This document shows positions 1 to 47,453 of a stretch of 47,453 bases of DNA, piece after piece. Within the stretch, counting starts at the first letter, position 1. Each line of letters starts with the position of its first letter. Origin of the DNA: Candidatus Saccharibacteria bacterium RIFCSPHIGHO2_12_FULL_47_16b (lineage in GTDB: Bacteria > Patescibacteriota > Saccharimonadia > Saccharimonadales > UBA10212). Position numbers and translations under genes: made by a program. The notes beneath the pieces were generated by a model. The model was not told the DNA's origin. It saw only the letters and a list, made by a program, of their open reading frames with translations, and did no database searches. The stretch spans positions 1 through 47,453 of the forward strand of contig MGCU01000026.1 in the NCBI GenBank assembly GCA_001790525.1. The letters are read 5' to 3'.

Positions 1-1
1 C

Positions 2-445
2 TCGGTGTCTTTTAAATACCCTGAAGGCTGGCAAACGGTTAAATTAACCGATGCCGATAAAATAGCCGGAATTATCTTACGCTTAAAGAAAACTAACCCG
101 GAATCATCTCTTATAATCAGAGCCATCACTGGTAAGCTGCAAAAAGATGTCGACTTTAAAGCGCTGCCGGGCCAAATTGCCGATACCCTCGCTCGAGAGG
201 CTCAGAACGTTACCATAGTCAGCAAAGAAGTCGTCAAGCTTGGTAGCTACGACGCCATAGTGGTCCGCTACAAACAAGTCAGTAAAGATAATGTAAATTT
301 TGAAAATGTAATGACCGTCATGCCTACCCTAAATCAGACCTTTTATCTTACGGCTAGGGCAAAACAGGCCGATTTTTCTAAAATAGAAGGTGACAGCGGA
401 AAACTTTCCAAAGACTTTGCCGATTTCGTGTCCAAGCAACAATAG
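2..445 (+). CDS. Partial secreted/anchored protein, PsbP-like paralogue (5' end missing)
   Basis: The reading frame is open to the window edge, and the first GTG (position 5) aligns to an internal residue of the next gene, so this is the C-terminal part of a longer protein. About 146 residues remain. They align along their whole length with residues ~88-230 of the downstream protein: a YPxxW motif, then xDADKxA, a conserved LPxQIAD segment, and a C-terminal half with TxMPxxNQTxYLTxxAK. The missing N-terminus probably holds a membrane anchor like its neighbour's. The fold resembles small extracytoplasmic PsbP-like domains, but function is unknown. No domain assignment is certain. Confidence 0.6.
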   Translation, partial: SVSFKYPEGWQTVKLTDADKIAGIILRLKKTNPESSLIIRAITGKLQKDVDFKALPGQIADTLAREAQNVTIVSKEVVKLGSYDAIVVRYKQVSKDNVNFENVMTVMPTLNQTFYLTARAKQADFSKIEGDSGKLSKDFADFVSKQQ

Positions 446-480
446 GTGCAATTTGGGTAAAATCGACTACAACAGGTTGA

Positions 481-508
481 TTGTTCAATCTAAAGACGTT
501 AATATATA
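481..508 (+). promoter_or_regulatory. Putative promoter with -10 box 6 nt before the start codon
   Basis: A -35-like TTGTTC (481-486) and a -10-like TATATA (503-508) are separated by 16 nt. Only 6 nt lie between the -10 box and the ATG at 515, so transcription would start at or next to the start codon. Confidence 0.4.
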
Positions 509-514
509 CCTTAC

Positions 515-1207
515 ATGAATAGTGATACCACCCCTGAACAGGGGCCTGCTAAGAGTTCCAATCCACTGCCAACTTCAGCTGCCAGACCACCAGCACCGGC
601 TCACGCCCCCAGCAAGCCACCGCATCGTCGTCCCGATCCTTTATGGCGTTCTAAAAAGGTCCTAATTATAGGCTTTGTTATAGTTTTAGGTGTGATGGGT
701 TGGTGGTTTTTCTTGAAGGAAGATAAGGTGCCGAACGCTGATCAGACAAAAACCGCTACAGTTGAAGGCACTTCTGTCAATTATCCAGGTAACTGGTCCT
801 CGCTCGCCCTAAGTGATGCGGACAAGACCGCCAACGTCATTTTAAAGCTTAGCAGCACCAAGCCGACGGGTATTTTTGTCTGGCGGGCGGTTAAGGGCCC
901 ACTTGATAAAAACGTTAAAGTATCGGATCTGCCTAATCAGATAGCTGATTTTCTAAGCAAAGAAATTCCGGGTATTAAAGTTACCGAAAAAGCAGTTACC
1001 AAAGTTGGTAAACTGGAAGCTGTTAGAATACGCTATGAGCGAACTGACAATAAAATACTTTATAAAAGCGTCATGCATGTCGTACCACGGGCTAACCAAA
1101 CCGATTATCTGACTCTTAGCGCCAAGGCATCCGATTTTGGAAGGCTGGAATCAACTACCGATAAAATTATCGATTCTTACGTCAGCTACGTAGAAGCCCA
1201 CCCCTAG
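515..1207 (+). CDS. Single-pass membrane-anchored extracytoplasmic protein, PsbP-like
   Basis: This 230-residue protein has a proline/alanine-rich cytoplasmic N-terminus (residues ~15-42), one hydrophobic helix (~48-66, rich in I, V, F and W) followed by charged residues, and a globular C-terminal domain (~80-230) exposed outside the membrane. The C-terminal domain is a clear paralogue of the protein just upstream, so the two arose by tandem duplication. No catalytic motif is visible. There is no Shine-Dalgarno sequence; a -10-like box lies 6 nt before the ATG. Function is unknown; a structural or binding role at the cell surface is a guess. Confidence 0.7.
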   Translation: MNSDTTPEQGPAKSSNPLPTSAARPPAPAHAPSKPPHRRPDPLWRSKKVLIIGFVIVLGVMGWWFFLKEDKVPNADQTKTATVEGTSVNYPGNWSSLALSDADKTANVILKLSSTKPTGIFVWRAVKGPLDKNVKVSDLPNQIADFLSKEIPGIKVTEKAVTKVGKLEAVRIRYERTDNKILYKSVMHVVPRANQTDYLTLSAKASDFGRLESTTDKIIDSYVSYVEAHP

Positions 1208-1208
1208 A

Positions 1209-1270
1209 TCCGCTATCCACTAGCCGCTAACCACTTTCCGTGCAGTAACCACTTGTCCGGTAGCCGCTAA
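1209..1270. repeat. Degenerate tandem array, CCACTAGCCGCTAA-like units
   Basis: The gap carries imperfect repeats of the type CCACTAGCCGCTAACCACTT and AGTAACCACTTG, then GTAGCCGCTAA, about 7-14 nt per unit. It is non-coding and of the same kind as other intergenic arrays in this window, with a different unit. Confidence 0.5.
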
Positions 1271-1281
1271 TACGTGACACT

Positions 1282-1302
1282 TTGCAAGGCTCGGCCTTGC
1301 AA
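1282..1302. repeat. REP-like palindrome, downstream copy flanking RAYT
   Basis: TTGCAAGGC and GCCTTGCAA are perfect 9-nt arms around a TCG loop. The same sequence in the same orientation recurs at 1927-1947, on the other side of the transposase gene. Confidence 0.75.
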
Positions 1303-1305
1303 GAG

Positions 1306-1917
1306 CTAGTGGTCAGCAAGTTCAGACTCTATTTCTTCCAGCGATTGTCTGTAGTCTTCATAATCAGTTACGAATTCAAGATACTCTTCTTCATTTTTGA
1401 ATAAATCTAAAATAGGTTTTTGATTTAACCACTCGGCTTGCTTAGTACCTAGGTAAAAGGGTAGGCTCGAAAACTCCCAATTCTTCCAATTCTTAGGGTT
1501 AAGGTGGATATATCGAGATATATGCTGTAGATAGTCGTCAGAACTTATGCGACTGGCTTTGTAGATATCCTGGAACAATGGCCCAACTCGGCGATATTTT
1601 TTATTGAAGTAAATGGAATAACTGGTCAAAACTCGTTGCAAGAGATTTGTCATCCCGGATGCATTATTTTGGTAGATCAATAAGTGAAAATGATTAGGCA
1701 TTAGACAAAAGGCTAATAACTTTACTTCAGAGGATAAGTTTATATAGTGTCTTTTGAATCGATCTAACGATCCATCTGTGAGATATCTTTTGAACAGATT
1801 TAGAAAAACAGCGTAGTCTTTATCATCGATAAAAATACTTCTCTTGTTAACCCCACGATTATAGACATGATAGTAAGATTCCGGAACATAAATTTTCACG
1901 CGATTTCTTGTAGGCAT
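1306..1917 (-). CDS. REP-associated tyrosine transposase (RAYT), IS200-like Y1 family
   Basis: This 203-residue protein has the single-strand Y1 transposase signature: an N-terminal YYHVYNRG strand (~15-22), the metal-binding HFH pair (residues 76-78 in LMPNHFHLLIY), a helix with candidate catalytic tyrosines Tyr100/Tyr103 in TSYSIYFNKKYRR, and the RYIHLNP motif (~135-141). The length is usual for RAYTs, which are domesticated IS200 relatives that act on REP palindromes. Identical palindromes flank the gene, which fits a self-associated REP/RAYT unit. An AGGAGG ribosome site lies just before the ATG and touches the upstream palindrome. The gene looks intact. Confidence 0.9.
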   Translation of the reverse strand: MPTRNRVKIYVPESYYHVYNRGVNKRSIFIDDKDYAVFLNLFKRYLTDGSLDRFKRHYINLSSEVKLLAFCLMPNHFHLLIYQNNASGMTNLLQRVLTSYSIYFNKKYRRVGPLFQDIYKASRISSDDYLQHISRYIHLNPKNWKNWEFSSLPFYLGTKQAEWLNQKPILDLFKNEEEYLEFVTDYEDYRQSLEEIESELADH

Positions 1918-1926
1918 ATCTCCTCC

Positions 1927-1947
1927 TTTGCAAGGCTCGGCCTTGCA
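1927..1947. repeat. REP-like palindrome, upstream copy flanking RAYT
   Basis: Arms TGCAAGGC and GCCTTGCA surround a TCG loop. It is identical over 21 nt to the copy at 1281-1301 and in the same orientation. On the minus strand it runs into the Shine-Dalgarno sequence of the transposase gene. Confidence 0.75.
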
Positions 1948-2012
1948 GCATTCATCGGGGGCATTGTAAATGGTGGTAACTGAATTGAAAATTGCTTGAG
2001 CTTACTGATAAA

Positions 2013-2043
2013 TAAACGGTTACCGGATAACGGTTATCGGTTA
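2013..2043. repeat. Tandem/palindromic array of AACGGTTA-like units
   Basis: Units ACGGTTACC, GGATAACGG and TTATCGGTTAACG form a near-palindrome (2022-2041: ACC-G-GATAAC-G-GTTATC-GGT). It overlaps the stop codon of the minus-strand glycosyltransferase and could fold at the end of its mRNA. Confidence 0.5.
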
Positions 2044-3026
2044 ACGAAGTTGCGCAATCGGCGCAACTTGCGGGCGTTAGGCGGTAAGTCGTGGTCGATG
2101 ATCGAACTTATGTGTTCAATCGAAACTTGGCGGTTTTTTTGAATTTTGCGGCGTTGCCAAAGCTTCTTTGGCCAAAGAAGCCCCCCAACCACAATAGCCT
2201 TCACAAATGGCCATATTTGGCCTCGATGCAGCGCACTGAAGCCAATAGCCCACCAAGCAATTACAAACCGTGGATAAACTTTGAGCATTAGTGCCCACGG
2301 CACATTTTTCCAAAGTAGTAGCGGCAGATTCTTAAGAGTTTGATAAGTGGCCAGGCCCTTAACCTGCTGATTAGTGGCGCCAAGCATATGGTAAGCTTCG
2401 GCCTTGGTCACGTAGGCTACTTTCCAGCCGGCTAGTTGGGCGCGGAAGCTGATATCAACGTCCTCGTAGTAGGCAAAGAAATCCTCGTCAAACAAACCAA
2501 TTTGTTTGAGCATTTTTGCTCGGTACAGACTAGCTCCGCCGCTGGCGCCGAAAACCATTTCCGGCTTGTCGAACTGGCCGCTGTCCTCTTGATCGCGGCC
2601 GCGCGGAAAAGGCAATCCCCAAATCGTATAAAAGTCTCCGGTGCTATCGATTGTTTTTTTATCGGTGCGCAGGAATTTACAAGTCGCGATGCCGACTTTT
2701 GAATCCTTGTCGAGAGCTTCAACCAAGTGCTTTAGCCAGTTCTTTTCGGCAACGGCGTCGTTGTTCAGCAGGGCAACATAGTCAAAGCCTTTATCGAGCG
2801 CGTATCTAATTCCAGTGTTAACGCCGCCGGCAAAACCCAGATTAGTCCGATTTTTTAAAAGTGTTACATCGGCAAACTTTTTCTCAATCAATTCAACCGA
2901 ATTATCGGTGGAAGCATTGTCAACGACTACAATTTCAGTAGCAATCGTCTGGTTTTTAAGTGAACGAAGGGTCGGCTCAATAATCGAGGCTCCGTTCCAA
3001 TTAAGCACTACCGTAGCTACTTTCAT
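2034..3026 (-). CDS. Family 2 glycosyltransferase, rhamnosyltransferase-like
   Basis: This 330-residue enzyme has a GT-A fold. VVLNWNG (~6-12) starts the nucleotide-binding domain, VVVDNASTDNS (~33-43) follows, and LLNNDA (~86-91) is the DxD-like metal and sugar-nucleotide site. FFAYYEDVDISFR (~185-197) is the acceptor-side motif typical of RfbF/WbbL-like rhamnosyl and related transferases. Residues ~240-290 are hydrophobic and would hold the enzyme to the membrane. It probably adds a sugar to a lipid-linked surface glycan at the inner face. It is transcribed divergently from the ABC exporter permease. The donor is not determinable; rhamnose is plausible because the dTDP-rhamnose genes are in this window. 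Confidence 0.85.
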   Translation of the reverse strand: MKVATVVLNWNGASIIEPTLRSLKNQTIATEIVVVDNASTDNSVELIEKKFADVTLLKNRTNLGFAGGVNTGIRYALDKGFDYVALLNNDAVAEKNWLKHLVEALDKDSKVGIATCKFLRTDKKTIDSTGDFYTIWGLPFPRGRDQEDSGQFDKPEMVFGASGGASLYRAKMLKQIGLFDEDFFAYYEDVDISFRAQLAGWKVAYVTKAEAYHMLGATNQQVKGLATYQTLKNLPLLLWKNVPWALMLKVYPRFVIAWWAIGFSALHRGQIWPFVKAIVVGGLLWPKKLWQRRKIQKNRQVSIEHISSIIDHDLPPNARKLRRLRNFVNR

Positions 3027-3128
3027 TACTAACTACTGTAATCTAAATTGACCAAATAATCTATATATTATTTAATATTGTTAATTTTGGCTAAAAACGA
3101 TACACTTAAAGGTTCCAACGGGATAAAC

Positions 3129-3134
3129 TATAGA
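3129..3134 (+). promoter_or_regulatory. Putative -10 box (TATAGA) 7 nt before the exporter permease start
   Basis: TATAGA is followed by 7 nt and the ATG at 3142. No Shine-Dalgarno sequence precedes this start, which suggests a leaderless mRNA. The -35 region is weak. Confidence 0.3.
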
Positions 3135-3141
3135 TAACTAA

Positions 3142-3945
3142 ATGATTAGGCATGTCTTTTCCAAGCAGAACCGGGCACTTTTGGCCGAGTTGGTCAGAAC
3201 TGACTTTAAACTGCGTTATCAGGGCTCAGCTTTGGGCTATGCTTGGTCGCTGCTGCGCCCACTGCTACTTTTTTTGATTCTGTACCTGGTATTCGTTAAA
3301 TTTATCAAAATCGGCGAAGGCGTACCGCATTTTCCGGTTTATTTGCTACTTGGCATTGTGGTCTGGAATTTTTTCTTGGAGATGACCACCCGTAGTCTGA
3401 GCTCAATCGTTGAGCGGGGCGATTTAATACGCAAAATCAGTATTCCTCGCTGGATTATTATTCTTTCCAGCAGCGTCTCGGCCCTAATTAACCTGTTTCT
3501 GAACTTGCTGGTAGTGCTGTTCTTTTTGATCATCAATGACGTTGATCTTTTGAAAACCGCTTTGTGGGCACCACTGCTGCTTTTAGAGGTTTATGTATTT
3601 GCCGTGGGCTTGTCGCTACTGTTGTCGGCGGCTTATGTTAAATACCGAGACGTTAACTACATCTGGGAAGTCGTTCTGCAAGCCGGCTTTTATCTAACGC
3701 CAATTTTGTATCCGCTGGCTTTGATAACCAATCAAACCTTTCAAAAACTAATTATGATAAATCCGATGGCTCAAAGCATCCAGGACTTACGCTACTCGGT
3801 TGTAACGCATGAGACTCGGACAATTTATCAAGTTTTTCACGGCGGCTGGTATAAGTTCGTACCTTTTGTGATTGTAGTTTTGGTTTTCATAGCTGGCGTT
3901 AAATACTTCCGCAGCCAATCTAAATTCTTTGCGGAGAACGTCTAA
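3142..3945 (+). CDS. ABC-2 polysaccharide exporter permease (Wzm/TagG-like)
   Basis: This 267-residue integral membrane protein has about six hydrophobic segments. An amphipathic N-terminal stretch with the signature LRYQGSALGYAWSLLRPLL (~24-42) is characteristic of Wzm/TagG/RfbA permeases. It would pair with the Wzt-like ATPase encoded 173 bp downstream to move a finished lipid-linked polysaccharide across the membrane. Length is normal for the family. The start lacks a Shine-Dalgarno sequence but has a -10-like box 7 nt upstream. The gap to its partner contains a REP-like inverted repeat, which is unusual inside an exporter operon. Confidence 0.92.
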   Translation: MIRHVFSKQNRALLAELVRTDFKLRYQGSALGYAWSLLRPLLLFLILYLVFVKFIKIGEGVPHFPVYLLLGIVVWNFFLEMTTRSLSSIVERGDLIRKISIPRWIIILSSSVSALINLFLNLLVVLFFLIINDVDLLKTALWAPLLLLEVYVFAVGLSLLLSAAYVKYRDVNYIWEVVLQAGFYLTPILYPLALITNQTFQKLIMINPMAQSIQDLRYSVVTHETRTIYQVFHGGWYKFVPFVIVVLVFIAGVKYFRSQSKFFAENV

Positions 3946-3978
3946 GATGGATAAAACTTCAAATAAACCTCTTTATGG

Positions 3979-4058
3979 GAGGTCCGACCTTGCAAAAAGC
4001 AAAGAGATTTTAGGCAAAATCACCAGATTTTACTTATCTTTTTACAAGGTCGGACCTC
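3979..4058. repeat. REPIN-like inverted pair of palindromes
   Basis: GAGGTCCGACCTTG (3979-3992) and its exact reverse complement CAAGGTCGGACCTC (4045-4058) extend to 21-nt arms with one mismatch (3979-3999, 4038-4058) around a 38-nt loop. Each half is itself a short palindrome (AGGTC-n-GACCT). The layout is that of a REP dimer and may have been moved by the window's RAYT. It lies between the exporter permease and ATPase genes and could act as an mRNA stem. Confidence 0.7.
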
Positions 4059-4074
4059 AAATGCGAAGTTTGAT

Positions 4075-4102
4075 GTTTGGTGTTTGGTGTTTGAATTTTG
4101 CC
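4075..4102 (+). repeat. GTTTGGT array with shared element before the exporter ATPase gene
   Basis: Three GTTTGGTGTTTG-type units end in a 20-nt string (4083-4102) that is identical to 22264-22283, before the UDP-GlcNAc 2-epimerase gene. In both places it runs straight into the Shine-Dalgarno sequence. Confidence 0.6.
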
Positions 4103-4118
4103 ACTCAGGAGAGTTTTT

Positions 4119-5351
4119 ATGGGTGATAACGTAGCTATTAGAGTGAGTGGCCTGAGTAAGACTTTTAAGTTGCCGCATGAGCGCCAGACATCTGTAAAAT
4201 CATTATTCATTAATTTTTTCCGCCGTAAGCGAACCTATGAACTACAGCAAGCTCTAAAGAACGTATCTTTCGAAGTTCAGGCAGGTGAGTTTTTCGGCAT
4301 AGTTGGCCGTAATGGCAGCGGCAAGAGCACCTTGCTTAAATTACTGGCCGGTATTTACACGCCGACGGCCGGCACGGTTAGCGTTAAGGGTAAACTAACA
4401 CCCTTCATCGAGTTAGGCGTCGGTTTTAATCCGGAACTAACTGGTCGGGAGAACGTTTTTCTAAATGGGGCGCTACTAGGTTTTAATCGTAAAGAGATGC
4501 AATCCATGTACAAGGCTATCGTCAAATTTGCCGAATTATCCAAATTCATGGATCAAAAACTTAAGAACTATTCGTCGGGTATGCAAGTCCGGCTGGCCTT
4601 CTCGATTGCCATACAGGCCAAGTCCGATATTCTGTTGATTGATGAAGTTTTGGCTGTGGGCGACTTGGATTTTCAGAAAAAGTGCTATAACTACTTCTTT
4701 GATCTGAAGAAACAAGGACGGACCATCGTTTTTGTGTCGCATGACATGGCGGCTATCCGGCGTTTTTGCACCCGGGCTATCTTAATTAATGATGGCGAAA
4801 TTATCGGTCAGGGCAAGCCGGATGAAGTTGCGGGTATGTACGAAACTCTAAATCTACGCTCAGCCGAGGAAAGGTTGTCAACCGACAATAAGGCAATTCT
4901 TAAAAAGAAGCGTCAAGGCAACCAAGCGGCGGTAATTACCAAAACCGAAACATATGAGCCGCAAACCGACAAAGCCCAAAATACCTTTGGTCCGCAGGAA
5001 AAAATCGGTGTTAGAATAACTTTCAAGGCTAAAGAGGACTTGCCGGCGCCGGCCGTCGGTTTTATTTTTCAAAATCAGGAGGATTTGACCGTGCTAGCCA
5101 CCAATAATCAAATTTTAAAGCTTGCAACTAAACCTTTGCGAACCGGCCAGAAAATGGTTATGGAATGCGTGCTTGATAATGTCTACACTGATGGCGAATA
5201 CACAATTACAGCGGCGATTGAAAGTGCGGATTTTGAGACTATTTATGACCGGATTGAGTATCTACATCGCTTTATGATTGGCGGGCACAAACTGCCGCAC
5301 GCACTGGCCCATCCTAACCAACAGATGAACATAACCTACCGCAAAGGATAA
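4119..5351 (+). CDS. ABC exporter ATPase with carbohydrate-binding C-terminal domain (Wzt-like)
   Basis: This 410-residue protein powers polysaccharide export together with the Wzm-like permease. The nucleotide-binding domain has Walker A GRNGSGKST (63-71), a signature YSSGMQVR (151-158), Walker B ILLIDE (171-176) and the H-loop His208. Residues ~280-410 form an extra beta-rich domain like the Wzt C-terminal domain, which in O-antigen exporters recognises the terminal modification of the chain. The ATG at 4119 was preferred to an upstream in-frame start because CAGGAGAG lies 5 nt before it. The tail implies selection of a specific capped glycan, although recognition by this protein is inferred. 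Confidence 0.92.
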   Translation: MGDNVAIRVSGLSKTFKLPHERQTSVKSLFINFFRRKRTYELQQALKNVSFEVQAGEFFGIVGRNGSGKSTLLKLLAGIYTPTAGTVSVKGKLTPFIELGVGFNPELTGRENVFLNGALLGFNRKEMQSMYKAIVKFAELSKFMDQKLKNYSSGMQVRLAFSIAIQAKSDILLIDEVLAVGDLDFQKKCYNYFFDLKKQGRTIVFVSHDMAAIRRFCTRAILINDGEIIGQGKPDEVAGMYETLNLRSAEERLSTDNKAILKKKRQGNQAAVITKTETYEPQTDKAQNTFGPQEKIGVRITFKAKEDLPAPAVGFIFQNQEDLTVLATNNQILKLATKPLRTGQKMVMECVLDNVYTDGEYTITAAIESADFETIYDRIEYLHRFMIGGHKLPHALAHPNQQMNITYRKG

Positions 5352-5355
5352 GATG

Positions 5356-5447
5356 CAAACTTCAAAGTTCAAAGTTCAAAGTTCAGATAAACTTCAAAGT
5401 CCAAAGTTCAAATCTTTGTTTTTTGCTTTTTGTTTTTTGATGTTTGA
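5356..5447. repeat. Tandem array of AACTTCAAAGTTCAAA units
   Basis: CAAAGTTCAAAGTTC-type repeats of period about 7 are followed by a TTTGTTTTTTGCTTTTTG tract. The halves are partly complementary. The array fills the gap before the next glycosyltransferase and ends at GAGCGACCGAAGAGGAGCG, which contains its ribosome site. Confidence 0.65.
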
Positions 5448-5471
5448 GCGACCGAAGAGGAGCGTCTAATT

Positions 5472-7199
5472 ATGCAGCTAAGACAGCACCCAATTCTGTT
5501 TAAAATTGCCAAATTCTTTTTTACGTTAACGAAGCCGCTTCTGCTGTTTGCTAAAAAATATTACGACCAATATAAAAATTTATTGCCGGATCATCCGTAT
5601 AACGCTTGGGCAACCCAGAACGAGGAAGTCTGTTTTGTGGACAGCGAGCTTGGCTATAAGCCGCTGATAAGCATTGTCGTGCCGCTTTTTAATACGCCAA
5701 CCCATCATTTTTTAAAAATGGTTTATTCGGTCGTCAATCAACACTACGATAATTGGGAGCTGATTTTAGCTAACGCTTCATCAGATCAAAATAGCCGCCG
5801 CGAGGCTGCCCACACAGCCCAGATTGATAGCCGCATCAAAGTAGTTGAAGTTGAAAAAAATGAAGGCATTTCGGCCAATACCAATATTGCTATCGGGCAC
5901 AGCCGCGGCGACTATATTGCTTTTCTGGACCATGATGATGTGCTGCACCCATGTGCTTTGCATAGCGTAGTCGAATCACTGCAAACCGAGGCCAAGCCAG
6001 AGTTAATCTATAGCGATGAGGATAAGATAACATCAGTCGACGACTTTTATTTCGCGCCTTTTTTCAAACCGGATTGGTCACCAGATCTTATGGAGAATGT
6101 TAATTATCTTAGCCACCTGGTTGTTATTCGGGCCGACTTAGTCAGAAAAATTGGTGGCCTGCGGCCGGCCTTCGATGGCGCTCAGGATTATGATTTTCTA
6201 CTGCGGTTGATTGACAAGTTTCAGCCGACCATAAGGCACATACCGCGGGTGCTATACCACTGGCGGGCAGCACAGTCATCCACTGCCCAAGATATATCTC
6301 ACAAACCCTATGTTTTTTCAGCTGGCCAGCGAGCGATTGCCCAGCATCTTAAGCGAATTAAAGTCGATGCCTCGGTGAAACCGATAAAAGGCAAGCCGGG
6401 CTTTTATAAACTGACCTACGCGCCGGTCAAATTCACGATCATACTTGGTAAGGTTTCGCCGGCTAAATACCAAGCCTGTGCCCGCTGGCTGAACAAGTTG
6501 TTGGCCGACATTGACTATCAAAACTATCATCTAATTGTTGGCGACTGGTTTAAAAAATTTGCCGGCAGCAAAGACACTGATGATTTGACGAAAGCTAAAA
6601 TTACTATGTTACCCGATACTGTGGCTGACTACTGGTCAGCAGCGGTCGCTAAGGCAGAACATCCGGTCGCTATTTGCATAAAGGCCGCCGCTTTGTCTGT
6701 GACTAATGATGCTCTGGCCGAGTTGGCCGCCGTTGCGGCTGATCCAAGACATTTTGCGGCAGCGCCGATTTTAGTCGGCTCCAATAAACGTATAATCGAC
6801 AGCGGGATAACAAACCTAGCCGGCTTCCCTAAGCAGCTATTTGAGGGACGACTGTTGCCCGAGGATACCTATTATGGTTCAACCGAGTGGGTCAGGAATG
6901 TTGACGATCTATCCACCAACATTGTGTCTTTAAGAACCGAAGTCCTAAAGAAAATTCTCGCCAACGGCCAGGGCAATTATGGAAATGCGCCAACTATAAA
7001 CACCTACATTAGAAACAAAAATGACAAGTTGAACGGAGATGGGCGCTATGTTTTATGGGCCCACAGCCCGTTTGAATTTATAGGACTGCTTGATACGAGC
7101 GGCAGCGTTTTTGCAACCAAACAGTTGCTGAGCCTTACATTAGATTCCAAAACATATTTTGATAACTGGGGAGAGATGGATGAAGTCAAGCACGACTAA
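5472..7199 (+). CDS. Two-part family 2 glycosyltransferase
   Basis: This 575-residue protein starts with a short hydrophobic/amphipathic segment (~10-30). A complete GT-A domain follows: SIVVPLFNTP (~68-77), NEGISANTN and DYIAFLDHDD (~152-161, the DxD site), then IYSDEDK and a WR-containing motif near residue 265 typical of WsaE/RfbN-like enzymes. The last ~300 residues look like a second, degenerate glycosyltransferase-like domain without a clear DxD, perhaps a substrate platform. It is in a GT-rich exporter locus and probably extends the exported polysaccharide. The ribosome site AGAGGAGCG lies 8-16 nt before the ATG. The last 20 bp overlap the next gene. Confidence 0.85.
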   Translation: MQLRQHPILFKIAKFFFTLTKPLLLFAKKYYDQYKNLLPDHPYNAWATQNEEVCFVDSELGYKPLISIVVPLFNTPTHHFLKMVYSVVNQHYDNWELILANASSDQNSRREAAHTAQIDSRIKVVEVEKNEGISANTNIAIGHSRGDYIAFLDHDDVLHPCALHSVVESLQTEAKPELIYSDEDKITSVDDFYFAPFFKPDWSPDLMENVNYLSHLVVIRADLVRKIGGLRPAFDGAQDYDFLLRLIDKFQPTIRHIPRVLYHWRAAQSSTAQDISHKPYVFSAGQRAIAQHLKRIKVDASVKPIKGKPGFYKLTYAPVKFTIILGKVSPAKYQACARWLNKLLADIDYQNYHLIVGDWFKKFAGSKDTDDLTKAKITMLPDTVADYWSAAVAKAEHPVAICIKAAALSVTNDALAELAAVAADPRHFAAAPILVGSNKRIIDSGITNLAGFPKQLFEGRLLPEDTYYGSTEWVRNVDDLSTNIVSLRTEVLKKILANGQGNYGNAPTINTYIRNKNDKLNGDGRYVLWAHSPFEFIGLLDTSGSVFATKQLLSLTLDSKTYFDNWGEMDEVKHD

Positions 7200-8166
7200 G
7201 ACTGTAGCCATAGTTGTGCTCGGCTGGAACAATCAGGATTTGCTGGCAGATTGTTTTAAATCCATCCAAGACCAAACCTATCCAAACGTCAAAATTATTT
7301 ACGTTGATAATAACTCGTCGGATCAATCGATTGAATTTGTCAAGAAAAACTTCCCCGAAGTCGAGGTACTGGCTCAACCAGAAAATCGGGGCTTCGCCGA
7401 AGGGAATAATATTGGTATCCGGGCCGCTCTTGGAGACGGTAAAGTCCAATATGTCGGCTTGCTTAATACCGACGCTAGATTGGCAGCGGACTGGACTCGC
7501 AAAATAGTTGAGTTTGCCAACTTGAAACCAAAAGGGGCTTTTTATCAGGGCACAACCTTGGACTACAATAATCCACAGATCATTGATTCGACCCATATCT
7601 ATGTTTCGCGTAACGGCCAAGGTACACAAGGTAATTGGCGCCATTATTTTGCCAAAGAAATCGGACCCAGGAAAATTTTTGGTACCAACGCGGCGGCTTG
7701 CTTGATTAGCCGGACTTATATCGAGGCCCAACCCTTCAGTGATTTTTTTGATAGGACAATGTTTATGTACCTGGAAGATGTTGATGCGGCCGCCAGGTCA
7801 GTAGCTATGGGCTGGGATAATTACTTGGTGCCAGGTGCTAGAGCCTATCACATAGGCTCAGTCAGTTCCGGGCGCAATCCCGGCTACTCGCTTTATATGA
7901 CATTTCGCAATAACTCTGGCCTGTTAGTTAAAAATTTCCCGTTTCGAATTCTGCTTCGCATGTGGCCCAAGCTGGTTCGGGGCGATTTAGACACTATCCG
8001 AACTCTATGGCGCCGCGGTAACAAACGAGCTATTTGGAAAGTGGTTAAGGGGCGCTTCGTCGGTCTGCTTCGGATACCGCTTTTTCTGCCTAAACGATTC
8101 AAACTAGCCAAATATCGACAAATTGATAAAAGCTACCTCTGGGACTTAATGCGCCGCGGCTATTAA
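7180..8166 (+). CDS. Family 2 glycosyltransferase, rhamnosyltransferase-like
   Basis: This 328-residue enzyme is a paralogue of the minus-strand GT2 at 2034-3026. It has VVLGWNNQD (~9-17), IIYVDNNSSDQS, LLNTDA (the DxD-like site, ~88-93) and the acceptor-side motif MFMYLEDVDAAARS (~195-208). The C-terminus is basic with weak hydrophobic segments that suggest peripheral membrane attachment. The ATG at 7180 is chosen over an in-frame TTG 21 nt upstream because GGGGAGAG precedes it and homologues begin near this point. It overlaps the upstream glycosyltransferase gene by 20 bp, so translation is coupled. The donor sugar is unknown. Confidence 0.85.
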   Translation: MKSSTTKTVAIVVLGWNNQDLLADCFKSIQDQTYPNVKIIYVDNNSSDQSIEFVKKNFPEVEVLAQPENRGFAEGNNIGIRAALGDGKVQYVGLLNTDARLAADWTRKIVEFANLKPKGAFYQGTTLDYNNPQIIDSTHIYVSRNGQGTQGNWRHYFAKEIGPRKIFGTNAAACLISRTYIEAQPFSDFFDRTMFMYLEDVDAAARSVAMGWDNYLVPGARAYHIGSVSSGRNPGYSLYMTFRNNSGLLVKNFPFRILLRMWPKLVRGDLDTIRTLWRRGNKRAIWKVVKGRFVGLLRIPLFLPKRFKLAKYRQIDKSYLWDLMRRGY

Positions 8167-8175
8167 TTAGAGCGG

Positions 8176-9603
8176 CTATCCTATTACTACGTTGTAGAAG
8201 GGCGCTATGTAAACATAGATGAAAAGGTCAACCGCATAGAAGAATAGAAAGACACTGCTGCTAGCAAAAAGCACACTTATTATTGATAATTTTTTACTAC
8301 TTCGATACGCATAAGCGCACAACATGGCCGTCGGCATAAGTATTGGAAATAAATAGCGACCTTGCGGCTGAAAGTCATAGTGCACAGAATTGTAAGCAAC
8401 AAGACCAATCAGGAATATCAATAAAACTACATAGCCGGTAAAGACCCAGCCTAGAGTCTTCAATTTATCTTGAACAACATGCTTAATAATGAAGAAACTA
8501 CTAATAAGACTTAGGCTGGCCGGAATGGCGTATTTATAACTATCTAGAAAGTAATGCATTTGCCCCAAGCCGACATAAAAAGAGCGATAGAGCAGATTGG
8601 TAAACTCCATTTTTGTTAGCCAAACATAAGATTCCAGATCGAGCGGTCTAGACTGACCCAACGGATGATATTTTGCCATTTCACTAATGACAAAGCCCTG
8701 ACCAAGTAAGTCACCATAGAGTATTAAATTTCTAATGTACCAAAAACTTGAGAAGATTAAGAAGCTAACAGTAGCCCACATCGCCCACCTAAAAAGAAAA
8801 CGTAAATCGATGTCTTTACGGCGGTATGTCACCGTTAACGTGATTAGAACTGGGATAAAAAGTACAAAGAAGTTAACCTTTGCCAATGGCAGCAAACCAC
8901 CGGCAACAACAGCTAAGAATACACTGCGCAATTTAGCTCGCGGTGCAAGAAAAAATAAGGTGATAGCCAAACCTAATAATCCAGAAATGGCAACCGAATG
9001 AGCATCGAAGTTAGTGTACGAAGAAACATAGATAAACTGTGGAATCAGCGCTACGCCAAGCGTTATTAGCGTAGCTATATAACGTCTTCTAGAGATCAAA
9101 AAAGCCGATGAATAGACGCAAGCAATGAACACAATTCCATAGAAAGTCGAGGCATATCGGGCTGTAATTTGTGGTTGCAAGCCAAGCAATTTATGAAAAA
9201 CACTCGCAACAAAGGCATCAAATAAGTAAGCAGCCTGTGGGTTTACTGTGTAGGAATATAGACAAGGAATCTGACCATTTTTGTTGTCTCGGCAGTTTTG
9301 ATATGCCTCGATATCATCAACACCAGCAACGGGTAGCCTTTTATTCTCCAAGATAAACCCAACATTGTATTTGTAATGATTTATTTCGTCTGGCGCAGCT
9401 AGGCTAGTTTCGGGCGGTGGTACCTCTATGTTGAAATCACTTGGTAAGTACTTTATTACAGTTAATGAGCAAAAAGTAAAAAACAAAACGATGATATAGG
9501 CTGGCCAGTGGAACCGAATGTGTTTTATGAATGACTCAACTCCGCTCGGCCATAAAAGTTTGCGGCCATCGTTCGGGCGGATTTTGCCTCGCTTATTATT
9601 CAT
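8176..9603 (-). CDS. DUF2142-like polytopic membrane protein (possible GT-C enzyme)
   Basis: This 475-residue protein has about ten hydrophobic helices. After the first helix an extracytoplasmic loop carries APDEINHYKYN (~70-80), the PDExxH-type motif characteristic of DUF2142 proteins; acidic residues in this first loop are also the usual active site of GT-C glycosyltransferases that use polyprenyl-phosphate sugars. Its start overlaps the stop of the FAD oxidoreductase gene (ATGA), placing it last in the galE-GtrB-GtrA-oxidoreductase operon. That position matches the serotype-specific transferase of Gtr modules, so it may add a sugar side branch outside the membrane. The function is inferred. 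Confidence 0.7.
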   Translation of the reverse strand: MNNKRGKIRPNDGRKLLWPSGVESFIKHIRFHWPAYIIVLFFTFCSLTVIKYLPSDFNIEVPPPETSLAAPDEINHYKYNVGFILENKRLPVAGVDDIEAYQNCRDNKNGQIPCLYSYTVNPQAAYLFDAFVASVFHKLLGLQPQITARYASTFYGIVFIACVYSSAFLISRRRYIATLITLGVALIPQFIYVSSYTNFDAHSVAISGLLGLAITLFFLAPRAKLRSVFLAVVAGGLLPLAKVNFFVLFIPVLITLTVTYRRKDIDLRFLFRWAMWATVSFLIFSSFWYIRNLILYGDLLGQGFVISEMAKYHPLGQSRPLDLESYVWLTKMEFTNLLYRSFYVGLGQMHYFLDSYKYAIPASLSLISSFFIIKHVVQDKLKTLGWVFTGYVVLLIFLIGLVAYNSVHYDFQPQGRYLFPILMPTAMLCAYAYRSSKKLSIISVLFASSSVFLFFYAVDLFIYVYIAPFYNVVIG

Positions 9604-10934
9604 AACTCTATGTTAGCCTTTATTATATCTGCGATTCTTTGCCCGTCGCGGACGGCATAGTTTGTGCCTCTATCTTCTGGATAAACTTGCGAAAAATTGG
9701 CGAGGTAAATATTCGGCAGCGGTGTTTCGTGTAAGGGAATTTTTTTTGAGTAGCCGACATCGACTATGTGTTGAGCATTGGCAAACCTAAAATGATGTTT
9801 TTCTCTGATTTCAGATTCTTTAAAATTCGGAAAAATTTGCTTTAGTCCATCAAACCATAGCTTTTCAAGCTTTCGGTCATCAAGATTGAAAAACCTATGA
9901 TCATGCGGTAGGTAAACTCCAATGTAATAGACATTTTTGTTATTGTAGAGATCTTTGCCTACCAGCTTGGTGTGATTAATAAATACCAGAAACGGTAAAT
10001 TTACATCATTTATATTATGCCAATAATACTCACTAATATCCTGATTTGATGAAAAAATAAGTAATCTAGCGCCTAAATAATCAATTGATTTCAATTTGTT
10101 AATATAACTGGGTTTTGCTTGCCGATTAGACTCAATCAGTTTGGCAAAAATATGCGAAGGCGTAGTCACCAAGCAAACATTATAAATCTCGGGCTTACTA
10201 CTTATGAAGTTAATCTGGACTTTGTTATTTGATAAGCTAATGATTTTAGCAATTTCTTGCTCGGTTCTGACTTTTATATTTAGCTCGTCAAGCTTTTTGG
10301 CTAAAGCATCAGTAAATACTTGAAAACCACCCTCAAAATAGCCTAGCTTTTCTGCTAATTCGCCCTTAACACGCGAGTTGGCTCGAGTGTAAACTCTGGC
10401 CCAAAGCCAAGCCATCGAAACCTTATCATAATACTTATCGAATTTTCCAATTAACAAGGGTTCCCAGATGACTTTTGTTACTTCTTTGCCGACCCATTTC
10501 TTCATCCATTCGTATGCTGTTACATTTTCAAGTTGCTGCCAGTTTTTGGTGTATTTTAGATAGATTGCGACTAAACCGAGTCGCAGGCGGCCGATAAAAG
10601 ATAGTGGTGCGAAACGTAGCAGATCAAATGCCGTCATAAATGGATATAATTTCCTGCCGTAGTAAATTGATAAGGAGCTATCATACCATTTCAGTCGGTC
10701 GCCAATCCCCAGCTCATCGGCCATATTAATAATGTATTTGTCGGTGCGGAATAAATGGTGGTAACCTCTTTCTAGAGAACTGCCCTCCACCTTAAAACCG
10801 CTGGCCAAGCCGCCAATCTGATCACCGCGTTCCAAAATAGTAATTTTATGGCCGGCTTCAGCTAAACGGACACCTGCTACCAAACCGGTGTAACCGGCAC
10901 CAATAACCGCAATATTCTTCGCCACTTTAGCCAT
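9600..10934 (-). CDS. FAD-dependent oxidoreductase, amine-oxidase / UDP-galactopyranose-mutase-like
   Basis: This 444-residue protein opens with the dinucleotide-binding fingerprint VIGAGYTGLVAG (~9-20) and ERGDQIGGLASGF (~35-47), as in protoporphyrinogen oxidase, carotenoid desaturase and UDP-galactopyranose-mutase relatives. The C-terminus (GTNYAVRDGQRIAD) contains the second FAD-contact segment. The ATG at 10934 is preferred to an upstream in-frame start because it gives the normal N-terminus right before the Rossmann fold and overlaps the GtrA stop by 8 bp. Given its neighbours (galE, GtrB, GtrA) it probably modifies a nucleotide- or lipid-linked sugar. The exact reaction cannot be read from the sequence. 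Confidence 0.75.
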   Translation of the reverse strand: MAKVAKNIAVIGAGYTGLVAGVRLAEAGHKITILERGDQIGGLASGFKVEGSSLERGYHHLFRTDKYIINMADELGIGDRLKWYDSSLSIYYGRKLYPFMTAFDLLRFAPLSFIGRLRLGLVAIYLKYTKNWQQLENVTAYEWMKKWVGKEVTKVIWEPLLIGKFDKYYDKVSMAWLWARVYTRANSRVKGELAEKLGYFEGGFQVFTDALAKKLDELNIKVRTEQEIAKIISLSNNKVQINFISSKPEIYNVCLVTTPSHIFAKLIESNRQAKPSYINKLKSIDYLGARLLIFSSNQDISEYYWHNINDVNLPFLVFINHTKLVGKDLYNNKNVYYIGVYLPHDHRFFNLDDRKLEKLWFDGLKQIFPNFKESEIREKHHFRFANAQHIVDVGYSKKIPLHETPLPNIYLANFSQVYPEDRGTNYAVRDGQRIADIIKANIEL

Positions 10935-11364
10935 TCTTGAACTTTCTAAAGTAGGCTTTATTAGTAAAATCATCCGACAGCGTAATTCGTGAATTTATTA
11001 GATACTGACATAAGACAACAATTGGGATTGATATTAACTTGGCCCAGTTGGCGTTCATCCCACCAATGTCATGCAGTAGCCAAATTATCAAGATGCTTAA
11101 GCCTAGCCCTGCAATTCCGACACTATAGAAAAGAAGGTAGCGATGATGCAGTTTATTTCTAACCCTAAAATTAAATCTTATATTCAAAATAAAGTTATTG
11201 CTAACACCCAAAGATGTTGACACGGCAGTAGCAATTAACGGATTTAGATTGAAGAGATTGTAAAGAACAGCAAAAACTACGAAATCTAGTGTAGCTCCCG
11301 AGAAACCGATTATTCCATACAGAATAAGGCTTCTGTATTTAGAAAATAAAAGCTTCAACTTCAA
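10927..11364 (-). CDS. GtrA-family membrane protein
   Basis: This 145-residue protein has four transmembrane helices and the GtrA hallmark FSGATLDFVVFAVLYN (~21-36), plus a basic loop with NFxLNxxFxFR (~53-63). GtrA proteins are thought to flip polyprenyl-phosphate-linked sugars to the outer face. The start is probably TTG, with its TTGA sharing four bases with the stop of the GtrB-like gene, so the two are translationally coupled. Pairing with the GtrB-like enzyme and the DUF2142-like protein gives the three classic parts of a glycan side-chain module. Confidence 0.88.
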   Translation of the reverse strand: MKLKLLFSKYRSLILYGIIGFSGATLDFVVFAVLYNLFNLNPLIATAVSTSLGVSNNFILNIRFNFRVRNKLHHRYLLFYSVGIAGLGLSILIIWLLHDIGGMNANWAKLISIPIVVLCQYLINSRITLSDDFTNKAYFRKFKNG

Positions 11365-12311
11365 CCTTTGCGGCTTTTATTAGAACGATAAACATTTTCA
11401 ATAATGTAAAGCGGCCGATTTTGAGATTCTGTATATATTCTGCCAATGTAGTTTCCCAAAACTCCAAGCGTAACCAATTGAATACCACCGATGAATAATA
11501 TCGAGATAACGATAAATGTCCAGCCCGGGACGGTGACATCAGGCCTTAAGAACTTCATGGCAATGGCATAAATGATACCGATAAAGCTAAGCAGAGAGAT
11601 AAAGTACCCAAGCTTCGTAATAAGACGGATCGGCGTCCAGGAAAAGCCCAGCAGCCCATCAATGGCAAATTTGACCATTCGTTTTAGAGGATAACCAGTT
11701 TTGCCGGATAACCTTTTATCTCTGTCAAAAAGGACACCTGTTTGCTTAAAGCCAACATATGAAACCAACCCACGCAAAAACCGATTATGCTCACGGAATT
11801 TATTAAGTTGCTTGACCACTCTTCTATCCAATAAACGAAAATCACCTGTGTTACGCGGGATGTCGACATCAGCTAATTTATCTAGCAACCGATAAAAAAC
11901 ATTAGCAGTAATTCTTTTCAAGATACTATCTCGTCTAGACCGTCTCTGGGCGTAAACTACATCGTAACCCTCCTCCCACTTTTTCACTAAGTCAAAGCTA
12001 ACATGGGGCGGATCCTGCATATCACTATCCATAATGATGACAGCGTCACCATTGACATGATCCAGACCGGCAGTTACAGCAACTTGGTGACCAAAATTTC
12101 TAGCGAAATTGATAACTGTAACTCGCTCATCAACTTTTTGTAATTGCAACAACTTTTCCAATGAATTATCCTGACTGCCATCATTTACAAAAATCATCTC
12201 ATAATCATATTTGTTATTTTGATTGAGCAATTCCTTCATTGTCTTATAAAGATGGTCAATATTGCCATATTCGTTGTAGATCGGAAAGATGTAAGATATT
12301 AATTTTTTCAT
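11361..12311 (-). CDS. GtrB/DPM1-like polyprenyl-phosphate glycosyltransferase
   Basis: This 316-residue GT2 enzyme has IFPIYNEYGN (~7-16), FVNDGSQDNS, MDSDMQDPP (the DxD site, ~95-103) and RNTGDFRLLDR, followed by two C-terminal transmembrane helices (~230-250 and ~262-290). This is the GtrB/ArnC architecture, which transfers a sugar from a nucleotide to undecaprenyl phosphate on the cytoplasmic side. The start ATGAAAAAA at 12311 lies 2 nt after the galE stop; an upstream in-frame extension would run into galE and was not used. It overlaps gtrA by 4 bp. The sugar may be a hexose made by GalE, but this is inference. Confidence 0.88.
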   Translation of the reverse strand: MKKLISYIFPIYNEYGNIDHLYKTMKELLNQNNKYDYEMIFVNDGSQDNSLEKLLQLQKVDERVTVINFARNFGHQVAVTAGLDHVNGDAVIIMDSDMQDPPHVSFDLVKKWEEGYDVVYAQRRSRRDSILKRITANVFYRLLDKLADVDIPRNTGDFRLLDRRVVKQLNKFREHNRFLRGLVSYVGFKQTGVLFDRDKRLSGKTGYPLKRMVKFAIDGLLGFSWTPIRLITKLGYFISLLSFIGIIYAIAMKFLRPDVTVPGWTFIVISILFIGGIQLVTLGVLGNYIGRIYTESQNRPLYIIENVYRSNKSRKG

Positions 12312-12313
12312 AG

Positions 12314-13333
12314 TTAACTTTTTTTCTTCAAGGTCTCTTGCCAAAGCCAAGCGTCTTTGAGTGACTGCGCCAATGTGTGTCCAGACTGCCAGTTAATCAC
12401 CTCCTTGGCCTTAGTGGCTGAGGCAAAGTAAGAGACCGCGTCACCAGGCCGCCTCGGGCCGATACGGTAAGGAACCTTAACGCCTGTCGTCTTTTCAAAG
12501 CTTCGGATTACTTCCATGACGCTACTGCCGCGGCCGGTGCCGATGTTAACTACATCGTAAAAAGCTGGTTTCTGCTTCAGCAAGAAACCGACGGCTTTTA
12601 CATGAGCGTGGGCAAGGTCAACAACATGAATATAATCACGAATGTTTGTGCCGTCTGGTGTGGGATAATCATTCCCGAACACGGTAAGTTCTTTTCTAAT
12701 TCCTGCGGCGACCTCGGTTATGAATGGTACTAAATTGGCCGGTGTCCCATGTGGTAGCTCTCCGATCAAAGCAGAAGCATGCGCACCAATAGGATTGAAG
12801 TATCGTAGTGACATGGCTTTTAGCTTCTTACTAGCCTGAGTAGTGTCTTTAATAATTGTCTCGCAGATTTGTTTAGTGGTGCCATATGGTGAAGTAGCCG
12901 GTTTCATCGGGCTATCTTCGGTAATAGGGAACTTGTCTGCTTCACCATAAACAGTACAGGATGATGAAAAGACGAGATTATCGATATCAGTTAGTTCCAT
13001 AACCTCTAGCAGACTTATTAAACCCGCCACATTGTTTTCATAATATTCAAGAGGTTGTTTGACAGATTCGGCGACTGACTTATGGGCAGCAAAATGTATT
13101 ACGCCAACTACTTTCTCCGCTGAAAAAATTTTATTAATTAATTTTTTATCCTGAAAGTTTCCTTTGTATGTAGGGATCTTTGAACCAACGATGGATTCAA
13201 TTTGTCCGATAACCCTCTCATTAGAGTTGCTAAAGTTATCAATTATAATCGGCCTGTAGCCAGCTGTGGTAAGCTCCACTACAGCATGTGAACCGATGTA
13301 GCCGGCACCACCCGTGACCAAAACTGTTTTCAC
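12314..13333 (-). CDS. galE: UDP-glucose 4-epimerase
   Basis: This 339-residue extended short-chain dehydrogenase interconverts UDP-glucose and UDP-galactose (or the GlcNAc/GalNAc pair). It has the NAD fingerprint GGAGYIGSH (~8-16), IDNFSNSNE, FAAHKSVAESV, the catalytic serine region SSSCTVYG and the YxxxK pair in SPYGTTK, then RYFNPIGAH and the GalE C-terminal substrate loop. Length and motifs are those of true GalE. The start is GTG, with a -10-like TATACT 6 nt upstream and no Shine-Dalgarno sequence. It heads the five-gene minus-strand operon that ends with the DUF2142-like gene. Confidence 0.93.
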   Translation of the reverse strand: MKTVLVTGGAGYIGSHAVVELTTAGYRPIIIDNFSNSNERVIGQIESIVGSKIPTYKGNFQDKKLINKIFSAEKVVGVIHFAAHKSVAESVKQPLEYYENNVAGLISLLEVMELTDIDNLVFSSSCTVYGEADKFPITEDSPMKPATSPYGTTKQICETIIKDTTQASKKLKAMSLRYFNPIGAHASALIGELPHGTPANLVPFITEVAAGIRKELTVFGNDYPTPDGTNIRDYIHVVDLAHAHVKAVGFLLKQKPAFYDVVNIGTGRGSSVMEVIRSFEKTTGVKVPYRIGPRRPGDAVSYFASATKAKEVINWQSGHTLAQSLKDAWLWQETLKKKS

Positions 13334-13339
13334 TAAATT

Positions 13340-13367
13340 AGTATATCAAGTAGGACATCTGACTCAA
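13340..13367 (-). promoter_or_regulatory. Promoter of the galE operon, leaderless type
   Basis: On the minus strand TTGAGT (13367-13362) and TATACT (13345-13340) are 16 nt apart, and the galE GTG follows after 6 nt. Confidence 0.5.
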
Positions 13368-13412
13368 TAATGATAATTGATCTATTAAAATCAGAACAAA
13401 ATTTACGGCCAG

Positions 13413-13556
13413 CTACAATGCCGGCATGCTGGTCGCCATGTTGGACAACCAGGCTTGTTCCCCGGCTGCCCAGGTGTGTATCTCAACCTTGCCACTGCCG
13501 GTGTATCTGTATTTAACGAAGACTAGCTTTGGCAGTTGATGCGCAGGGGCTACTAA
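13413..13556 (-). pseudogene. Out-of-frame last repeat of the upstream secreted protein
   Basis: After the TAG stop of the secreted protein, the -1 frame stays open and encodes another copy of its repeat: KYRYTGSGKVEIHTW, then AAGEQAWLSNMATSMPAL and a stop at 13413. Adding one T to the TTTCCCC run just before the stop would fuse it in frame. This repeat is about 15 residues shorter than the others. It is either a genuine frameshift mutation or a homopolymer sequencing error. Confidence 0.7.
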
Positions 13557-15325
13557 GGGGAAAGACTATCCAAATTTGTCGGCATCTGGCTTAACCAGAC
13601 TTGTTGCCCAGCTGCCCAGGTATGGATCTCAATCTTGCCACTGCCGGTGTTGCGGTATTTGACTAAAGTTAGTTCGTCAATCGCGCCGTCGTAAATATTG
13701 CCGGCGACTATCTCAATATCATCAGGATTAATATCTGCCAAGGGCAGGTTAGTAGCAATATTAGCCAGCCAACTTTGCTGGCCGCCGGCCCAAGTGTGAA
13801 CTTCTATCTTGGCAGAGCCGGTGTTGCGGTACTTCACATAAACCAGCTCATCCGCCGCACTACCATAGAGGTTGGCTGCTATTACTCGACCGTCAGCCGG
13901 ATCTATGGCCGGTAGATTAGTAGCAGTATGGGCTGCCCAAGTTTGCAAGCCTGGGTTCCATTCATGAATCTCGACCTTGCCGCTGCCAGTGTTGCGGTAA
14001 AGAACAAGCAGTAATTCGTCGCGGCCATCACCGTTAACATCAGCCGGCACAACATCAAAGTCTTCAGGGGGTATCAAGGCATGATTGGTGGCAATATTGG
14101 TAATCCAATGCTGGTAAGTGTTATCCCAAGTGTGGACTTCAATTTTACCGCTGACGCTGGTTCGCGGTAAGACTAAGATCAACTCAGACCTGGCATCACC
14201 ATAGATATTGCCAGCAATGATCTCAGCATTAGGCGGCGGGATTGCCGGATGATTGGTAGCAACGTTGGTTACCCAGGATTGCAGATTAGGCTGCCAGGTG
14301 TGGAGCTCTATACACTTTGAAATAGTTTGATTAAGATAACTCAAAGTAAAGGTGGCATTGCCACTTGGAGAAAATTGGTTGACTACCACTCTAGGACCAA
14401 GTCCGCCGCCAAAATTAACTCCTTCTTTGCATGAGTAGTCAGGTGGCCCAAGTGTAGAGCCGAACCATTTGGTGAAATACCACCAGAAATTCCTATTGCC
14501 GTAAGCACCGCAGGGAACTTCGCCGCCCGGTGAACTGTTACTGACCACTGATAAAGCTGCAGCATTTGGCTGGTACGGCGTATAGTTGTAAAGATTGGCG
14601 GTGCCTTGGTTTTGAATATAGACTTGGCTCTCACCACAGGACGGGTCTGGACTATATCGAATCATATTATTAATACCAGCGCGGAAGTTGTAGGAATCTA
14701 CATCTCTCGCGTAACGCTTAAATTGCCGGGCGGCGTAATAGACCTGGCCAAAAAAGCCTTCAGTGCCGGCGCAACTCGGCGGGGGCGGGCCGACGTCATA
14801 TACGCAGTAGCCTGTGGCAAATCTATATTGGTAGGGCCATGGCCAATCATCGGTAACCAAACTTTGCTCTTTTTGGAGCAAAACCAGGAGGACTTGGGGG
14901 TTAATTCCGCAAGCATTACTCACCCAGTAGATAATTTCTGCGGCGTTACCCGTCCGGCCGGTTATAGCATTACAAAGACTTGTTTCGGCCGGCCAACCGA
15001 TCGTACTGTCGCTGTAGCTTTTTAAACACGTATAAGGCGGTTGGGGTTTGCCGTTTGCAACTGCCCATTCGGCCCGTGTCTGAGAACTTCCAGAAGTGTA
15101 TGGCTGGGTGCCGTTAGTATCGCAAACAGGAACTTTAGAATTCATAAAATCTTGGATCTCGGCGACACTCATTGTGTTAGACGAAAAGAACTTAACTTCG
15201 TCAATAATCCTTCCAGCCTGGAAGTCGCTCCCTGATATTGCATTTGCCTTTACAGGCGCAAAAAAACCTATAAAAAGGACTAGTATGAGTGCAGAAATAC
15301 TAAAACGATAAATGGACCCGAACAT
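13553..15325 (-). CDS. Secreted multidomain protein with lysozyme-like region and C-terminal FG-GAP-like repeats
   Basis: This 590-residue protein has a signal peptide (hydrophobic core SALILVLFIGFF, cleavage near ANA-ISG at ~29). The N-terminal domain (~30-300) is cysteine-rich, with SVAEIQDFMNSKVP and NPQVLLVLLQKEQSLVT. The LQKE glutamate lies in a context resembling lytic transglycosylases, but catalysis is unproven. Residues ~310-590 hold five repeats of ~58 residues (KIEVHTW ... NIATN ... GDGRDELLLV) like FG-GAP/VCBS propeller blades; DVNGDGRDE is a calcium-type loop. The ATG at 15325 is chosen because TAATG couples it to the upstream stop and AGAGGT lies 6 nt before. It probably acts at the cell surface. 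Confidence 0.8.
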   Translation of the reverse strand: MFGSIYRFSISALILVLFIGFFAPVKANAISGSDFQAGRIIDEVKFFSSNTMSVAEIQDFMNSKVPVCDTNGTQPYTSGSSQTRAEWAVANGKPQPPYTCLKSYSDSTIGWPAETSLCNAITGRTGNAAEIIYWVSNACGINPQVLLVLLQKEQSLVTDDWPWPYQYRFATGYCVYDVGPPPPSCAGTEGFFGQVYYAARQFKRYARDVDSYNFRAGINNMIRYSPDPSCGESQVYIQNQGTANLYNYTPYQPNAAALSVVSNSSPGGEVPCGAYGNRNFWWYFTKWFGSTLGPPDYSCKEGVNFGGGLGPRVVVNQFSPSGNATFTLSYLNQTISKCIELHTWQPNLQSWVTNVATNHPAIPPPNAEIIAGNIYGDARSELILVLPRTSVSGKIEVHTWDNTYQHWITNIATNHALIPPEDFDVVPADVNGDGRDELLLVLYRNTGSGKVEIHEWNPGLQTWAAHTATNLPAIDPADGRVIAANLYGSAADELVYVKYRNTGSAKIEVHTWAGGQQSWLANIATNLPLADINPDDIEIVAGNIYDGAIDELTLVKYRNTGSGKIEIHTWAAGQQVWLSQMPTNLDSLSP

Positions 15326-15885
15326 TATTTGACCTCTAGAGTTACCGTTTTTGAGCTTCCTTCGTATGAGCCAGAAGAGTAGCTTAATGTGATCGACCAA
15401 ACACTAGGAGACAACTTGGACCGAGGAACGGTTATTAGTCCGCAGCTGGTATTTTGAGCATTGGCAACCGAAGTTCTTGATTGACTTACTTGCTGACCAT
15501 CTTTAGTTAATGCGGCTGTGCATGTACCGCCGTCTTCATATATGCCCTCAACGTAACCTCTAACTTCTACATCGTTGCTTTGGTTTTGGCCCCAAGAGCT
15601 TATGAAGGGAGTTACCGACTTTTTGCCGCTGGCTGTTGATGGCTGGCTCGTGTTTGAGGTTGAACTACCCCTGTCAGCTAACTGTTCCTTATATTTTTGA
15701 ACTTGATCTTTTTCTTCTTTGGTAGGCGGCTCCAGATTGACTGAAGTACCTGGTTTTGTTGTCGAATCATCATCGCCCTTGTTACTTAGCCAAAATAAAA
15801 ACCCGCCGACTATTAATACAGCTACTGCTAGCAGGAGCCATTTCTTACTCAATTTTCGCAACAAATTTTTCCAATTCTTCGCCAT
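15325..15885 (-). CDS. Membrane-anchored extracytoplasmic protein with Ig-like C-terminus
   Basis: This 186-residue protein has a basic N-terminus, one transmembrane helix (WLLLAVAVLIVGGFLFWL, ~15-32) and a long Ser/Thr/Gln-rich linker (~35-95). A C-terminal beta-rich domain has two cysteines (in GGTCTAAL and NTSCGLI) that could form a disulfide outside the cell. It ends in SSKTVTLEVK, typical of small Ig-like folds. The stop overlaps the start of the secreted repeat protein (TAATG), so the two are made together and may interact. The start has a -10-like TAAAAT only 6 nt upstream. No family was recognised. Confidence 0.75.
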   Translation of the reverse strand: MAKNWKNLLRKLSKKWLLLAVAVLIVGGFLFWLSNKGDDDSTTKPGTSVNLEPPTKEEKDQVQKYKEQLADRGSSTSNTSQPSTASGKKSVTPFISSWGQNQSNDVEVRGYVEGIYEDGGTCTAALTKDGQQVSQSRTSVANAQNTSCGLITVPRSKLSPSVWSITLSYSSGSYEGSSKTVTLEVK

Positions 15886-15891
15886 TGCTTT

Positions 15892-15897
15892 ATTTTA
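15892..15897 (-). promoter_or_regulatory. Putative -10 box (TAAAAT) 6 nt before the start
   Basis: The minus strand reads CTAAAATAAAGCAATGG. Nearly the same string, CTAAAATATAAGCAATGG, precedes the LexA-like gene at 43872. No Shine-Dalgarno sequence is present. Confidence 0.4.
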
Positions 15898-15950
15898 GTT
15901 TGGCACCAGACAGTATAGCACGGAGATAATTCACAAATACACCTTAGGCC

Positions 15951-17945
15951 CTAGTAATTCAATCTGTAGATAAAGAAAGTGATGGCCGGGTAATCTACCC
16001 TCTCAGCAAGTGAGGCGCAGCTATCTGACGGGTTGAGTTCAGCCGATGCAAGTAGATAACGGACGTTTTGGCCTTTTAGAAAGTCGCTACACGGCTCTGT
16101 AGTTATATCGATTTTATCAATTCCGCCTAATTTTAGACTTGTCGGAATATTTACAGAGGGATTTCTATCGAAGCTGAAACTGGTATGAGCATAGCGGTTG
16201 TAAATCTCCTCTGGCACTTCAGGATTCAATCCGCGCCAGATTTCCTTTTGCGGATATGTATATAGACCAGACAGCGAAGCCGCCCCGTTCATTAAGGCGA
16301 AGTTTTCTAGGATGAAGTTTTCGATCACCCATTTTGAGTCATCATTGTTGTCCAGCCTTGCTATGCTCTTTGACAGGGGAGTTTCAGTTAATATTGCTGT
16401 ACCCTGATAAAGCGGATTGATACGGAAAGTCATGGCTAGGCCGAACAAAAGCAAAACCGCTCCCGCCCACTCAAAGCGTTTACGAAGCAGGAAGTACATA
16501 ATTAGTGGTATCGGTACGGCGAAACCGATCACACGAAAGATATCGATGAAACCAGGGAAACGGTCTCTGGCATATAAGCCCAAGCCAAGTTCAATGAGAA
16601 AAATGGTAGCTGTGAATATAAGCACCCAGCTGTTTTTAATAACCGAATATTTTGACTTCACCAGATGTCGGACAACCAGTACCAGCTGAACGATATTTAG
16701 AACTCCAAGACCAATTATCAACCTCTGATGTTGAACCATTTCAAGTAAAGTTAATTTTCCGATTAAACCTAAATTAGGAATAAATAACCAAGCCAGCATG
16801 ACTAGGATTGCTCCATTAACCACGGCTAGAGGCCAGTCGAATTTTCTCTCATGTTTTAAGCTTCTATACAGCAGATAAAAGGAGGGCAGTAACAAAAAAG
16901 GGAATAGCAGAATGAAGTTGGAGCTTTCGCTTTGATTCATCAAACCAGATTTCGGTATTTGGTAGTGCCTTGATTTTGAAGCAAATTGAAACTGAGCCCC
17001 AAGATGACTGGAGAATAGATGGCCCGCGTCAAATCCACCGCTAGCTTGTATGCGTTTCCCCGGGTAGGTGGTGTTACGAATGATCTGAACCACCTCCGAC
17101 CTGGTTCCTAAAAAGCTCAAAGTAATACCAGCGGCAATCACTACGGCACCGATGATCGGCGCTAGCCTTTGCCAAATAGCCCGCCAGTTAAGACCACGCA
17201 TTTTATCGAGGCAATATCCTAAGCCAAAAACCAGCATAGCCAAAGCTACCGGTATCTGAAATGGTGGATACAAAATAAGAGCAAAACAGGTAATTATGTA
17301 AGCCAAGAGCAAGGCCCACAAAATCCGCTGCAGCCGGCGTTTCTCATTGATTAATTTGATAAACACCACGCCGCCGAAAAAGGCATAAAAAAGCGTTCCT
17401 AAGGTGCCATATAAGTACCACCACTGGACAAACGGGGTGAAAAAGACCGAGAGGCCGACCAAGGCGGCAAATAATCGCTTGCCGGGAAACAGAGCCAGGA
17501 TAAAGAAGTAGCAGCTAACAATTAACAAATAACCCATCAACCACCAACGGAAGGCGAAAGCATTGTCAAAGGGTAGAGCAAAAAATGCCCAATTGTGCGG
17601 CTTAAACAAGGTGGACCATTCTTTATAAGGCGCCTCGCCGGTTAAAGACACATCCTCGCCGTTACCAATGTTTTGGTTTATTCGTTCATAACCGTTATTT
17701 TTTTGAGCGATGGTCAGTTGAGTATTAACCAGCCATTCATCCGAACGGATGCCTTGTGGCCGGTTTAGGACGATATCAGGATCGCTTGAGGAATCGCCGT
17801 AAAAGAGCTTGTAGTAGGTGCCGATCGAGCTGCCGTGAATCTGCAGGGCGGTAAATACAATCAGCGGCAGAGCTAAAATGGCCGGAAAAAACCAGATTGA
17901 GCGGACAAATCGCTTAACTAAATCTGGCCGAGCCAACCTCGACAT
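15951..17945 (-). CDS. Large polytopic membrane protein, GT-C-like
   Basis: This 664-residue protein has about 12-14 transmembrane helices and a C-terminal soluble part (~530-664). The first extracytoplasmic loop (~45-120) contains RPQGIRSDEWLV; acidic residues in this loop are the usual position of the catalytic site in GT-C glycosyltransferases that use polyprenyl-phosphate sugars. It could glycosylate or modify a surface glycan or protein. The start lies 2 nt after the stop of the small DMT transporter gene, so they form one unit. No named family is certain, and there is no direct evidence for catalysis. Confidence 0.65.
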   Translation of the reverse strand: MSRLARPDLVKRFVRSIWFFPAILALPLIVFTALQIHGSSIGTYYKLFYGDSSSDPDIVLNRPQGIRSDEWLVNTQLTIAQKNNGYERINQNIGNGEDVSLTGEAPYKEWSTLFKPHNWAFFALPFDNAFAFRWWLMGYLLIVSCYFFILALFPGKRLFAALVGLSVFFTPFVQWWYLYGTLGTLFYAFFGGVVFIKLINEKRRLQRILWALLLAYIITCFALILYPPFQIPVALAMLVFGLGYCLDKMRGLNWRAIWQRLAPIIGAVVIAAGITLSFLGTRSEVVQIIRNTTYPGKRIQASGGFDAGHLFSSHLGAQFQFASKSRHYQIPKSGLMNQSESSNFILLFPFLLLPSFYLLYRSLKHERKFDWPLAVVNGAILVMLAWLFIPNLGLIGKLTLLEMVQHQRLIIGLGVLNIVQLVLVVRHLVKSKYSVIKNSWVLIFTATIFLIELGLGLYARDRFPGFIDIFRVIGFAVPIPLIMYFLLRKRFEWAGAVLLLFGLAMTFRINPLYQGTAILTETPLSKSIARLDNNDDSKWVIENFILENFALMNGAASLSGLYTYPQKEIWRGLNPEVPEEIYNRYAHTSFSFDRNPSVNIPTSLKLGGIDKIDITTEPCSDFLKGQNVRYLLASAELNPSDSCASLAERVDYPAITFFIYRLNY

Positions 17946-17947
17946 AC

Positions 17948-18301
17948 TTATTTGTTTACATTAAGTAAAGCCAAACCACTAACAATCAAGACAATTCCGG
18001 CAATTTTGAAAGCCGTGAAGACTTCGTCGAAGATGAAATATGAGGCTGTGAAGATAAGAACATAGACCAGCGCGGTGGTTAGCGGCACGATGTAGCCGAG
18101 GTCGTACTTGGCAATTAAATAGGTATAAAGCACAAAACTGATTCCATAAAAAACGATACCAGTGATGATGTAGGAGTTGAAATTAAAGGCCAGTTTATTA
18201 TCAACAGAATCAATCGGTGCCCCGCTTTTACCACCCCACTTTAGGGCCACTAAGGCGGCAGACGTCGCCAGCACATACAAAGTCAAAATAACTTTAGACA
18301 C
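17948..18301 (-). CDS. Small DMT-superfamily transporter (EamA half / ArnE-SMR-like)
   Basis: This protein of about 117 residues has four transmembrane helices, ending with FKIAGIVLIVSGLALLNV, typical of a half-size drug/metabolite transporter or of ArnE/ArnF-type subunits that flip lipid-linked sugars. The start is uncertain: a GTG at 18301 (SKVILTLYVLATS) gives the standard N-terminus, and another in-frame GTG lies at 18328. It is followed 2 nt later by the GT-C-like gene, which fits a flippase plus membrane glycosyltransferase pair. The substrate is unknown. Confidence 0.7.
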   Translation of the reverse strand: MSKVILTLYVLATSAALVALKWGGKSGAPIDSVDNKLAFNFNSYIITGIVFYGISFVLYTYLIAKYDLGYIVPLTTALVYVLIFTASYFIFDEVFTAFKIAGIVLIVSGLALLNVNK

Positions 18302-18337
18302 TACAACTATTTTACACACATCTTGCACTTGGATGCA

Positions 18338-18520
18338 TTACGAGTTAAAAACTCTAAACTCTAATCTCGAAGTTCTAAACAAATCACAAGCTCCAAATAA
18401 CAATGCTCCAAACAGTTTGGAATTTGAAACATTTGAATTTAGATATTGTCCTTCGACTTTGCTCAGGATGGTGAGCCAGTCGAACCGTTTAGGATTTAGG
18501 ACTTAGAATTTAGGATTTTT
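18338..18520. repeat. Intergenic array with complementary TCTAAAC and TTTAGGA halves
   Basis: The left half has CTCTAAACTCTAATCT and TTCTAAAC units and CTCCAAA units; the right half has TTTAGGATTTAGGACTTAG. The two are complementary in type, so RNA from either strand could form a long imperfect stem. The array fills the gap and runs into the last codons of the GT4 gene. Confidence 0.6.
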
Positions 18521-19765
18521 ATAGCGACGTGAATGTGTGTTAAACATGAAATTGTAGAGCTTGTTTAGGATGAGGTTGCGTTCGAAATGTTTGAAGTGGT
18601 AGGCGCGGCCGCGCTGACCCATTGCTTGTCGTTCGGCTGGCGACATCGAGTATATTTTTTTAATGTTGTCTGCTAATGTTTTGGCATCCTCGGTCGGACC
18701 GGCCAAACCGCATTTAATGTCGTTATTAACCAAATCGCGGACTTCGCCGTCCATAGCCAGCACTATTGGCCGCCCGGCCGCGAAATAAGATAAGACTTTG
18801 GCCGGGATTGTGGCTTCAAGTAGTTCGCTTTTGACCAGGCAGGCAATCAACACGTCAGCAAAATTGGTATATTTTGGTATATCTGCCATTGGCACCAAGC
18901 CCTCGAAAATAAATGAGTCATCAAGACCGGCCTTTTTAACTTCCTCCTCCAGCCATTGTCGTGACATACCATCACCAACAATTATCCAGTTTATATCATA
19001 TAAGCTTTCGCTCTTTAATTTTTTGGCTGCTGCAATGACAGTTTCAAATGATTGAGCCGGCGTTATGCTGCCGGTGAACAAGATATTGAATTTGCCTGCG
19101 AAACGTTTAGCCAGTTTTTTATCTTCGATATCTTGCTCGTAGACTTTCTCACAGGCTTGAGGTAAGACCAGGATTTTTTTATCCGGTAGCTTAGTTCTGG
19201 AGTGCAGTTGCTGCTTCATTGCTTCGGACAAAGCAATTAATTTATTAGCCCGTCGATAATGCCAATTCGACACAGCAGCTGCAATTTTGCGTAAAAACTT
19301 GCTTTTGATTTTTATAACCGAGTATAAATTTTCCGGCCATAGATCGAGCACATACATAGTTGTTTGGGTCCGGCGCAGTTTGCCAAGCAGTAGTCCAGCT
19401 AGTCCCATCATCACCGGCGAGGTTTGGAAAATGAAAATTTTATCGTATTTACGAAACAACATATGGGGTATATGGAACAGACTAAAAAAGGGAAATGACA
19501 CGTAATTTAAGAAAATTCTAAAGTTAGTGTTACTGGCGCGCGGAATTTCCAGCACCCGATGGATTTTAACTTTGTTATGAACTTCGTTGCGCTTGCCAAA
19601 ATAGCCATAGCCACCGTAAAACTTACCTTTTGGATAGTTAGGCAGACCGCACAAAACGTCAATCTCGCAGTCCTTTTCCAGCAAGAAGTCGCAGATATCA
19701 TTAATCCTAAATGACTCCGGCCAAAAATGCTGGCTAACTACCAAAACCCGTTTTTTGCTGGCCAC
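18503..19765 (-). CDS. Family 4 glycosyltransferase, WbuB/WcaI-like
   Basis: This 420-residue GT-B enzyme begins with VVSQHFWPESFRINDI (~9-24) and LCGLPNYPKGKFYGG (~39-53), the N-terminal signature of WbuB/WcaI proteins. The C-terminal half has ILFTGSITPAQS and a nucleotide-sugar site around LLEATIPAKVLSYFAAGRP (~320-340, the EXE-like region with IPAK). WbuB is thought to transfer an N-acetylated deoxyhexosamine such as L-FucNAc. The divergently transcribed neighbours look like amino-deoxysugar synthesis genes, which agrees. The start is GTG. Membrane association is through hydrophobic patches around ~90-135. Confidence 0.88.
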   Translation of the reverse strand: MASKKRVLVVSQHFWPESFRINDICDFLLEKDCEIDVLCGLPNYPKGKFYGGYGYFGKRNEVHNKVKIHRVLEIPRASNTNFRIFLNYVSFPFFSLFHIPHMLFRKYDKIFIFQTSPVMMGLAGLLLGKLRRTQTTMYVLDLWPENLYSVIKIKSKFLRKIAAAVSNWHYRRANKLIALSEAMKQQLHSRTKLPDKKILVLPQACEKVYEQDIEDKKLAKRFAGKFNILFTGSITPAQSFETVIAAAKKLKSESLYDINWIIVGDGMSRQWLEEEVKKAGLDDSFIFEGLVPMADIPKYTNFADVLIACLVKSELLEATIPAKVLSYFAAGRPIVLAMDGEVRDLVNNDIKCGLAGPTEDAKTLADNIKKIYSMSPAERQAMGQRGRAYHFKHFERNLILNKLYNFMFNTHSRRYKNPKF

Positions 19766-19792
19766 GATTACTTAAGCTAAACACACTAACCC

Positions 19793-19822
19793 TTGATAAT
19801 TCAAACGGTTTAATGGGATAAT
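19793..19822 (+). promoter_or_regulatory. Sigma-70-type promoter, leaderless
   Basis: TTGATA (19793-19798), an 18-nt spacer and GATAAT (19817-19822) are followed by 8 nt and the GTG start at 19831. This is the clearest -35/-10 pair in the window, and there is no Shine-Dalgarno sequence. Confidence 0.6.
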
Positions 19823-19830
19823 CTGTTGAA

Positions 19831-20790
19831 GTGAAAGTACTGATTACAGGCGGCGCCGGTTATTTAGGTGGAGCCCTGACCGATATTTTAAAAAATTCAA
19901 AGCATGACGTTCGGGTTTATGACGCTTTGATGTATGAAGACGACTATCTTAAAGATATCCCGTTTGTCTTAGGCGACATCCGTAACCGCCAGCACTTAAG
20001 AGAACAGTTGAAATGGGCCGACGTGGTAGTCTGGCTGGCAGCGTTAGTTGGCGATGGTGCCTGCGCACTAAATCTCGACATCTCCACCCAGATTAATCAG
20101 GAGTCGGTTAAATGGCTGGCCGATAATTACGACGGTCGGATAATCTTTACCTCAACCTGCTCGGTTTATGGTGCTCGTGAGGGTGAGTTAACCGAAGATT
20201 CATCAACCGGGCCATTGTCCGTTTATGGTATTACCAAATTAGCCTCTGAGGGTTTTTTGAAGAACAAAAACGCCATTATTTTTCGATTGGGCACACTTTA
20301 TGGCGTTGGTGATGACTATGCCCGCATCAGGCTCGATTTAGTGGTCAATACCATGACGGCTCGAGCGATTTCCGACGGTAAATTGAAAGTTTTTGGCGGT
20401 GACCAATTCCGGCCAATATTGCACGTCCGCGACGCTGCCCAGGCTATTGCCGATAACATTGGCTCTAAACACACTGGCATATTCAATCTGCACGGCGAGA
20501 ATGTCAAAATTCTGGAATTAGCCAAGCGGGTAGTTAAACAGATTTCGGGTACCAAAATGGACGTTGTTGATATGAAATTTGAGGACCTGCGTAACTATCA
20601 AGTTAGCAACCAGAAAGCTACTAAGACCCTCGGATTTGCACCGAAACTTAAAGCCGAGGATGGTGTTAGGGAGGTTAAAAAGATAATCGAGGACAGGCGT
20701 ATCAAAGATTTGGATAACCCCCGCTATACTAACGAAGGCCATCTGACGATGTTTGAAACTCATAAACTGGTTGACGAAAATGGTCAATAA
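19831..20790 (+). CDS. NAD-dependent sugar-nucleotide epimerase/dehydratase (extended SDR)
   Basis: This 319-residue protein has the NAD fingerprint ITGGAGYLGGAL (~5-16), LGDIRNRQ (~49-56), a substrate-side VVWLAALVGDGAC stretch, and the catalytic set STCSVYG and SVYGITK (YxxxK, ~136-140). The C-terminus (FNLHGENVKILELA) is normal for nucleotide-sugar epimerases or dehydratases. It heads an overlapping cluster with a cupin, an RmlD-like reductase and a UDP-GlcNAc 2-epimerase. It is not a close match to FnlA/CapE, so the exact step (dehydratase or 4-epimerase) cannot be fixed. Start GTG with a good promoter 8 nt upstream. Confidence 0.8.
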   Translation: MKVLITGGAGYLGGALTDILKNSKHDVRVYDALMYEDDYLKDIPFVLGDIRNRQHLREQLKWADVVVWLAALVGDGACALNLDISTQINQESVKWLADNYDGRIIFTSTCSVYGAREGELTEDSSTGPLSVYGITKLASEGFLKNKNAIIFRLGTLYGVGDDYARIRLDLVVNTMTARAISDGKLKVFGGDQFRPILHVRDAAQAIADNIGSKHTGIFNLHGENVKILELAKRVVKQISGTKMDVVDMKFEDLRNYQVSNQKATKTLGFAPKLKAEDGVREVKKIIEDRRIKDLDNPRYTNEGHLTMFETHKLVDENGQ

Positions 20791-21232
20791 ATATTCTGAG
20801 CCAACCCTAATTGAAGGCGGCCTGGCGGTTGACGACCGCGGCCAAGTCGCCTTTGTTAACGACTTTGATTTCGCCGACGTTAAGCGGTTTTATATGGTAT
20901 CCAATCATGTGGCCGGATTTGTGCGGGCCTGGCATGCCCATAAAAAAGAGGCCAAGTATGTCTTGGTAGTAACCGGTTCGGCTCTGCTTGGAGCAGTCAA
21001 GGTTGATAATTGGGACAAGCCTTCTAAATCGGCTAAAGTTGAAAAGTTTGTACTGTCCGACAAAAAACCAAAAGTCCTCTACATCCCGCCGGGCTACGCC
21101 AACGGCTTTATGTCGCTAACTAAAGACAGCCAAATAATCTTCTTTTCAACTTCATCGCTGACCAAATCCGAGGGCGACGATTGGCGCTACCCGGCCCGCT
21201 ATTGGGATATTTGGACGGTTGAAGAACGCTAA
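20780..21232 (+). CDS. RmlC/QdtA-like cupin sugar-nucleotide isomerase or epimerase
   Basis: This protein of about 150 residues is a single cupin. VRAWHAHKKEAKYVLVVTG (~45-63) carries the HxH pair typical of RmlC/QdtA/WxcM cupins, and YIPPGYANGFMSL (~93-105) is the conserved RmlC-like loop. It would isomerise or epimerise a 4-keto-6-deoxy sugar nucleotide in the cytoplasm. The ATG at 20780 overlaps the upstream stop by 11 bp; a longer in-frame extension from a TTG inside the upstream gene is unlikely. The stop overlaps the next start (TAATG). In CapF/WbjC a reductase and a cupin are fused; here they are separate adjacent proteins. Confidence 0.8.
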   Translation: MVNKYSEPTLIEGGLAVDDRGQVAFVNDFDFADVKRFYMVSNHVAGFVRAWHAHKKEAKYVLVVTGSALLGAVKVDNWDKPSKSAKVEKFVLSDKKPKVLYIPPGYANGFMSLTKDSQIIFFSTSSLTKSEGDDWRYPARYWDIWTVEER

Positions 21233-22149
21233 TGGCCAAAAGAATTAAAGTTACCATCTTGGGCTGTAGCGGTATGCTCGGCTCAATGATTTTGAAAGCC
21301 TTAAGCCGCGCTGACGAGTTCGATTTAGTTGGAACCTGTCGCCATGCCAAAGAGATCCGTTCATTTGCCACTAATTATCCAAAAGTTAAGTTTAGGCAGC
21401 TAGATGCTAAAGCGACCGATATAGCAAAGATTGCTAAAGCTATTAATGATACAGACTGGGTGATTAACGCTATTGGCATCATCAAACCGTATATCCACGA
21501 CGATAATGTGGCCGAAGTCGAGACCGCGCTTCTTGTTAACAGCCTTTTTTCGCACCGATTAGCTAAAGCTGCGGGGGCAAAAACTCGAATTATCCAAATT
21601 GCCACCGATTGTGTGTTTTCCGGACAGAAGGGTAAGTATGTTGAATCCGATCCGCACGATGCACTTGATGTTTACGGTAAAAGTAAAAGTTTGGGTGAAG
21701 CCTATTTTCCCAATATGTACCACTTGCGCTGCTCAATAATCGGGCCGGAACTCACAAGCCATTTGTCACTGCTGGATTGGTTTTTACATCAGCCTAGAGG
21801 TGCCGAGGTCAGTGGTTATACCAATCATCATTGGAACGGCGTGACAACCTTGCACTTTGCTCGGCTTTGCCGAGGAATTATCAAAGCCAACCTCAAATTA
21901 CCGCACGTTCAGCATTTAGTGCCAAGTGGTTTGATATCAAAAGCCGATATACTAAAGGCCTTTGCCAAGGCCTTTGACCGCCAGGATATCAAAATCAAAC
22001 CGGCACCGGCCAATGTGGTTATTGATCGAACTCTGACGACCAATGATGTAAAGTTAAATCAGGCCATCTGGCAGGCGGCGGGTTATCCAAAGCCGCCAAC
22101 GATTGAACAAATGATTAAAGAACTAGCAGAATTTGAGGACACTAAATAA
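21232..22149 (+). CDS. RmlD-like sugar-nucleotide reductase
   Basis: This 305-residue SDR has an N-terminal fingerprint ILGCSGMLGSMIL (~8-20), a VINAIG motif (~77-82), TDCVFSGQKGKYVESD (~124-139) and DVYGKSK (YxxxK, ~144-150), as in dTDP-4-dehydrorhamnose reductases. The rhamnose operon in this window has its own rmlD, so this copy probably reduces a different 4-keto sugar, perhaps a UDP-2-acetamido-2,6-dideoxyhexulose as CapF/WbjC does. Translation is coupled to the cupin by TAATG. It is followed by the tandem array and UDP-GlcNAc 2-epimerase gene. Confidence 0.82.
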   Translation: MAKRIKVTILGCSGMLGSMILKALSRADEFDLVGTCRHAKEIRSFATNYPKVKFRQLDAKATDIAKIAKAINDTDWVINAIGIIKPYIHDDNVAEVETALLVNSLFSHRLAKAAGAKTRIIQIATDCVFSGQKGKYVESDPHDALDVYGKSKSLGEAYFPNMYHLRCSIIGPELTSHLSLLDWFLHQPRGAEVSGYTNHHWNGVTTLHFARLCRGIIKANLKLPHVQHLVPSGLISKADILKAFAKAFDRQDIKIKPAPANVVIDRTLTTNDVKLNQAIWQAAGYPKPPTIEQMIKELAEFEDTK

Positions 22150-22157
22150 TGGATCAC

Positions 22158-22280
22158 TCAAATCAAACTTCAAACTTCAAACTCCAAATTTCAAATAAAT
22201 CTCAAATTTCAAACTTCAATTATGTTTGGTGTTTGGTTTTTGGTGTTTCTTTGGTGTTTGGTTTTTGGTGTTTGAATTTT
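22158..22280. repeat. Intergenic array with complementary CAAACTT and GTTTGGT halves
   Basis: The left part repeats TCAAACTTCAAACTTC and the right part repeats GTTTGGTGTTTGG and TTTTTGGTG. AAACTTCAAAC pairs with GTTTGGTGTTT over 10 of 11 positions with G-U pairs allowed, so the transcript can fold into a long stem directly before the 2-epimerase gene. Confidence 0.7.
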
Positions 22281-22295
22281 GCCTCTAAAGGAGGC
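22281..22295 (+). promoter_or_regulatory. Hairpin enclosing the Shine-Dalgarno sequence
   Basis: GCCTC (22281-22285) pairs perfectly with GAGGC (22291-22295) around TAAAG. The AAGGAGG ribosome site is in the loop and 3' arm, 5 nt before the ATG at 22301. It could damp or gate translation initiation. Confidence 0.55.
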
Positions 22296-22300
22296 AAGGG

Positions 22301-23395
22301 ATGAAGGTTCTAACAATTTTAGGTACCCGGCCGGAGTTAATAAGACTTAGTCTAATTATCAAAAAGCTGGACAAACTTTGTGATCAAGTTTTAGTCCACA
22401 CCGGCCAGAATTTCGACCCGAACTTAAACGATGTTTTTATTGAGCAGCTGGGCATCCGTAAAATGGATTATTATCTTGATGCCAAAGGCAATTTTGGCCA
22501 ACAAGCTGGTACGATTTTATCGAAACTGGAAGAGATTATTCCCAAAGAGAAACCAGACGCCTTTTTGGTGTTAGGTGATACTAACAGCAGCCTAGGTGCG
22601 ATTATGGCCAAACGCCTCGGCGTGCGGGTCTTTCATATGGAGGCCGGCAACCGTTGCTTCGATGATCGGGTACCCGAAGAAAACAACCGCCGCATCATTG
22701 ATAGCCAAAGCGACATTTTATTGACTTACTCTAACCGCAGCCGGCAAATGCTCACCCGTGAGGGTTACGAAGAAAACCGCGTTCATGTTAGCGGCAATCC
22801 GATTTTTGAAGTTATGAAGCACTTCGAACCGCAGATTGATGCCAGCGACATCATGCAGAAGCTGAAAGTAGAGAAGGGTAAATTCTTTTTGATGACACTA
22901 CATCGGGCCGAAAATGTTGATCCGGAAGATCGTTTAGCTAAATTCGTCGAGGCCTTTAATAAACTCCATGACCAATACAAAATGCCGATGATTTGGAGTG
23001 TCCACCCCAAAACTCGTGATCGACTGAAGAGCCACCCTAAACTAAAGGTTCGCGAGGGAATCGTAGTTTCTGTACCGCTTGGCTTTTTCGAATTTCAAAA
23101 GTTACAAAAGAATGCATTTTGCGTTTTAAGCGACAGCGGTACAGCTCAGGAAGAGTGCGCCATTCTTGGTGTGCCGGTTGTCACCACCCGCGATGTAACT
23201 GAACGCCATGAAACCTTTGAATCAGGCAGCAACTTCATTTCTGGAGCAGAGCCCGAAGATATAATCCGGGGCGTCAAAGTCGTAACCGAAAGTGAGAATA
23301 ACTGGAACCCGCCGCCCGAATATTTAGTCCCGAACGTTAGCGATATCGTCATTCGTATCGTCCTAAGTTATTGGCCCCCCGCCTCACCGTTCTAA
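22301..23395 (+). CDS. UDP-N-acetylglucosamine 2-epimerase, FnlC/WbjD-like
   Basis: This 364-residue GT-B-like epimerase has LGTRPELIRLS (~6-16), HTGQNFD (~33-39), LGDTNSSLGA (~88-97), FHMEAGNRCFDDRVPEENNRR (~109-128, split-site motif with GNRCFD), HRAENVD (~203-209) and SDSGTAQEE (~274-282). GTRPExIRLS and GNRCFDxRVPEE are closer to FnlC/WbjD/CapG-type enzymes that invert C2 of N-acetyl deoxyhexosamines than to plain WecB. It lies after an SDR, cupin and RmlD-like reductase and near a WbuB-like GT4, which supports a UDP-L-FucNAc or L-QuiNAc route. Reaction specificity is inferred. Confidence 0.85.
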   Translation: MKVLTILGTRPELIRLSLIIKKLDKLCDQVLVHTGQNFDPNLNDVFIEQLGIRKMDYYLDAKGNFGQQAGTILSKLEEIIPKEKPDAFLVLGDTNSSLGAIMAKRLGVRVFHMEAGNRCFDDRVPEENNRRIIDSQSDILLTYSNRSRQMLTREGYEENRVHVSGNPIFEVMKHFEPQIDASDIMQKLKVEKGKFFLMTLHRAENVDPEDRLAKFVEAFNKLHDQYKMPMIWSVHPKTRDRLKSHPKLKVREGIVVSVPLGFFEFQKLQKNAFCVLSDSGTAQEECAILGVPVVTTRDVTERHETFESGSNFISGAEPEDIIRGVKVVTESENNWNPPPEYLVPNVSDIVIRIVLSYWPPASPF

Positions 23396-23766
23396 TTTCT
23401 AGTCTTCTTATTATTTTTTTCTGACAGTTTGATGGAAAGTTCTTGGTGAAGGTCCTGGACTTTGCGCTCCAGCACATCGACTTTGCCGTAAGCGCGGTTA
23501 GCAATAAACAAGGTAAAGATGATGCCGGTTATTTGCATGACGTCGAACAAGCTTAGCGGCTCAGTTTGAGTCAGATTATTTGAAAATAAGTAACTATAAA
23601 TTGGTTTAACAAAAACCAGGGCCGCAAAGATTAATAGCCAAAAACTTAAGCCAAAGAAAAAGCGGCGGCGGCCCATATGACCGAGCTTATAACCGACGAC
23701 CGTGTTCATCATGGCGGCAATAATCAACGGCGTATTTAAAATCACCAGCAGCAAATACCTACTCAC
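23392..23766 (-). CDS. DUF2304 membrane protein
   Basis: This 124-residue protein has three hydrophobic helices (~4-25, ~35-54, ~75-92) and a C-terminal charged coiled-coil-like tail (~93-124, VLERKVQDLHQELSIKL). This matches the DUF2304 family, small membrane partners of DPM1-like glycosyltransferases. Start GTG overlaps the end of the glycosyltransferase gene by 8 bp. Its 3' end overlaps the convergent 2-epimerase gene by 4 bp. A role in tethering the enzyme or moving the lipid-linked product is probable but unproven. Confidence 0.8.
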   Translation of the reverse strand: MSRYLLLVILNTPLIIAAMMNTVVGYKLGHMGRRRFFFGLSFWLLIFAALVFVKPIYSYLFSNNLTQTEPLSLFDVMQITGIIFTLFIANRAYGKVDVLERKVQDLHQELSIKLSEKNNKKTRN

Positions 23767-24457
23767 CGAAAAGCTCCATAATCCGCCGCCTAAGTAGCGA
23801 CTTTACAATGTTAAAACCATTCCAATTATTTTGGCCTTTTGCCATAGAATAATCTGTGTAAATCGCCCGTATTGGGAACTCACGGATATCCAATCCTAGC
23901 TGCTTGGCTCGCCATAACATTTCCGAGCAGAACTCGTAGCCGGCGGTCTTCCATTTAAGTTCGTTAAGGGCTTTGCGCGAAAAGATTCTCAGTCCCGATT
24001 GAGAGTCAGTGATTTTGACTCCAAACAGCGAGAATGTTACAAAAGTTAGCCCTTTGTTACCAAGTTGTTTTACACGTGACATACCTTGGGTATCAATCAA
24101 TCGGCTGCCAATTAATAAATCGCCGCCTTTTTCGTCCAGCAATTTTATACCTTTTAAGACATCGGCGGCCGAGTGTTGGCCGTCGCCGTCAAGCGTGGCT
24201 GCAATATCAAAACCTTTGGCTTGAGCGTAACTTAGTCCAGTGGCGGTGGCGCCGCCACTGCCAATATTGAGAATGTGACTGATAACATGAACACCAGCTT
24301 TTTGGCCAATTACCGCAGTTTCGTCCTTGGAGCCATCATCAACCAGAATAATCTGATAGTCGTAACCGCTTTTGGCGAACACGTTTTTAAGATCGGTAAT
24401 AACTCTACCGACCATCTTGGCCTCGTTATAGGCGGGTATGACTAATGCAACCTTCAC
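23759..24457 (-). CDS. DPM1-like polyprenyl-phosphate glycosyltransferase
   Basis: This 232-residue soluble GT2 enzyme has LVIPAYNEAKM (~5-15), LVDDGSKDET, IAATLDGDGQHSAAD (the DxD-like site, ~84-98), GSRLIDTQGMSRVKQLGNK and a C-terminal DSQSGLRIFSRKAL. Unlike the GtrB-like protein in this window, it has no C-terminal membrane helices; the DUF2304 protein that overlaps it probably supplies the membrane anchor. It would load a sugar onto polyprenyl phosphate. The start is GTG with a possible TACAAT box 11 nt upstream. Confidence 0.87.
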   Translation of the reverse strand: MKVALVIPAYNEAKMVGRVITDLKNVFAKSGYDYQIILVDDGSKDETAVIGQKAGVHVISHILNIGSGGATATGLSYAQAKGFDIAATLDGDGQHSAADVLKGIKLLDEKGGDLLIGSRLIDTQGMSRVKQLGNKGLTFVTFSLFGVKITDSQSGLRIFSRKALNELKWKTAGYEFCSEMLWRAKQLGLDIREFPIRAIYTDYSMAKGQNNWNGFNIVKSLLRRRIMELFGE

Positions 24458-24494
24458 AACTGCCAGATATTGTAACAGGGAATAGGTTGTCTAG

Positions 24495-26996
24495 CTAAGG
24501 TGTAAAGCCTGTCAGATTTGTAACGATTTCCTGTATGCCATTGATTCTTGTCAAAGTTGGGTCAAACATGTGAGTTTCAACGCAGCCACTGCCGCCGCAG
24601 CCACCGTGGCCGTTGTTATAAATAACATAGATTAATTGGGTATAGCCGAGGTTATTTCCGCGGCCGACGAATTCACCGGCTACAAATGTACCGGTGGCCG
24701 CGCTGGTGCCGATCAGATCAGTCGGTACCTCATAAACTCGCTTGGCCTGGCCGCCACGGATATCCAATAAATGAACCTCGGTATTGCCATAGGAAACATA
24801 AGCTAACTGCGCATGTCCACGATCCAGAAAATCGCCGGCCACAAATACGCCGTTATTAACTGCGCCGACGTCGGTCGGTAGATCGTAAAAGCCAATCGCA
24901 CTGGTCATGGCCGGATTAAACATATGTATCTCCATGCCGCCATTCCTGCCGCTATACAAAATATAGACTAGCTGGTCGTAGCCGGCGCCTAAAAAATCTC
25001 CGGCCACGAAAGTACCGGTGGCCGAGCTGACGTTTACCAAATTCGTTGGCACATCATAGTAGCCCGGCAGTTTCTGTAAGTTTGGGCTAAAGCGGTGAAC
25101 CTCGACGTTGCCATAGGTTACGTAATTTAAGCTGACCTGACTATCTACACGCGACCATGAAGATACCAACATTCCACTCGCTGGATCGCTGGCGCGCAAA
25201 CCGGTGGCGATATTTGCCCGCCAGCTGGTGTAGCCGGGGTTCCAGACATGGGCTTCAACGCAAGCCGAGCCGGTATTATTCAGCTGAGCATAGGTAAGGT
25301 GGCTTATGTTGGTATTGCCGTGCCGGTAAGCCAGCATCCTTTGACCGCTACCGAGGGAGCCGTTATTGTAGTTTTTAAATACGGGGTATGGGCAGGATAA
25401 GCTATCAATTTTGAGGGCGCTGTAAGCATTCAGTCGGCCGTAGCCATAAAGATCGGTTCGGTTGGCGCCGTTCATACCGGCCGGCTTATCAGCCGAGGCG
25501 GCCAGACCGTCGGCTACCTGCGCTGGCGTGATGCCGGGAAATTGGGCATACATTAACGCCGCTACGCCGCTGACCAGGGGTGTCGACAATGAAGTACCGG
25601 AGGCGGTGCTGGTTGTACTATTACCATTGGCAGCGGCTGGTGCGTTGTCGGCCAAAATTGCCAATCCTGGAGCCATAATATCCAGCTCGGGCCCAAAATT
25701 CGACCAGCTAGTGCGATTGTCGCCACTATCGGTAGCACCGACGGCAATAACGTAAGGTGAGCTGGCAGGATAGCAGACACTGCCCGGGGTGGTTTGAGCT
25801 TCGTTGCCGGCGGCGCCGACAACAGTAACGCCGAGTGATCTGGCATTGGCCAGAGCTGTTTCCAGAGTTGAGCTACTACCCGTGCAAGTTGATAGGGCCA
25901 AACTCAAATTAATAACTTTGGCTCCCTTGGCCGCTGCATAATCAATTGCCGCCACAATATCATCCAAATCGCCAAAGCCGTAGCCATCAAAAATTCTCAA
26001 GTTCATTAACTTGGCATTGATAGCAACACCAGCAATCAGCTGGCCGTTGTTAGTCGCAGCGCCGGCCGTCGAGCTGACCAGTGTGGCATGCCCAAGTGCA
26101 TCGGCTGAACTGTCATTTTTGTTGAGTTGTGACTGGTTGAACGGGTCATCACATGAGTATGGGCCCGGGTCGTTATCATTATCAACATAGCCGCCGCCAC
26201 TGCCGTTAGGACAATTGCTGCCGCCGGCAAAACCGCCCATAAAGTCCCAACCTTGCCAATCATCAATCTTGCCGTTAGCGGGTACGTCATTATCAATGCC
26301 GTCAGTGCGTTGGGCGCAGACTATAGTCGGGTCGGTAGATCCACAGTTCTCGCCAGCGTTGGCCCATTTTTTGGAATCCGGAAAATCCGGCTGGCTACAG
26401 CCTAAAGCGCAATCAGTGCCAAATGTCTGGCTAAATAAAATACCGCTGTCGATTACGGCGATAGTAATTGAGTTAGAGCCTTGAGAAACGTCCCAAGCCG
26501 CCGGCGCAGAAATTTGCGGCAAAGCCCATTGCTCAGGGTAACGGGGATCATTGGGTGTAAAAACCGGCCGAAAAATTAGATTCTTTTCGGTTTTCGTGCC
26601 GGGCAGATTTTGAGCCATTTGCTTAACGGCCGGATTGTCAGCGGCTTCAGCCAGAGTTAGCAAAGTTCGGCCGTCACTTAAGCTGGTTGATTCAATAATT
26701 TGTAAACTGTGGTCGGCTGCGTATTTCTCAACTGCGGGCTTATCTTTGGTTTCGACTACTGTCTGACCAAAACGGCTTAATTGGGCGGCGGTATTACTAT
26801 CTTCGGGATTTGTCAATCTGACGGGCGAACCTCTGTCGGAGTCTTCCGCTATTGATGCCGAGGTGTTGGTTGGTTGTGTCTGACTGCTGTCACCATAATC
26901 GGGTGATGTCGTCGGCTGATGCCAATTCAATCTGAAAAAAGCAGCTGCTACGGCCGCCAGCATAATTAACAAAACCAGTAGTTTTCGGCTCTTCAT
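24495..26996 (-). CDS. Secreted subtilisin-like serine protease (S8) with C-terminal repeat domain
   Basis: This 833-residue protein has an N-terminal signal or anchor (~5-21), a propeptide-like region (~70-150) and a complete S8 catalytic domain: Asp183 in IAVIDSGI, His303 in GHATLVS, the oxyanion Asn398 in GAAGNEA and Ser469 in SGTSLSTP. A large Asp/Asn/Gly-rich insertion (~195-300) separates Asp and His and could bind calcium. Residues ~545-833 are beta-rich repeats (HVWNPGYTSWRANIATG, VAGDFLGAGYDQLVYI) like those of the secreted protein at 13553-15325. It is probably active outside the cell, perhaps in processing or feeding. The substrate is unknown. Confidence 0.92.
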   Translation of the reverse strand: MKSRKLLVLLIMLAAVAAAFFRLNWHQPTTSPDYGDSSQTQPTNTSASIAEDSDRGSPVRLTNPEDSNTAAQLSRFGQTVVETKDKPAVEKYAADHSLQIIESTSLSDGRTLLTLAEAADNPAVKQMAQNLPGTKTEKNLIFRPVFTPNDPRYPEQWALPQISAPAAWDVSQGSNSITIAVIDSGILFSQTFGTDCALGCSQPDFPDSKKWANAGENCGSTDPTIVCAQRTDGIDNDVPANGKIDDWQGWDFMGGFAGGSNCPNGSGGGYVDNDNDPGPYSCDDPFNQSQLNKNDSSADALGHATLVSSTAGAATNNGQLIAGVAINAKLMNLRIFDGYGFGDLDDIVAAIDYAAAKGAKVINLSLALSTCTGSSSTLETALANARSLGVTVVGAAGNEAQTTPGSVCYPASSPYVIAVGATDSGDNRTSWSNFGPELDIMAPGLAILADNAPAAANGNSTTSTASGTSLSTPLVSGVAALMYAQFPGITPAQVADGLAASADKPAGMNGANRTDLYGYGRLNAYSALKIDSLSCPYPVFKNYNNGSLGSGQRMLAYRHGNTNISHLTYAQLNNTGSACVEAHVWNPGYTSWRANIATGLRASDPASGMLVSSWSRVDSQVSLNYVTYGNVEVHRFSPNLQKLPGYYDVPTNLVNVSSATGTFVAGDFLGAGYDQLVYILYSGRNGGMEIHMFNPAMTSAIGFYDLPTDVGAVNNGVFVAGDFLDRGHAQLAYVSYGNTEVHLLDIRGGQAKRVYEVPTDLIGTSAATGTFVAGEFVGRGNNLGYTQLIYVIYNNGHGGCGGSGCVETHMFDPTLTRINGIQEIVTNLTGFTP

Positions 26997-27018
26997 CAGA
27001 TAACTTCTTAGCCTGTCT

Positions 27019-27046
27019 ATTATACTCTGAGAGGTTATTCTATAAT
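27019..27046. promoter_or_regulatory. Back-to-back -10 boxes between the subtilase and ATP-citrate lyase genes
   Basis: In the 59-bp divergent gap, TATAAT on the minus strand (27024-27019) serves the subtilase, with 22 nt to its ATG. TATAAT on the plus strand (27041-27046) lies 9 nt before the ATG of the lyase gene, with no Shine-Dalgarno sequence. The -35 regions are weak. Confidence 0.5.
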
Positions 27047-27055
27047 GATAACCTA

Positions 27056-28228
27056 ATGGCCAGAGTCAAGTTATCTGAATTTCGGGCCAAGAAACTGCTT
27101 GCTGACAAGCTAGGCTTTAGCTATACGGGAATTTCTATCGATGCCGAAGACAAGGAATTAAGCAGACAAATCAACCAACTGTCTGATGGAAAATACGTCG
27201 TTAAAGTTGATCAAGCGACCAAAAAACGCAACCAACTGGGATTGGTTAAATTAAATCGGAGCAGGAATCAAATTATTTCTGACGTTACCGAAATGTCCAA
27301 AAAGGGCTATCGCTATTTTCTGGCTGAACCGATGATCGAACACGATCCAAAAGACGAGCAATTTCTAGCTCTGGTGCGCACTGAAGGGGGGATAGAAATC
27401 CAGTACTCCGAAAAGGGCGGTGTGGGTATTGAAGGACACGCCGATTCGTTACAACGGATGATTTATCTGATGGGGAAACCAAAGGCCATAGGCGCCTTAT
27501 CGACTGAAAATCTTGAGAAGATAATCAGGCTATTCAATTCAGAGCATATGGTTTATTTAGAAATTAACCCTTTGCTTATCGAAGACGGTAAATTTACTCC
27601 CCTTGATGCAGCTGTTGAGGTTGACTCAACTGCCGAATTGGCGGTTCAAGGTGCTTGGACAAGCCAAGATTTTCGCTCTTCTAGACTTGAAAAAACCGCC
27701 AGCGAAAAGATGGTTGAGGATCTTCAAGCAGTTAGTGTTTCGGCCTTATCGCTGCGAGTTATGAATCCCAACGGCCAGATTTTACTGATGCTATCTGGCG
27801 GTGGAGCTAGTTTGGTAATAGCCGATGAATTCGATGCCCATGGCTTGAGCGACGAGTTGATTAACTATGGTGAATATAGCGGTGCACCCAATGAGGATGA
27901 GCTTTACCAATACTCACTGGCCTTAATTAAGTTGCTAAAAAGTGGCCAAGCTAAAAAGAAAATCATTGTCATTGCCGGCGGCGTAGCCAACTTTACCGAT
28001 ATTGCTGTGACTTTCCGCGGCATCATCCGGGCTTTTGATAAGGAGAAAAAGTACCTAAAAGATAACAAGGTGGGTGTGTTTGTCCGCCGCGGCGGACCTA
28101 ACCAGCAAAAGGGTTTGGCCATGATGGAGGACTGCTTGACTAAGATCGGACTAGCTCATAAAGTTCACGGCCCGGATATTTCACTGGCTAAGCTGGTTAA
28201 AGAAGTGGCGGAAGAGGTTAAAGCATGA
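27056..28228 (+). CDS. aclB: ATP-citrate lyase, small (ATP-grasp/citrate-binding) subunit
   Basis: This 390-residue protein corresponds to the N-terminal third of animal ATP-citrate lyase and to AclB of green sulfur bacteria. An ATP-grasp part (~1-215) contains KVDQATKKRNQLGLV and YLEINPLLIEDG; the citrate-binding part (~230-390) contains LSGGGASLVIADEFD, NYGEYSGAPNEDELYQY (~270-286) and FVRRGGPNQQKG. NYGEYSGAP and VRRGGPN are diagnostic of the lyase rather than succinyl-CoA synthetase. With the large subunit it turns citrate, ATP and CoA into oxaloacetate, acetyl-CoA, ADP and phosphate in the cytoplasm. It is intact. A TATAAT box 9 nt before the ATG suggests a leaderless start. Confidence 0.95.
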   Translation: MARVKLSEFRAKKLLADKLGFSYTGISIDAEDKELSRQINQLSDGKYVVKVDQATKKRNQLGLVKLNRSRNQIISDVTEMSKKGYRYFLAEPMIEHDPKDEQFLALVRTEGGIEIQYSEKGGVGIEGHADSLQRMIYLMGKPKAIGALSTENLEKIIRLFNSEHMVYLEINPLLIEDGKFTPLDAAVEVDSTAELAVQGAWTSQDFRSSRLEKTASEKMVEDLQAVSVSALSLRVMNPNGQILLMLSGGGASLVIADEFDAHGLSDELINYGEYSGAPNEDELYQYSLALIKLLKSGQAKKKIIVIAGGVANFTDIAVTFRGIIRAFDKEKKYLKDNKVGVFVRRGGPNQQKGLAMMEDCLTKIGLAHKVHGPDISLAKLVKEVAEEVKA

Positions 28229-28231
28229 ACA

Positions 28232-28345
28232 AGTTCATGCAATTTTCAGTTCACAATTCACATTTACCAATTAAGTATCATTTATCATTTTACAATTGGC
28301 TAATGGCCAATAATTTGGCTAATGGTAAGTGGCAAATGGATGATG
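28232..28345. repeat. Tandem array between the two ATP-citrate lyase genes
   Basis: AT-rich units such as TTCACAATTCACATTTACC and ATCATTTATCATTTTACA are followed by partly complementary GGCTAATGGCCAATAA and GGCTAATGGTAAGTGG. It separates aclB from aclA and ends just before GCCGGAGGC, which holds the aclA ribosome site. Confidence 0.55.
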
Positions 28346-28361
28346 TTGCCGGAGGCGATTT

Positions 28362-30137
28362 ATGAAAAACTTTTCAGAAATTACCGATCCGGCGATTATT
28401 GTTTTTGGCAATCATCTTGCCACTATCCAATCAATGCTTGATTATGATTATCTGGTTGGCCGGGAAGCACCATCAGTTAAAGCGGTGGTTGGTGTCCAGC
28501 AAAAAGTCTGCCGCTATTTTTTTGGCAATCGGGAGATTTTGATTAAGGGCTATCAGGAACTGGCTGATATACCTAAAGCTATACGAAAAGAAGTTGAGCT
28601 AGTTGGTGTCATGCAGTCGGCTCGTCGAGTGTTGACTGGCATCGAGCAATCGATTAGCCAACTGCCAAAGTTAAAAGCGGCTTTTGTTTTTGCCGAAAAT
28701 GTAACAGAGCAGGATGCGCTCAAACTTCGTGAAATTTCGACAAAGGCCAGAATTATAGTTTTGGGTCCAGCTAGTGTCGGAGTACTGGTCGGCGGCGGCT
28801 GGAAGCTTGGTGCGATTGGCGGTATTACGGCCACGCAGCTCAAAGATTCCGGTACGTTAATACCGGGCGATACAGTTGTGGTCTCGACCTCCGGCGGGAT
28901 TGTCAATGAAATTATCAACCGGGTAACTCACTCTGGTGGTAGGCTCCGCTATGGCGTGGCTATCGGCGGCGATTTATGGCCAGCCACCAAACCGTATGAA
29001 ATTTTTGAGATGGCGCTAGATGATCCTAATGTAAAAACCATAGTTTATTTTGGTGAGCTCGGTGGCCATGATGAAGAAAAAGTGGCCGAAATTTACGCTC
29101 AAGCCAAGACCAAAAAAATTGCCATTGCCTACATAGCCGGCAGTATTTCTGACCATTTCGAGACGCCGCAGCAATTTGGCCACGCTAAAGCCATGGCCCA
29201 AACCGAAACCGAATCGGCAGCCTACAAAAAGAAAATCCTGTCGAATGCCGGCGTTCAGGTAGCTAGCGGCTTTGCCGATTTTGAGCAGTTGATAAATAAA
29301 TTTGTTAGCAAAACGCAGCATGAGCAATCTATAATTAAGGAGATTAAGGAGCCCAGAATGAGCGCATTATTTGTCGATAATATTTCTAAAGAAGGTGATG
29401 ATGGTGTGGTCAGAATCCTGGGTGAGGATATCTTAGCTTTTACCAAAGACCGCTCGCTGTCCGAGACTGCTTTAGCTATGTTTACCGGCCGCAAAAAAAG
29501 CTCCGAGCAGCTTAAGGAATTTTTTGATGTGGTAGTCAAACTGCTGGTTGATCACGGCCCGCAAGTTTCCGGCGCGGTTAATACGATGATTACGGCTAGG
29601 GCCGGCAATGAGTTGCCGGCGGCTCTGGCATCGGGGCTACTGACAATCGGCCCGCGCTTTGGCGGCGCCATTGACCAAGCCGCCCAGAACTGGTTTAAGG
29701 CGGTTAATGACGGTGAGAAGGCCTACGATTTTGTGGAGCGGTTTGCCAAGAATAAGATCTATATACCCGGCATTGGCCACCGTAAATATCGAGTCGACAA
29801 CCCGGATCCGCGGGTACAGACGCTTCTAAAAAATTTTGATCAAGGCGGCCAATACACCAAGTTTGCTAAAGAAATCGCCAAAGTCACCGCGGCGAAAAAA
29901 GCCAATTTGATACTGAATGTTGACGGCGCCACCGCCTGCTTGCTGTTGGATATTTTGGAAGGCGACGAGAAGTTAAACAAAAATCAAATCAATGAAGTTT
30001 TGGACAGCGGTTTTTGTAACGCCCTGTTCGTCTTTGCCCGCTCGGTCGGTTTTATTGCTCACTATCTCGAGCAGAAGCGCTTGGATGAAGGGCTGTTCCG
30101 TCTGCCCGACGGCATGGTCATTTCCGAAGAGACCTAA
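28362..30137 (+). CDS. aclA: ATP-citrate lyase, large (CoA-ligase plus citrate-synthase-like) subunit
   Basis: This 591-residue protein has a CoA-binding/ligase part (~1-320) with LDYDYLVGREAPS, GPASVGVLVGG, VSTSGGIVNE and YGVAIGGD, and the histidine loop QFGHAKAMAQ with His274, which is phosphorylated in the family. A citrate-synthase-like part (~340-591) has GIGHR (His473), NLILNVDG (Asp521) and GFIAHYLEQKRL. This fused layout is that of ATP-citrate lyase, not of separate citryl-CoA synthetase and lyase. The histidine loop reads GHAKA where the family norm is GHAGA. GGAGGCGATTT gives a good ribosome site. It sits after aclB with a 133-bp repeat-filled gap. Confidence 0.95.
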   Translation: MKNFSEITDPAIIVFGNHLATIQSMLDYDYLVGREAPSVKAVVGVQQKVCRYFFGNREILIKGYQELADIPKAIRKEVELVGVMQSARRVLTGIEQSISQLPKLKAAFVFAENVTEQDALKLREISTKARIIVLGPASVGVLVGGGWKLGAIGGITATQLKDSGTLIPGDTVVVSTSGGIVNEIINRVTHSGGRLRYGVAIGGDLWPATKPYEIFEMALDDPNVKTIVYFGELGGHDEEKVAEIYAQAKTKKIAIAYIAGSISDHFETPQQFGHAKAMAQTETESAAYKKKILSNAGVQVASGFADFEQLINKFVSKTQHEQSIIKEIKEPRMSALFVDNISKEGDDGVVRILGEDILAFTKDRSLSETALAMFTGRKKSSEQLKEFFDVVVKLLVDHGPQVSGAVNTMITARAGNELPAALASGLLTIGPRFGGAIDQAAQNWFKAVNDGEKAYDFVERFAKNKIYIPGIGHRKYRVDNPDPRVQTLLKNFDQGGQYTKFAKEIAKVTAAKKANLILNVDGATACLLLDILEGDEKLNKNQINEVLDSGFCNALFVFARSVGFIAHYLEQKRLDEGLFRLPDGMVISEET

Positions 30138-30140
30138 GCG

Positions 30141-30292
30141 TCGCACCGGCCTGCTTGCGGTGAAGCCGCAACTCCGCCGTCGCTTTTGGCGAATCGCGGC
30201 GTTGTCAGCTCCAGCACTCCTTCACAGTATTCTTCCATACAGCTCAGTCCGTGCTTCGCTGACGCCTAGCGCTTCATCCAAACGCTTAGGTC
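30141..30292 (+). repeat. 3'-end dispersed repeat, copy 1
   Basis: A GC-rich block begins 3 nt after the aclA stop. It contains CGCTTTTGGCGAATCGCGG, then CACTCCTTCACAGTAT, ATACAGCTCAGTCCG and TGCTTCGCTGACGCCTAGC. It matches the copies at 37283-37441 (reverse strand) and 43216-43345. It separates the convergent aclA and rmlA genes and may act as a structured 3' UTR. Confidence 0.7.
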
Positions 30293-30293
30293 T

Positions 30294-31157
30294 TTATTTA
30301 CTAAGCAAACTTAGGAGGTATTGGCCATAACCGGATTTGGTCAGCGGCTCGGCCAACTTAGCTAGTTGTTTGTCGTCAATAAAGCCGGCGCGCCAGGCGG
30401 CCTCTTCGATGCAACCGACTTTAACCCCTTGCCGCTCTTCAATTACCTGAACGAACTGCGCCGCTTGATTCATGCTGACGAAGGTTCCAGTATCCAGCCA
30501 GGCCGTACCTCGCTCTAAAACGGCGACTTTAAGCCTGCCTTGTTTTAGATAGGTATTATGAATATCGGTAATTTCCTTTTCGCCGCGAGCACTGGGCTTA
30601 ACCGCCTTAGCTATAGCGACAACCTCATTGTCATAGAAATACAGCCCCGGGATAGCATAATTGGATTTTGGTTGAGTCGGCTTTTCCTCAATTGAGACAA
30701 CCTTATTATTTTTATCGAACTCAACCACGCCATAACGTTCCGGATCAGCCACTTGATAACCAAAAATAACGCCGCCGTCCGGATCAGTGTACTGCTTAAG
30801 TTTGTTGCCCATCTCGCTGCCATAAAAGATGTTGTCACCTAAAATCATGGCCACTTTGTCCTTACCAATGAAATCGGCGCCGTAAATAAAAGCCTCGGCC
30901 AGCCCGCCGGGTTGGTCCTGAATTTTATAGCTAAAACGGCAGCCAAGTTGTGAACCATTGCCCAAAAGTTGTTCAAAGCGGGGCGTGTCTTGCGGAGTGG
31001 AAATTATCAAAATTTCATTAATACCGGCGCAAATCAGAGTGGTTAGCGGATAGTAAACCATTGGCTTGTCATAAACCGGCAGCAGCTGTTTGGAGGTAGC
31101 TAGAGTAATTGGATAAAGCCGAGTAGCGTTTCCTCCCGCCAAAACAATCCCTTTCAT
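30294..31157 (-). CDS. rmlA: Glucose-1-phosphate thymidylyltransferase
   Basis: This 287-residue enzyme makes dTDP-glucose from dTTP and glucose 1-phosphate, the first step to dTDP-L-rhamnose. [20 protein letters not shown] (~6-25) is the full nucleotidyltransferase signature, followed by [20 protein letters not shown] (the metal-binding Asp, ~106-113), [21 protein letters not shown] and TAWLDTGT. Length and motifs are canonical. It is the last gene of the minus-strand rhamnose operon. Its leader shares 27 of 28 bases with that of rmlC and contains GAAGGGAGC as the ribosome site. Confidence 0.95.
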
Positions 31158-31162
31158 CGGGC

Positions 31163-31190
31163 GCTCCCTTCGGTCGCTTTAGGGTATAGG
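31163..31190 (-). promoter_or_regulatory. Conserved rmlA leader element
   Basis: The minus strand reads CCTATACCCTAAAGCGAC then CGAAGGGAGC, ending 5 nt before the ATG. The same 28-nt block with one change lies before rmlC (32799-32826). It includes the ribosome site and the edge of the tandem array. Confidence 0.6.
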
Positions 31191-31280
31191 GGATAGGGTA
31201 TAGGGGATAGGGCAAACCATTGAGCTTTGAAAACGGAAAACGGATAAGGCATGGTGAACGGTGAATGGTAAACGGTAAAC
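31177..31280. repeat. Tandem arrays before rmlA: GGGTATAGGGGATA and GGTAAACGGTGAAT units
   Basis: Two arrays are adjacent. The first repeats TAGGGTATAGGGGATAGGG; the second repeats GAAAACGGAAAACGG and AACGGTGAATGGTAAACGG. They fill the rmlD-rmlA gap. Confidence 0.65.
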
Positions 31281-31281
31281 A

Positions 31282-32133
31282 TTATCTGCTGAGCTCCTTC
31301 TTAATGTATTCTTTCAAATCTTCACGCCAATCTTTTGGCCTAAAGCCAGTGGCCTCTATTTTGGCTAAATCGAACGTGCTATTCAAGGGGCGGGGGGCAA
31401 TATTAGCTTTGCCTTTGTAGTATTCGACTGTGGTTACTTCGGTGACTTTTCGTTCCAGTTCAGCGGTTTTGAAAATCTCACGGGTCAAATCTGCCCAACT
31501 GACCGGCTCTCCACCGTTACTAATATTGTAAGTTCCAAATTCGGCTTTAGCGGTAAGTAAATGATCGATGGCCCGAACCAACTCGGTTGTAAATGTCGGC
31601 CGGCCGATTTGGTCAGCTACTACAGTTGGATCAACGTCTTTTTGACCAAGCTCTAACATTGTCCGGACAAAATTTTTACCTTCACCTATTACCCATGAAG
31701 TCATTAACAAATAATGCTTCGGCGCTTGAGCCAGCACAATATCACCGGCGGCCTTGCTGGCACCATAGACGCTTAGTGGACTAAGTGGCTCGTCTTCTTT
31801 ATGCGGAACTTTTGTCCCATCAAAGGCATAATCGGTTGATATATGAACTAACGTAATATCACGGTCGCGAGCGACTTGCGCCAAATAACCAACCGCCACG
31901 GCATTAACTTGCCAAGCGGCAACTCTACCTTCGGCTGTTTCGGCGCCGTCAACGTTGGTATAGGCGGCGGCGTTGAGAATATATTTAACATCCGACCAAT
32001 CGTAGCCCAGCACACTTTCCTTTTTAGTGATGTCCAATTCGTCAATGTCAGCCGATTTGGCATTCGGATATTTTTGACGTAGAGCCGTGCCGAGTTGGCC
32101 TTTAGCGCCGACAATAAAAACCTTAGAATCCAC
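31282..32133 (-). CDS. rmlD: dTDP-4-dehydrorhamnose reductase
   Basis: This 283-residue SDR performs the last step to dTDP-L-rhamnose. It has IVGAKGQLGTALRQ (~6-19), the ILNAAAYTNVDGAE motif (~52-65), ISTDYAFDGT (~97-106) and SVYGASKAAGD (YxxxK, ~119-129), all usual for RmlD. The GTG at 32133 is preferred to an in-frame TTG 24 nt upstream because GGGAGG lies 5 nt before it and homologues start here. The upstream sequence GCGCCGACAATTGGGAGG follows a tandem array, as for rmlB. Confidence 0.93.
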   Translation of the reverse strand: MDSKVFIVGAKGQLGTALRQKYPNAKSADIDELDITKKESVLGYDWSDVKYILNAAAYTNVDGAETAEGRVAAWQVNAVAVGYLAQVARDRDITLVHISTDYAFDGTKVPHKEDEPLSPLSVYGASKAAGDIVLAQAPKHYLLMTSWVIGEGKNFVRTMLELGQKDVDPTVVADQIGRPTFTTELVRAIDHLLTAKAEFGTYNISNGGEPVSWADLTREIFKTAELERKVTEVTTVEYYKGKANIAPRPLNSTFDLAKIEATGFRPKDWREDLKEYIKKELSR

Positions 32134-32157
32134 TAGTCCTCCCAATTGTCGGCGCAA

Positions 32158-32250
32158 TGCTCAATTTACAATTATCAATTATCAATGCATTGCTACATTG
32201 ATTACTTGACCATTCATTGAACATTGGACATTGATCATTGATCATTGCTG
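32158..32250. repeat. Tandem array of ATTATCAAT and CATTGAACATTG units
   Basis: The left half repeats CAATTTACAATTATCAATTA; the right half repeats CATTGAACATTGGACATTG and ATCATTGATCATTG. A closely related array lies before rmlB (33935-34060). Confidence 0.65.
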
Positions 32251-32793
32251 AAGGATCTCCTTCAGGGATGGATTGTTTCTGTCTTTTTCAGAAATTAACA
32301 TGCCAGAACCTTCGGCAATCGGCCAAGGAATAGCTAGGTCCGGATCAAGCGGGTTGCAGGAAACACCCGGCATATCAGGCGCCCATTCTTTTTCAAAATG
32401 ATAAATATAAATTGACGGTTCATCGGAGATTGACTGAAAGGCATTGCCCAGCCCTTTTGATACAAACAGACCTTGGCCGCGCTTCAGTTCAAAACTTTGC
32501 CATTGACCAGCAGTCGGCGAGTTTTTACGCAAATCAACAATCACCGCAAAAATCTTGCCGTAAGCCACTTGGATGAATTTATGAGCATATTCAGCATGGA
32601 TACCGCGGACAGTACCTTTTTTGCTTAAAGTAGCGTTAACTTGCAAACGACCATCAAGCGGGGGCAAGCCGGATTTTTGATAATCGGACTCGCGGTAGGA
32701 TTCCATAACCGAACCGCGCTCGTCCGGAATAATTTTTGTCTGGACTTCCCAAAGCCCCTCTAGTTTGGTTGGCTTGACGGAAAAATCCTGCAT
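32242..32793 (-). CDS. rmlC: dTDP-4-dehydrorhamnose 3,5-epimerase
   Basis: This 183-residue cupin converts dTDP-4-keto-6-deoxyglucose to the 4-keto-L-rhamnose form. It has DERGSVMESYRESDY (~24-38), the catalytic His in VRGIHAEYAHKFIQV (~58-72), FVSKGLGNAFQSI (~108-120, in place of the usual PxGxAHGF) and the closing DLAIPWPI (~151-158). The AHGF histidine position reads NAFQ, a mild departure worth noting. It is within the rmlB-rmlC-rmlD-rmlA order on the minus strand and follows the conserved leader element. Confidence 0.92.
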   Translation of the reverse strand: MQDFSVKPTKLEGLWEVQTKIIPDERGSVMESYRESDYQKSGLPPLDGRLQVNATLSKKGTVRGIHAEYAHKFIQVAYGKIFAVIVDLRKNSPTAGQWQSFELKRGQGLFVSKGLGNAFQSISDEPSIYIYHFEKEWAPDMPGVSCNPLDPDLAIPWPIAEGSGMLISEKDRNNPSLKEILQQ

Positions 32794-32798
32794 CAGAT

Positions 32799-32826
32799 GC
32801 TCCCTTCAGTCGCTTTAGGGTATAGG
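32799..32826 (-). promoter_or_regulatory. Conserved rmlC leader element
   Basis: This block is identical to the rmlA leader except for one base (GCGACTGAAGGGAGC here, GCGACCGAAGGGAGC there). The AAGGGAG ribosome site ends 7 nt before the ATG at 32793. Confidence 0.6.
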
Positions 32827-32900
32827 GAATAGGGTATAGGGGATAGGGTATACAATGCAGCAGCTAAGGACTGGGGACTAAGGACTAGGGACTGATGATG
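32815..32900. repeat. Tandem arrays of GGGTATAGGGAATA and GGACTAAGGACTA units
   Basis: GGGTATAGGGAATAGGG repeats match the first array before rmlA, followed by GACTGGGGACTAAGGACTAG repeats. They fill the rmlB-rmlC gap. Confidence 0.65.
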
Positions 32901-32911
32901 GATATAATGAG

Positions 32912-34060
<1,149 letters not shown>

Positions 34061-34090
34061 CCTCGAATAAACTCATTCCTACCAGTATAG

Positions 34091-35536
34091 CTACTTCCGA
34101 TACTTGGGGTCTAGCGCCCCGACGTTAGCGCTAATCTCGTTTTGCCAATCAATTTCCGGATAGGCATGTAGAGCTTCAGAAATATATTGGCGTAATTTTT
34201 CGTACTGCTCGTTAGTTTCAGCTTCGAACTTCACAGTTATGTAGGGACCGTTTTGTGAATAACGCACGACGAACATACTGTCGGACAGTTCCAAGCGGAC
34301 GCCGTCACCGGCCCGTTCATCATCTATAATTTCGGCCTCGGGATAATCTTGGCGGAGTTTGGTAGCAATAATGTCCATCAGACCAACCTTTTTATCATCG
34401 GGACAAAAGACTTTAATTTCCGGACTGGATTTATATTGGGGCAAAGCGCCAACCATTTGTGAGAGAGTCTGGTCAGTTCGGCTCATAGCTTGCAAAAGTC
34501 GCATGGTGGCATAGGTGCCGTCATCATGATTGAAAAAATCAGCCGAGAAGAAAAAATGGCCGGACAGCTCGCCAATGAAGGCGGCTTTAACTGTCTGATT
34601 TTTCTTTTTCAGAAACGAATGGCCGGTCCGCCACATAAATGGCACGCCGCCGGCCGCTTCAATCGTTTGCGGCACGGCCTTTGAGCAAAGCGTGTTAAAC
34701 ATGATGATAGCACCTGGATGGTCGGCTAAGACGTCCTTAGAAAAAATCGCCACCAGCATATCATTCCAAACCGGCTGGCCTTTCTCGTTGACGATGCCAA
34801 TCCGGTCGCCGTCAGCGTCATATGTGAAACCGACGTCGGCCTTGCATTCCAGCATTTCTTTTTTCATGCGCTCCATGATGTACTGTTCGGTCGGGTCGGC
34901 CACGCCGAGCGGAAAATCCGGTTTTATCTCTGTATTGTATCCAGCCACTTCGCAGCCCGCTCGTTTAAGTAAATCTGGGACGATTTCGCCCGAGCTAGTA
35001 TTGCCGGCGTCAATTAAAACCTTAAGTGGCCGCTCGATTTGGATGCGCTTTAGTAGGTATTCAAAATAAGCTGAGCGTAGATTTTGCTGGCTAATTTGGC
35101 CAGTTTTATCAGATTGTTCATAATCTTCGGCCTCAATTAACTGCCGGATTTCCTGCAGATTCTCATAGACCATCGTTTCCGAATAATCGTTGGCCAATTT
35201 AAAGCCATTAAACTCGGGCGGGTTATGCGAAGCAGAAACATACAGCCCGCCAGGAACCTTTAAGTGATGTTGTGCCCAATAAAAAGTGCCGACCATTTCC
35301 AGACCAATATCGATAACATCAAGGCCAACAGCGGCCAAACCTTCGGCGGCTTTTTGGGCGTATACCGGGCTGGTGCGACGGCTGTCGCGCGCCACCAGTG
35401 CACGACTATGATTACCATTACGCCTTAAGTAAGTGCCATGGGCTTTGCCGATGTGAAAAGCCAGATTAGGCGTTAAGTCCTCGTCAACTAAACCACGTAA
35501 GTCGTAGCCGCGGAAAATATGGGGATTAACTTTCAT
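34091..35536 (-). CDS. Phosphomannomutase/phosphoglucomutase
   Basis: This 481-residue alpha-D-phosphohexomutase has all four domains: the phosphoserine loop YVSASHNPPEFNG (~97-109), the metal loop FTYDADGDRIG (~237-247), the sugar-binding loop FIGELSGHFFF (~315-325) and a C-terminal phosphate-binding VRYSQNGPYITVK (~430-442). It interconverts hexose 6- and 1-phosphates and so feeds rmlA and the nucleotidyltransferase with glucose 1-phosphate or mannose 1-phosphate. The gene lies 14 nt after the HAD phosphatase gene. Mannose versus glucose preference cannot be told. Confidence 0.92.
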   Translation of the reverse strand: MKVNPHIFRGYDLRGLVDEDLTPNLAFHIGKAHGTYLRRNGNHSRALVARDSRRTSPVYAQKAAEGLAAVGLDVIDIGLEMVGTFYWAQHHLKVPGGLYVSASHNPPEFNGFKLANDYSETMVYENLQEIRQLIEAEDYEQSDKTGQISQQNLRSAYFEYLLKRIQIERPLKVLIDAGNTSSGEIVPDLLKRAGCEVAGYNTEIKPDFPLGVADPTEQYIMERMKKEMLECKADVGFTYDADGDRIGIVNEKGQPVWNDMLVAIFSKDVLADHPGAIIMFNTLCSKAVPQTIEAAGGVPFMWRTGHSFLKKKNQTVKAAFIGELSGHFFFSADFFNHDDGTYATMRLLQAMSRTDQTLSQMVGALPQYKSSPEIKVFCPDDKKVGLMDIIATKLRQDYPEAEIIDDERAGDGVRLELSDSMFVVRYSQNGPYITVKFEAETNEQYEKLRQYISEALHAYPEIDWQNEISANVGALDPKYRK

Positions 35537-35550
35537 TTGACTTTCCTATT

Positions 35551-36216
35551 CTAGCTTATTCTGCCAAGCAAGATGGGTGGAATCTCGGCCAGGCTATCAA
35601 CAATAAAATCTGGCTTGGCATCTTCAAGTGATTCTCTGGTACCAAAGCCGTGAGTGATGCCAATGGTTAGGGCAACGCCGGCATTTTTACCGGCCTCGAC
35701 GTCATAAACCGAATCGCCGAGCATGGCTGCTTTTTTCGGCTCGGCATTGAGTGACTCGAGGGCTTTTAAAAGCCCTTCCGGATGCGGTTTGTGATGAGCT
35801 ACGTCAGCCGCCGTAATGACGACTTCAAAAAATTTATCAATTTTAGCATTAGCAAGTACCTTTGGCGTACTTGGACCACGGCTGGTGAAAACGCCTAATT
35901 TTAGTTTGGCTTTTTTGAGTTGGCTCAGCATATTAATCAGTCCGTTATAGTCGGCTATCAAATCCAAATTATTATCATGAAACTCTCGGTGGGTGGCGTG
36001 AATTAAATCAATATCACTACCCGGAGCCAACTCCGCATAACTTTGCTTAACTTCCATGCCAACATGCGCCGCAATCTCCTCGTTAGACGGCCTTGGATAG
36101 CCATGAGCTGTCAAAGTATGGGCGTAGGCCCGAAACAGCAGATTGCGAGTATCTAAGAGCATACCGTCGACATCGAAAATTGCCGCCTTTATCTTTTTAC
36201 TTACAGCCGAAGTCAT
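35551..36216 (-). CDS. HAD-superfamily phosphatase (PGP/beta-PGM-like)
   Basis: This 221-residue protein has the four HAD motifs: FDVDGMLLDT (~14-23, nucleophile Asp), FTSRGPSTP (motif II, ~111-119), HKPHPEG (motif III lysine, ~140-146) and LGDSVYDVEAG (motif IV, ~166-176). A helical cap (~30-90) fits phosphoglycolate phosphatase or beta-phosphoglucomutase relatives. It begins the minus-strand operon that continues with the phosphohexomutase and rml genes, so a sugar-phosphate substrate is likely. The substrate is unproven. Confidence 0.85.
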   Translation of the reverse strand: MTSAVSKKIKAAIFDVDGMLLDTRNLLFRAYAHTLTAHGYPRPSNEEIAAHVGMEVKQSYAELAPGSDIDLIHATHREFHDNNLDLIADYNGLINMLSQLKKAKLKLGVFTSRGPSTPKVLANAKIDKFFEVVITAADVAHHKPHPEGLLKALESLNAEPKKAAMLGDSVYDVEAGKNAGVALTIGITHGFGTRESLEDAKPDFIVDSLAEIPPILLGRIS

Positions 36217-36273
36217 CTCTCAAACGTACAATGTCGTCCTCATCAACCGCTCTATGATAACAAATCCACCAGG

Positions 36274-36279
36274 TATGAT
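36274..36279 (+). promoter_or_regulatory. Putative -10 box (TATGAT) 8 nt before the start
   Basis: TATGAT is followed by 8 nt and the ATG at 36288. No Shine-Dalgarno sequence is seen, and the -35 region is weak. Confidence 0.35.
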
Positions 36280-36287
36280 GGTATTAT

Positions 36288-37145
36288 ATGGGCCGTATGT
36301 TGCAAGATGAGCTTGACGGCTTATCCAAGAAAATTGCCGGCTTTCTTGAACCGGCCGAGATCAGTGACGAGAAGTGGCGTCAGTTCACCGCCAATTCTGT
36401 TGTGGCTTTGATGGCGGGTGGCGAGAGCAGCCGTTACGCCGCAGTCCTTCATGGTCAAAAGGTTAACAAGAACGCCCATGAGTTGCCTAACGGTGACACC
36501 ATGATTGAAATGGCCATTAGAATGTACCGCGATGCCGGTATCAAAAAGTTCGTGGCTCTTGTGTATCACAATGCTCATAGCATTGAAGATCGAATCGGCG
36601 ATGGTTCCGGTTTGGGGGTGGAAATCATTTACAGTCACGATCCCGAAAAGCCGGTCGGCAAGGGTGGAGCGGTACACAATGCACTAGTTAATGGCTCGAT
36701 TCCGGATGATTGTAATTTGCTAGTTGTTAATCCCGACGATGTGATTCTGGATTTTCCAGAAGTTGTTCGCTTTATTGTAAGCGCTCATCTTGAAGGCCAA
36801 TCCAAAGGCATGCTGGCGACGGTCGCTTTGGCGCCAGGCCAAGCCTATCCTGGAACCGGCATGATGGTAGCTGATAATCAGGTTGTGGATACCCAGATGT
36901 ACCCAATAATTCCGGTGCCACTGCATTTTGGGGCTACAGTTTTTTCACCAGAGATATATCCGCGGTTCAGTAAACTGTTTCCGCTAACCGAAAAGAATGA
37001 TTTCGAGCAGGTGCTATTTCCTATCTTAGCCAAAGAGAAGAAGCTGTGGTCAGCCGGCCTGACACGTGGTACCTGGATAGCCGTTAACGACCTTAAATCA
37101 TATAAACAACTTTGCCAAGCCCTGCCGCCAAAACCAGGGGCCTAA
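36288..37145 (+). CDS. Sugar-1-phosphate nucleotidyltransferase, GalU-like
   Basis: This 285-residue enzyme has a modified nucleotidyltransferase signature ALMAGGESSRYAAVLHGQK (~35-53) in place of GxGTRxxPxTK, an NPDDVILDFPEV metal-site segment (~147-158), VGKGGAVHNAL (~123-133, as in UTP-dependent enzymes) and TWIAVNDLKSYKQL at the C-terminus. It probably forms a UDP- or other nucleotide sugar from a hexose 1-phosphate. It diverges from the rhamnose operon, and UDP-glucose would feed GalE. The atypical signature makes nucleotide choice uncertain. Confidence 0.8.
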   Translation: MGRMLQDELDGLSKKIAGFLEPAEISDEKWRQFTANSVVALMAGGESSRYAAVLHGQKVNKNAHELPNGDTMIEMAIRMYRDAGIKKFVALVYHNAHSIEDRIGDGSGLGVEIIYSHDPEKPVGKGGAVHNALVNGSIPDDCNLLVVNPDDVILDFPEVVRFIVSAHLEGQSKGMLATVALAPGQAYPGTGMMVADNQVVDTQMYPIIPVPLHFGATVFSPEIYPRFSKLFPLTEKNDFEQVLFPILAKEKKLWSAGLTRGTWIAVNDLKSYKQLCQALPPKPGA

Positions 37146-37282
37146 ACTATGGTTTATGCACAGAAAAAAGTGTTGCGACTAACTTCTCATCTGTAAAACT
37201 AGCTTACTGTGTATAAAATTTTGCACTGTCGATTAGTTCAATTTTGAATAATTTTGTGATTCGAACCCCCACATCCTCGCAT

Positions 37283-37441
37283 TTGGATGCTGTGCTAGGC
37301 GCCAGCGAAGCACGGACTAAGCTGTATATGGATATACAGTGAAGGAGTACTGAAGCCGGCAACAACGCACAGCGCCAAAAGCCTAGCCGGTGTGGCCGGC
37401 TGGGCCGGGCAAGCTGTCGGCTAGGCGATGCGAGGTTGTGG
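37283..37441 (-). repeat. 3'-end dispersed repeat, copy 2
   Basis: This block starts right after the glmS stop, on the same strand. It contains TTTTGGCGCTGTGCGTTG, CACTCCTTCACTGTATATCC, ATATACAGCTTAGTCCG and TGCTTCGCTGGCGCCTAGC. CTGTATAT-CC-ATATACAG is a perfect hairpin, and the outer flanks CCACAACCTCGCA and TGCGAGGATGTGG pair over long range with one mismatch. It occupies over half of the longest intergenic gap (37146-37441); I saw nothing else there. Confidence 0.7.
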
Positions 37442-39268
37442 CTATTCTACGGTGACGGACTTGGCTAGATTTCGCGGCCGATCGACGTTTTTACCTAGCT
37501 TGATGGCCGCATAATAGGCAAACAGCTGAATAACGATGGCAACTAAAACTGGATTTAGTTGCTCGATGGTTTTAGGGATGTAAATCACATCATCAACCAG
37601 TTTTTTAATTTGCCGGTTGTCTTCAGTCGCTACGGCTACAATTGGACCACCGCGAGCTTTGATTTCGGAAATGTTGGAATAGACCTTTTCTAGCACTTGG
37701 CAGTCCGGCGCAATTGCAAAAGTGGCAAAGTTTTTATCAATCATGGCCAGCGGCCCATGTTTCATCTCGCCAGCGGCATAGCCTTCGGCGTGTATGTAGG
37801 TTATTTCCTTAAGTTTTAGGGCGCCTTCTAAAGCGCAGGGGTAGCCGTAACGCCGGCCAATATAAAGGAAGTTACTAAATCGGGTGTACTTTTCGGCAAT
37901 TTGCCGGATTTTATCTACCTGTGTTAGCAGCTGCTCGGCTTTTTTAGGCAGGCTATCAAGCTCTTGTAAAAATCTTTTCCTATCCCGAATTTTGCCATTG
38001 CCAAAGTGCAGGCCGATTTCGGCCAGTACGCAAACTTGGGCGATGAAGGCTTTGGTTGAAGCAACAGCTCTTTCCGGGCCGGCGTGGCAGTAAACCCCGG
38101 CATCAGTCATGCGGGCGACAGTTGAGCCAACAGCGTTGACGATGCCAAGACGTAACATGTTGCGTCCCTCAACCTTTTTAAGCGCCGCAATCGTATCGGC
38201 CGTTTCACCAGATTGGGAAATGGCTAGCACTGCCGTGCTGGGCGAAAATGGCTCAAACCGGTATTTGAACTCGGAAGCTAACTGAACTTCAACCGGAATG
38301 TGGGCTAACTCCTCAATCAAGTATTCGCCAACTAGGCCGGCATAATAAGAGGTGCCGCAAGCCACGATAATAAGCCTCTGAACCTCCTTTAATTTGTCCT
38401 TGACGTCAACTAGGCCACCGAGTTTGACAGTGCCACTTTTTGGACGAATTCGACCAAGGGTGGCTAGCTTGATGGTTTGTGGAGCTTCAAAAATTTCTTT
38501 TAGCATAAAGTTGGGGAAGTCATCTAAGGCGGCGTGCTCCAAATCAAAGTCCAGCTCTTCGGCAGTTTTTTCAACCACGGCCGCTCGCTTGAAATTTCTA
38601 ATTTTGTAACCTTTTTTAGATATAATCGCTAACTCGTAGTCCTCAAGATAAATCACCTTTTTAGTGTGTTCCATAATGGCTGACGGGTCAGAAGCCAGGA
38701 TAAATTCATCTTCGCCAACGCCAAGCACCAGTGGACTAGACAAGCGAGCGGCGAATAATTGTCCCAGTGCCAGCGAACTTATGGCCACAATCGAAAAAGC
38801 GCCTTCGAGTTCGCTAACTGCTTTTTCGAAGGCGTCTTCAAACGAGCCACTTTGCTTAAAGTGATATTCGATTAGGTGGGGCACAACCTCGGTATCAGTT
38901 TCGGTAGCAAACTGATAACCAAGCTCAATCAGACGGTTTTTAATCACTTGGAAATTTTCAATGATGCCGTTATGGACGACCATAATGGTCTTATCGTGAT
39001 TGAAGTGGGGATGGGCGTTAACGGTAGTTGGTGCCCCGTGTGTTGCCCAGCGGGTGTGACCCATCGCCAGATGCGGTGTAGCTTTTTCTTTGTCAACCAG
39101 CTTTTCAATTGTCTCAACCCGGCCAACCCGTTTGATAACTGTGCAGCTATCACTATTTATATAAGCCACACCGGCCGAATCATAGCCGCGATACTCAAGC
39201 GCCTTTAAACCGTCGACAACCGGCCCGAGGGCGTTCTTATTACCTAAATAACCGACAATGCCGCACAT
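37442..39268 (-). CDS. glmS: Glutamine-fructose-6-phosphate aminotransferase
   Basis: This 608-residue enzyme makes glucosamine 6-phosphate, the entry to UDP-GlcNAc. It has the nucleophile Cys2 in MCGIVGYLG, the glutaminase motifs HTRWATHG (~71-78) and HNGIIENF (~98-105), two SIS domains with ACGTSYYAG and ISQSGETADT, and the canonical C-terminus PRNLAKSVTVE. Length is normal. It is the third gene of a minus-strand unit with a polyprenyl-phosphate sugar transferase and a GT4, so amino-sugar supply is tied to glycan assembly. The 3' side carries a dispersed repeat. No glmS-ribozyme-like leader is possible in the 7-nt gap before it. Confidence 0.97.
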   Translation of the reverse strand: MCGIVGYLGNKNALGPVVDGLKALEYRGYDSAGVAYINSDSCTVIKRVGRVETIEKLVDKEKATPHLAMGHTRWATHGAPTTVNAHPHFNHDKTIMVVHNGIIENFQVIKNRLIELGYQFATETDTEVVPHLIEYHFKQSGSFEDAFEKAVSELEGAFSIVAISSLALGQLFAARLSSPLVLGVGEDEFILASDPSAIMEHTKKVIYLEDYELAIISKKGYKIRNFKRAAVVEKTAEELDFDLEHAALDDFPNFMLKEIFEAPQTIKLATLGRIRPKSGTVKLGGLVDVKDKLKEVQRLIIVACGTSYYAGLVGEYLIEELAHIPVEVQLASEFKYRFEPFSPSTAVLAISQSGETADTIAALKKVEGRNMLRLGIVNAVGSTVARMTDAGVYCHAGPERAVASTKAFIAQVCVLAEIGLHFGNGKIRDRKRFLQELDSLPKKAEQLLTQVDKIRQIAEKYTRFSNFLYIGRRYGYPCALEGALKLKEITYIHAEGYAAGEMKHGPLAMIDKNFATFAIAPDCQVLEKVYSNISEIKARGGPIVAVATEDNRQIKKLVDDVIYIPKTIEQLNPVLVAIVIQLFAYYAAIKLGKNVDRPRNLAKSVTVE

Positions 39269-39275
39269 AGGTAGC

Positions 39276-40382
39276 CTATTCTACAATACTTTTTATAAAT
39301 TTACTCATCTCAAGCCGAAAACGATCAGCTGAAAACTGTTTAGCTTTAGCGGCGATTTGTTGATGGTCAAAGTCCAGCTTATCGAATTTATCAAGCGCGG
39401 CTGCTAAAGAAGTCGCGCTTGGCTTATTAAACACCATGCCGGTCTTTTTATCTACATAGTCTAGGGCTCCACCTTGGCCATAGGCTAGTACCGGTGTACC
39501 GGCAGCCATTGCTTCAACTGCCACGATGCCAAAATCGTCAGTACCCGGAAAGATAAAACCCTTGGCCGCGCCAAAATGTTCGGCCACTTTCTGATCACTA
39601 GTCTTTACCAAAAAAGTGACGTTGCGGCCAGCCATTTTTGTTAATTTCCGATGGTCCGGCCCGCGGCCGATGACCAAAAGCGGCAAGTCAAGTTTGGTGG
39701 CGGCCATAACTGCTAAATCGATTCGTTTATACGGGGTTTGCCGGCCGGCGGTGACGTAGCTGTGCCGCTGCTCGGCTGGCTGATTATGGGGTGTAAAACG
39801 TTCTATATCCACTGGCGGATGGATGACAACTGCATCACGGTCGTAATATTTTTTAATTTGCTCACGGGTGTAGTTGGAGTTAGCAATAAAATAATCCGGC
39901 CGGGCCGCCGCCTTCAAATCAAATCGGCGCATCGGGCCGACCAAAAGTTTTAGGCCTAATCCGGCCAGGGGATTAAGCCAGCCAAAACCAGGATTGGCTA
40001 AATAGTCATCGTAGCGGCTCCAGTAATAATGAGTCGGCGCATGGCAGTAAGTTACATGAACAGCACCGGCTTTGACCTTGACAAATTTAGCTTCGGCGCC
40101 GCTGCTTGATATAACCAAGTCAAAACCGGATAAGTCCAGCCGGCTAAAAGCCCAAGCCCTAAGCGGCGCTAAAAATTTACGTAGGCCCTTGGGCAGCTTT
40201 TGTAGCCACAATGTTCGAATCTCGGCCTCATCAAACCATCTGTCGCCAAACCATTTTTTAGCTTTGTCGTCATATTGCGAGGTATAAATTGGCGCCTCCG
40301 GGAACAGGCGATGAAGTTCTATAACGACTCTTTCCGCCCCACCGGTTCCCGTCAACCAGTCAGTTACAATAGCAACTTTCAT
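39276..40382 (-). CDS. Family 4 glycosyltransferase
   Basis: This 368-residue GT-B enzyme has VTDWLTGTGGAERVVIELH (~6-24) in its N-terminal half and GRQTPYKRIDLAV (~205-217), FGIVAVEAMAAGTPVLAYGQGG (~283-304, EXE-like site in two parts) in the C-terminal half. HAPTHYYWSRYDDY in the middle is typical of WbaZ-like mannosyl or galactosyl transferases. The start at 40382 gives the standard MKVAIV N-terminus; an in-frame ATG at 40403 has no better ribosome site. It lies between the initiating sugar-phosphate transferase and glmS. Donor and acceptor are unknown. Confidence 0.87.
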   Translation of the reverse strand: MKVAIVTDWLTGTGGAERVVIELHRLFPEAPIYTSQYDDKAKKWFGDRWFDEAEIRTLWLQKLPKGLRKFLAPLRAWAFSRLDLSGFDLVISSSGAEAKFVKVKAGAVHVTYCHAPTHYYWSRYDDYLANPGFGWLNPLAGLGLKLLVGPMRRFDLKAAARPDYFIANSNYTREQIKKYYDRDAVVIHPPVDIERFTPHNQPAEQRHSYVTAGRQTPYKRIDLAVMAATKLDLPLLVIGRGPDHRKLTKMAGRNVTFLVKTSDQKVAEHFGAAKGFIFPGTDDFGIVAVEAMAAGTPVLAYGQGGALDYVDKKTGMVFNKPSATSLAAALDKFDKLDFDHQQIAAKAKQFSADRFRLEMSKFIKSIVE

Positions 40383-40393
40383 TTTGTGATTGG

Positions 40394-40432
40394 CAGCTAT
40401 CATCTACCATCTACCATCTGCTAACTACTAAC
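40394..40432. repeat. Short CTACCAT array
   Basis: CAGCTATCATCTACCATC then TACCATCTGCTAACTACTAAC forms a short array with unit CTACCAT and CTAACTA. It covers the gap between the two minus-strand genes and may reach the 3' end of the sugar transferase gene. Confidence 0.45.
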
Positions 40433-41860
40433 TTTTCGGAAAACTACGCGCAGGGTTTTTATCAGGATAGTTAAATCAAGCCACAAGCTCCAGTTTTGGA
40501 CGTAATAAAGATCGAGCTTACGTCGTTCGGCAAAACTGATTTGGCGCCGGCCGGAAACCTGGGCCAAGCCGGTAATGCCCGATTTAACAGATAAAATCAG
40601 ATCTTTTTTATCAAATTGGTTGAGTTCTTCCGGATGGAGGGCTCTTGGACCAACTAAGCTCAAATCGCCCTTAATAACGTTAAATAGCTGCGGCAATTCA
40701 TCCAAGCTGGAACGCCATAAAAAACGGCCAATCCGCGAATAGCGAGGGTCGTCGGGCAACCAGTCGCCCAGCCGGCGGTATTCATCAATTAGCTGCGGCT
40801 GGCCCAGTTTTTTAAAGCCCTCTTCCGGCGGCCCGCTGTAAGCCTGCTTAATGGTGCGGAATTTATACATTTTGGCGGTATTGCCAAAGCGGGTAAAGCG
40901 CCGGTCTTTATAAAAAATTGGTCCCTTAAAATCAAAAATTTTTATAAGTACTGCAATCGCTATCATGAAGGGCAGGGTGATTAAAAACAAAACCGAACCT
41001 AAGACTATGTCGGTCAGCCGTTTAGCAATTCTTCCCCAACCAATTAAAGCCGTCTGATGGACAGCAATGACTGGAATTTGCGAGCGGAAAAGCTCGACGC
41101 CAATATTACCAACAAATAGTTCGGAATTGCCAGGAATAAAACGGTAGGCTATGTGTTTGGTTTGGGCAAATTCTAAAATTTCATTGTTTTTTTCAGCGGC
41201 CGCAAAAAACTCGGTTTGGACAATACTATGAATGTCCTTGGCGCGGAGTTTCTTAACCGCCTCGCTAAAACCACCAAATACCGGAATATGCGGAAAGTGT
41301 TGTTTAACATGCGGGCTGTCACCAACCACGCCGACTATCTTGTAACCGGACTCTTGACTATTACTTAACAGGTTAACTAATTCGCGGGCAATTTTAGTGT
41401 TACCAACAATTAGCAAATTAGTAATGCCGATGTTGTATTTAAATAATTTAGCCCGGATAAATCGGGCCAAATTGCGGAAGCCGACTAAAAATATAAAGGC
41501 TAGAACAAAACCGTAAACTGCCACCAAGCGGGCCGGAAAAATTGGTTTGTTAATGGCATATTGATAGCTAATAACGAACAAGATGCTGACAAACGAACCG
41601 ATGAACAGTCGCCCAGCCTCGTTAAAGCGCTTCTCGTAAATCGAGCTGTTATAGAGGCCAAGCAGGGCAAATATCAGAATCCAGAAAGGTAGTAGAATCA
41701 AGAAGATCTGCAAGTAGTCCATGGCATAAATCGTGGCCGATAGCGGCTTATGACTGATGGAAACACGCAAAATGTAGGCAAAAACAAAGGCTAGTAGCAA
41801 TGCCAAAAAATCTCCCATCACCAAAAAAACCCCGTAAATTAGGGAGATATTATGTTTCAC
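40421..41860 (-). CDS. Polyprenyl-phosphate sugar-phosphate transferase (WbaP/PglC-like, PF02397 type)
   Basis: This 479-residue protein has about four or five N-terminal helices (~8-130), a Rossmann-like middle domain (~145-265, ITNLLIVGNTKIARELVN) and a C-terminal catalytic domain (~275-479). The catalytic part has KRLTDIVLGSVLFLITLP, the re-entrant helix, GPIFYKDRRFTRFG, MYKFRTI, RSSLDELPQLFNVIKGDLSLVGPRA and ITGLAQVSGR, all typical of membrane phosphoglycosyl transferases. It starts a glycan by moving a sugar phosphate onto undecaprenyl phosphate. The start is GTG. It diverges from the O-antigen-ligase-like gene. Confidence 0.93.
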   Translation of the reverse strand: MKHNISLIYGVFLVMGDFLALLLAFVFAYILRVSISHKPLSATIYAMDYLQIFLILLPFWILIFALLGLYNSSIYEKRFNEAGRLFIGSFVSILFVISYQYAINKPIFPARLVAVYGFVLAFIFLVGFRNLARFIRAKLFKYNIGITNLLIVGNTKIARELVNLLSNSQESGYKIVGVVGDSPHVKQHFPHIPVFGGFSEAVKKLRAKDIHSIVQTEFFAAAEKNNEILEFAQTKHIAYRFIPGNSELFVGNIGVELFRSQIPVIAVHQTALIGWGRIAKRLTDIVLGSVLFLITLPFMIAIAVLIKIFDFKGPIFYKDRRFTRFGNTAKMYKFRTIKQAYSGPPEEGFKKLGQPQLIDEYRRLGDWLPDDPRYSRIGRFLWRSSLDELPQLFNVIKGDLSLVGPRALHPEELNQFDKKDLILSVKSGITGLAQVSGRRQISFAERRKLDLYYVQNWSLWLDLTILIKTLRVVFRKVSS

Positions 41861-41906
41861 TCGTGCCTCTATTCACCCATTACCGATATACTAGATTGTA
41901 ACACTG

Positions 41907-43235
41907 ATGAACAGTTCTAAACTGGCTTTGAGACTTTCTTGGATCATCGCTGCTATTTTAGTGCTTTTGCCTATTCACGCCCTACTGACAACTTGGGCTG
42001 GTAGTAATTTTGGCCATCAGGATCTGTTTCGTATTTGGAAAGAGATAGTTGTCGTTGCCATCTTGCCGCTAGCGGCTTACCTAGCTTGGACTTCACCACC
42101 AATCAAACGCTGGCTAGTTGATTCCTGGATAGTCCGCTTGTTTGTTGTTTATGTCCTGCTGCACGCTATTTTAGCGGTTTGGGCATTAAATTCTGACAGA
42201 GTTAACGGCTCGGCCCTGATTTACAGCTTGATTGTAAACCTGCGGTTTGTTGGCTTCTGGTTGATTTGTGCGGTGCTGGCCGCCAAAACCAGTTTTCTAC
42301 AAAAGCACTGGAAAAAACTGTTGATTGTGCCTGCCGCTACAGTAATTATTTTTGGAATTTTTCAGAACCTGGTTTTGCCAACCGATTTCCTGCGGCATTT
42401 TGGCTACGGCCCGGAAACCATTCCGTCTTATCAGACGGTGGACTCCAAGCCTTGGTTAGTACGTATCCAATCGACCTTGCGTGGCGCCAATCCGCTGGGC
42501 GCATACTTGGTTTTGCTGATTCCGGCCATCATTTTGGCAGTTAGGAAAAACTGGATTTTTAAAAGCGGTCTGCTGATTGGTTCAGCCTACGTGCTCTATT
42601 ACACATATTCGCGCAGTGCCTGGCTGGGGTTGGTCCTGACCTTAGCTGCATTCCTGTTTATAGACCGCAGGATTAAACTGACCAGACAGTGGTTAGCCGC
42701 GGCTATTTTAGCCGCCTTGATAATTTTGGCCGGCACCTTGCAGTTTTTGCGGACTAATCAAAACGTCCAGGATGCCCTGTTGCATACCAGTCAGACTTCG
42801 GCTGTGACTGTGACTTCAAATGAAGCTCGATTGAGCGCCATGAAACAGGGCGTTAAAGATGTCGCCAGCGAGCCGTTAGGCCGCGGACCGGGCACGGCCG
42901 GCCCGGCCAGTTTTAGAAACGAAGGTCACGAAGCTCGAATTTCTGAAAACTACTTCCTGCAGATTGGGCAAGAAGTTGGAGCTATTGGCCTGGCCTTAAT
43001 TGTCGGCATCATGGTGCTAGTTGGCTATCAGCTTTGGCAGCGTCGCGACGATGAACTAGCTCGGATTCTGTTCGCCAGCTTTATTGGTTTAACGTTTATA
43101 AACCTTATCTCCCATGCCTGGACAGACGACACGCTGGCATATCTCTTCTGGGGTTTAGCCGGAATTGCTTTATCTCCCTCCCTGAAACTTAGGCCGCGTC
43201 AGCCTGCCGTCCGGCGAAGCCGGCCGCTCCGCTGA
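41907..43235 (+). CDS. O-antigen ligase / Wzy-like membrane protein
   Basis: This 442-residue protein has about 11 transmembrane helices and the family motif YSRSAWLGLVL (~228-238), followed by a long extracytoplasmic loop (~275-345) with RLSAMKQGVKDVASEPLGRGP and RISENYFLQIGQEVG. This is the Wzy_C/O-antigen-ligase layout, in which the loop carries the acceptor site. It would polymerise or ligate the lipid-linked glycan. The last ~7 codons overlap a dispersed repeat. There is a possible TATACT box 14 nt before the ATG. Ligase versus polymerase cannot be decided. Confidence 0.87.
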   Translation: MNSSKLALRLSWIIAAILVLLPIHALLTTWAGSNFGHQDLFRIWKEIVVVAILPLAAYLAWTSPPIKRWLVDSWIVRLFVVYVLLHAILAVWALNSDRVNGSALIYSLIVNLRFVGFWLICAVLAAKTSFLQKHWKKLLIVPAATVIIFGIFQNLVLPTDFLRHFGYGPETIPSYQTVDSKPWLVRIQSTLRGANPLGAYLVLLIPAIILAVRKNWIFKSGLLIGSAYVLYYTYSRSAWLGLVLTLAAFLFIDRRIKLTRQWLAAAILAALIILAGTLQFLRTNQNVQDALLHTSQTSAVTVTSNEARLSAMKQGVKDVASEPLGRGPGTAGPASFRNEGHEARISENYFLQIGQEVGAIGLALIVGIMVLVGYQLWQRRDDELARILFASFIGLTFINLISHAWTDDTLAYLFWGLAGIALSPSLKLRPRQPAVRRSRPLR

Positions 43236-43345
43236 CGCTCTTGGCGCATTGCGGCGTCAGCTGGCGTCAGTCACTCGCTCACAGTATCTAAATACAGCTC
43301 GCTCGCTCCTCCTGGCATCCTTGCACTGCATCCAAGCCTAAGTCT
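43216..43345 (+). repeat. 3'-end dispersed repeat, copy 3
   Basis: GAAGCCGGCCGCTCCGCTG, CTCTTGGCGCATTGCGGCG, CACTCGCTCACAGTATC and AATACAGCTCGCTCGC align with copies 1 and 2. The first 20 bp lie inside the end of the O-antigen-ligase-like gene, whose arginine/proline-rich tail they encode. Confidence 0.6.
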
Positions 43346-43378
43346 CAGGCAAGCCTCGTCAAACCCAAGCCTTAGCGC

Positions 43379-43384
43379 TATGAT
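43379..43384 (+). promoter_or_regulatory. Putative -10 box (TATGAT) 6 nt before GtrA
   Basis: TATGAT is followed by 6 nt and the ATG at 43391, with no Shine-Dalgarno sequence. Confidence 0.35.
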
Positions 43385-43390
43385 TAGGTC

Positions 43391-43861
43391 ATGCCGAAAA
43401 TAAACAGTAAAAAACGCCGATCAATCATTCAGATAGTCGAGTATTTAATTTCCGGCGGCGCCTATTTTTGGACGGGTTACGCGGTCTTTGCCTATCTTTG
43501 GTCGGTCTTAGGCTGGAGCCTGTGGTGGGCCAAAATCTCGGCCAGCCTAGTTGGTTGGACAGTTAACTTCATGCTGCAACGGTACTGGGTTTTTCGTAAT
43601 CCGCATTTGAAGGGTCATCTAGCCGAAGTCAGCGGACGTTACATAACGATAACCCTTATCGACTTTGTTATGGATTACCTGATTATTTACTGGCTGCGAA
43701 CAATTGGCATTACGCCATACATCGGCCAATTCATCTCGGCCGGCTTCTTCACTGTCTGGAATTACGCTTGGTACCGCTGGTGGGTTTTCCCGCAGCGCTT
43801 GCCTTCGCCGCGTCATCCCGTGCGTAAACATGTCCGGCCACATCATCTCCAAAAACGCTAA
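43391..43861 (+). CDS. GtrA-family membrane protein
   Basis: This 156-residue protein has a basic N-terminus, four transmembrane helices and GtrA motifs: IVEYLISGGAYFWTGYAVF (~14-32), VGWTVNFMLQRYWVF (~54-68) and the closing NYAWYRWWVFP (~125-135). It is a second GtrA besides the one in the galE operon and may flip a different lipid-linked sugar, for example one used by the neighbouring ligase pathway. Its stop overlaps the -10-like box of the next gene. No GtrB partner is adjacent. Confidence 0.87.
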   Translation: MPKINSKKRRSIIQIVEYLISGGAYFWTGYAVFAYLWSVLGWSLWWAKISASLVGWTVNFMLQRYWVFRNPHLKGHLAEVSGRYITITLIDFVMDYLIIYWLRTIGITPYIGQFISAGFFTVWNYAWYRWWVFPQRLPSPRHPVRKHVRPHHLQKR

Positions 43862-43864
43862 AAT
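43859..43864 (+). promoter_or_regulatory. Putative -10 box (TAAAAT) 7 nt before the LexA-like gene
   Basis: TAAAAT starts in the stop codon of gtrA and is followed by 7 nt and the ATG. The context CTAAAATATAAGCAATGG is nearly the same as that before the gene at 15885. Confidence 0.4.
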
Positions 43865-43871
43865 ATAAGCA

Positions 43872-44360
43872 ATGGATGAACAAAAAACGGACACCAAGGT
43901 CCGACCGACCAAGAAGCAAAAAGAGCTGCTGACTTTTATTGAGGAATTTATTACCGCCAAAGGCTATAGCCCGAGTTACCGAGAAATTATGCAGGGCCTA
44001 AACTACACATCCGTGGCGACGGTAGCTTTGCATGTTAATAACTTAATCAAACGTGGCCATTTGGCCAAACGCGACCGCTCGGCCCGTTCACTAGAAGTAT
44101 TGATCCCATCCGTCAACCTGGAAACCAAAATTGTTCCTAAACAAATCAAAGACACTGAAGAAAAATGGCTGGTCGAAAAAATCGAACAATTTTTCAAAGA
44201 GGCCGAGGAAGCGCCAAGGGTGGAAGAAAGGGAACTCGACCAGCTCTATGTATTAATTGGCGCCCTTAAGGTTCTCGGCGCCGACGGCGCCGCCCAATCC
44301 TTCATCCCCCGTTTAAGTAAGCTAAAAAAGCGTACTTCAGCTAACGAGTACGCAACCTAA
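43872..44360 (+). CDS. LexA-type winged-helix DNA-binding protein lacking the protease domain
   Basis: The N-terminal part of this 162-residue protein (~14-76) is a LexA DNA-binding domain: KKQKELLTFIEEFITAKGYSPSYREIMQGL, then VATVALHVNNLIKRGHLAKRD. LexA proteins normally continue into an S24 autoprotease with a Ser-Lys dyad and an Ala-Gly cleavage site; none is visible. The remaining ~85 residues are charged and helical (LVEKIEQFFKEAEE), perhaps for dimerisation. It could be a repressor regulated in another way than SOS cleavage. A leaderless-type -10 box precedes it. An intrinsic terminator for the opposite strand is embedded in its 3' end. Confidence 0.8.
   Translation: MDEQKTDTKVRPTKKQKELLTFIEEFITAKGYSPSYREIMQGLNYTSVATVALHVNNLIKRGHLAKRDRSARSLEVLIPSVNLETKIVPKQIKDTEEKWLVEKIEQFFKEAEEAPRVEERELDQLYVLIGALKVLGADGAAQSFIPRLSKLKKRTSANEYAT
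44324..44353 (-). terminator. Intrinsic terminator inside the 3' end of the LexA-like gene
   Basis: On the minus strand GCGTACT and AGTACGC are 7-bp perfect arms with a 10-nt loop, followed by TTTTTT. It lies just past the stop of the small minus-strand gene at 44370 and would end that transcript. Confidence 0.7.
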
Positions 44361-44369
44361 AGCCCGCGT

Positions 44370-44516
44370 CTAGTAGCCGTTGTCGCCCTTGATGAACAAG
44401 AAGTAAATTATGGCGTAGACGATGGCGGCAACAACTAGGTAGATAACTACCCATTGCCAAATTGGTCGTTTACCATAACCACTCGGCTGGCCGGCTGGTC
44501 GATCCTCATCATTCAT
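44370..44516 (-). CDS. Small single-helix membrane protein (48 aa)
   Basis: This short gene encodes a polar N-terminus (MNDEDRPAGQPSGYGKRPIW), one transmembrane helix (WVVIYLVVAAIVYAIIYFLFI, ~21-41) and the end KGDNGY. AAGGAGTG lies ~11 nt before the ATG. It is 15 nt after a second small proline-rich membrane protein gene and is followed by a terminator hairpin. The function is unknown; similar topology in its neighbour suggests a pair. Confidence 0.65.
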   Translation of the reverse strand: MNDEDRPAGQPSGYGKRPIWQWVVIYLVVAAIVYAIIYFLFIKGDNGY

Positions 44517-44531
44517 AGCTGGTATCACTCC

Positions 44532-44753
44532 TTAGAAGAACAACAGCCAGATGATAATCACCAACAGTACAACAACACCAGCCACAATCAGCCATTTGGT
44601 CATAGGACTTTTATCGCCCATTGATGGCCCGGCTGGTGATTCGGTTGGCGGCGGTGGCATCGGTGCACCGGCAGGCGGTGGCGGCGGTGGAGTTGGCGTA
44701 GGTGCCGGCGGTGTTTGAGTTGGTGTTGGTGTTGGATTTTGCTGTGGATCCAT
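44532..44753 (-). CDS. Proline-rich single-helix membrane protein (73 aa)
   Basis: An N-terminal Pro/Thr tract (PTPTPTQTPPAPTPTPPPPP, ~5-30) and a Gly/Pro/Ser linker precede one C-terminal helix (KWLIVAGVVVLLVIIIWLLFF). It is a tail-anchored layout with the proline-rich part in the cytoplasm or outside. The ATG at 44753 is preferred to a GTG 12 nt upstream since AGTGAGG lies 7 nt before it. Composition bias makes homology searches difficult. Function unknown. Confidence 0.65.
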   Translation of the reverse strand: MDPQQNPTPTPTQTPPAPTPTPPPPPPAGAPMPPPPTESPAGPSMGDKSPMTKWLIVAGVVVLLVIIIWLLFF

Positions 44754-44867
44754 AAATAACCTCACTTAAGTTATAAAAACATTGTAACACTTTAAGCATA
44801 AGCAAGCAGGAATTACCTCCAACTTTCTGAGATATTCATTTCCTGTAAAATAAAACAAAGATGACAT

Positions 44868-44962
44868 TTACCGTTTACCTTTTACCTTTTATCATGCGTT
44901 TACCGTTGACCGTTTTCTATGTCGCGGCGTTGAAAATTGAAAATTGTAAATTGAAAATTGAG
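44868..44962. repeat. Tandem arrays of TTTACCGTTTACC and AAATTGAAAATTG units
   Basis: TTACCGTTTACCTTTTACC and TTTACCGTTGACCGTTT repeats are followed by TTGAAAATTGAAAATTGTAA repeats. Together they fill the gap before the PAP2 gene and end at GAGCCGACGACAGGAGGCG, which contains its ribosome site. Confidence 0.65.
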
Positions 44963-44979
44963 CCGACGACAGGAGGCGT

Positions 44980-45474
44980 ATGGTGGACAATTTGATAATT
45001 TTTGCGGCTAAGTACTTGATTTTTGTGATGGTTTTTATACTAGTGGGATTTTGGCTACTAAGTAATAGAAAAATCAGATGGCAGTTTGCCGCGGTAGTAA
45101 TACTATCGGGCATCATCGCTCTCTCGCTTTCTTGGTTAGCCAGCAAATTTTACTATCATCCGCGGCCTTTTGTTGTTGAGAATATCAAGCCGCTGGTAGC
45201 ACAAGAAGCAGATAATAGTTTTCCCTCTAACCATATGCTGCTTGCCACCACTTTAGCACTGACTATTTACTTCTATAATCGTCGGATCGGAATAGTGATG
45301 CTGGTTTTGGCTTTACTGGTTGGCCTAGGAAGAATTGGCGCCCACGTTCACTCGCCAATCGATATTATCGGCTCGCTTATTCTTGCGGCCATCGGCGCTT
45401 GGCTCGGTTACTGGCTGGCTCGGAAGCTATTTCCAAGCAGCCAGCAGGCCGCCGTTGATGAGAAGGACAATTAG
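44980..45474 (+). CDS. PAP2-family phosphatase (undecaprenyl-diphosphatase-like)
   Basis: This 164-residue membrane protein has about five helices and all three PAP2 motifs: KFYYHPRP (56-63), FPSNH (81-85) and GRIGAHVHSPID (117-128), the last with the catalytic histidines. It probably releases phosphate from undecaprenyl diphosphate, recycling the lipid carrier that the polysaccharide pathway uses. AGGAGG lies 4 nt before the ATG, after a tandem array. The 3' end overlaps the opposite-strand DUF1761 gene by 48 bp. Confidence 0.9.
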   Translation: MVDNLIIFAAKYLIFVMVFILVGFWLLSNRKIRWQFAAVVILSGIIALSLSWLASKFYYHPRPFVVENIKPLVAQEADNSFPSNHMLLATTLALTIYFYNRRIGIVMLVLALLVGLGRIGAHVHSPIDIIGSLILAAIGAWLGYWLARKLFPSSQQAAVDEKDN

Positions 45475-45831
45475 AAAGTAGCCGGCGTTAATTTTCCAGA
45501 GCAGCCAAGAGCGACCCTCAAAGGCATAGTGAACAGCCGTAACTACTGCTGCGAAAGCCAGCCACAACCAGAAGCCGGTAACCAATCCTTTCCAGAATGT
45601 GTTAGAGCCGGCGTAAACTACGAAGTGAGCCAACACCCAAGATTGTAATAGCGCCCCAACCGTGGCAATACCGTAGCCGATGGCCCCGCCGGTCATATCC
45701 TCCATACTACGGCCAGTCAATTTCGACCACTCTTTACCAAATACGCCTTTGGCGTACCAGATCGTCCCCACTACCATATTAATTGCGGCTGCCACCACTA
45801 TGGCTAGCCAGTTGACATCTACACTAGGCAT
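45427..45831 (-). CDS. DUF1761 membrane protein
   Basis: This 134-residue protein has four hydrophobic helices and the DUF1761 pattern: INMVVGTIWYAKGVFGKEW (~16-34) in the first loop and FEGRSWLLWKINAGYFL (~104-120) near the end. The ATG at 45831 lies after GGAGGG with a 5-nt spacer; a TTG one codon earlier is less likely. The last 48 bp overlap the PAP2 gene on the other strand, so the C-terminus of each constrains the other. Function is unknown for the family. Confidence 0.85.
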   Translation of the reverse strand: MPSVDVNWLAIVVAAAINMVVGTIWYAKGVFGKEWSKLTGRSMEDMTGGAIGYGIATVGALLQSWVLAHFVVYAGSNTFWKGLVTGFWLWLAFAAVVTAVHYAFEGRSWLLWKINAGYFLIVLLINGGLLAAWK

Positions 45832-45953
45832 CAAAACCCTCCGTTAGTTAATGCTTTTATCTAACTATTGAAGACTCAAAAAAACAAGGCAAAGGACCGT
45901 TAATTTACTAACAGGAACTAGTTCATCAGCGTAAAATCGTAATTGTAAGGGTC

Positions 45954-46829
45954 ATGGCAAAATTTCAGTCAACTCATTTAGATAAAGTCTTTTTCCCGAA
46001 AGCCAAAGTTACCAAGGGCGATTTGTTTGATTATTATCGCGAGGTTAGCCAGTTTATCCTGCCATATCTTAAAGACCGGCCGCATAGTCTACTTCGTCAG
46101 CCCGACGGCCTAACCGGCGAGGCCTTTTTCCAAAAAAATATCGAAGAGCCACCCAAGTGGTTAAGAACTAAAACCATCTATTCAAAATCAACCGAAGAAG
46201 ACGTAACCTATTTGGTCGGCGATGACCTTGACCATTTGATTTACATGGTCCAACTGGGCTGCATCGAAATTAATCCTTGGAACTCACGGGTTGGCCAGCT
46301 AGACAAACCGGACTGGCTGATCTTGGATTTAGATCCCGAAGGCATCGGTTTTGAAAAGGTGGTAGAAACAGCTAAGGCTGTCAAAGTGGTTTGCGATGAC
46401 TTGGACATGCCAACCTATCCTAAAACATCAGGCAAAACTGGCATCCACATTTACGTACCCTTAGGCGCTAATTACGCTTTTAAGGAAGTTAGACAATTGG
46501 CCGAAATTTTAGCTAATTTAATTAACTTGCGAACGCCGGATTTCACCAGCGTGCGGCGCCTACCCAAAAAACGCCGCGGAAAAGTTTACGTCGATTTTTT
46601 ACAAAACAGCCAGGGTCAAACCTCGGCGGCGCCATATTCGGTTCGGCCAACACCGGAATCGACCGTCTCTACGCCACTGCATTGGGACGAAGTTAACGCC
46701 CGACTCGATCCTAAAAAATTTACTATTAAAAACACCAGCCAGCGCCTGGCTAAAGTCGGCGATCTTTGGAAGCCGGTTCTCGGTAAAGGCATTGATGTTG
46801 AGAAAATTCTGGAAAGGCTTAACCTATGA
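45954..46829 (+). CDS. Stand-alone LigD-type polymerase/primase domain
   Basis: This 291-residue protein is the archaeo-eukaryotic-primase-like domain of LigD. The metal-binding pair is Asp125/Asp127 in ILDLDPEG, a third Asp214 is in YVDFLQN, and KTSGKTGIHIYVP (157-169) is the nucleotide-binding segment; HYL-type HLDKVFFP at the start is typical. In double-strand break repair, such domains fill gaps with ribonucleotides for Ku-LigD end joining. No ligase or Ku is visible here. It overlaps the DUF3175 gene by 4 bp (ATGA). The start has TAAGGG 4 nt upstream. Confidence 0.92.
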   Translation: MAKFQSTHLDKVFFPKAKVTKGDLFDYYREVSQFILPYLKDRPHSLLRQPDGLTGEAFFQKNIEEPPKWLRTKTIYSKSTEEDVTYLVGDDLDHLIYMVQLGCIEINPWNSRVGQLDKPDWLILDLDPEGIGFEKVVETAKAVKVVCDDLDMPTYPKTSGKTGIHIYVPLGANYAFKEVRQLAEILANLINLRTPDFTSVRRLPKKRRGKVYVDFLQNSQGQTSAAPYSVRPTPESTVSTPLHWDEVNARLDPKKFTIKNTSQRLAKVGDLWKPVLGKGIDVEKILERLNL

Positions 46830-47107
46830 CTAAACCAAGGCGTTGGTCTCACCGGGTTACGAAAACTAACGATGCCTTGGATTTAGATAAAGGCGTTTTT
46901 ACCTGGAGCGATCCGCGCAGGATTGTTTTGTCATTAAAACGCTCGGCCGAAGCTAGTACACGTCGTAAAACCAAACCATTTTATTCTGCCATGAGCATGC
47001 TCAATTTTTATATCAACCGAGCCGGCAGAAATTTGAGCGCCGATCGGAAACAGATACTCGAACAAGCAAAATCAGAGTTACGCAAAGTCTTTAAAAGAAT
47101 AAAATAA
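46826..47107 (+). CDS. DUF3175 protein
   Basis: This basic 93-residue protein matches DUF3175: RRWSHRVTKTNDALDL (~5-20), GVFTWSDPRRIVLSLKRSAE (~23-42) and SAMSMLNFYINRAGRNL (~54-70). It overlaps the LigD polymerase gene by four bases, so the two are co-translated and may act in the same DNA end-processing step. Many Arg/Lys residues would suit nucleic acid binding. Biochemical function is unknown. Confidence 0.88.
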   Translation: MTKPRRWSHRVTKTNDALDLDKGVFTWSDPRRIVLSLKRSAEASTRRKTKPFYSAMSMLNFYINRAGRNLSADRKQILEQAKSELRKVFKRIK

Positions 47108-47111
47108 ATAT

Positions 47112-47161
47112 CTACGGGTACGACCCGTAGATAGTGTTGACGTTACGGGTCGTACCCGTAG
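47112..47161. repeat. Inverted pair of palindromes (REPIN-like / bidirectional terminator)
   Basis: CTACGGGT-ACG-ACCCGTAG (47112-47130) and TACGGGT-CGT-ACCCGTA (47144-47160) are each hairpins, and each is the reverse complement of the other. They sit between convergent genes and could stop transcripts from both sides, although T-tracts are missing. Confidence 0.65.
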
Positions 47162-47203
47162 ACTGTAGATTGCGGGCGAAGCTGAATTGTTTTTGTTTGG
47201 AGC

Positions 47204-47453
47204 TTAGGCCTCGAACTTCAGGGTTTTGGTTACCAGCAAATTAAAGTCGCTCAACACATCTGGGTAAGTGTTCATCTGGATATAGGTAGCTGTATAGGTC
47301 TTGCCGTTGGTATAGAAGATGTATTTTACAACTTTGGTACCATCCGGCATGCCAGCGGATATCTCATCACCTGATTGGCCGGAAGCTGTGCCAGACATTT
47401 TGGTGCCGGCCACGTTATTGACCGTTACATTCTCACTGGTGACGTCTTTGTAG
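47204..47453 (-). CDS. Partial secreted PsbP-like protein (N-terminus beyond window)
   Basis: The frame is open to the window edge; about 82 C-terminal residues are present. IFYTNGKTYTATYIQMNTYP, then DFNLLVTKTLKF, has the look of small extracytoplasmic PsbP-like domains, and resembles in layout the two paralogues at the left end, without clear sequence identity. A GTG at 47413 is not a convincing start since the upstream residues continue in frame. Function is unknown. Confidence 0.5.
   Translation of the reverse strand, partial: YKDVTSENVTVNNVAGTKMSGTASGQSGDEISAGMPDGTKVVKYIFYTNGKTYTATYIQMNTYPDVLSDFNLLVTKTLKFEA

Follow-up and report, generated by a model that had tools for sequence, protein, structure and literature searches.

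ATP-citrate lyase genes in a Saccharibacteria genome and their proposed role in the acetylation of envelope amino sugars

Introduction

Bacterial ATP-citrate lyase (ACL) is known chiefly as an enzyme of the reductive TCA (rTCA) cycle. The eukaryotic enzyme, ACLY, is a single chain, and its citrate is made in mitochondria. ACL has been reported in a Gracilibacterium (PMC6851277) and mentioned earlier in Saccharimonadia (PMC12577380), and in Patescibacteria it has been proposed as a step of citrate cross-feeding (PMC13014828); in the passages of these papers that deal with ACL, citrate is thought to come from outside. According to PMC10768705, the cultured Saccharibacterium TM7x cannot make UDP-GlcNAc and may receive it from its host. 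Here, we describe an ACL gene pair in a Saccharibacteria genome and compare its setting with that in relatives.

Results

The window analysed in this study is the whole of contig C26 (47,453 bp) of a 29-contig Saccharibacteria (CPR) genome with a size of 793,886 bp and an estimated completeness of 95%. The source bacterium is probably host-dependent. The ACL pair stands alone on the + strand and is flanked by a subtilase gene and rml genes, both on the − strand (Table 1). No internal stops were present in the two ORFs. They are separated by 133 bp here; in most relatives, the two genes overlap.

Table 1. Features of the window discussed in this study.
Feature	Position	Strand	Remarks
UDP-N-acetylglucosamine 2-epimerase family	22301..23395	+	Pfam PF02350, E=1.9e-84
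aclB, ATP-citrate lyase small subunit	27056..28228	+	390 aa, ATG start
aclA, ATP-citrate lyase large subunit	28362..30137	+	591 aa, ATG start
Codon of AclA H274 (QFGHAK)	29181..29183	+	Invariant in 12 diverse homologues
Codons of AclA H398 (29553-29555), H473 (29778-29780) and D521 (29922-29924)	29553..29924	+	Citryl-CoA lyase module
Nucleotidyltransferase, candidate for a sugar-nucleotide step	36288..37145	+	PF00483, E=7.5e-10; homologue in genus mate (L089)
glmS, glutamine--fructose-6-phosphate aminotransferase	37442..39268	-	TIGR01135, 744.6 bits vs cut-off 418

In AclB, Pfam searches assigned residues 5–201 to an ATP-grasp domain (PF24948, ATP-citrate synthase ATP-grasp; E=2.2e-26) and residues 214–383 to a citrate-binding domain (Citrate_bind, PF16114; E=1.3e-51), both over the cut-off. 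PF16114 also gave weak matches, near 20 bits, in relatives. In AclA, a CoA-ligase part (residues 174–296; Ligase_CoA, PF00549) and a citrate-synthase-homology domain (residues 354–580; Citrate_synt, PF00285) are fused in one ORF. The closest solved structures of AclB and AclA were the two chains of Methanosaeta concilii ACL, 6hxi_A (E=2.1e-53, nearly full length) and 6hxi_B (E=3.9e-91, residues 12–582), respectively. Human ACLY ranked just after them and the bacterial two-subunit ACL next, and succinyl-CoA synthetases and citryl-CoA synthetase/lyase ranked far below the ACLs. H274 of AclA is presumably the histidine that becomes phosphorylated, as established for ACL and succinyl-CoA synthetases. 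H398, H473, and D521 were invariant in 12 diverse homologues, and the stretch that contains them aligns with the NVDG motif of the Methanosaeta enzyme.

Judged by their sequences, the two ORFs encode a true ATP-citrate lyase of the two-subunit type. A succinyl-CoA synthetase was rejected: the scores were 53.6 and 95.5 bits, where the family cut-offs are 370 and 336, and a citrate-synthase domain is present. Separate citryl-CoA synthetase and citryl-CoA lyase enzymes of the Hydrogenobacter type were also rejected, as the lyase domain is fused within AclA and 6hxq and 6hxp scored far under ACL. The preliminary description had read the two subunits as an intact ACL from five short diagnostic motifs. 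Its coordinates are exact, all five motifs were found, and the Pfam domains, the full-length matches to ACL structures, and the conserved catalytic residues confirm the identification.

The genus mate Ca. Saccharibacteria RIFCSPHIGHO2_12_FULL_47_17 (G012, corresponding to L089/L166), an independent assembly, carries an ACL pair beside the same rml genes. Identities between the two pairs are 73% and 84%, the latter for AclA, whose closest homologue is the one in the genus mate. Besides ACL, the two loci share rmlA, rmlD, rmlB, and genes for a phosphohexomutase, a HAD hydrolase, and a nucleotidyltransferase. The arrangement is therefore real, and the synteny excludes a chimeric contig. Together with the GC content of the aclB-aclA pair (43–47%), which matches that of the flanks, it also speaks against a recent transfer of ACL.

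ACL was found in 3 of the 16 genomes of the family and in 35 of the 393 genomes of the class (about 9%); aclB and aclA are neighbours in each of the 35 loci inspected. Public genomes, when scanned, yielded 80 ACL loci, almost all from CPR, including Saccharibacteria, Levybacteria, Woesebacteria, Roizmanbacteria, Magasanikbacteria, Kaiserbacteria, and Parcubacteria. In the AclA tree, which was built with one outside reference only, Saccharibacteria fell into at least three separate groups inside a CPR-wide clade, and the group of the window's AclA comprised its genus and one further lineage only. One member of the class (G018) has a different, archaeal-like ACL. Either old transfers or differential losses inside CPR would fit this tree; because the CPR-wide clade contains several separate Saccharibacteria lineages, old transfers among CPR are probable. 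The preliminary description had suggested transfer and had called ACL the least expected function in the window. The suggestion of transfer is supported in part, for an old spread within CPR and not for a recent event, given the even GC and the same site in the genus mate. The function is not unique to this genome, as shown by the 35 class genomes, by the CPR-dominated loci of the public scan, and by the earlier reports (PMC12577380 and PMC13014828).

For the metabolic setting, about 75 E. coli proteins served as phmmer queries against the 939 ORFs predicted on the complete set of contigs. Matches were obtained for GlmS, GlmM, MurA, LdhA, PpsA, and F-ATPase. Among these ORFs, no match was found for aconitase, ICD, MDH, SDH, or succinyl-CoA synthetase; for PDH, PFL, PFOR, Acs, Pta, AckA, citrate lyase, or ACC; or for GlmU, PEPC, PEPCK, or malic enzyme. 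AclA was the sole match of the citrate-synthase family in the genome, in which no citrate synthase was found, and queries with the Kbl, Tdh, Acs, and Pta sequences from relatives gave no match. Within the limits of homology searches and of a genome that may miss 5%, ACL would be the only recognised acetyl-CoA maker of this bacterium. The search of the genome also gave no PF00132 match for a hexapeptide acyltransferase, no citrate importer among CitT/DctA homologues or the ten membrane proteins scanned, and no identified GlcNAc-1-P uridylyltransferase. A further GNAT is encoded at C16:12108-12626.

Among 61 genomes of relatives, POR_N and HMG-CoA synthase were absent and none had a full GlmU (over cut-off). 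Pta was absent from 28 ACL-positive relatives, one of which had an AMP-binding enzyme. The lack of HMG-CoA synthase in these 61 genomes rejects a mevalonate sink for acetyl-CoA. A fatty-acid sink was rejected as well: this genome encodes a ketosynthase, an enoyl-reductase-like SDR, and a FabD-like protein, but searches for acetyl-CoA carboxylase, FabH, and ACP gave no match.

The genes next to ACL in relatives often encode acetyl-CoA-dependent transferases or proteins of amino-sugar and cell-wall synthesis. Four genomes of one Saccharibacteria family have the order AclB-AclA-GlmM-GNAT; these genes are separated by at most about 20 bp, and in many cases they overlap by a few bases. GlmS follows ACL after 2–13 bp in four loci (L172, L181, L182, and L188), and MurB follows AclA in several Levybacteria. 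A GNAT lies a few bases before ACL in one Saccharibacteria genus and in several Parcubacteria, the GNATs beside ACL belonging to at least two families, and an acyltransferase-3 lies directly before aclB in L172, L186, and L234. A first count of adjacency (22/70 vs 3/426) was biased, as its profiles came from the adjacent genes themselves, and Pfam-based counts were used instead. In Saccharimonadia, 7 of the 23 genera have a Pfam GNAT no more than about 4 kb from ACL, where 0.68 would be expected from the GNAT numbers of these genomes (Poisson 7e-6, to be taken as a rough guide because the genera are partly dependent). The 32 immediate upstream neighbours of ACL included 4 acyltransferase-3 proteins and at least 4 GNATs; among the proteins three genes away, 2 of 50 were GNATs. 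The linkage of ACL to such transferases (GNAT, acyltransferase-3) or to amino-sugar and cell-wall genes (GlmS, GlmM, MurB) in many CPR is new.

Some CPR loci have other acetyl-CoA makers (Acs, Tdh-Kbl) or an archaeal-type PEP carboxylase near ACL. Such loci could also be explained by a citrate-making direction of the enzyme.

In the present genome, a GlmM-GNAT pair lies on contig C28, with the GNAT gene 7 bp downstream of that for GlmM, and the genus mate has such a pair on its contig C5; in both, the pair is unlinked to ACL. The C28 GNAT, encoded at L070:2244-2858, matched no named NCBIfam family. A homologue of it has a predicted GNAT fold (mean pLDDT 90), and its nearest structures were spermidine and other acetyltransferases, with GNA1 not among the nearest 50 listed folds. 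When this GlmM-linked family was searched for across the 393 class genomes, ACL was present in 8 of the 10 best-matching genomes versus 27 of the 383 others. Counted by genus, the co-occurrence was 5/7 versus 18/146 (p about 9e-4). The GNAT gene was directly behind that of GlmM in 11 of the 12 strongest loci. Many ACL-positive genomes are without the GlmM-linked family, and many CPR genomes are without both.

Three ACL-negative genomes with GlmM-GNAT carry other genes upstream of the pair. In G201, a phosphotransacetylase gene ends 1 bp before GlmM and is the sole Pta among 44 genomes; in G306, Tdh, Kbl, and Acs precede the pair on the same strand; in G183, Tdh-Kbl lies upstream with one other gene between. 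Different acetyl-CoA makers thus take the place of ACL in these genomes.

Discussion

We consider it fairly probable that this ACL turns citrate into acetyl-CoA for the N-acetylation of envelope amino sugars by a GlmU-independent GNAT route. Citrate from outside the cell would be converted with ATP and CoA to acetyl-CoA, oxaloacetate, ADP, and Pi. GlmS, encoded in the window, would make GlcN-6-P, which GlmM would turn into GlcN-1-P, and the GNAT encoded downstream of GlmM would make GlcNAc phosphate, which would supply peptidoglycan synthesis as well as the island's UDP-GlcNAc 2-epimerase. GlmS is accordingly proposed as the pathway partner of ACL for the first step to glucosamine phosphate, and the epimerase as a consumer of the acetylated sugar. 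Oxaloacetate might pass through pyruvate to lactate via LdhA, which is a guess. We counted in favour of this role the lack of another acetyl-CoA maker, the recurrent linkages of ACL, the co-occurrence with GlmM-GNAT, the other acetyl-CoA makers upstream of GlmM in ACL-negative genomes, and the lack of GlmU. Counted against it are the separation of ACL from GlmM-GNAT in this genome and the distance of glmS, which is 7 kb from ACL on the opposite strand and outside its operon. Further points against it are the C28 GNAT's lack of a named family and the folds nearest to it, those of spermidine and other acetyltransferases; the many ACL-positive genomes without this GNAT family and the many CPR genomes without both; the failure of the searches to find a citrate importer or a GlcNAc-1-P uridylyltransferase; and the loci with other acetyl-CoA makers or PEP carboxylase beside ACL.

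The acetyl-CoA might instead be used for other acetylations, such as the O-acetylation of polysaccharides or the acetylation of proteins, tRNA, or small molecules, with a minor role or none for amino sugars. The acyltransferase-3 genes directly before aclB, the variety of GNAT families beside ACL, and the further GNAT on C16 speak for such uses. We regard this as unlikely, because the recurring neighbours GlmM, GlmS, and MurB use no acetyl-CoA themselves and point to amino sugars, and because the GlmM-linked GNAT so regularly stands directly behind GlmM. That ACL is a passenger of a variable polysaccharide island, with no functional tie to its neighbours, would agree with the patchy distribution and the several separate clades of Saccharibacteria AclA; conserved catalytic residues and tight, differently arranged linkages to acetyl-transfer and amino-sugar genes, recurring in separate clades well above chance, make it highly improbable.

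The remaining explanations place ACL in carbon metabolism. A catabolic enzyme would split external citrate and send oxaloacetate to pyruvate and lactate, with acetyl-CoA as a by-product. LdhA is present, and the cross-feeding of citrate to ACL-bearing Patescibacteria has been put forward in the part of PMC13014828 that concerns them, but the reaction costs ATP and the genome search found no Pta, AckA, malate dehydrogenase, PEPCK, malic enzyme, or citrate importer, so that we hold this role to be improbable. It is very improbable that ACL runs in reverse as a citrate synthase, from acetyl-CoA and oxaloacetate. The Acs, Tdh-Kbl, or archaeal-type PEP carboxylase genes near ACL in some other CPR would suit that direction, but homology searches of this genome revealed neither a PEP carboxylase nor a second source of acetyl-CoA, and an aconitase or isocitrate dehydrogenase that could consume the citrate was not found either. 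CO2 fixation by the rTCA cycle, the usual role of bacterial two-subunit ACL, is already contradicted and can hardly apply, as the search of this nearly complete genome gave no further enzyme of that cycle.

Comparison of about a hundred relatives suggests that ACL may serve the acetylation of cell-surface sugars rather than a carbon cycle. More broadly, the chances seem evenly balanced that many CPR have a GlmU-free GlmS-GlmM-GNAT pathway with a dedicated acetyl-CoA maker, a role in which ATP-citrate lyase, phosphotransacetylase, threonine dehydrogenase-Kbl, and acetyl-CoA synthetase replace one another among lineages, and that ACL of CPR chiefly serves to acetylate envelope sugars. A literature search found no paper linking ACL, GlmM, and GNAT in these bacteria, which is no proof that the link has gone unnoticed. 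The preliminary description is thus supported in part. Besides the identity of ACL, its premise that CPR bacteria generally lack a TCA cycle fits this genome, in which no TCA or rTCA cycle was found; citrate synthase, aconitase, and malate dehydrogenase were searched for and gave no match. Its guess of sugar N-acetylation gains support from the GlmM-GNAT pair here and from the recurrent GlmS, GlmM, GNAT, and acyltransferase linkages in relatives, which would be consistent with that use. The citrate import that it assumed is a presumption, as no importer was recognised among CitT/DctA homologues or the ten membrane proteins scanned. A recent transfer was not supported, and the function is not unique to this genome.

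If the proposed role is correct, ACL-positive CPR could acetylate envelope sugars themselves, with their dependence shifted to citrate, and bacterial ACL would gain a biosynthetic role outside the rTCA cycle, as in the eukaryotic cytosol. The role would help to explain envelope synthesis in such bacteria, which lack the usual enzyme, and three small enzymes would allow a direct test of it. The proposed GlmU-independent route contrasts with the statement on TM7x in PMC10768705.

Compared with Methanosaeta concilii ACL (6hxi), bacterial ACL (6hxj), and human ACLY, the enzyme has the same domain order and catalytic residues, and it has two subunits as in 6hxi and 6hxj. Unlike the bacterial ACLs of the rTCA cycle, it occurs where the cycle was not found, and its AclA belongs to a CPR-wide group. 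The proposed acetylation step has the same chemistry as that of GlmU, which was not found in this genome, and of eukaryotic GNA1, which is also a GNAT, namely the acetyl-CoA-dependent acetylation of a glucosamine phosphate. The ACLs of Gracilibacterium (PMC6851277), Saccharimonadia (PMC12577380), and Patescibacteria (PMC13014828) are the same enzyme, likewise in reduced genomes without a TCA cycle; where these papers discuss it, they treat central carbon metabolism or cross-feeding, and amino-sugar acetylation and the GlmM-GNAT link are put forward here. The enzyme thus belongs to a known family in a lineage for which it was already reported, and the genes around it and its homologues suggest an unusual function in biosynthesis. 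In the proposed model, it would resemble eukaryotic cytosolic ACLY in cleaving citrate to supply biosynthetic acetyl-CoA, with two subunits in place of one chain.

Surroundings of aclB and aclA and the spacer between them

The gene directly upstream of aclB, on the opposite strand, encodes a subtilase, and the neighborhood comparison showed no counterpart of it in the corresponding place in the genus mate, Ca. Saccharibacteria RIFCSPHIGHO2_12_FULL_47_17. The AT-rich spacer between aclB and aclA was 133 bp long, and a 7-bp stem-loop was placed at the aclB stop.

Positions of the features in the window and on contig C23 of the same genome
Feature	Position	Strand	Pfam match or region
Subtilase, 833 aa	window 24495-26996	-	PF00082
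Stem-loop	window 28223-28240		
aclB-aclA spacer	window 28229-28361		
FabD-like ORF	C23:60298-61296	-	region C23:58898-64185 (L074, L075)
256-aa ORF	C23:61312-62082	-	region C23:58898-64185 (L074, L075)

Fatty-acid-like genes elsewhere in the genome

In the str operon on C23, the FabD-like ORF and the 256-aa ORF lay between fusA and tuf. On another contig, a ketosynthase gene was clustered with one for an enoyl-reductase-like SDR and with a 335-aa ORF that had no Pfam match (C12:462-3829; L016). Despite this ketosynthase/SDR cluster, acetyl-CoA carboxylase, FabH, and ACP were not found in the genome.

Loci of relatives

At three other CPR loci (L183, L207, and L208), archaeal-type PEP carboxylase (PF14010) was encoded a few genes away from the ATP-citrate lyase. 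In the lyase-less relative G201, two phosphotransacetylase-like genes were arranged in tandem (L154, 8276-10014), the upstream one being broken and containing ambiguous bases.

The aclB and aclA genes overlap in most relatives, whereas they are separated in the window. In G019, AclA was apparently broken into two ORFs of 130 and 441 aa (L108, 8716-10478), either by decay or by a sequencing frameshift. Another class member, G018, had a different, archaeal-like ATP-citrate lyase (L102), which clustered with that of Methanosaeta in the tree, although the two branches are long.
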